This document shows positions 1 through 23,849 of a DNA stretch of 23,849 nucleotides, one piece after another. The notes beneath the pieces were generated by a model. It was not told where the DNA came from. It saw only the letters and a program-made list of their open reading frames with translations, and did no database searches. The first letter of the stretch is position 1; every line of letters begins with the position of its first letter. The DNA lies in the IMG/VR virus record IMGVR_UViG_3300046003_006687, positions 1-23,849 of that record; one strand, written 5' to 3'. The stretch is from a virus. The position numbers and the translations under genes were made by a program.

Positions 1-1
1 T

Positions 2-364
2 AGAAATGAAATAGGAACAAGTAATGGTTCACTTGGTTATTTAAGTGATCAAGCAGAATTTCTACCTCCAGATGCTATGTCTGATTTTTATAGCTATAAT
101 GCTTATAGTGGTTATGCATCAGGTTGGGCGCTTGCAGGTCCATGTTCTTATGATTATTATGATATTTTTTATCGTGCTAATGGGGAATATTATGGTAGTA
201 ATGATGGTGGATCATCATATACATTAATGTATTCTCTAAATGAATTCTGGTTTGAATATTTGTATTATGATTTTTGGTTCGATGCTAATGTATATAGACA
301 ATGGTCAATAAATTCCACTTCTACAGTACTAACAGATGAAGGTAACTTCTTAAGTTCATGTTAA
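2..364 (+). CDS. 3' end of a tyrosine/glycine-rich probable virion (tail or fibre) protein
   Basis: The reading frame is open from base 2 to the TAA at 364, so only the last 120 residues of a longer gene are seen. An internal ATG at 77 is in the same frame and is not convincing as the true start, because the codons before it give similar sequence. The visible part is very rich in Tyr, Ser, Gly, Asp, Asn, Phe and Trp (for example FYSYNAYSGYASGW), a composition common in phage adhesins and appendage proteins. No enzyme motif is visible. It ends 11 bases before the next gene, probably in the same transcript. The virion assignment is inference from composition only. Confidence 0.5.
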   Translation, partial: RNEIGTSNGSLGYLSDQAEFLPPDAMSDFYSYNAYSGYASGWALAGPCSYDYYDIFYRANGEYYGSNDGGSSYTLMYSLNEFWFEYLYYDFWFDANVYRQWSINSTSTVLTDEGNFLSSC

Positions 365-375
365 ACATATAAAAA

Positions 376-945
376 ATGATACAAAAAATACAAGCATTTA
401 CAGTACAAGATAGAGGAACAGCTACAGAAGCAAAAGTTGAAGTACAGAGCCGTTTTACAACACCGGACAAAGCAGTAATATACTATGACTTAAGAGATCC
501 AAATTTAACAGATCCTGCATTTGATTCAAGAACTAACGAATGGGTAACACTTCCATATAAAATATTATCTTATAAAAAGATAATAGTTACAGGAGCTGAC
601 CGTAATAATGCTGTATCAGATACCAATTTAGCATCAAATATAGTATTTAGAGACCGAGCTGATCTAGTAAAAGATGATGGAATAATTAAAGGGTCAACTC
701 TTTTAATAGCAGCTGTATCGTATAACGATTTTAAAGAAGCTTGTATCTTTTTTTCTAAAGGTAAAACAAGAACATTTTATATAGACAATGCAGACTTTTC
801 ACAAGCTACTTTAATAACTGAAGATGAAGACCTAAAAACTCCAGTGAAAGAAACAATATATATTAGCGATGGTAGCCTAGTCAGATATTGGAGGGGGAAA
901 AGTTTTGACAAGGAATTTTTTGAATTTTGTGAAATACAAAACTAA
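376..945 (+). CDS. Unrecognised 189-residue protein, possibly a virion structural protein
   Basis: This is a complete ORF with an ATG start behind an A-rich leader (ACATATAAAAAATG). I do not recognise the family. The protein is soluble, with no signal peptide or membrane segment, and looks mostly beta-stranded (alternating stretches such as AVIYYDLRDP and KETIYISDGSLVRYW). It follows the tyrosine-rich gene by 11 bases and is followed by a 71-base gap with a candidate promoter, so it is probably the last gene of the upstream virion operon. A structural or appendage-accessory role is inferred from position alone. Confidence 0.55.
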   Translation: MIQKIQAFTVQDRGTATEAKVEVQSRFTTPDKAVIYYDLRDPNLTDPAFDSRTNEWVTLPYKILSYKKIIVTGADRNNAVSDTNLASNIVFRDRADLVKDDGIIKGSTLLIAAVSYNDFKEACIFFSKGKTRTFYIDNADFSQATLITEDEDLKTPVKETIYISDGSLVRYWRGKSFDKEFFEFCEIQN

Positions 946-965
946 AATATTTTTTAACATATAGG

Positions 966-996
966 TTGGATAATTAAAATATTAATTGTATATTAT
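966..996 (+). promoter_or_regulatory. Candidate promoter TTGG-N19-TATATTAT with overlapping inverted repeat
   Basis: TTG at 966-968 is followed by exactly 20 bases and then TATATTAT at 989-996, 21 bases before the ATG at 1017. The same spacing occurs at five other sites in the window. A perfect 9-base inverted repeat (TTGGATAAT at 966-974, ATTATCCAA at 992-1000) covers both elements and may be an operator. It has no T-run after it, so it does not look like a terminator. Confidence 0.5.
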
Positions 997-1016
997 CCAA
1001 ATAAACTATAAACTAT

Positions 1017-1613
1017 ATGAAATTAAATTACACCTTTGATCAAAAAGAAACAGATTCTCAAAATTATTATTTTTATAAAAATGGATTTGACAAATCTGAA
1101 CTTGATAAAATAGAAAAAGGGGTTGCTCAACTCGAATATCAAAAAGCTACTATTGTAGGAGGTAATGTTGAAAAACAAAGACAATCTAGAATTAAATGGA
1201 TACCCCAAAATGTAGAATGGTGGTGGTTATATGAAAAATTAGCTAATTATGCTCAAGAATCAAATAACGCCTTATGGAATTTTGATTTACTTGGTCTTCC
1301 TGAACAAATCCAATACACTGAATACTTAGGAACAAATAAAGGTCATTACGATTGGCATGCTGATATTGGTCCAGGAATATTATCCCAAAGAAAAATCTCA
1401 ATTACAGTTCAATTATCACATCCTAGTGAATATGAAGGTGGGGATTTAGAATTATTCAGAGGTGGAAGTATGGAAGGTCCATTTGAAAAAGCAGAAAGAA
1501 ATCAAGGATGTGTATTTATTTTCCCTTCATATACAATGCATAGAGTTACTCCCGTAACTAAAGGTATTAGAAAATCTTTTGTATTATGGTTAGGAGGAGG
1601 ACATTATAGATAA
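1017..1613 (+). CDS. 2-oxoglutarate/Fe(II)-dependent dioxygenase (prolyl-4-hydroxylase/PKHD-like)
   Basis: This 198-residue protein has the double-stranded beta-helix iron site. HAD at residues 114-116 gives the HxD pair, His175 in YTMHRVTPV is the distal ligand, and Arg185 in KGIRKSF is placed to bind 2-oxoglutarate. The segment SEYEGGDLELF before the last strands is typical of prolyl-4-hydroxylase/PKHD-type enzymes. Such enzymes hydroxylate a protein, sugar or nucleotide using O2 and 2-oxoglutarate, and are frequent in T4-like marine and freshwater phages. The substrate cannot be read from sequence. It is the first gene of an overlapping trio (the ATG of the next gene overlaps its stop as TAATG), which suggests co-translation with the beta-propeller protein and a role in modifying a glycan or surface protein. 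Confidence 0.85.
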   Translation: MKLNYTFDQKETDSQNYYFYKNGFDKSELDKIEKGVAQLEYQKATIVGGNVEKQRQSRIKWIPQNVEWWWLYEKLANYAQESNNALWNFDLLGLPEQIQYTEYLGTNKGHYDWHADIGPGILSQRKISITVQLSHPSEYEGGDLELFRGGSMEGPFEKAERNQGCVFIFPSYTMHRVTPVTKGIRKSFVLWLGGGHYR

Positions 1614-2602
1614 TGATTGATAATTTAGCCAAAATAGTTTTAGACAATGGGGGTTCAATCGCCCCCCTAATCATACCTGGTCATCTAACTGACGGAACAG
1701 GTTTATGTAATGTTTCTGTTTTTATCGATAAAAATGGCGATATTTTAGCTAATATTCGACACGTGCATTACTCCCTATATCACAGTGAATTTAACCAGAA
1801 ATTCCATTGTACTTGGGGGTGTTTAGCATATTTAAACCCCGAAGATGATATTTCATTAAAAACAGGAAACTATTTATGTAAATTAAATCCTGAAACTCTA
1901 GAAGTAGATTCATTCCAAAAAATTGATACCTCAAATCATGACATCCCTCCAGTTTGGGAATTTCATGGTTTAGAAGATGTTCGTATTTTTAGATGGAATG
2001 ATATCTTTTATGTTTGTGGTGTACGAAGAGACGTAAAACCCGATGGAGAAGGTAGAATGGAATTATGTGAAGTGGATTGGAATGAAAATTCTTGTACTGA
2101 GGTAACTAGAGATAGAATTGAACCTCCTAGTGGTCATACTTATTTAGAAAAAAATTGGATGCCTATTTTAGATATGCCCTATCACTTTGTTAGATGGGCT
2201 GATCCTTTAGAAGTAGTAAAAGTAATACCTGAAACTTTATCAAGTGAAGTTGTTATATCAAAAAATTACAATTTATCTTTACCTCTAGGATTAAGAGGTA
2301 GTTCACAAGTAATACCATTCAATAAAGGTAGAATTTGTATTACCCACGAATGTAATTTCTTCCACCATCCAGGTGAAAAGAAAGATGCTCATTATTATCA
2401 TAGATTTATGATATGGGATGAAGATTGGAACCTTGTACGTTTATCCAAACCCTTTAAATTTATGACTGCTCAAATCGAATTTAATACTGGTTTAGCTATT
2501 AAAGATGATAATTTTATTATAACTTATGGTTATCAAGATAATGCAGCCTATGCTTTAAAAATGCCTATAAATTTATTAGACTCTTTAGAATGGGAAGATT
2601 AA
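1613..2602 (+). CDS. GH130-like five-bladed beta-propeller protein
   Basis: This is a 329-residue soluble protein without signal peptide. Motifs resemble GH130-type mannoside phosphorylases and related glycosidase-like propellers: FHGLEDVRIFRW near residues 117-128, EKNWMP near 179-184, RGSSQVIPF in the fourth blade, and a final IEFNTGLAI...YGYQDNAAYALKM segment. GH130 enzymes cleave or transfer beta-mannosides, and phage and capsule-locus relatives often lie beside glycosyltransferases. Activity is uncertain here because I cannot confirm a catalytic Asp. The start overlaps the oxygenase stop by one base, and the gene overlaps the next by 13 bases, so the three are probably translated together. 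A role in building or remodelling a glycan is inferred. Confidence 0.65.
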   Translation: MIDNLAKIVLDNGGSIAPLIIPGHLTDGTGLCNVSVFIDKNGDILANIRHVHYSLYHSEFNQKFHCTWGCLAYLNPEDDISLKTGNYLCKLNPETLEVDSFQKIDTSNHDIPPVWEFHGLEDVRIFRWNDIFYVCGVRRDVKPDGEGRMELCEVDWNENSCTEVTRDRIEPPSGHTYLEKNWMPILDMPYHFVRWADPLEVVKVIPETLSSEVVISKNYNLSLPLGLRGSSQVIPFNKGRICITHECNFFHHPGEKKDAHYYHRFMIWDEDWNLVRLSKPFKFMTAQIEFNTGLAIKDDNFIITYGYQDNAAYALKMPINLLDSLEWED

Positions 2603-3168
2603 AAGAATATTTACACGCTTATATCCAAAACCCAACTGATCCTTATATTAATGCTTCTTTAGGAGAAGAATATGAAAAAATAGGACAAGGAGCGGCTGCT
2701 TTATCTTATTTTTTAAGAGCAGCTGAGTTAATATATGAAAGTGATCCTGAATTAGCTTATTGTTGTATTTTAAAAACCTGGAAGCAAATAAATAAAACTA
2801 CACGGAGACCTTTTTTTGAAAAAGAACAATTACAAACTGCAATATCATTCCAACCTAAAAGACCAGAAGCATATTTACATTTAAGTATGTGGCATAGTGA
2901 TAGAAAAGAATGGAAAGCATCTTATATGTATGCTTGTTTAGGTTTAGAATTCATAAATAATACTCCATTACCCTATGATGTAGGTTATTCTGGAGATTAT
3001 ATGTTATTATTCCAAAAGGCATTTACTGCTTGGTATATAGGTCAAATAAAAGAATCTGAAGAATTATGGCAACAATTAAGTGGTATGCCTGGTATCCTTC
3101 CTGAACATATGAAGATTATTAAATCAAATTTAGATAATTTTGGTTTACCTTCATTAAATCCTAATTAA
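2590..3168 (+). CDS. TPR-repeat protein linked to a sugar-modification operon
   Basis: The 192 residues are almost entirely helical, with TPR-like pairs: INASLGEEYEKIGQGAAALSYF (about 20-42), the RPEAYLHLSMW block (about 91-101) followed by WKASYMYACLGLEF, and FQKAFTAWYIGQIKESEELW (about 140-159). The RPEAY motif after a helical hairpin resembles the TPR region that follows glycosyltransferase domains in many phage proteins, but no transferase domain is present here. The gene starts 13 bases inside the beta-propeller gene, which argues for translational coupling. It probably acts as a protein-interaction partner of the propeller or oxygenase. The specific role is unknown. Confidence 0.6.
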   Translation: MGRLKEYLHAYIQNPTDPYINASLGEEYEKIGQGAAALSYFLRAAELIYESDPELAYCCILKTWKQINKTTRRPFFEKEQLQTAISFQPKRPEAYLHLSMWHSDRKEWKASYMYACLGLEFINNTPLPYDVGYSGDYMLLFQKAFTAWYIGQIKESEELWQQLSGMPGILPEHMKIIKSNLDNFGLPSLNPN

Positions 3169-3173
3169 AAATT

Positions 3174-3644
3174 ATGGTACACATTACACCCAATGTTATA
3201 GTTGAAGATTTAATAAACGATCCTAACTTTAATATTAATGATTATGAAGGTTATATTTATATGACTTCATTTTTAGATTTAGATAGAAAATATATTGGTA
3301 AAAAGAATTTTTTTCATACTACAAATGTTAAATTAGGTAAAAAAGAATTAGCAAATTTACCCACAACCCGAGGTAGAACTCCAACTAAAAAGAAAGTAGT
3401 TAAAGAATCTGATTGGAAAACATATTATGGTTCAGCTCAAGAAGTAAAAGATCTACTTAAAACCCACCCTAAAGATAGAATAGTTCGTTCAGTACTATTG
3501 CTATGTAAAAATAAAAAAGAATTAACTTATTTTGAGTGTAAATACCTATTTCAATATGGAGTTGTAGAACCTGGAAATAATTATATTAACGACAATATAT
3601 TAGGAAAATTTTATTCTAAAGACTTGTTGGATATTAACAATTAG
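3174..3644 (+). CDS. GIY-YIG family endonuclease
   Basis: This 156-residue protein contains GYIY at 26-29 and YIGKK at 40-44, the two strands that give the GIY-YIG name. WKTYYGS follows at 81-87, and a helix carries the probable metal-binding Glu121 (YFECKYLF). These are the landmarks of single-domain GIY-YIG nucleases common in T4-like phages, which may act in host DNA breakdown, recombination or homing. No DNA-binding NUMOD module follows, so it is not an obvious homing endonuclease. The lysine-rich stretch at 54-76 probably touches DNA. It lies 5 bases after the TPR gene and directly upstream of the primase, with the next candidate promoter inside its last codons. Confidence 0.8.
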   Translation: MVHITPNVIVEDLINDPNFNINDYEGYIYMTSFLDLDRKYIGKKNFFHTTNVKLGKKELANLPTTRGRTPTKKKVVKESDWKTYYGSAQEVKDLLKTHPKDRIVRSVLLLCKNKKELTYFECKYLFQYGVVEPGNNYINDNILGKFYSKDLLDINN

Positions 3645-3657
3645 TTTTGTATATTAC
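3627..3657 (+). promoter_or_regulatory. Candidate promoter TTGG-N19-TATATTAC ahead of the primase
   Basis: TTG at 3627-3629, 20 bases, then TATATTAC at 3650-3657 match the spacing of the other TTGG sites. The -33 part lies inside the end of the GIY-YIG gene. The -7 part ends only 4 bases before the ATG at 3662, so a transcript would have almost no leader. It is therefore the weakest member of the set. Confidence 0.3.
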
Positions 3658-3661
3658 CAAT

Positions 3662-4591
3662 ATGGTAAATCAATTAGTAGTAACACTTGTTAATTCTGTT
3701 TTGGGCTCTGGTAAAACTACTGCTCGAAACAACTATGCTTACCATTGCCCCTTTTGTCATCACGCTAAACCCAAACTTGAGGTTAATTTAACTGAAAATC
3801 GTGAAGGTAAAAATCCTTGGCATTGCTGGGCTTGTGATATTAGAGGTACTTCAATTTATAGTTTATTTAAACAAATAAATACTCCATCTGAAAAATTGCA
3901 AGAATTATCATCTTTAGTTAAAACATCTAAATCAATTAGTGAAACTAAAGTTGTGTCTAGTGTTGTATTACCATCTGAGTTTATTGCGCTGAACAACGTT
4001 GATTCTAGCGATCTAATGGCTCGACACGCGCTAGTGTATTTAAAAAATAGACATGTAAGTAAACACGATATACTCAAGTATAACATAGGATATTGTAAAG
4101 AAGGAGATTATAAAAATATGATTATAATTCCAACTTATGATGCGAATGGAAAAGTAAATTATTTTACTGCTCGTTCATTTGAAAAAAATCCATATATTAA
4201 ATATAAAAATCCATCAGCATCTAGAGATATAATACCTAATGAACATTTAGTAAATTGGAATATCCCAATTATATTATGTGAAGGTTTATTTGACGCTATG
4301 GCTATAAAAAGAAATGTAATACCTTTATTAGGTAAAAACATACAAAGTAGTTTAATGAAGAAAGTAGTTACTTCATTAGTAGATAAAATTTATATTGCAT
4401 TAGATAGGGATGCGATGAAACAAGCTTTACGTTTTTGTGAAATGTTACTTGCAGAAGGTAAGGAAGTCTATCTTGTTGATTTACAAGATAAAGACCCAAG
4501 TGAAATGGGTTTTAAAAATTTCACAAAGTTAATTCAAAACACAGTTCCATTAACCTATTATAATCTAATGGAACGTAAACTAGCCTTATGA
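3662..4591 (+). CDS. DNA primase, gp61-like (zinc finger plus TOPRIM)
   Basis: The protein is 309 residues from the ATG at 3662. An upstream in-frame TTG at 3647 would add five residues but lies in the candidate promoter, so I prefer the ATG. The N-terminus carries a zinc-binding module (C29-P-F-C32 and W53-H-C55-W-A-C58) as in T4 gp61 and DnaG primases. The TOPRIM part has CEGLFDAMA with Glu207, the metal-binding D248-R-D250, and KDPSEMG near 278-284. Primases of this family make short RNA primers for lagging-strand synthesis with the replicative helicase. The next gene starts inside its stop (ATGA), so primase and exonuclease are translationally coupled. Length is close to T4 gp61. Confidence 0.9.
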   Translation: MVNQLVVTLVNSVLGSGKTTARNNYAYHCPFCHHAKPKLEVNLTENREGKNPWHCWACDIRGTSIYSLFKQINTPSEKLQELSSLVKTSKSISETKVVSSVVLPSEFIALNNVDSSDLMARHALVYLKNRHVSKHDILKYNIGYCKEGDYKNMIIIPTYDANGKVNYFTARSFEKNPYIKYKNPSASRDIIPNEHLVNWNIPIILCEGLFDAMAIKRNVIPLLGKNIQSSLMKKVVTSLVDKIYIALDRDAMKQALRFCEMLLAEGKEVYLVDLQDKDPSEMGFKNFTKLIQNTVPLTYYNLMERKLAL

Positions 4592-5367
4592 TAAAAAAAT
4601 CATACAAAAGAATTTTAGAAATTTCAGCTGATCACAAACAAATTACTCTACCTGATTCTAGGTATTACAGACGTAATGGAAATTTTTATCCTTCTATTAC
4701 ACACGTTTTACAAGCATACCCAAAAGGAAAACATTTTGAAGATTGGCTAAAAAAAGTAGGTAATAGTGCTGAATGGATAGTTAAAAAAGCATCAGAAGAA
4801 GGTACTAAGGTACATGAAATGATCGAGGAATACTTTGAAGGTAAAGAAATGACTTTTTTAAATTCTGAAGGTCTACCTAAAATGGATCCTAAAATTTGGC
4901 AAATGTTTTTAAATTTTGTTGATTTCTGGGAAACATATAAACCAACATTAATCGAAACCGAAGTATCATTATTCTCAGACGTACTTAAAGTAGCAGGAAC
5001 TTGCGATTTAGTATGTGAAATTAACTTAAACGGTAAATTAGAACGTTGGGTGATTGATTTTAAAACATCCAACCATTTACAGACAACATACGATTTACAA
5101 GGTGCAGTATATGCTCAATGTTATGAAGAGTGTTTTGGGAAAAAAGTAGATAGAGTAGGTGTATTATGGTTAAAATCTATGTCTAGAGGTGAAGATAAAA
5201 CTGGTAAACGCTTAAAAGGTTGTAGATGGGAAGTATATGAATCACCTCGTTCTCAAGAAGACAATTTAGATATATTTAGAGCAGTTAAAAAAATATTTGA
5301 TCTAGAAAATCCTAAACACAAACCATCAACTACTTCTTTTAAAACAATTGTAAAACGACCGTTGTAA
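4588..5367 (+). CDS. PD-(D/E)XK exonuclease, RecB/Cas4-like
   Basis: This 259-residue protein has the ordered motifs of the RecB-type nuclease fold: GTKVHEMIEEYF (His76), Glu123 in IETEV, Asp140 in AGTCDLV, and D157-F-K159 in VIDFKTS. A QGAVYAQCYEE helix (Gln171, Tyr175) follows. These give a two-metal DNA exonuclease site. No iron-sulphur cysteine cluster typical of Cas4 or AddB is visible. Phage members act in recombination, end resection or host DNA degradation. It overlaps the primase by 4 bases (ATGA) and ends just before a candidate promoter, so it closes a primase-nuclease transcript. Confidence 0.82.
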   Translation: MIKKSYKRILEISADHKQITLPDSRYYRRNGNFYPSITHVLQAYPKGKHFEDWLKKVGNSAEWIVKKASEEGTKVHEMIEEYFEGKEMTFLNSEGLPKMDPKIWQMFLNFVDFWETYKPTLIETEVSLFSDVLKVAGTCDLVCEINLNGKLERWVIDFKTSNHLQTTYDLQGAVYAQCYEECFGKKVDRVGVLWLKSMSRGEDKTGKRLKGCRWEVYESPRSQEDNLDIFRAVKKIFDLENPKHKPSTTSFKTIVKRPL

Positions 5368-5370
5368 AAT

Positions 5371-5419
5371 TTGGTTGCCTGAATCTTTGTTCGTACATTT
5401 ATGTATTCGAAAAGTTCGA
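5371..5419 (+). promoter_or_regulatory. Promoter TTGG-N19-TACATTTA with GTTCG-type operator
   Basis: TTG at 5371-5373, 20 bases, then TACATTTA at 5394-5401. Seven of eight bases match the Bacteroidota -7 consensus TAnnTTTG. Three (A/G)TTCG copies start at 5389, 5405 and 5414. The last two form an inverted repeat, TCGAA-AAG-TTCGA at 5407-5419, over the expected start of transcription. The same three copies with the same spacing occur at 7045-7074. The leader ends in AAAATAAAGGTT before the ATG at 5445. Confidence 0.6.
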
Positions 5420-5444
5420 TAATATAAATAAAAAAATAAAGGTT

Positions 5445-6245
5445 ATGACAAATTTACAAACTAAAAGAAGAGGTAGACCCTCACAACAAAAACCTGTAGT
5501 TGAATTTGATTCTAGTAATATCAAATTATTTAGAGGTAGTGATTTAAATTTTAGCGATTCTTTATTTAAAGCAATGCGTACTAATACTGAGCTTGATGTT
5601 ATTCTTTCAACAGAAGGTGGTATTATGCCTGGAACTAATATGATGTTAGCAGGAGGTCCAGGTTCAGGTAAGTCTACTATAGTATTAGATATGCTTACTA
5701 AATTTACTCAACAAGGTTTAAAAGTATTGTTTATTAGTGGTGAGATGGATGAAATATCTCATTACAAATATTGTAAACGTATTCCTGAATTTGCTTGTGT
5801 TCAAACTTTATTCTTAAAAAACTATTCAAGTAATGTAAAAGAAGCGCTTGAATATGTTTTTAGTGAAGGTTATGATGTAATAGCAGTAGATTCAATTGCT
5901 GAGGTAATTGAAATGTATAAAGATGCTTATAATACTACTGAAAGATCAGCTGAAATTTGGTTTTTAAATTTACAAGATAAACATAAAAAAGGTGATAATT
6001 TAAGAAATTATTACACTACGTTTATTAATATACAACAAATGACTAAAGCAGGTGATTTCGTAGGTTCAAATCGTTTAAAACATATGGTTGATGCTTTTTG
6101 TCACGTTACACGTTCAAAAGATGGTTTAGAGCGTTCTTTATATTTTAGTAAAAATAGAGATTGCGATAAAGATTTTAAAGTTTATTTTTCAATTTATAAT
6201 GGAGGTGTACATTACGCCTATGAAACTGCTAACTCAAATGATTAA
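5445..6245 (+). CDS. RadA/Sms-like RecA-fold ATPase
   Basis: This 266-residue protein has a Walker A motif GPGSGKST at 71-78, a Walker B strand DVIAVDS at 144-150, and a FISGEMDE segment after the second strand like the SGEES motif of RadA. A KNRDC segment (about residues 236-240) sits where RadA has KNRFG. The N-terminal RadA zinc finger and the C-terminal Lon-like domain are absent, so it is a minimal ATPase core. Known RadA proteins drive branch migration and resemble DnaB helicases. The N-terminus begins with a basic AT-hook-like segment KRRGRPSQQK, which may hold DNA. It could equally be a gp41/DnaB-family helicase relative. It has its own promoter and pairs with the DUF932 gene 3 bases downstream. 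Confidence 0.7.
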   Translation: MTNLQTKRRGRPSQQKPVVEFDSSNIKLFRGSDLNFSDSLFKAMRTNTELDVILSTEGGIMPGTNMMLAGGPGSGKSTIVLDMLTKFTQQGLKVLFISGEMDEISHYKYCKRIPEFACVQTLFLKNYSSNVKEALEYVFSEGYDVIAVDSIAEVIEMYKDAYNTTERSAEIWFLNLQDKHKKGDNLRNYYTTFINIQQMTKAGDFVGSNRLKHMVDAFCHVTRSKDGLERSLYFSKNRDCDKDFKVYFSIYNGGVHYAYETANSND

Positions 6246-6248
6246 TAT

Positions 6249-7007
6249 ATGAAGTACAAATTTATCCCAGTAAACAACAATTTAGATAAAGCAAGAGCTT
6301 TTGCTAATTCATTAGACAATAATTTTATTACTAATGTTCAAAAAATTAAACAAAAAGAATTTTACATTCCTACTTTAGATGTAGTTTCTAAATTACAAAA
6401 TGAAGGATGGAAAATTCAAGGTGTAGATGAAGCTAGAGCTAAAAATCGTAAGATTATAAGCAATTATGTTCAAATGCAACACCCTGATTTTGCAGTTAAA
6501 AATAGCAAAGGTCAAGATGAAGCAATTGCATCATTAACTATATCAAATAGTTGTTCAGGTAATCAACCTTTAAAATTAGATTTAGGTGCTTATCGTCAAG
6601 TGTGTTCTAATGGTTTAGTAAGGTTTGATGCTGCTGCTAAATCATCCAAAATTCAACATACTAGAATTAATGCTAAAGATTTAGATTTATTTATTTTTGA
6701 TTTATCAACTAAATCAGATAAATTAATTAAAGAGATTCATGCAATGAAAGATAAAAATATGTCGTATGATGAAATTAAAAGATTAGCTTATAATGCAGCT
6801 AAATTACGTTTTAATGAAGATGATGATAAATTTAATATCGATGCATTGCTTAAAGTTAATCGTGTTGAAGATAAAAATAATGATGTTTGGACTGTATTTA
6901 ATCGTATTCAAGAAAATTTAACTTATGATGTCATAAGTAAAGAAGAAGATATTAGAATAAATCAACAATTATTTGAACTTGTTAATAGAGAAATGGCGTA
7001 TGCTTAA
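6249..7007 (+). CDS. DUF932-family phage protein
   Basis: The 252-residue protein resembles the DUF932 family of phage and plasmid proteins. The supporting features are an N-terminal YIPTLDVVSKLQNEGW segment, a central YVQMQHPDF followed by a strand region, and the family-like LGAYRQVCSNGLVRF block near residues 113-127. A helical C-terminal half follows, with no membrane segment. The molecular function of DUF932 is not established. The genes are often found near recombination or replication genes, as here behind a RadA-like ATPase with a 3-base gap. The same promoter at 5371 probably drives it. Confidence 0.65.
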   Translation: MKYKFIPVNNNLDKARAFANSLDNNFITNVQKIKQKEFYIPTLDVVSKLQNEGWKIQGVDEARAKNRKIISNYVQMQHPDFAVKNSKGQDEAIASLTISNSCSGNQPLKLDLGAYRQVCSNGLVRFDAAAKSSKIQHTRINAKDLDLFIFDLSTKSDKLIKEIHAMKDKNMSYDEIKRLAYNAAKLRFNEDDDKFNIDALLKVNRVEDKNNDVWTVFNRIQENLTYDVISKEEDIRINQQLFELVNREMAYA

Positions 7008-7026
7008 ACAATAATGCGCAGGAAAT

Positions 7027-7076
7027 TTGGAGACCCGAACCCTTGTTCGTACATTTACGTGTTCGAATGGTTCGGG
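7027..7076 (+). promoter_or_regulatory. Promoter TTGG-N19-TACATTTA with GTTCG operator and flanking inverted repeat
   Basis: TTG at 7027-7029, 20 bases, then TACATTTA at 7050-7057. GTTCG copies start at 7045, 7061 and 7070, at the same spacing (16 and 9 bases) as at the 5371 promoter. An 8-base inverted repeat, CCCGAACC (7034-7041) and GGTTCGGG (7069-7076), encloses the -7 element. The leader before ATG 7104 ends in the same AAAATAAAGGTTATGACAAA as the 5445 gene. This looks like a duplicated regulatory module. Confidence 0.6.
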
Positions 7077-7103
7077 CATTTAAAATAATTAAAAATAAAG
7101 GTT

Positions 7104-7376
7104 ATGACAAAACAAGAATTCTTAAGCGGTAAGACATTTAAATTAGCTAAAAATACTGGTGGTAACACATTTCAATATGGATCATCTCCATCAGAAGGTT
7201 GTAAGTGGAATTATGGTTATATTCAACGTAATATCTTATCTTCAGATAAAAAAGAAGTAATATTAACTGATTACGAAGCAAATGTAACTAAAATTGGTTC
7301 AAAAACATTTACAGTTTGTACCTATATATTAGATAAAAAAATTCAACTAAAATATAGATTTGATGAATTGATTTAA
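7104..7376 (+). CDS. Unrecognised 90-residue protein under its own promoter
   Basis: This is a complete small ORF with an ATG start in a leader nearly identical to that of the RadA-like gene. I do not recognise a family. The sequence is basic and beta-rich (TFKLAKNTGGNTFQYG, CKWNYGYIQRN, TFTVCTYILDKKIQLKYRF) with a short N-terminal helix, and has no signal peptide or membrane segment. Its size and separate promoter next to replication genes suggest a small early or host-takeover protein, but this is inference. It is the last gene before the head-cargo block. Confidence 0.55.
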   Translation: MTKQEFLSGKTFKLAKNTGGNTFQYGSSPSEGCKWNYGYIQRNILSSDKKEVILTDYEANVTKIGSKTFTVCTYILDKKIQLKYRFDELI

Positions 7377-7389
7377 GGTCAATTCTTCA

Positions 7390-7402
7390 TATTTATAATA
7401 AA
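7390..7402 (+). promoter_or_regulatory. Candidate late promoter motif TATTTATAATAAA
   Basis: TATTTATAATAAA lies 22 bases before the ATG at 7412 in a 35-base gap. Close copies precede the genes at 10830, 11245, 20822 and 23642. T4 late promoters consist of a single TATAAATA box, of which TATTTATA is the reverse complement, so the link is suggestive only. Confidence 0.4.
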
Positions 7403-7411
7403 CTATTTTTC

Positions 7412-8212
7412 ATGATTAGCTTAATGCAACTATTAAAAGAAGTACAAGGAAACCCAAAAGCAATTATATTAGCTGGAGCCCCTGGAGCGGGTAAGGGATT
7501 TATCTTGAAAGGTTTAGATTTAGGAGGTTTAAAAGTCTTTAATCTAGACAATACTTTTATAGATTTACTAAAACAAGCTAATATATCTTTAGATTTAAAA
7601 TCTCATGGTCCTGAAGATAGAAGTGCTGCTGCTCAAGCAATGGTTCAGGCAACAGCTAAATTAAAAAAAGAAACAATACCTCAAGCTATAGCTAATCAAG
7701 ATTCATTTATATTAGATGGTACAGCTTCATCAGTTAAACAAACTAGTGAGCTAAAATCTGAATTGGAAGATGCTGGTTATGATGTATTTATGCTTTATGT
7801 TTATACTGATTTAGAACGTTCTTTACAACAAAACCAAGATCGATTTGAAAAATCAGGAGGTACTGATAGAAGTTTAGCACCTGGTATTGTATTACGTACA
7901 TGGGCTGATGTAACTAAAAATTATGATGCTTATAAAGAAATGTTTGGTAATAACTTTGTATCTGTAGCTAATACTTTAAATGATGAAAAATTAAAAGATT
8001 TAAAATCAATTACAGATAAATATCTTAAACCATTCGCACCCAAAGATACTAAACCTAAAGATCCTAAAGCACAAGCTCGATCTGAAAAAGCAAAAGAGCA
8101 ATTAAGCCAAGAAGTATCTACATTGCTTCAAGATGAAGCTGTAGCAAATATTATTAACAATTCTGTTTCTAAAGAAGAGGCACAATCCAAAATACAACAA
8201 TTTTTATCTTAA
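7412..8212 (+). CDS. P-loop kinase (zeta-toxin/AAA kinase-like) with putative head-targeting N-terminus
   Basis: This 266-residue protein has a Walker A site GAPGAGKG at 22-29, a following strand with NLDNTF (Asp46), FILDGTASS around 99-106, and a later basic helix with RFEKSGGTDRS. The layout matches zeta-toxin-type and small-molecule kinases, which phosphorylate a nucleotide, sugar-nucleotide or protein using ATP. The substrate is not evident. Residues 1-10 (MISLMQLLKE) are a short amphipathic helix ending in L-K-E, like T4 capsid-targeting peptides cut after L/I-x-E. The C-terminus (about 205-266) is a lysine-rich helical tail. It starts the head-cargo block behind a late-type motif and overlaps the next gene by one base (TAATG). 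Confidence 0.7.
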   Translation: MISLMQLLKEVQGNPKAIILAGAPGAGKGFILKGLDLGGLKVFNLDNTFIDLLKQANISLDLKSHGPEDRSAAAQAMVQATAKLKKETIPQAIANQDSFILDGTASSVKQTSELKSELEDAGYDVFMLYVYTDLERSLQQNQDRFEKSGGTDRSLAPGIVLRTWADVTKNYDAYKEMFGNNFVSVANTLNDEKLKDLKSITDKYLKPFAPKDTKPKDPKAQARSEKAKEQLSQEVSTLLQDEAVANIINNSVSKEEAQSKIQQFLS

Positions 8213-10224
8213 TGAATTCACTAGTACAGGAAATAATTGGAGGTTTACTACCAGAAGCAGAAGACAAAAGAAAAGTAGTGGCTGTATATGGTGGTGGTTT
8301 TAAACCACCTACAGAAGGTCATTTCGAGGTAGTAAAACAAGCATTAGAAGAAAACCCAGAAATTGATGAATTTATAATATTCATTGGTACCAAAGATAGA
8401 GATGGACTTACTAAAGCTGATTCTTTGTTAATTTGGGAGATATTTAACAAATACTTACCTTACAAAGTTAAAATTGATCCAAGTGATAAAGCTCCTATTC
8501 AAGCTATATATAATTACGCTAAAGAACATCCTGAAGAGGAGGTATTATTTGTAATTGGTGCTCGTGAAAATAATGAAGAAGATTTTAAAGATATAGCATT
8601 GCGTACTAAAAGTATGGATAAATACCCAAATCTACAATTACGTACTATTGTAACTAAAACTGCAGCATCAGGTACAGCTGCAAGGAATGCTGCTAAAGTT
8701 TCATTTGAAAAATTTAAACCATTCTTACCATCTGAATTAAATGATGATGAAGCAAAACAAGTATTTGATATAGTAGCTCAAAACATTCAGGAAGAACTTT
8801 TATTAGAAAATGCTTCATATTCTCAACATATAGATCTTAAAAGAGAGATTATTAACTTAACAAAACACATGATAGATAAGGGAATGAATATTCAACCCCT
8901 GCCTAAACTTGTGTTTAAAAATGGTGATAGTGAAAATGCTAAACAATTTCTAGGTAAAACTGCGTATTATGATCCTAATACTCAATCTATTGTATTGTAT
9001 ACTGAAGGAAGACATCCTAAAGATATAGTACGATCATTTTCACATGAAATGGTTCACCACACTCAATTCTTAGAAAATAGATTAGGTAATATTACTACTA
9101 CAAATACACAAGAAGATAGTGATTTAGATAAAATTGAACAAGAAGCTAACCTAGTAGGTACAATGACATTCAGAAATTGGACTGATAGTTTAAATGAAAA
9201 TAAAATCACCCCAGATGATGTCAATCGTATACTAAAACGTACTGGAGATGAACAAGATTTAACTGAACCTACTTGGGATGAATTCACCCCAGAAATGTGT
9301 AATAATGGGTTTTGTGATATCTTTGCTGAAAAATTTAGAGAAGAATATCCCGGAGCTGAAATATGGAATACATATTGGTCTGTAGGAATGACTATGGGGC
9401 ATGTATGGGTTAAATATCAAGGCAAATTTTATGATGCTGAAGCTCCAAATGGGGTTGACGATTGGAGAGAATTACCATACATTCAAAAAGTATTTAAAGC
9501 ACGTGGTAAGTATCCAGATGATGTAGAAAGATTAGCTGAAGCTATAGTTGGAAATAAAATTGTATGTGATAATTGTGGTTGGAGTTGGAATATAAAAGAT
9601 GGAGGAAATGATTTATATACTTGTCACAAATGTGGACACGATAATACCCCATTAAAAGAAAATAAAACAAAAGATCCTTTTGGAATAAATGCATACGCAA
9701 TGGAATTAGGAAGGTTACGAGAAGAAGAAACAGAATATAAAATCTATTTAGATATGGATGGTGTTGTAGCTGATTTCGATAAACGCTTTACAGATCTAGC
9801 AGGAATGGGTCCTAGAGAATTTGAAGAAGAGTATGGTAAAAATGCTTTTTGGGATTTTATAGATGAAGGAGATAATAAACTTGTATTTTGGATTGGAATC
9901 CCACCTATGTCAGATGCAAAACAACTTGTAGATTTTGTATCTAATTATGATTATGAGATGTTAACTGCACCTTCATTAAAGAAACAATCGGTAATGGGTA
10001 AAGGTTTATGGATGAAAAATCAAACTAATAAAGGATTATTTCCCTTTAAACCTAAAGTAAATTATAAAAGTGCTAAAAATAAAAAAGATTTTGCTGCTCC
10101 AAATCATATATTAATAGATGATCGAGAAGATAATATAAATAGTTGGATAGCTGCAGGTGGAATCGGTATATTACATACTAGTGCTTCAAGCACAATCAAT
10201 CAATTAAAAAAATTAGGTTTATGA
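8212..10224 (+). CDS. Five-module enzyme: nucleotidyltransferase, HExxH peptidase, Cys peptidase-like, zinc ribbon, HAD phosphatase
   Basis: One 670-residue frame holds several enzyme types. Residues 22-185 form a cytidylyltransferase/NMNAT-like domain with GGFKPPTEGH at 28-37 and SGTAAR near 153-158. Residues 205-330 contain HEMVH at 278-282 with a candidate third ligand Glu311, a zinc-peptidase pattern. Residues about 340-445 show Cys368 (NGFCDIF), His397 (GHVWV) and Asp408 (FYDAE), a papain/NlpC-like triad. A zinc ribbon uses C452, C455, C471 and C474. Residues 508-670 are a HAD domain with DMDG at 514-517 and LIDDRED near 634-640, like 5'(3')-deoxyribonucleotidases. The N-terminus ends in LLPE15-A, and LLLE199-N separates the first two modules; both fit L/I-x-E prohead cleavage. 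It may be a polyprotein packed in the head. The frame is continuous with no frameshift, and it overlaps both neighbours. Confidence 0.8.
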   Translation: MNSLVQEIIGGLLPEAEDKRKVVAVYGGGFKPPTEGHFEVVKQALEENPEIDEFIIFIGTKDRDGLTKADSLLIWEIFNKYLPYKVKIDPSDKAPIQAIYNYAKEHPEEEVLFVIGARENNEEDFKDIALRTKSMDKYPNLQLRTIVTKTAASGTAARNAAKVSFEKFKPFLPSELNDDEAKQVFDIVAQNIQEELLLENASYSQHIDLKREIINLTKHMIDKGMNIQPLPKLVFKNGDSENAKQFLGKTAYYDPNTQSIVLYTEGRHPKDIVRSFSHEMVHHTQFLENRLGNITTTNTQEDSDLDKIEQEANLVGTMTFRNWTDSLNENKITPDDVNRILKRTGDEQDLTEPTWDEFTPEMCNNGFCDIFAEKFREEYPGAEIWNTYWSVGMTMGHVWVKYQGKFYDAEAPNGVDDWRELPYIQKVFKARGKYPDDVERLAEAIVGNKIVCDNCGWSWNIKDGGNDLYTCHKCGHDNTPLKENKTKDPFGINAYAMELGRLREEETEYKIYLDMDGVVADFDKRFTDLAGMGPREFEEEYGKNAFWDFIDEGDNKLVFWIGIPPMSDAKQLVDFVSNYDYEMLTAPSLKKQSVMGKGLWMKNQTNKGLFPFKPKVNYKSAKNKKDFAAPNHILIDDREDNINSWIAAGGIGILHTSASSTINQLKKLGL

Positions 10225-10796
10225 GCCAAGATTCAGTTTTAAAAAAAGAATTTGCAAAGAAAGACGTTGAACGTCTTAGAAACCTTGTACAAGGTAAATA
10301 TGGAGAAAAAACTCAAACTAGTGTTGGGTACGTTAAGAAAACAGAATTTTACAACGAGGGTGATATTTGGGAAGCCGATGGTCGTACTTGGACTATTAAA
10401 GATGGTATTAAACAAAATGTTACTAAATTAGATGCTGCTAAAAAAGCACACTTAATGCCCTTAATGTGTCCGTGTTGTAATAAAATAATGAAAAATAAAA
10501 ACGATAAAACATATTATAAAATTCATAAAACGTGTTTTAAATGTGTTGTTGTTAAAGAAGATAAATTAAAACGAGAAGGTAAATTTGAAGAATACCAACA
10601 AGGAATTAAAAATGTTGAAATCGATAATAAAATTAAAGATTTTAAAATGTATGTAGCTGAAAAAATGTTAGAAAGCAACACAGGATTTATTTCTGAAGCA
10701 GGTGATGTTGAAAAATGGAGTGGTAAAATTAATGAAGAATTAGTTGATAAACACGTAAAGGAAGTAACTGAATACCTAGAATCGCTTAAAAAATAA
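10221..10796 (+). CDS. Zinc-finger protein of unknown function, 191 residues
   Basis: The gene starts inside the stop of the 670-residue gene (ATGA) and is probably co-translated with it. The N-terminal half is basic and helical (KKEFAKKDVERLRNLVQGKY). WEADGRTWTIKDGIKQNVT resembles a small beta-hairpin near residues 52-70. A four-cysteine knuckle follows: C84-P-C-C87 and, after about 20 residues, HKTCFKC. The last 80 residues are a charged helix. The cysteines suggest a metal-bound nucleic-acid or protein-binding module. I do not recognise the family. No CTS-like N-terminus is present, which sets it apart from neighbours. Confidence 0.6.
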   Translation: MSQDSVLKKEFAKKDVERLRNLVQGKYGEKTQTSVGYVKKTEFYNEGDIWEADGRTWTIKDGIKQNVTKLDAAKKAHLMPLMCPCCNKIMKNKNDKTYYKIHKTCFKCVVVKEDKLKREGKFEEYQQGIKNVEIDNKIKDFKMYVAEKMLESNTGFISEAGDVEKWSGKINEELVDKHVKEVTEYLESLKK

Positions 10797-10803
10797 AGTT
10801 ATA

Positions 10804-10817
10804 TATTTATTATAAAC
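10804..10817 (+). promoter_or_regulatory. Candidate late promoter motif TATTTATTATAAAC
   Basis: An AT-rich motif related to TATTTATAA lies in the 33-base gap, 26 bases before the ATG at 10830. It is a variant with an extra TTA. It belongs to the set found before head-type genes. Confidence 0.35.
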
Positions 10818-10829
10818 ACACACTGTAAT

Positions 10830-11207
10830 ATGGAAGATAATTTTGACATACACGCTTGGAATTTAAATCGTTATAAAGAAATGATTGTGGAAACAGATGA
10901 CCCAACTATTGGTGCTGAATTAGAAGCAGGTATGGATGGTACTGGAGTAGCTGAAGCTGAAGGTAACGGTAGTTTAGAAAGTTCACTTCATGCTGAATTT
11001 CCACAACTTGATTTTTATGTTAATACTTTTGGAGACAAAGGTGAAGTTACTATACGTCAAAAAAGTGATGTGTCCGAAGAAGATTTTAATGCTTTAACTT
11101 CATTTTTAGAAGATAAAGGATATACTGTTGATTATGAACAATCATATAGAGATTTTGATTATGATGATGACAGATATTGGATGCCTAGAATTAGATTTAA
11201 ACAATAA
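10830..11207 (+). CDS. Small acidic protein, candidate internal head protein
   Basis: This 125-residue, strongly acidic protein starts MEDNFDIHAW, a looser version of the MDNFD start shared with the genes at 11245, 17174, 17416 and 18188. The C-terminal half has a compact alternating pattern (LDFYVNTFGDKGEVTIRQK, EDFNALTSFLEDKGYTVDY) that looks like a small alpha/beta fold. No catalytic motif is visible. It has its own AT-rich upstream motif and sits between a zinc-finger gene and a core-type gene. The head assignment is inferred from the N-terminus, charge and context. The L/I-x-E cleavage site is less clear here (MIVE at about residue 18-21). Confidence 0.5.
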   Translation: MEDNFDIHAWNLNRYKEMIVETDDPTIGAELEAGMDGTGVAEAEGNGSLESSLHAEFPQLDFYVNTFGDKGEVTIRQKSDVSEEDFNALTSFLEDKGYTVDYEQSYRDFDYDDDRYWMPRIRFKQ

Positions 11208-11225
11208 AACAACAAATAATTTTAA

Positions 11226-11239
11226 TATTTATAAATAAA
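11226..11239 (+). promoter_or_regulatory. Candidate late promoter motif TATTTATAAATAAA
   Basis: This site contains both TATTTATA and the overlapping T4 late box TATAAATA on the + strand, in a 37-base gap. It lies 19 bases before the ATG at 11245 and is the best match to a T4-type late promoter in the window. Confidence 0.5.
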
Positions 11240-11244
11240 ATATA

Positions 11245-11721
11245 ATGGACAATTTCGACTACAAAAACTACCTAAAAAATAACCCATTACTTAATGAATC
11301 CATTTCTGAAGATGCTCGTACAGATGCAGAACAAGAAGGATACAAAGATGGGTTTGACGATGCTAAAGCAGACATCAAACAATCACTTTCTAAAATGAAA
11401 GTTTCAGAATTAAAAGCTAAAATTAAAGAAGATATTCTTTCTGTATTAAGTGAAGCTGATGAAGAAGTTGACGTTAATGTTGACACTCCTGAAGCTGATG
11501 TTAATGTAGATGCTGAGGGTGATAAAATTGACATTGAAGATAAAGGTGTTGATGCTACAGTAAACGTTGGTTTATCTAAAGAAGAAGAAGTAGTTCAAGA
11601 TTCATTACAAGCCGCTATGGAAGCTGCTAACTCATTAGGTAATCAAAAATTAGCTGACCAAATTGGAAATACTATTACTTTCTTTACAAGAGAATATGTA
11701 GTAGGAAGAAACAGCGATTAA
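11245..11721 (+). CDS. Acidic prohead-core-type protein with MDNFD N-terminus
   Basis: The protein has 158 residues. It begins [20 protein letters not shown], with candidate L/I-x-E sites at LNE18 and ISE22. Residues 54-70 ([17 protein letters not shown]) carry the second shared helix motif of this block and end in a third site, LSE70-A. A highly acidic stretch with repeated DVNVD follows (about 75-108), then a C-terminal helical module with [18 protein letters not shown] (131-148) that I recall from phage structural proteins. The pattern of targeting helix, acidic spacer and small module fits a scaffold-core or internal protein. The next gene starts one base after its stop, so both share a transcript. 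Confidence 0.6.
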
Positions 11722-11722
11722 T

Positions 11723-13957
11723 ATGCTTAACGAACGCAAACTTACCGAGAATGAACTAGAGCAACGTCAGATTGCTCTTAAAGGTCTAATGAAAAACAAA
11801 CGTTCCTTAGTTCAAAAATATGGTAAGGATGCAGAACAAGTTATGTATGGTATAGCAACCAAACAATCAAAATCCAAAGTAGAAAACATGAATAAAGACA
11901 AAATTAGAGAGATGATTAAATCTTCTTTATCCGTTGATGAATCAGGATATAGACCAATGACTGATGAAGAAAGAGCTAAAAAACAATATATGGATCAACA
12001 GCTTGCTAGAATGAGAAAAGCTGGTGAGAATTATGAAACTAGACAACGTATGTTGGCTGCTCAACAAAAGATGTATCAAGATAGATTAAAATCTACTATG
12101 AAAGAAGAAAACATAGAAGAGGCAAATCTAAATCCCGAATTAGTAAAAAAAGTTAGCCAATTTGTAAAAGGGATAGCTAAATACTATGATTATGCTGAGG
12201 AAAGTGCTTTATACTCTATTCATGACGCTTTAAAACAATTATATCCAGGTATAAGAGAAGGAGTTAACGAAGGTGAAGTTGATCTAGGGTCAGAATTATC
12301 AAAAGATTTTGAAAATATAATCTTTAAACTTAAAAAATATAGAGCTAATACTGACGATCAAAAATGGGTTAGAACTTTAGGTACTTTAATTAATGTTTTA
12401 CAATCAACCGAAGATAAATTCTCTGATGTTAGCCGTAAAATGGGTGTTATCCCAACCATTAATGAAACTCATTCTAGTAATCCAAATGACAGATATGTAG
12501 TAAAGTACTCTAAATCAAATGATACATACCAAGTGTGGGAAGGAGATACTTTAGTAACAGATTTTGCTACTAAAGAAAGAGCAAATGCCGAAGCTAAAAG
12601 ATTAAATATCTTACAAGATATTGAAAAAATGAATAAAGCTCAAGTGGGAGAAGATTTAGATGTAGGACATCAAGATGATGAACCTGGAATGTTAAAATCA
12701 GATGTATATCGTATAGCTAAAATGGCTTCAATGTTGTATCAACAATTAAATTCATATGGTAATATGGGTGAAGTTGATTTTCCGCATTGGTGGCAAGCTA
12801 AAATAATCAAAGCATATGATTATTTACAAAGTGCTTACGGATACTTAGATGGTGAAGAAAAAGTAGCTCAAATTGATTCTATGATTAATGTAGAACCATC
12901 AATTGAATTAGATGAAGTTAATTTAAAACAATCTAAATTATCACCAGCTGAATATCAAAAAGCTAAAAAATTAAAAGATTTTAAAGATAGTGATTGGAAA
13001 TTTAATTCTAAGGAAGATCTATATAATAAAACTTTAAAAGAAGCATCTGACAAATATTTCTTTCCAAAAGTTTCTAAAGATAAATCAAACCCTAATTTTT
13101 TAATGGTTTCAATTTATTACCCAACTGGAGAAGGAGCTTTAACTGCTTTAGGACAGAGAACAATGTCAGGTCAAGAAAGAGATAAGGGTGCTATTAAGGC
13201 AATGAAAATTGGAAACGAAATAGCTGATAAATTATCATCTAAATATAACCTTGAAGATATAGAAGTATCAGATAATGGTCGTGGTAGTGTAATCATATTT
13301 GCAGTATCAGATGATTTTATTGATATGCAAGTTGCTCCAATGGCTGAAAATAAAGAAGTTGATGAAATAGTAGGAGAAGAAAGCGATATGGCTAAATGGC
13401 GTCGTGCTAATAATGGAAAAGCGTTTGCTCGTAAAACAGTATATTTAACTAGCCCTATGGGTGCTAAATCAAGATATACAATTTTCCTTAATTATAAAGA
13501 AACTCCAACTGAGGATGTAATTTATACTACTGAAAAACTTTATGGAAATCATGAAGGTACAGGTTCACCTGAATCATTAAGTAATCTACAAAACAAACCT
13601 GAAAGATACCTATCCCCAGAAGATAGAATTAGCTTTAAAAATGAAGAATCATTAAATAAAATTATTCAAAACCCAAAAGAATTAGAAAGTATATTCTCTG
13701 ATTTTGTTGGTGATGATGTTGATGGTGCTCTTAGAGATTGGTTTGATAGTGGTGTTAGAACAGTTGAAAAAATAGATCCAGCTCAATTTTTAGGAATTAA
13801 TGAAGGAGAAATAGACGAAAAACTTACTAAAAAATCTAAAGTAGATACATATATTAAAGACTTTAAAGATTCAGATGCTCCTCAATTTAAAGGAAAATCA
13901 GAAGATAAAAAAGTAAAAATGGCAGTTGCCGCTTATTTATCTAAAAAAAATAAATAA
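11723..13957 (+). CDS. 744-residue modular prohead-core/internal protein
   Basis: This is the largest gene here, a mosaic of small helical modules with acidic linkers and no recognised enzyme. Residues 18-48 have [16 protein letters not shown], a stretch I associate with cyanophage core proteins. Residues 59-70 hold an IREMIKSSL helix like the shared motif. Residues 90-130 are coiled coil. Residues 257-296 form a small beta module ([18 protein letters not shown]). Residues 323-376 carry [18 protein letters not shown] and [13 protein letters not shown]. The C-terminus (706-744) has [16 protein letters not shown] and [11 protein letters not shown], a terminal module common in T4-like phage core proteins. 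It follows the previous gene with a one-base gap. An internal scaffold or cargo role is inferred; cleavage at several E-rich sites is possible. Confidence 0.6.
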
Positions 13958-13959
13958 TA

Positions 13960-14415
13960 ATGACTAAAGCCGAATTAAGAGAAAAAATTAAATCACTTGC
14001 GGTGCAAGTTATGGGTGAAAGATCCAAAGCTGATGATGCCGCTCTGGCTTATGATGAGTTAACTAAATTTCCCCAACTTAAAGAAATTATAGTTAATTTA
14101 ATGACTCATGAATTCAATTACTTTTTAGAGTCAATAGATTGGATTGCTCCCCGCCCTTCAACATTTAGAATAAATTTATTAAATGGTGAAAGTTTTATTC
14201 TTATATTTGGTGATCGTAGTTGGATAGCCCAAGTTGAAGGTAAAAAATATTACCTATTAAATCTTGATGAAGAAGAATTTGCTGCTCAAGCAATTAGTCG
14301 TATATTGCAATATGGACCAGCTAGTGGGGCAGATACAGAAGAAACTTCTGCACCAGCAGAAACACCAGAAGAAGAAGTAGATGTTAACGTAGATGAAGTT
14401 CCAGCTGAAGCATAG
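13960..14415 (+). CDS. Small acidic core-type protein, 151 residues
   Basis: The N-terminal helix MTKAELREKIKSLAVQVMGE resembles the shared K-x-EL-x-x-x-I-K motif seen at 11245, 14422 and 20822. A globular middle (about 25-125) has alternating strands (FRINLLNGESFILIFGDRSWIAQVEGKKYYLL) that suggest a compact beta fold. The C-terminus is a proline-, glutamate- and valine-rich acidic tail ending [15 protein letters not shown], which repeats the EEVDVNVD stretch of the 11245 protein. I do not recognise a named family. Position between the 744-residue mosaic and the next core gene suggests an internal or scaffold protein. Confidence 0.5.
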   Translation: MTKAELREKIKSLAVQVMGERSKADDAALAYDELTKFPQLKEIIVNLMTHEFNYFLESIDWIAPRPSTFRINLLNGESFILIFGDRSWIAQVEGKKYYLLNLDEEEFAAQAISRILQYGPASGADTEETSAPAETPEEEVDVNVDEVPAEA

Positions 14416-14421
14416 TAGATT

Positions 14422-15150
14422 ATGGAAACATACGGAGAATTAAAACAAGCAATAAAAGCAATTTCCTTAAAGCAAAAAGGTGCTAAAGTAGGTAACCTAG
14501 CTTTAGACGTTGTATTAGGTTCAATTCCCGGGATAGGAACAGCTAAAACTACTTTTGATTTTGTAAAAGCTGCTTTTGCTAAACCTGATACAAAAAAATC
14601 TAATAGTTGGTTAGATAAATTAGATATAGATGATAATATGTCTTCTATTATAGATGATACTGTGGAAAATGGTTTTTTACAAATGATATCTAAAGCTATA
14701 GATTCTGAATCGGATGCAACACCTTTAGAATCTGATTTTAATATGAATGCTAAGATGGTTGATTATCTAAAACAACAATATGGTGGTAGACATGTAGCGG
14801 GTATAACAGAAAATAAAATAAAACTAAATACAATCCTAATGAAAAAATCAGAAATAACTCAAATTATTAAAGAAGAAATTTCTAAACTTAAAAATTTAAG
14901 CGAATTAGAACCAGCTGCTCCTCAAACTATTCAAGGAAATATAAAATTAGATCTATTTAAAAAGTTAGGTGTTGCTAATTTTGAACCAGCTAAATTTTCA
15001 GCTGCTGTTAATTTAGTAAAACAAGGTAAACCTTTAAACGTAATTAATAATAAAGTTTTAGCTGACGTTATGGTTGCTATGATTAAAAGTAGTGATGATG
15101 GTTTATTAACTCAGATATTTCAAAATCTAAAACAAATTGAAGCTAAATAA
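14422..15150 (+). CDS. Core-type protein with hydrophobic glycine segment and internal targeting-like helix
   Basis: The protein has 242 residues. Residues 23-52 include a hydrophobic, glycine-containing stretch (LALDVVLGSIPGIGTAKTTF) that could insert in a membrane or pack in a helix bundle. Residues 63-127 form a module (WLDKLDIDDNMSSIIDD, DFNMNAKMVDYLKQQYGG) of a type seen in other T4-like phage core proteins. At residue 140 a second in-frame Met starts MKKSEITQIIKEEISKLKN, nearly the same as the start of the 20822 protein, so the gene looks like a fusion of two units or has an internal start at 14839. The end is an all-helical domain. It abuts the next gene with no gap. Confidence 0.5.
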   Translation: METYGELKQAIKAISLKQKGAKVGNLALDVVLGSIPGIGTAKTTFDFVKAAFAKPDTKKSNSWLDKLDIDDNMSSIIDDTVENGFLQMISKAIDSESDATPLESDFNMNAKMVDYLKQQYGGRHVAGITENKIKLNTILMKKSEITQIIKEEISKLKNLSELEPAAPQTIQGNIKLDLFKKLGVANFEPAKFSAAVNLVKQGKPLNVINNKVLADVMVAMIKSSDDGLLTQIFQNLKQIEAK

Positions 15151-16317
15151 ATGGATATTTTAGATACATTTTTCCAAAGGTATAGTTATAAATTTCCTAA
15201 AGGATATCCTGACATGAATAATGTTCAGGATGTTTTGTTGCTTGAGTCATTACTTGAAGATTTAGGTATTGATGTCCAATTAACAGAAGAAGTACCTAAT
15301 AAACCTAAAACAGTTCAAGCTGTAAAATATATAGTAGATACAGTAGGAGATAAATACGATTTATTTACATTAAAAAGTAAACCAAATAGATTAGGATTAA
15401 CTGGTAAGAAAGATTCCCAATTTTTTATAGATCTATTTAAAGAAGTATTTGGTCCTGAAACTCAAATTACAATGTTTCCTCCAAGAAAAGGAGCAAATCC
15501 AAGTGGTTCATTTAATATGTACCAAGTTGATACAGATGAATTTGGTCAAGTTAACATTATTGTTAGCTCAAACGCACCAGGTGGTGCCGGTAAAGACAAT
15601 GAATCCGTGTTTATAACCAACATAAATTCAAAAATCGAACAAGCGGGTGGAGAAGCAACTATAATAATTAAATCACCGGAACATACCGAAACTTTTAGCA
15701 AAGTAACCCAAGCAATAGATTCATCTAAAGCAGGAGCAGGTAAAGGAGATAAATCAGATGCTCAATTTTTATCAGGTCAACCTGGTACAGATACAGGAAA
15801 AGTAGTAGCAAATATATCTTTAAAACAAGATGGAGGGTTTAGATGGGCTTCAGTAGCTTCAACATTCCCTGATTTTATAAAAACATTTGAGAAAAAAGCA
15901 TTTGCTGGTGAAATTAAAGGATTTGGTTTACAAGAAAATCCTGAAGTAAAAGGAAAATATTTAATGTATAATCCTGATACTAATGAAAGAATAACAAAAG
16001 TTATTATACCTGATTTCCCTAAAGATAATGAAGAAGAATTAGTATTTGGTCCTGAAGAACCTAAAGTAATTGTAGTAGGTAGAACATGGAGTGATGATGA
16101 TTTTTCATTAGACGGAGATACTGTGATAGTGAAAGCTTCTCACATTTATAAAACTTTAGCTGATGTTGAAGAAGCAGGAATATCTCCTGTTTTTGTAATA
16201 GCACAACACCAAAATAAACCAATTGGTTTAGATTATAGAATATACCCAGCAGATATGGCTAAAATAGGTCCTAAAGCAAGAGCGGTAGAATTATCTTATA
16301 ACGATATAATGTCCTAA
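15151..16317 (+). CDS. 388-residue head-block protein, candidate PD-(D/E)XK-type nuclease
   Basis: The first 45 residues (YSYKFPKGYPDMNNVQDVLLLESLL) form a helix pair that I associate with phage proteins of this class; LTE46 is a possible prohead cleavage site. In the centre, Glu151 (KDNESVFITNINSK), Asp203 (KSDAQF) and the strand NISLKQDGGF with Lys225 are spaced like the E, D and x-K residues of restriction-type nucleases. The usual acidic residue before the Lys is Ser here, so activity is uncertain. The C-terminal 90 residues form a separate alpha/beta module (VIVVGRTWSDDDFSLDGDTV). The ATG follows the previous stop directly. If it is a nuclease packed in the head, host DNA would be the likely target. 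Confidence 0.45.
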   Translation: MDILDTFFQRYSYKFPKGYPDMNNVQDVLLLESLLEDLGIDVQLTEEVPNKPKTVQAVKYIVDTVGDKYDLFTLKSKPNRLGLTGKKDSQFFIDLFKEVFGPETQITMFPPRKGANPSGSFNMYQVDTDEFGQVNIIVSSNAPGGAGKDNESVFITNINSKIEQAGGEATIIIKSPEHTETFSKVTQAIDSSKAGAGKGDKSDAQFLSGQPGTDTGKVVANISLKQDGGFRWASVASTFPDFIKTFEKKAFAGEIKGFGLQENPEVKGKYLMYNPDTNERITKVIIPDFPKDNEEELVFGPEEPKVIVVGRTWSDDDFSLDGDTVIVKASHIYKTLADVEEAGISPVFVIAQHQNKPIGLDYRIYPADMAKIGPKARAVELSYNDIMS

Positions 16318-16319
16318 CT

Positions 16320-16928
16320 ATGTGTAAATGTGGATGCAATACATGCGAAACTAAAATAAGAGGTCCTTTACTAACTGAAGGTAAAGTAAAATCTCTATTG
16401 TCTGAAAACTTACAATATCATATTGATAAGCAGATACCTTTGTTTGAATCTGATTTTAGAATTGGTTCAAATGCTCACTTAAGATTAATTAAAGAAGCAC
16501 GTAAAATGTATTCACGTAATGTAATTGATTTATGTGAAGAAGACGAGCATTTAATTAAAACACATTTAGGTGAATTTGCTTTATATGAAAACGAATCTGT
16601 ACCCCTAGATTTACCTATGTTAGAAGAAGCTGAAATAGATGAAGCAGAATTTAAAGGTAAAGATGTTCCATTAGGTAAACCAAAACGTGGTGGGTCTAAA
16701 AAATATTATGTTTATGTTAAAGATGGTGATAGAGTAAAAAAAGTAACATTTGGCGACACAACAGGTTTATCAGCCAAAATACGTAATAAAGAAGCAAGAA
16801 CAGCTTTTGCCGCAAGACATGATTGCAAAAATAAAAAAGATAGAACTAAAGCAAGTTATTGGTCTTGTAACTTACCTAGATATGCTACAGCATTAGGGTT
16901 AGGGGCTAATATGAGTACTTATTGGTAA
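16320..16928 (+). CDS. Conserved T4-like phage protein with RHxC...YWSC C-terminal domain
   Basis: The protein has 202 residues. It opens with a cysteine cluster (MCKCGCNTCE), followed by LLTE20-G and LLSE29-N, two L-x-E sites suited to prohead protease. Residues 30-100 are a conserved-looking block with YSRNVID, THLGEFALYE and VPLDLPMLEEAE. The C-terminal domain (122-192) has KKYYVYVKDGDRVKKVTFGD and then RHDCKNKKDRTKASYWSC, a cysteine/histidine pattern I recall as a repeated module in cyanophage and related phage structural proteins. It probably binds metal or DNA. No function is established. It sits two bases after the candidate nuclease and one base before the cupin. Confidence 0.6.
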   Translation: MCKCGCNTCETKIRGPLLTEGKVKSLLSENLQYHIDKQIPLFESDFRIGSNAHLRLIKEARKMYSRNVIDLCEEDEHLIKTHLGEFALYENESVPLDLPMLEEAEIDEAEFKGKDVPLGKPKRGGSKKYYVYVKDGDRVKKVTFGDTTGLSAKIRNKEARTAFAARHDCKNKKDRTKASYWSCNLPRYATALGLGANMSTYW

Positions 16929-16929
16929 T

Positions 16930-17208
16930 ATGAAACCTTACACTGATTCCACAAACATCAGAACATTTTCAAAAGATGTTGACCCAATGGAATTAGTCTG
17001 GCATCAAGATAACGGAGATAGATTAATTGAGGTATTAGAAGGTGAAGGGTGGATGTTTCAACGTGATGATGAATTACCAAAACCAATAAATAAAGGAGAT
17101 TATATATTTATACCGGATCAACAGATTCATAGAATACATAAAGGAAATACTGATTTAAAAATTAAAATAAACAATGGACAATTTCGATTTGAAAAAATAC
17201 TTAGCTGA
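16930..17208 (+). CDS. Small single-domain cupin
   Basis: This 92-residue protein has a cupin core: ELVWHQDNGDRLIEVLEGEGW (about 22-42), then KGDYIFIPDQQIHRIHKGN (about 55-74). Likely metal ligands are His25 and His67, with Glu35 or Glu38 as candidates, fewer than in fully active cupins. Such mini-cupins occur in T4-like phage core regions. The function may be structural, metal-binding or sugar-related, and the substrate is unknown. Its last 35 bases overlap the start of the next gene in another frame. The same DNA therefore encodes the cupin end (NNGQFRFEKILS) and the MDNFDLKKYLAE tag of the 17174 protein. Confidence 0.7.
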   Translation: MKPYTDSTNIRTFSKDVDPMELVWHQDNGDRLIEVLEGEGWMFQRDDELPKPINKGDYIFIPDQQIHRIHKGNTDLKIKINNGQFRFEKILS

Positions 17209-17416
17209 AGGTAAATTAAGCGAAGAAAATTACGAAGAAGATTATGATACTGGAGGATATGTAGAAGCAATGAGTCCCGATCTTTTTGATCATGTTAATG
17301 AAATAGTTAGAATATTTCAAGAATGGGAAAGAGGACCAATGACTGAACCCGGAATGATAGGATATGCTAAAGATGATTTAGTAGATTATATAACAGGTAA
17401 AATTAGAAACGCATAA
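17174..17416 (+). CDS. Small internal head protein with MDNFDLKKYLAEGKL tag
   Basis: This 80-residue protein begins MDNFDLKKYLAEGKL. The first 12 residues form an amphipathic helix ending in L10-A-E12 before Gly, which matches the L/I-x-E rule of T4 gp21 protease and resembles the T4 internal-protein leader MKTYQEFIAE. After an acidic linker comes a helical module (VNEIVRIFQEWERGPMTEPG, then YAKDDLVDYITGKI) that I have seen in other phage core proteins. The gene starts 35 bases inside the cupin gene and its stop overlaps the ATG of the next gene (TAATG), so three genes are coupled. The tag argues for packaging in the head. Confidence 0.6.
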   Translation: MDNFDLKKYLAEGKLSEENYEEDYDTGGYVEAMSPDLFDHVNEIVRIFQEWERGPMTEPGMIGYAKDDLVDYITGKIRNA

Positions 17417-18174
17417 TGGATAATTTCGATTTAAGAAAATATTTAGCTGAAGGGAAATTATTAAATGAAGAAGTAAAATCTTTTTCATTTGATTCTTTTG
17501 ATGTTGGTTTATTAGCTGATGGTTTAGAATGCCTTATTGAATACCGAGAAGGAATAGAATCTGATGAATATATTAGTGATGTTAAATATTTACTAAGAAA
17601 ATTAGCAGGTAGAGTAAATGAAACTATAGTTCAAGAAGGTGATGAAGATGGAGGAGCTGAAGAAGCAGCATTTGATGCTGAATTTCAAAGTGCAGCTAAT
17701 CAAATAGCAGCTACTATAGGTAAAGAATTAAAAGATAAAAAAGCAGAAAATCCTGAAGCATTAAATGAAGCAATAGTAACTTCTACTATAGCTGCTATTT
17801 TAACAGGTAATGCGGTTTTAGGATTTATTTCAAAAATGGCTGCTAAATTAATGAAAAAATTAAATTGGAAAAAAGGTGAAGATTTTGCTGAAAAAATTCA
17901 TCACTGGGCTCATGATAATGAAATTGCCTTCCAAGCACCAATTAGACGTGTTTTAGCATTCTTTATTAAAGATAAAGCTAAATTAGATATGACTGTTAAA
18001 GCTATTTATGCAATTGTAGTTGGTAGTATGGCTGCGGGTTATGGAGTAAGTGCTGTATCAAGTTTAGAAAAAGCAGATTGGTTTAACTCATCTTTATCAG
18101 CATTAAAAACATTAGCTAAATCAGATGAAGCAATAGCTAACGCATTCCCAGCAATAAAATCATTAATGGTATAA
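17416..18174 (+). CDS. Tagged internal head protein with two hydrophobic segments
   Basis: The protein has 252 residues and opens with the tag MDNFDLRKYLAEGKLLNEE, nearly identical to that of the 18188 protein. Compared with 18188 over the first 19 codons there are four silent changes and one that alters the residue (N/K), so selection keeps the peptide. Residues 20-115 are acidic and helical. Residues 119-139 (IVTSTIAAILTGNAVLGFIS) and 196-214 (AIYAIVVGSMAAGYGVSAV) are hydrophobic and glycine/alanine-rich, of a length able to cross a membrane, and separated by a charged region. A packaged protein with membrane-active parts could help DNA pass the host envelope after ejection. That role is inference; the hydrophobic parts might instead pack a soluble bundle. 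Confidence 0.55.
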   Translation: MDNFDLRKYLAEGKLLNEEVKSFSFDSFDVGLLADGLECLIEYREGIESDEYISDVKYLLRKLAGRVNETIVQEGDEDGGAEEAAFDAEFQSAANQIAATIGKELKDKKAENPEALNEAIVTSTIAAILTGNAVLGFISKMAAKLMKKLNWKKGEDFAEKIHHWAHDNEIAFQAPIRRVLAFFIKDKAKLDMTVKAIYAIVVGSMAAGYGVSAVSSLEKADWFNSSLSALKTLAKSDEAIANAFPAIKSLMV

Positions 18175-18187
18175 TAATATAAATAAA

Positions 18188-18502
18188 ATGGATAACTTTG
18201 ATTTAAGAAAATATCTAGCTGAAGGCAAATTATTAAAAGAAGAAATAAACTCAGAACTTGAGGATTATATTAATGATCTATTTAACCAATCAATTGAAGA
18301 AGAAGAAGGACAACAAGAAGGTATTTGGGAAAAAGAAGAATATGCTTCTGATGATTACGAAGATGCAGAAGTATTTTTAGAATTAGTAGATTATTTAAAA
18401 TCTACAGGTGGTAAATATACTTTAGAAGGTAATCCTGATATTAATTTAGAATTATTATCTAACGGAGACATTAAATGGGACGCTTTTGTAACATTTGATT
18501 AA
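18188..18502 (+). CDS. Small acidic tagged internal head protein
   Basis: This 104-residue protein begins MDNFDLRKYLAEGKLLKEE, the third clear copy of the tag, with the likely cleavage after LAE12. The remainder is strongly acidic (SIEEEEGQQEG, EKEEYASDDYEDAE) with a short C-terminal alpha/beta segment (GKYTLEGNPDINLELLSNGDIKWDAF). No enzyme motif is seen. A T4-late-like TATAAATA box at 18178-18185 lies just before the ATG, too close to leave a leader, so it may be part of the A-rich ribosome entry region instead. It closes the head-cargo block: the following 121 bases hold hairpins and a promoter. Confidence 0.6.
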   Translation: MDNFDLRKYLAEGKLLKEEINSELEDYINDLFNQSIEEEEGQQEGIWEKEEYASDDYEDAEVFLELVDYLKSTGGKYTLEGNPDINLELLSNGDIKWDAFVTFD

Positions 18503-18519
18503 TTAAAAAAAAACATACA

Positions 18520-18538
18520 GACTGATTCATAGCCAGTC
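18520..18538 (+). other. Short hairpin after the head-cargo block
   Basis: GACTG (18520-18524) and CAGTC (18534-18538) form a 5-base stem with a 9-base loop, 18 bases after the stop of the 18188 gene. AT-rich sequence follows but no clean T-run. It could weakly end transcription; the evidence is thin. Confidence 0.25.
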
Positions 18539-18561
18539 GCTTTAAAAATAATTTTGAGATC

Positions 18562-18585
18562 TGTGGCCTCCATTTGGAGGTCACA
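18562..18585 (+). terminator. Stable hairpin: terminator or operator before the FAD oxidoreductase
   Basis: TGTGGCCTCC (18562-18571) and GGAGGTCACA (18576-18585) pair as a 10-base stem with one G-U and a 4-base ATTT loop. It is unusually GC-rich for this genome. The sequence after it (TTCTTTGTT) is T-rich but not a clean tract. The stem also covers the TTGG box of the next promoter, so it may act as an operator instead of, or as well as, a terminator. Confidence 0.45.
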
Positions 18586-18604
18586 TTCTTTGTTCGTATA
18601 TTTA
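18574..18604 (+). promoter_or_regulatory. Promoter TTGG-N19-TATATTTA
   Basis: TTG at 18574-18576, 20 bases, then TATATTTA at 18597-18604, 20 bases before the ATG at 18624. TTCG precedes the -7 box as at three other sites. The downstream GTTCG operator copies of the 5371 and 7027 promoters are absent. The hairpin at 18562-18585 overlaps its -33 part. Confidence 0.55.
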
Positions 18605-18623
18605 ACTGTTAAAAATGATTTAA

Positions 18624-19928
18624 ATGAATAAGAAAATTGTAATAGTAGGAGCAGGTGTAGCAGGTATCAACGCTGCTACTAAATTAGTAGACAATGGTTA
18701 TCCTGGCCATTTAATAACCATTATTGATATGGGGAAAGATCCTCATAAAAGATTACCAAGTGAAGTAATGACTGGTATGTTAGGTGCTGGTGGTTGGTCT
18801 GATGGAAAATTAACTTACCACACAGCCATTGGAGGTCAATTATCTAAATACTGTGGTGAAGATAAAGCAATGGAGCTAATGGATCAAGTTATAACTAACT
18901 TTAAACGTTTCCATCCTAAACCAGAAGAAGTACAATGTTCAAATCCTATAGCTGAACCTGACTTTATTAAACCACACTTTGGTTTACGTTTATTTCCAGT
19001 ATGGCACGTTGGAACTGATTATTTATTAGAAATTGCTAAAAATTGGTATTCATACTTAGTTGATAATGGGGTTCATTTTGAATGGGAAACTAAAGTTTAT
19101 AGTATTGATTTTAATACAGATTTTCTTAGAGCTAAAGACAAATACAACCAAGAAATAAGATTATCATATGATGAACTTATATTTGGTGTAGGTAAATCAG
19201 GTATTGATTTTGGTAAATCTTTAGCAGAAGAATATGATTTACCAACAGAACCTAAATCAGTACAAATTGGAGTTCGTTTTGAAGCACCACAACATCACTT
19301 CCAAAAATTGATTGATATTTCATATGACTTTAAGTTATATAGAAAATTCGATGATAAAGGCGTATCATTACGTTCATTCTGTACTAACAATAATGCAGCT
19401 TATGTTGCAGTAGAAGAAACATACGGGAACTACTCATATAATGGTCATGCTAAGAAAGATGAGAAGTATAGAAACGATATGACTAATTTTGGTATCATAA
19501 TGGAAGTAAACGGAATTGAAGATCCATTTACTTGGAGTCGAGATCTAGTTAAAATGTTACAAATTAATAATAAAGGATTATATTACTCACCTTCACGTAC
19601 CCCATCATTTACATCTGAAGGAGGTCATGTTGAAGCAACTCAAATTGGTGAAACTGTATTAGGTGAAGTAAGAGAAGCATTTGAGGGTTATTTCCGTTAT
19701 ATTGATGATTTTATTGATGGAATGAAAGAAATTTTCCCTACATTAAAAGATGATTGGGGTATGTACATACCTGAAGTAAAATATCTATCACCTGAGCCAC
19801 TTGTTGATTATGCCAACCTAGCCCTGACCAAGTATCCTAACGTACATTTTGTTGGTGATGCACTTTCCGCTAGAGGTATAACAGTGAGTGGTGCACAAGG
19901 TATTTATGTTGCTGAATCATTAATTTAA
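18624..19928 (+). CDS. FAD-dependent oxidoreductase, COG2509 type
   Basis: This 434-residue protein has an N-terminal dinucleotide-binding fold VIVGAGVAGINAA (GxGxxG at 9-14). A GGWSDGKL segment follows (near 57-64), then a central VQIGVRFEAP block. A LRSFCTNN...YVAVEE region matches the uncharacterised FAD-dependent dehydrogenases of COG2509. The C-terminal FAD-contact segment reads VHFVGDALSARGITVSGAQG. Those proteins are predicted soluble flavoproteins of unknown substrate. A complete, intact copy in a phage suggests an auxiliary metabolic gene, perhaps redox chemistry on a cofactor or a precursor. It has its own promoter and is followed by another promoter, so it is a single-gene transcript. 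It is host-like in type, but its base composition looks like its neighbours. Confidence 0.8.
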   Translation: MNKKIVIVGAGVAGINAATKLVDNGYPGHLITIIDMGKDPHKRLPSEVMTGMLGAGGWSDGKLTYHTAIGGQLSKYCGEDKAMELMDQVITNFKRFHPKPEEVQCSNPIAEPDFIKPHFGLRLFPVWHVGTDYLLEIAKNWYSYLVDNGVHFEWETKVYSIDFNTDFLRAKDKYNQEIRLSYDELIFGVGKSGIDFGKSLAEEYDLPTEPKSVQIGVRFEAPQHHFQKLIDISYDFKLYRKFDDKGVSLRSFCTNNNAAYVAVEETYGNYSYNGHAKKDEKYRNDMTNFGIIMEVNGIEDPFTWSRDLVKMLQINNKGLYYSPSRTPSFTSEGGHVEATQIGETVLGEVREAFEGYFRYIDDFIDGMKEIFPTLKDDWGMYIPEVKYLSPEPLVDYANLALTKYPNVHFVGDALSARGITVSGAQGIYVAESLI

Positions 19929-19930
19929 AC

Positions 19931-19961
19931 TTGGTATAGCCAAATATGTTTCGTATATTTA
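19931..19961 (+). promoter_or_regulatory. Promoter TTGG-N19-TATATTTA
   Basis: TTG at 19931-19933, two bases after the stop of the oxidoreductase gene, 20 bases, then TATATTTA at 19954-19961. The ATG at 19983 lies 22 bases downstream. A small inverted repeat, TTGG-TATAG-CCAA (19931-19943), overlaps the -33 box. Confidence 0.55.
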
Positions 19962-19982
19962 TCTATAATTAAAACTTAAAAC

Positions 19983-20246
19983 ATGGAACAAAAACCAACA
20001 CCATTTCCTAAAAGTAGAAAGCTGAAAAGTGCTGATGGTACTATAGCTTATATTTGGGATGGAAAATTGCATAATTGGGATGGTCCTGCTTATATTCCAC
20101 AAGGTAGTAATAAATTAGCAGAATACCATTTATATGGTATCAAGCATTCAAAAGAAGAATGGAATGAAGCAAGACAACAAAGAGAAGGTTTACCCTATTA
20201 TAAAAACCAATCAATGAAGTCTAAATTATCTGATTATAGAAACTAA
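19983..20246 (+). CDS. Small unrecognised protein with one DGKLHxxDGPA-type motif
   Basis: This is an 87-residue basic protein. The segment WDGKLHNWDGPAYIPQGSN (about 25-43) followed by EYHLYGIKHSKEEW resembles one unit of the W-x-x-NGKLHREDGPA repeats seen in many T4-like phage proteins, whose function is not established. No signal peptide or membrane segment is present. It has a TTGG promoter and is 6 bases ahead of the NadR-like kinase, so the two are probably one transcript. Confidence 0.55.
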   Translation: MEQKPTPFPKSRKLKSADGTIAYIWDGKLHNWDGPAYIPQGSNKLAEYHLYGIKHSKEEWNEARQQREGLPYYKNQSMKSKLSDYRN

Positions 20247-20252
20247 TAGGTT

Positions 20253-20783
20253 ATGAAAATAGGATTTATAGGAACAGTAAGTGTTGGTAAAACAACTTTG
20301 GTAAACGCATTAGCTGAGTTACCACAATTTAAAGGTTATAAAATTGCTACTGAGCGTAGTAAATATTTAAGAGATTTAGGTATTCCATTAAATACTGATT
20401 CTACTTTAAAAGGTCAAACAGTATTTTTAGCTGAACGAGTAACTGAATTATTTAGTGAAAATTTAATTACAGATAGAACAGTTATTGATGTAATGGCTTT
20501 TACTCAATGTGCTAAATCAATAAATCAAGCTGATAAAATTTCATTTGAAGAATATGCTCGTAATTTTATTAACGAGTATGATTATGTTATTTATGTATCT
20601 CCTGAAGGAGTAGAAATTGAAGATAATGGGGTTAGAACCATAGATGCTGAATATAGAGATTTGATTGATCATACAATTAAGGGTTTCTGTCATTTATATC
20701 ACCCTAGAATGAAACAATTTCACCGAATTTATGGTACTACTGAGGAACGTATCCAACAAGTATTGAATATTACAGGACTTTAA
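20253..20783 (+). CDS. NadR-like P-loop kinase (AAA_28 type)
   Basis: The 176 residues begin with IGFIGTVSVGKTT (Walker A 7-14). A TERSKYLRDLG segment near 33-43 fits the acceptor region of AAA_28/NadR kinases. LITDRTVIDVMAFT (Asp74, Arg75) looks like the base-binding strand of deoxynucleoside or ribosylnicotinamide kinases, and GVRTIDAEYRDLIDH holds a lid-like arginine. The substrate could be nicotinamide riboside, a nucleoside or a nucleotide. The NMNAT-like domain of the 8212 gene would supply the other half of a NadR pathway, but it is encoded 12 kb away. It follows the small 19983 gene and precedes a late-type motif. Confidence 0.7.
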   Translation: MKIGFIGTVSVGKTTLVNALAELPQFKGYKIATERSKYLRDLGIPLNTDSTLKGQTVFLAERVTELFSENLITDRTVIDVMAFTQCAKSINQADKISFEEYARNFINEYDYVIYVSPEGVEIEDNGVRTIDAEYRDLIDHTIKGFCHLYHPRMKQFHRIYGTTEERIQQVLNITGL

Positions 20784-20785
20784 TA

Positions 20786-20795
20786 TATTTATAAC
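20786..20795 (+). promoter_or_regulatory. Candidate late promoter motif TATTTATAAC
   Basis: The motif lies three bases after the stop of the kinase gene and 36 bases before the ATG at 20822. It matches the sites at 7390 and 23615 over TATTTATAA and precedes a core-type gene. Confidence 0.4.
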
Positions 20796-20821
20796 AAAAT
20801 CTAATCTTATTTTAAATATAA

Positions 20822-21361
20822 ATGAAAAAATCAGAATTAAAATCGTTTATCAAAGAAGAAATATTGTCTTCCCTTAAAGAAGGTGTTTGGTCAGTAATGC
20901 CAGAACGTATCCCAGAATTTATTGCAGCTATAGAAGAAATTAAAGAAGAATTTCATGCCGTTGTAGGTAGTGATGATGTGTATGATGGTTTAGATCGTGC
21001 CGTTCAGGCAGCTAGAGATTTAATGGCAATGAGAAATGAAGCTACAATTGAAACTGCACCTGAAAATTTAGCAAAAGTAAAATCTGTTGCTAAACCTGAT
21101 GATACTATTAGAGTAACTGAAGCAGAAGATGAAGACGAATTTGATGCTCCTGATAAAGAACCATCTAAAGCAGAATTGAAAAAAACTAAAGGTTTAGCTA
21201 AAGCAAAAGATGAATTAGCTCTTTTAGTTAAAGATATGAAATCATTAGCTCGTAAATATAAAGAAGCTGAAGGTGCTGCTAAAGAAAAAATTGTTGCTGA
21301 TTTAAAGAAAAAAACAGCATTAAAAAAAGAATTAGAATCTATTGTAAATAAAGCATTGTAA
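20822..21361 (+). CDS. Prohead-core-type protein with KKSELKxxIKEE leader
   Basis: The 179-residue protein starts MKKSELKSFIKEEILSSLKEG, a basic-acidic amphipathic helix ending in L-K-E20 before Gly, again an L/I-x-E site. Nearly the same helix is found inside the 14422 protein (from residue 140) and in the 11245 protein (54-70). Residues 24-70 form a helical module (PERIPEFIAAIEEIKEEFHAVVGSDDVYDGLDRA). A long acidic linker follows (98-115), and then a lysine-rich coiled coil to the end. Such charge-rich helical proteins make the inner scaffold of T4-type proheads (gp22, gp67, gp68); no homology can be claimed. It lies one base before the membrane gene 21363. Confidence 0.55.
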   Translation: MKKSELKSFIKEEILSSLKEGVWSVMPERIPEFIAAIEEIKEEFHAVVGSDDVYDGLDRAVQAARDLMAMRNEATIETAPENLAKVKSVAKPDDTIRVTEAEDEDEFDAPDKEPSKAELKKTKGLAKAKDELALLVKDMKSLARKYKEAEGAAKEKIVADLKKKTALKKELESIVNKAL

Positions 21362-21362
21362 T

Positions 21363-21746
21363 ATGTCTTCTAAAGAAAGGTTTTTATACTTAGCTGCAAT
21401 ATGCATTTTAGTTGTTGGTTTAGCTTATTTGCTATTTTCCGACAGCAAATCGTATGTAGGTGAATATAAAACAAAAATAGAAACTCTAGGTAAAAAAGTT
21501 GATTCGTTGGATATTGTTAACGACGAATTGACTTTAAAAATAGATACATTAAATCAAGAAGTAATTAAATTAGATCAAGAAATCGATCTTAAAGATAACA
21601 AAATAAACAACTTAAGATATGAAATCAAAACCAAAGTTGATGCTGTTGATTCTTTTACTGACGATGAGCTTGAAAGGTTTTTCACAGAGCGCTACAGACA
21701 GCACTTCGATTCAATTAAAAAAGCCAACCGCCCGTCTAGTAATTAA
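21363..21746 (+). CDS. Membrane-anchored coiled-coil protein (candidate inner-membrane spanin or envelope protein)
   Basis: This 127-residue protein has one N-terminal membrane helix (FLYLAAICILVVGLAYLLF, about 7-25) after a short charged start, then a heptad-patterned coiled coil (about 38-90; repeated L/I at a and d positions). The end is charged. An N-in, C-out topology with a periplasmic coiled coil is that of inner-membrane spanin subunits such as lambda Rz. The last 128 bases overlap the next gene in another frame, as Rz1 does with Rz. A lysis role is an inference; no holin or endolysin is visible in this window. Other tethered envelope roles are possible. Confidence 0.6.
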   Translation: MSSKERFLYLAAICILVVGLAYLLFSDSKSYVGEYKTKIETLGKKVDSLDIVNDELTLKIDTLNQEVIKLDQEIDLKDNKINNLRYEIKTKVDAVDSFTDDELERFFTERYRQHFDSIKKANRPSSN

Positions 21747-22038
21747 GGATCTTATCAAAGGGGATGGTGCTAAACAAGAATTAGTACTTTTTAAAGAAAA
21801 AACTATTCTTTTAGAACAAAAAATTGTTTTAAAGGATAGTATTATATCTGCCCTAAATTCTAAAGTAAGTAATTTTGAGATAATGGTAGATACTCAAAAA
21901 CAACAACTTGCTTTATCTCAAGAACTATCTGACCGTTTACATTCTGATTTGAAAAAACAGAAAATCAAAACTAAATTAACAGGAGGTATAGGTATATTAG
22001 TTGCTATTGCTACTACTACCCTTCTTATACTAAAATAG
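21619..22038 (+). CDS. Signal-peptide, coiled-coil, C-terminal membrane-helix protein overlapping the previous gene
   Basis: The 139-residue protein starts with a clear signal peptide (MKSKPKLMLLILLLTMSLKGFSQ) of Bacteroidota style, ending in FSQ. A coiled coil follows at about 55-115 and a hydrophobic C-terminus (TGGIGILVAIATTTLLILK) closes it. No lipobox cysteine is present, so it is not a classical Rz1-type lipoprotein. The ATG lies inside the previous gene and the two frames overlap by 128 bases, which makes the start convincing because the signal peptide is encoded in the overlap. Paired coiled-coil envelope proteins suggest a lysis or envelope-spanning complex. It ends one base before terminase. 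Confidence 0.6.
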   Translation: MKSKPKLMLLILLLTMSLKGFSQSATDSTSIQLKKPTARLVIKDLIKGDGAKQELVLFKEKTILLEQKIVLKDSIISALNSKVSNFEIMVDTQKQQLALSQELSDRLHSDLKKQKIKTKLTGGIGILVAIATTTLLILK

Positions 22039-22039
22039 T

Positions 22040-23611
22040 ATGTCAGATTTAAAACAGGTAATACGCCAAGAATATTTAAGATGTGCCCAAGACCCAGTAC
22101 ATTTTATGCGTAAGTACTGTTATATACAGCATCCACAACGTGGACGTATACAATTTAATTTATACCCATTCCAAGAAAAAGTATTAACACTATTTCGCGA
22201 TAATGACTATACTACTGTATTAAAATCAAGACAGTTAGGTATATCGACTTTAGCCGCTGGTTATGCTCTATGGTTAATGATTTTTCATAAAGATCGAAAC
22301 GTATTAGCATTAGCAACTACACAAGCAACTGCCCGTAACTTAGTTACTAAGGTTCAGTTTATGTGGGAAAATTTACCCTCCTGGCTTAAAGTAGATGCTG
22401 TAGAGAATAATAAATTATCTCTTAGGTTAGTTAATGGTTCAAAAATACAAGCAAAATCATCTAATGCCGATGCTGCAAGATCAGAAGCCGTATCTTTACT
22501 AATAGTCGATGAGGCAGCTTTTATTGAAAATATTGCTGAGACATGGGCTTCAGCACAGCAAACCTTAGCAACTGGGGGTGGAGCGATTGTATTATCTACT
22601 CCTTATGGTACAGGTAACTGGTTTCACCAAACTTGGGTTAAAGCAGAATCAGGTGAAAATGACTTTTTACCTATTAAATTACCTTGGTATGTTCATCCTG
22701 AACGTGATCAAATTTGGAGAGATAGACAAAATGAACTTTTAGGTGATCCTAGATTAGCAGCTCAAGAATGTGATTGTGATTTTAGCACCTCTGGAGATAT
22801 TGTATTCTATAATGAATACTTAGAATTATATGAAAAATCTCATATAAAAGATCCTTTAGAACGTAGAGGAGCAGATCAAAATTTATGGGTTTGGGAATCA
22901 GCAGATTACTCAAGAGATTATATGGTTGTAGCTGACGTTGCTCGTGGAGATGGAAAAGATTATTCTTCATTCCATGTTATAGAGGTTGAAAATAATGTTC
23001 AAGTTGCTGAATATAAGGGACAAATTGGTACTAAAGAATTTGGTCACTTATTAGTTGGTATCGCTACTGAATATAATAATGCAATGCTTGTAATAGAAAA
23101 TGCTAACATTGGTTGGGCAACTATACAAGTAGCAATAGATAGACAATACTCTAACCTTTACTATTCACAACGGAGTGACTCCTCAAATGTAGATTCGTAT
23201 TTTGATAAATATCAAGACCATTCACGTATGGTAGCTGGATTTACAATGTCATCTAAAACACGACCTATGGTAATAGGTAAGTTTCAAGAATATATTGCTG
23301 ATCAAGGAGTAACAATTCAATCAAAAAGATTGATAGAAGAAATGAAAGTATTCATTTGGAAAAATGGTAGAGCAGAAGCACAAACAGGATATAATGATGA
23401 TTTAGTTATGGCTTTTGGTATAGCAATGTACATTAGAGATACAGCATTAAAATTCCGTCAAAGAGGAATTGATATGACAAAACAAGCATTACAAAACACA
23501 ATAGTAAACAGAACCGCTTATGGTGGAGCTTATGGAACCGGAGCTAATGCTCAAAATCCATACGCTATGAAAGCAGGTAACAGTCAAGAAGACATTAGAT
23601 GGTTACTATAA
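22040..23611 (+). CDS. Terminase large subunit, gp17-like
   Basis: The 523-residue protein shows both domains of the packaging motor. The ATPase part has a Walker A variant SRQLGIST at 63-70, LLIVDEAAF with Asp157-Glu158 as Walker B, and STPYGTGNW (186-194) as the coupling motif. The nuclease part has Asp299 in VVADVARGD, Glu353 in LVIENAN, and Asp453/454 in YNDDLVMA, the three acidic metal ligands of the RNase H-like fold. It cuts concatemeric DNA and drives it into the prohead through the portal. It is somewhat shorter than T4 gp17 (610 residues). The portal gene follows directly, with no tail tube or sheath genes between as in T4. Confidence 0.95.
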   Translation: MSDLKQVIRQEYLRCAQDPVHFMRKYCYIQHPQRGRIQFNLYPFQEKVLTLFRDNDYTTVLKSRQLGISTLAAGYALWLMIFHKDRNVLALATTQATARNLVTKVQFMWENLPSWLKVDAVENNKLSLRLVNGSKIQAKSSNADAARSEAVSLLIVDEAAFIENIAETWASAQQTLATGGGAIVLSTPYGTGNWFHQTWVKAESGENDFLPIKLPWYVHPERDQIWRDRQNELLGDPRLAAQECDCDFSTSGDIVFYNEYLELYEKSHIKDPLERRGADQNLWVWESADYSRDYMVVADVARGDGKDYSSFHVIEVENNVQVAEYKGQIGTKEFGHLLVGIATEYNNAMLVIENANIGWATIQVAIDRQYSNLYYSQRSDSSNVDSYFDKYQDHSRMVAGFTMSSKTRPMVIGKFQEYIADQGVTIQSKRLIEEMKVFIWKNGRAEAQTGYNDDLVMAFGIAMYIRDTALKFRQRGIDMTKQALQNTIVNRTAYGGAYGTGANAQNPYAMKAGNSQEDIRWLL

Positions 23612-23614
23612 TAA

Positions 23615-23624
23615 TATTTATAAT
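23615..23624 (+). promoter_or_regulatory. Candidate late promoter motif TATTTATAAT
   Basis: The motif lies in the 30-base gap after terminase, 27 bases ahead of the portal ATG. It is a full match to TATTTATAA and belongs to the set before head genes. Confidence 0.4.
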
Positions 23625-23641
23625 AATAATTACACAATAGT

Positions 23642-23849
23642 ATGGCAGATACAAGCGTATTTTCAAGGTTAAGGAGATTATTTTCAACAGACGTCGTAAT
23701 CCGTAATGTAGGAGGAAACGAACTAAAAGTTATCGATTCTAACCAGATTCAATCTAATGGTGAATACCAAACAAATTCACTTTCAGATAGATTTAATAGA
23801 GTATATTCAAGTGCTCCTTCATCTTTATATGGTGCTCAATTTAATTTAA
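23642..23849 (+). CDS. Portal protein, gp20-like, N-terminal part only
   Basis: The frame is open from the ATG at 23642 to the window edge (69 residues), so the gene is truncated by the window, not by mutation. The start MADTSVFSRLRRLFSTDVVI and the block GGNELKVIDSNQIQ followed by DRFNRVYSS resemble the N-terminus of T4-family portal proteins. The position right after terminase supports this. The portal forms the ring through which DNA is packed and to which the tail joins. A full-length call needs the missing sequence. Confidence 0.7.
   Translation, partial: MADTSVFSRLRRLFSTDVVIRNVGGNELKVIDSNQIQSNGEYQTNSLSDRFNRVYSSAPSSLYGAQFNL

Follow-up and report, generated by a model that had tools for sequence, protein, structure and literature searches.

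The question raised by the window analyzed here (the whole 23,849-nt stretch of IMG/VR virus record IMGVR_UViG_3300046003_006687) is whether its genes between 7412 and 18502 encode enzymes packed into the phage head by N-terminal tags, as a preliminary description had proposed. The answer reached below is that this marine T4-like virus of Bacteroidetes appears to load varied enzymes into its head via short, removable, and interchangeable address tags.

N-terminal leaders of the block

The N-termini quoted in the preliminary description were found at 7412 (MISLMQLLKE), 8212 (MNSLVQEIIGGLLPE), 17174/17416/18188 (MDNFDL[KR]KYLAE), and 16320 (LLTE, LLSE), and its P-loop kinase was recovered by Pfam (PF06414, E 8e-16) at 7442..8209. 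Its single shared tag gave way to several types: type A, M[DE]NF[DN]L..[FY]L.E; type B, MKKSEL..IIKE, at 20822 and, internally, at 14839; type C, RMQKLAGI, in Flavobacterium phage immuto (the closest isolate) and relatives and absent from the window; and type D, M..L..LLKE, at 7412 and 8212. The range given, 7412-18502, does contain tags, but the tag-like 20822 falls outside it. Two proposed members fared worse, since the candidate nuclease had no Pfam support and the cupin (16930) lacked [LI]xE within its first 28 residues, as did 10221, 14422, and 15151; several block genes carry no recognisable leader. The features are as follows (a slash marks a candidate protease site).

7412..7441 (+), leader D, MISLMQLLKE/; in homologues the same kinase is preceded by MIKLTDLLKE, MISLVQLLKE, or leader A
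7442..8209 (+), cargo, Zeta-toxin-family P-loop kinase
8212..8256 (+), leader of the putative polyprotein, MNSLVQEIIGGLLPE/A; low-confidence stretch at 11-17 of the AF2 model
8269..8790 (+), NaMN/PPAT-type adenylyltransferase domain; GGGFKPPTEGH and SGTAAR motifs; Foldseek 8aih, E 5.6e-6; phrog_3041, E 5e-7
8791..8808 (+), linker with candidate sites IQE/ (8793) and LLE/N (8808); pLDDT <50 at residues 195-206
8824..9189 (+), HExxH metallopeptidase-like segment; HEMVH at 9043; Pfam matches sub-threshold only
9190..9198 (+), candidate junction LNE/N; the next domain stands as a separate gene in homologues
9199..9531 (+), YunG-like domain; PF24591, E 5.6e-5, below the family cut-off
9541..9651 (+), zinc-ribbon segment between candidate sites LAE/A (9540) and LKE/N (9660); Pfam zinc-ribbon matches sub-threshold
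9715..9723 (+), candidate junction LRE/E ahead of the HAD domain; pLDDT <50 at 481-506
9724..10221 (+), HAD/5'-deoxyribonucleotidase domain; phrog_2643, E 1e-24
10221..10796 (+), conserved block gene with four cysteines and no N-terminal L/IxE; 37 homologues in the loci
10830..10892 (+), leader A-like, MEDNFDIHAWNLNRYKEMIVE/T; resembles immuto gp069 MENNFDIHKW
11245..11298 (+), leader A-like, from its sequence
11723..13957 (+), 744-aa protein with an internal module common to immuto gp079 and other proteins in differing contexts
13960..14415 (+), B-like leader MTKAELRE/; the cargo appears fused into immuto gp079 behind KKVSKSELKEIMLE
14839..14898 (+), internal leader B, MKKSEITQIIKEEISKLKNL, from its sequence, with its own ATG within ORF 14422
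15151..16317 (+), 388-aa block protein with LLE sites near residue 32; N-terminus similar to immuto gp078
16320..16406 (+), leader with two sites, LLTE/G and LLSE/N, kept in homologues
17174..17209 (+), leader A, MDNFDLKKYLAE/G; cargo homologous to immuto gp069, which adjoins the protease
17416..17469 (+), leader A, MDNFDLRKYLAE/GKLLNE/; cargo family seen with leaders A, B, C, and D
17470..18171 (+), cargo, alpha-helical with hydrophobic segments; 69% identity to immuto gp095 over the C-terminal 160 aa
18188..18241 (+), leader A, MDNFDLRKYLAE/GKLLKE/; a homologue (L042) bears leader C
20822..20881 (+), leader B, MKKSELKSFIKE/EILSSLKE/G; homologues upstream of TerL with the same leader
22040..23611 (+), terminase large subunit, the anchor for the search for relatives; phrog_2, E 4e-54; 64% identity to immuto

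Within the window, [LI]xE occurred in residues 4 to 28 of 10/14 block genes (7412-18502) and 5/17 genes outside (Fisher P=0.03), which by itself is weak evidence. In the complete immuto proteome, the motif was present in 20/25 block and head genes versus 44/187 others (P=5e-8), with block limits that were picked from gene order and, like leader regexes A to D, fixed after immuto was inspected. Short N-terminal leaders ending in L/I-x-E, a hallmark of T4-type targeting, are therefore found in both the window and immuto. Among nine control motifs applied to immuto N-termini, six were flat (P 0.1-1: [LI]xD, [LI]xQ/N, [LI]E, Ex[LI], [VMF]xE, and [AGSTN]xE), while three were weaker than [LI]xE yet not flat ([LI]xxE, 4e-5; [LI]xK, 0.01; [KR]xE, 0.03). 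At the nucleotide level, the leaders of 17174, 17416, and 18188 were identical to one another at 37-44 of 48 nt; over the next 48 nt, the identical positions numbered 17 for 17174 versus 17416 and 27 for 17416 versus 18188.

Leader exchange among relatives

Scans of IMG/VR, which with regexes A to D recover by design what the regexes describe, returned 153 distinct proteins with leader A (the MDNFDLKKYLAE tag), and 150 bodies of at least 42 aa fell into 90 single-linkage clusters. The same leader is thus borne by unrelated mature proteins, another T4-type hallmark. In leader A the E is invariant and the L/I strictly placed, partly since the search pattern demanded both. The preliminary description had proposed comparing leaders across related phages, and they proved both comparable and exchangeable: 19 cargo families (one of them a broad cluster of 22 members that seems to chain together two or more families) showed two or more leader types, with joins near L/I-x-E. 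These families include the 17416 cargo, whose relative immuto gp095 bears leader B (its own AF2 model was unusable, pLDDT 49), and the window kinase, whose homologue L107 bears leader A, MDNFNLKKYLTEGSLLKE. The exchanges begin close to a site but do not coincide with it: in most pairs the offset ranges up to 11 residues, and one pair was misaligned.

Some bodies reach further. By BLASTP, the 7412 kinase has a homologue in Pelagibacter phage HTVC008M (E 2e-22), and the body of the 16320 protein is present in HTVC008M and fused to a nucleotidyltransferase in Melnitz. For the 11723 module, a match had been expected in cyanophages, but that search gave immuto only; most of the module copies listed come after x-x-E. 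The bare 22-aa leader gave no tblastn match among 50,697 phage records, probably because the query is too short. None of 110 cargoes matched a defence system in PADLOC. One of the tagged cargoes is similar to Acb1, an anti-CBASS protein, with a score just under the cut-off, and there was a weak cargo match to an ADP-ribosyltransferase. A literature search, largely outside subscription journals and preprints, found no paper describing these tags, so their novelty is provisional.

Linked protease and scaffold tail

The window stops at the portal, which places the protease and capsid of its own virus out of view; neither a gp21-type protease nor gp23 lies within the 23.8 kb. The gp21-like protease expected beside the portal was located in relatives. 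Immuto gp070 is of this type (Peptidase_S77, PF03420, E 9e-35) and immuto also encodes gp23; the fetched loci hold 86 protease homologues, and 22/23 large tag-bearing virus records carry S77, with gp23 in the same 22 and the remaining record without both. The earlier idea of a head tag removed by a gp21-like protease hence gains from the linked protease and from leaders exchangeable across relatives and loses its single shared tag.

The ORF directly upstream of gp23 ended in R[MF]xKLAG[IL] in 16/16 independently fetched loci (the script pattern caught 14, and the other two, with F, were recognized from their listed tails), and the script pattern had zero matches among the other ORFs of the fetched loci. 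Where the leader C motif stood at an N-terminus, [LIVM]xE followed within the next 12 residues in 68/69 copies versus 16% of random windows. Since leader C of the relatives matches this C-terminal peptide of the scaffold, the sequences suggest docking by imitation of the scaffold.

A putative polyprotein at 8212

The enzyme domains had been described as lying in alternating genes. Instead, the nucleotidyltransferase, HExxH segment, YunG-like domain, zinc ribbon, and HAD domain are all within one 670-aa protein, the 8212 product, which looks like a polyprotein with candidate protease sites at its domain borders, where the AF2 model has low-confidence linkers. Some of these domains stand alone elsewhere: homologues of the YunG-like domain are encoded on their own behind leader A (L189, L196) or leader D (L272, L404), and the HAD domain is its own gene in immuto, with N-terminus MKKVMGNLADLLLEES. 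L095 and L107 contain zinc-ribbon-like segments in various orders. Across 264 homologous proteins, 170/303 module starts lay within 8 aa of L/IxE versus 72 expected, a count that includes near-duplicates and starts that are not independent; the control Ex[LI] was also enriched at internal module starts, again among non-independent observations.

Probable head cargo and its alternatives

We consider it highly probable that the block encodes head cargo and that the leaders are capsid-targeting propeptides cut after L/I-x-E by the S77 protease. The sequences themselves show the leaders and candidate sites, leader exchange, the linked protease, and the scaffold-tail match. During prohead assembly, each leader would dock its protein on the scaffold core or the inner shell; cutting after L/I-x-E by the gp21-type (S77) protease would then free the mature protein inside the head. 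The leaders are modular, of at least four types, and unrelated cargoes have exchanged them at points close to the predicted cleavage site; in putative polyproteins such as the 8212 product the same protease may separate domains. If they behave like Alt and the internal proteins of T4, the enzymes would be carried into the host with the DNA and could act there on nucleotides, NAD, or proteins.

A less probable reading, though one deserving some weight, is that the tagged proteins are processed and then retained as core or minor components of the head, with enzyme folds that are structural or serve at assembly time; no protein would be injected to work in the host. In relatives, the genes lying from portal to protease do have short leader-like N-termini with xxE, like T4 gp67/gp68. 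However, the catalytic motifs are retained (GGGFKPPTEGH, SGTAAR, HEMVH, DMDG), the tagged bodies are extremely diverse, unlike core proteins, and the role of the Acb1-like cargo (just below the cut-off) would be needed in the host.

We regard as unlikely that these are polyvalent multidomain proteins, packaged, injected, and self-processed by a zincin-like metallopeptidase, with incidental L/IxE spacing. Zincin-type processing was proposed by Iyer et al. 2017 (PMC5512222), and the 8212 product has the hallmark of such proteins in joining unrelated activities (adenylyltransferase and HAD folds) and an HExxH segment in one polypeptide, 12 kb upstream of TerL; for the zincin-like domain itself, the HEMVH motif is there and Pfam matches are below threshold. 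Against this, the same leaders stand on single-domain cargoes without a peptidase, exchange occurs near L/IxE, and S77 is linked to the tags. It is very improbable that the leaders, as amphipathic or coiled-coil helices of an ordinary kind, make assembly contacts without proteolysis and owe L/IxE to composition: they look helical and E-rich, and [LI]xxE is enriched too, but the fixed E and L/I of leader A (partly a search-pattern effect), the six flat controls, and the sites following leader C argue otherwise.

Returning to the head-cargo reading, we would give an even chance to its extension to a general natural loading system of marine T4-like phages, in which a few interchangeable tags, one copying the scaffold docking tail, serve an open-ended set of effectors and polyproteins, with protease sites also acting as the borders at which recombination swaps tags and domains. 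If the reading is right, the head cargo of an abundant marine phage group would be predictable from a short N-terminal pattern, and many "hypothetical" genes would become candidate injected effectors. The cargo range would span a Zeta-family kinase, an NAD/CoA-type adenylyltransferase, and a nucleotidase and, weakly, Acb1-like and ADP-ribosyltransferase-like proteins. The scaffold-tail match opens cargo docking in the T4-like prohead to direct test.

Comparison with known systems

T4 IPI-III and Alt carry a capsid-targeting sequence cut by gp21, and in IPIII residues 4 and 7 matter for targeting and 8 and 10 for processing (PMC9026906); leader A aligns by eye with these key residues. The present system shares with them the short N-terminal leader, L/I-x-E, an S77 gene near the portal (in relatives), and nonstructural cargo. 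It differs in its range, with four or more kinds of leader and dozens of families of cargo, and in that cargoes exchange leaders, multidomain cargo has candidate sites within it, and one leader matches the scaffold C-terminus. Like polyvalent proteins (Iyer et al. 2017, PMC5512222), it places unrelated enzyme domains in one polypeptide by packaging genes, with predicted injection; zincin-like peptidases were proposed there, whereas here the L/IxE sites at domain borders point to the prohead protease, and cargoes with a single domain bear the leaders as well. In the giant phages phiKZ and SPN3US, too, the prohead protease cuts packaged proteins with inner-head propeptides after glutamate (PMC9026906, PMC5694885). 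Unlike those propeptides, the leaders here are short and recur little changed on unrelated cargoes.

Engineered loading of P22 relies on fusing cargo to the scaffold protein. Here, too, a scaffold-derived peptide would carry cargo in, but in contrast to the engineered loading of P22 particles (review, PMC9962691), the arrangement appears natural, on many cargoes, and beside predicted protease sites.

For purified virions of cyanophage S-SM1, PMC3037559 reports a cytidylyltransferase, T4-GC190, among the proteins identified by mass spectrometry. Its N-terminus, MKKFSAFLNE/AE, is close to that of T4 IPIII, MKTYQEFIAE/A, which makes it, as in the window, a nucleotidyltransferase with a T4-like N-terminus; it is distant from the window domain and is not known to have been described as tagged cargo. 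In HTVC008M (Kyanoviridae), which has a GC190 relative, a kinase gene homologous to the window kinase lies beside the cytidyltransferase. Between the window adenylyltransferase and the HTVC008M enzyme, BLASTP aligned only the motif region, a local signature, so that an analogy rather than close homology is proposed. The presence of the S-SM1 enzyme in virions supports the cargo explanation via a different protein, and the tag system is best filed as a variant of T4 capsid targeting.

Candidate processing sites and exchange of leaders

We consider it highly probable that the block at 7412-18502 is best explained by targeting of its products to the capsid and removal of their leaders by a prohead protease. 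The window is a 23.8-kb fragment of a T4-like virus from IMG/VR. Its terminase shares 64% identity with that of the closest isolate found, Flavobacterium phage immuto, and 53% with that of Microcystis phage Mel-JY01. The N-termini quoted in the preliminary description were found in the sequence, and [LI]xE, the candidate cut site, occurred within residues 4 to 28 in 10/14 block genes versus 5/17 others (P = 0.03); the same test in the immuto proteome gave 20/25 versus 44/187 (P = 5e-8). Six of nine control motifs were flat and three were raised, more weakly than [LI]xE ([LI]xxE, 4e-5; [LI]xK, 0.01; [KR]xE, 0.03). The cupin (16930), previously listed in the enzyme set, lacks a site near its N-terminus, as do three further block genes.

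The leaders are modular. Consecutive genes 17174, 17416, and 18188 all start MDNFDL[KR]KYLAEGKL; their first 48 nt are identical at 37 to 44 positions, and the next 48 nt agree at 17 and 27 positions in the two pairs compared. Scanning IMG/VR for leader A (M[DE]NF[DN]L..[FY]L.E) gave at least 120 stretches, and additional scans provided leaders C (RMQKLAGI) and B (MKKSEL..IIKE). Over all loci, at least 153 distinct leader A proteins were gathered, and bodies of at least 42 aa (at least 150) formed at least 90 single-linkage clusters, at least 63 of them single. Two or more leader types were carried by at least 19 cargo families in the fetched loci, including a broad 22-member cluster that seems chained from more than one family. 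For example, the kinase (Zeta_toxin family) has leader D (M..L..LLKE) in the window and leader A in a homologue (L107), the 17416 cargo was seen with all four, and the 18188 cargo has leader A, or leader C in relative L042. The YunG-like domain, internal in the window, is separate with leader A in L189/L196 and with leader D in L272/L404. Most alignments of exchanged pairs begin no more than a few residues from a site, though sometimes not precisely on it. The most widely retagged cargo family, represented at 17470-18171 and forming a cluster of 31 members, contains hydrophobic segments that could make it membrane active.

A full copy of leader B, with an ATG of its own (14839), lies inside ORF 14422-15150, which may represent two fused cargo genes or have an internal start. 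The 11723 protein differs in length among close relatives, since the 11723-13957 product has 744 aa and that of L193:3949-6351, among genes almost identical to the window's neighbors, has 801 aa.

A probable polyprotein with internal candidate sites

The enzymes, described earlier as spread over many genes, occupy fewer: the adenylyltransferase (closest structures with NaMN/PPAT-type folds), HExxH segment, YunG-like domain, zinc ribbon, and HAD all lie within the 670-aa protein 8212. Its candidate sites (after residues 15, 194, 199, 329, 443, 483, and 504) are close to domain borders, and further L/IxE lie within domains (near 47, 53, 76, 352, and 552). Confidence in the AF2 model is high over residues ca. 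21-193 and 507-670; it is low over 11-17, 195-206, and 481-506. In immuto, HAD is a separate gene whose leader ends LLLEES; L095 and L107 have segments like those of 8212 in different orders, joined by [LI]NE-type links. Among 264 homologous proteins, 170/303 module starts, which are nonindependent cases, were near L/IxE versus 72 expected; the control Ex[LI] was likewise raised, because of the EDLDVGH module.

Pfam matches were few among 110 representative cargoes. Likenesses to Acb1 (L267; 26.4 bits) and ADP-ribosyltransferase (L021; 20.4), against a cut-off of 27, are leads only. Injection and host targets would follow by analogy with T4.

Prohead protease, gp23, and scaffold tail

Because the window ends within the portal gene, head proteins were read from relatives. 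The predicted gp21-like protease was found there: immuto gp070 is a Peptidase_S77 (E 9e-35), and S77 occurs in 22/23 large tag-bearing records; the comparison covered 14 control genomes, which gave none. The same 22 records have gp23 (immuto gp066), and the remaining record is probably a fragment. Relatives' Gp23 N-termini have a site of similar style, LLE followed by S after the predicted cut.

Immuto gp083 and gp230 start MKKQILSEQF[KR]RMQ.LAGIITES. In 16/16 loci, the ORF that lies immediately upstream of gp23 has R[MF]xKLAG[IL] at its C-terminus; the script's pattern caught 14, and two with F were read by eye from the tails. These loci were all fetched via terminase alone and hence unselected for the motif, and no other ORF in them fits the script pattern. 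N-terminal copies have [LIVM]xE inside the following 12 residues in 68/69 cases versus 16% of random windows. Leader C, which was not found in the window, matches this C-terminus of the scaffold protein and may dock cargo by imitating it.

Upstream of TerL, two small overlapping genes resemble a spanin pair: the product of 21363-21746 has a membrane helix, and that of 21619-22038 a signal-like N-terminus. Mel-JY01 has a comparable pair at 15018 and 15385.

Comparison with T4 and cyanophages

A literature search, with most subscription papers outside its reach, found no earlier description. The T4 capsid-targeting sequence has ten residues, positions 4 and 7 affecting targeting and 8 and 10 processing (PMC9026906); by eye, positions 4 and 9 of leader A are aromatic, position 10 is L, and position 12 is E. 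The citidylyltransferase T4-GC190 was detected within purified virions of cyanophage S-SM1 (PMC3037559), and its gene (L410:10257-11420) starts with a T4-like leader, MKKFSAFLNE before the predicted cut and AE after it. The Pelagibacter phage HTVC008M kinase is homologous to the window kinase (E 2e-22) and adjoins a cytidyltransferase gene; kinase, cytidyltransferase, 16320-like domain, and 5'-nucleotidase lie in a single stretch (L407:2563-7719), an arrangement like that of the window and immuto. We file the proposed tag system as a variant of T4 capsid targeting.

Follow-up and report, generated by a model that had tools for sequence, protein, structure and literature searches.

The N-terminal peptide MDNFDL[KR]KYLAEGKLxE, found at the start of three neighbouring genes in viral DNA of 23,849 nucleotides (IMG/VR record IMGVR_UViG_3300046003_006687; this whole stretch is called the window here), is very probably a capsid-targeting sequence of immuto-related phages of the T4 superfamily, by which proteins would dock into the prohead core, be cut by the S77 protease and be released in the head. 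What is new is a predicted lineage-specific capsid-targeting class with interchangeable leaders and with fusion proteins punctuated by L-x-E sites, one of which contains a complete internal tag.

Tagged genes and related leaders in the window

Among isolates, Flavobacterium phage vB_FspM_immuto (160 kb; hereafter immuto) is closest to this DNA. The window is the counterpart of the primase-to-terminase block of immuto and stops before the head genes; because the contig ends after the terminase gene, the window's own protease is not seen. The genes at 17174, 17416 and 18188 (Table 1) have the common N-terminus MDNFDL[K/R]KYLAEGKL, the tag being MDNFDLKKYLAEGKL at 17174 and MDNFDLRKYLAEGKL at both 17416 and 18188. 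Reading of the gene starts thus bears out the near-identity claimed in a preliminary description of this DNA. Its count of four silent and one residue-changing difference in the first 19 codons of 17416 and 18188 was also reproduced: codons 3, 4, 10 and 13 differ silently, and codon 17 is AAT in the former and AAA in the latter (N/K). The 3' end of a cupin-like gene (16930-17208) overlaps the tag of 17174 in a different frame (17174-17208), so that one stretch of DNA encodes both NNGQFRFEKILS-stop and MDNFDLKKYLAE.

In immuto, the homologue of the 17174 body bears the leader MENNFDIHKW and is encoded immediately after the prohead protease gene. The 17416 body has in immuto the MKKSEL-type leader MKKSELVKLIKEEL, and in other loci it also sits behind other fused domains. 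An AlphaFold2 model of the 17416 protein, built from 13 sequences, is all-helical with a pLDDT of 52 and too poor for a fold search. Pfam and PHROGs searches with the window proteins and the tagged bodies returned little except DUF5872 and unnamed families.

The genes at 11245 and 10830 had been described as carrying weaker versions of the tag. The relationship is real, but these are distinct leader classes of their own. The 11245 class (F-D-Y/F-[KR]..) also heads other bodies at four loci (L008, L040, L063 and L114), and the KDQW body has an 11245-type leader instead of the main tag in L040, L063 and L114. The 10830 class, NFDIHxW, recurs in L155 and at immuto 125241, the gene that directly follows the protease gene. 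One L155 protein (1892-3454) starts with tandem NFDIHxW and NDFDLREWN leaders. Beside the three tagged genes, the zeta-toxin-like kinase (7412) and the nucleotidyltransferase/nucleotidase fusion (8212) are, judged from their sequences, likely head cargo, and the kinase is a candidate injected effector.

Table 1. Leader-bearing genes and the terminase gene of the window
Feature	Position	Strand	Length (aa)	Description
Zeta-toxin/AAA kinase domain	7412..8212	+		Directly behind short leader MISLMQLLKE; candidate head cargo
Multi-domain fusion	8212..10224	+		Leader MNSLVQEIIGGLLPE; nucleotidyltransferase-like, YunG-like and nucleotidase-like domains
Related leader class	10830..11207	+		Start MEDNFDIHAWN..
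Related leader class	11245..11721	+		18-residue leader, then acidic body
MTKAEL-leader gene	13960..14415	+		Homologous to C-terminal domain of immuto 114006 (sequence comparison)
Tagged gene 1	17174..17416	+	80	MDNFDLKKYLAE / GKLSE / GGYVEAMSPD body
Tagged gene 2	17416..18174	+	252	MDNFDLRKYLAE / GKLLNE / short segment and VNETIVQE / helical FDAEF body
Tagged gene 3	18188..18502	+	104	MDNFDLRKYLAE / GKLLKE
MKKSEL-type leader	20822..21361	+		MKKSELKSFIKE / EILSSLKE / G
Terminase large subunit	22040..23611	+		T4-like context marker; 64% identical to immuto terminase

Distribution of the tag

Searching IMG/VR with the degenerate pattern NFDL[KR]K[FY]LxE[GN]KL yielded at least 120 stretches against a rough chance expectation far below one, which excludes chance; the tag-bearing loci are related and are not independent samples. 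The survey of tag-bearing genes proposed in the preliminary description shows that unrelated proteins follow the tag: the 140 distinct tagged genes among the IMG/VR loci read fall into 81 unrelated body clusters, nearly all outside known families. There are two tag subclasses, YLAEGKL-x-E and FLVENKLTxNS[KR]xLxE. In 131 of the 140 genes, another LxE comes immediately behind the tag (background 18%). Isolate phage records with the tag or the window bodies are limited to the immuto group, and only 2 of 84,980 species genomes of bacteria and archaea have the tag, in each case on a MAG contig that carries the same block of phage genes. The literature searched contained neither the tag peptide nor any virion proteomics of immuto.

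Exchange of leaders

Homologous bodies swap the tag for other leaders that likewise end in L/I-x-E. On HiPIP-like bodies, these are MKLSKLISE, MIKLLEILSE, MRKLTNILLE, MSFNYKKYIQDNPLLKE and MKSFFKFIKE, all with [LIV]xE endings. The last one is found in G022, a contig of another phage lineage with its own replication genes, where seven consecutive genes start with MLSFTSYLAE/A, MKSFKSYIKE/A, (MQ)KSFKSFTQYITE/A, MADFFKFRRELEE/A, MKSFFKFIKE/Q (the HiPIP-like gene), MKSFSQLREE/V and MKTFAQYIVE/E. Thus, near-canonical T4-type leaders (MKSFFKFIKE and MKTFAQYIVE) occur on the HiPIP-like body and its neighbours; the T4 affinity of G022 is taken from its gene content, since searches of this 27-kb fragment revealed neither gp23 nor an S77 gene. 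In the T4 leader, targeting depends on positions 4 and 7 and processing on positions 8 and 10; the gp21 cut falls behind L/I-X-E (PMC9026906). Between the tag and MKTYQEFIAE/A of T4, only F4 and Y9-L10-A11-E12 (Y-L-A-E) correspond. A HiPIP-like homologue of a common tagged cargo family, annotated as 'high potential iron-sulfur protein', is also encoded by the Actinomycetia phage DSL-LC01 (L269, 63051-63785), where the adjoining genes have the annotations capsid maturation protease and major capsid protein.

L-x-E junctions and fusion proteins

We mapped the first post-tag residue of tagged bodies onto untagged homologues and scored [LIVMF]xE within 3 residues. This motif, which is that of the T4 gp21 protease, lies at the junction in 49 of 58 untagged homologues and in 15 of 17 families (background 16%), compared with 0-20% at control positions shifted by 10-30 residues. 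For fusions alone, the counts are 25 of 31 homologues and 12 of 15 families. Only E is strongly enriched at the junction position, while D, K, N, R, A and G are at or below background. For example, LLKE/FVGKELEDRNEPLYD of a tagged gene is matched by VVTE, VLKE, LINE or IIKE where this domain begins within larger proteins. After the cut site, T4 gp21 prefers A, G or S. The common subclass FLVE/N has an Asn right after its first site, outside this preference, which speaks against the capsid-targeting reading, and the gp23 maturation sites of these phages vary likewise after the cut (A, V, S or Q).

The L156:2528-3784 fusion begins with the tag and contains another complete copy internally, Met included (MEKQFDLKKFLVENKLTSNSRSLNE/S), and its counterpart in immuto is two separate tagged genes. 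The nucleotidase-like domain of 8212..10224 is a separate leader-bearing gene in immuto, and in immuto 114006 the MKKSEL-type leader lies internally. A quite possible, if still tentative, reading is that such fusions are packaged precursor polyproteins, in which several cargo domains share one leader (sometimes with internal tags) and the prohead protease would cut at the L-x-E borders to give separate effectors in the head; with the same cut site at every border, a domain could pass from a tagged gene of its own to a fusion and back. A nucleotidyltransferase-DUF5824 fusion (L263:192-1655) has the T4-type leader SFTQYITE/A at its start and an internal T4-leader-like VKTFSEFITE/N inside the DUF5824 match. 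The terminase gene at L156:3870-6623 is interrupted by an apparent intein with a nuclease-like ORF (CDCLWGDTIV...SHNCDF).

Genomic context

Among the tag or body records of at least 100 kb, 12 of 13 have an S77 prohead protease (PF03420). Most of the S77-bearing records of this size also have gp23, and a single one of those tested yielded none. In these phages, gp23 starts with a propeptide like that of T4, which ends in a maturation-like I/L-V/I-x-E site. The immuto genome carries gp20 and gp23 together with a scaffold-like gene and the gene of a gp21-type prohead protease. Early L-x-E leaders are found in 71 of 143 genes of the primase-to-MCP block and in 104 of 763 genes elsewhere. This enrichment is significant in each of four genomes separately, with p-values that are indicative because the leader pattern was chosen after the data had been seen and the related genomes are not independent. 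The tags themselves cluster in the gp17-gp23 block.

The preliminary description had pointed out that a tag on clearly non-virion proteins would speak against a head function. Among the genes recognised by homology to immuto, none for replication, nucleotide metabolism or tail has the tag. Outside the head block, the tag occurs on two genes of unassigned function, one next to ssb (immuto 1803-2318) and the other close to GroEL (G004 140091), so that the exclusion of non-virion proteins is not absolute.

Proposed capsid targeting and its alternatives

The likening of the tag to the T4 leader, as a head tag, is supported, though unproven, by tag sharing, leader swaps, the constraint on the peptide, the L-x-E junctions, the gp23 and S77 genes of the phages and the T4-type leaders on orthologues. 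We infer docking, cleavage, packaging and ejection of the tagged proteins from these comparisons as follows. The N-terminal N-F-D-L..Y part would dock the protein into the prohead scaffold core, and the gp21-like S77 protease would then cut behind the L-x-E motifs YLAE and KLxE. This would free the body inside the head, from which it would probably be ejected together with the DNA. The MDNFDL.., MKKSEL.., 11245-type, NFDIHxW and short MxLxxLLxE leader classes may be interchangeable entries to this one route. Since some genes have fused, a single targeted precursor would yield several cargo proteins through cleavage at its internal L-x-E sites. If capsid targeting is true, dozens of uncharacterised genes from abundant aquatic T4-like phages become predicted head cargo, likely injected at infection; the leader and the L-x-E border provide a searchable rule for further cargo, and Bacteroidota phages gain a new short packaging tag.

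The repeated start might instead be DNA homology, with a recombination hot spot or recent duplication shuffling cargo genes and the peptide functionless. The copies are indeed arranged head to tail, in a gene cluster that is variable, and the F and A codon choice of the pattern-selected tags is somewhat unlike that of the bodies. The search pattern fixes part of the tag, and conservation was re-measured on a set fetched by the HiPIP-like body alone, in which 49 of 63 distinct genes have the tag. In 48 of these orthologues, the tag has a dS of 0.617 and a dN of 0.131 (dN/dS about 0.21), and the body a dS of 0.622 and a dN of 0.073. The equal dS indicates no extra constraint on the tag DNA, and the low dN of the tag agrees with the earlier proposal that the peptide rather than the DNA is being kept. 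Moreover, tag copies inside one genome differ mostly silently, and the alternative leaders have the L-x-E protein motif in common but not their DNA. The DNA-repeat explanation is very improbable and was set aside, being largely refuted by the equal silent divergence of tag and body.

Two other alternatives accept a functional peptide. The leader might be cut by the prohead protease without any targeting role, as an inhibitory or spacer propeptide, while the body draws the cargo into the core. The junction evidence bears on cleavage and not on docking, and the same body is served by several quite different leaders, both of which fit this possibility. However, over 80 unrelated bodies would then all have to bind the core through surfaces of their own, and F-D-L, which precedes the cleavage site, shows a level of conservation similar to that of the site; we regard this alternative as improbable. 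That the tag directs proteins to the host membrane, to another virion part or to degradation is extremely improbable, given the concentration of tags in the gp17-gp23 block, the exchange of the tag with T4-type capsid-targeting leaders and the position of the DSL-LC01 homologue beside annotated capsid maturation protease genes. We know of no motif for targeting to any of these destinations.

Comparison with known systems

The proposed capsid-targeting tag resembles that of T4 (IPI-IPIII and Alt; processed by gp21) in being a short N-terminal leader (10-19 residues) common to unrelated proteins, with an aromatic residue at position 4 and an aromatic-L/I-x-E end. The phages also encode a gp21-type protease and gp23, here read from genomes, and orthologous cargo of another lineage bears MKSFFKFIKE-type leaders. 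Unlike the T4 leader, the tag has another sequence, is longer and contains two successive L-x-E sites. It also differs from T4 in its at least 81 body families, its several interchangeable classes and its internal copies in fusions, with packaging being a prediction here.

In the giant phages SPN3US and phiKZ, a prohead protease likewise removes N-terminal propeptides from ejected head proteins, and gp53 and gp54 are diverged proteins with identical N-termini, which recalls tag sharing (PMC5694885). In contrast to the short L-x-E tag, giant-phage propeptides mostly exceed 100 residues, and SPN3US has A-x-E as its motif (PMC10052503). Polyvalent proteins of phages and conjugative elements, which have several domains, are believed to be packaged and then injected (PMC5512222). 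For some of these, autoproteolysis by a peptidase in cis has been proposed, whereas here the motif of the prohead protease lies at the domain borders. The products of 8212-10224 and L263:192-1655, which may be packaged, combine a nucleotidyltransferase-like domain with other domains in one polypeptide.
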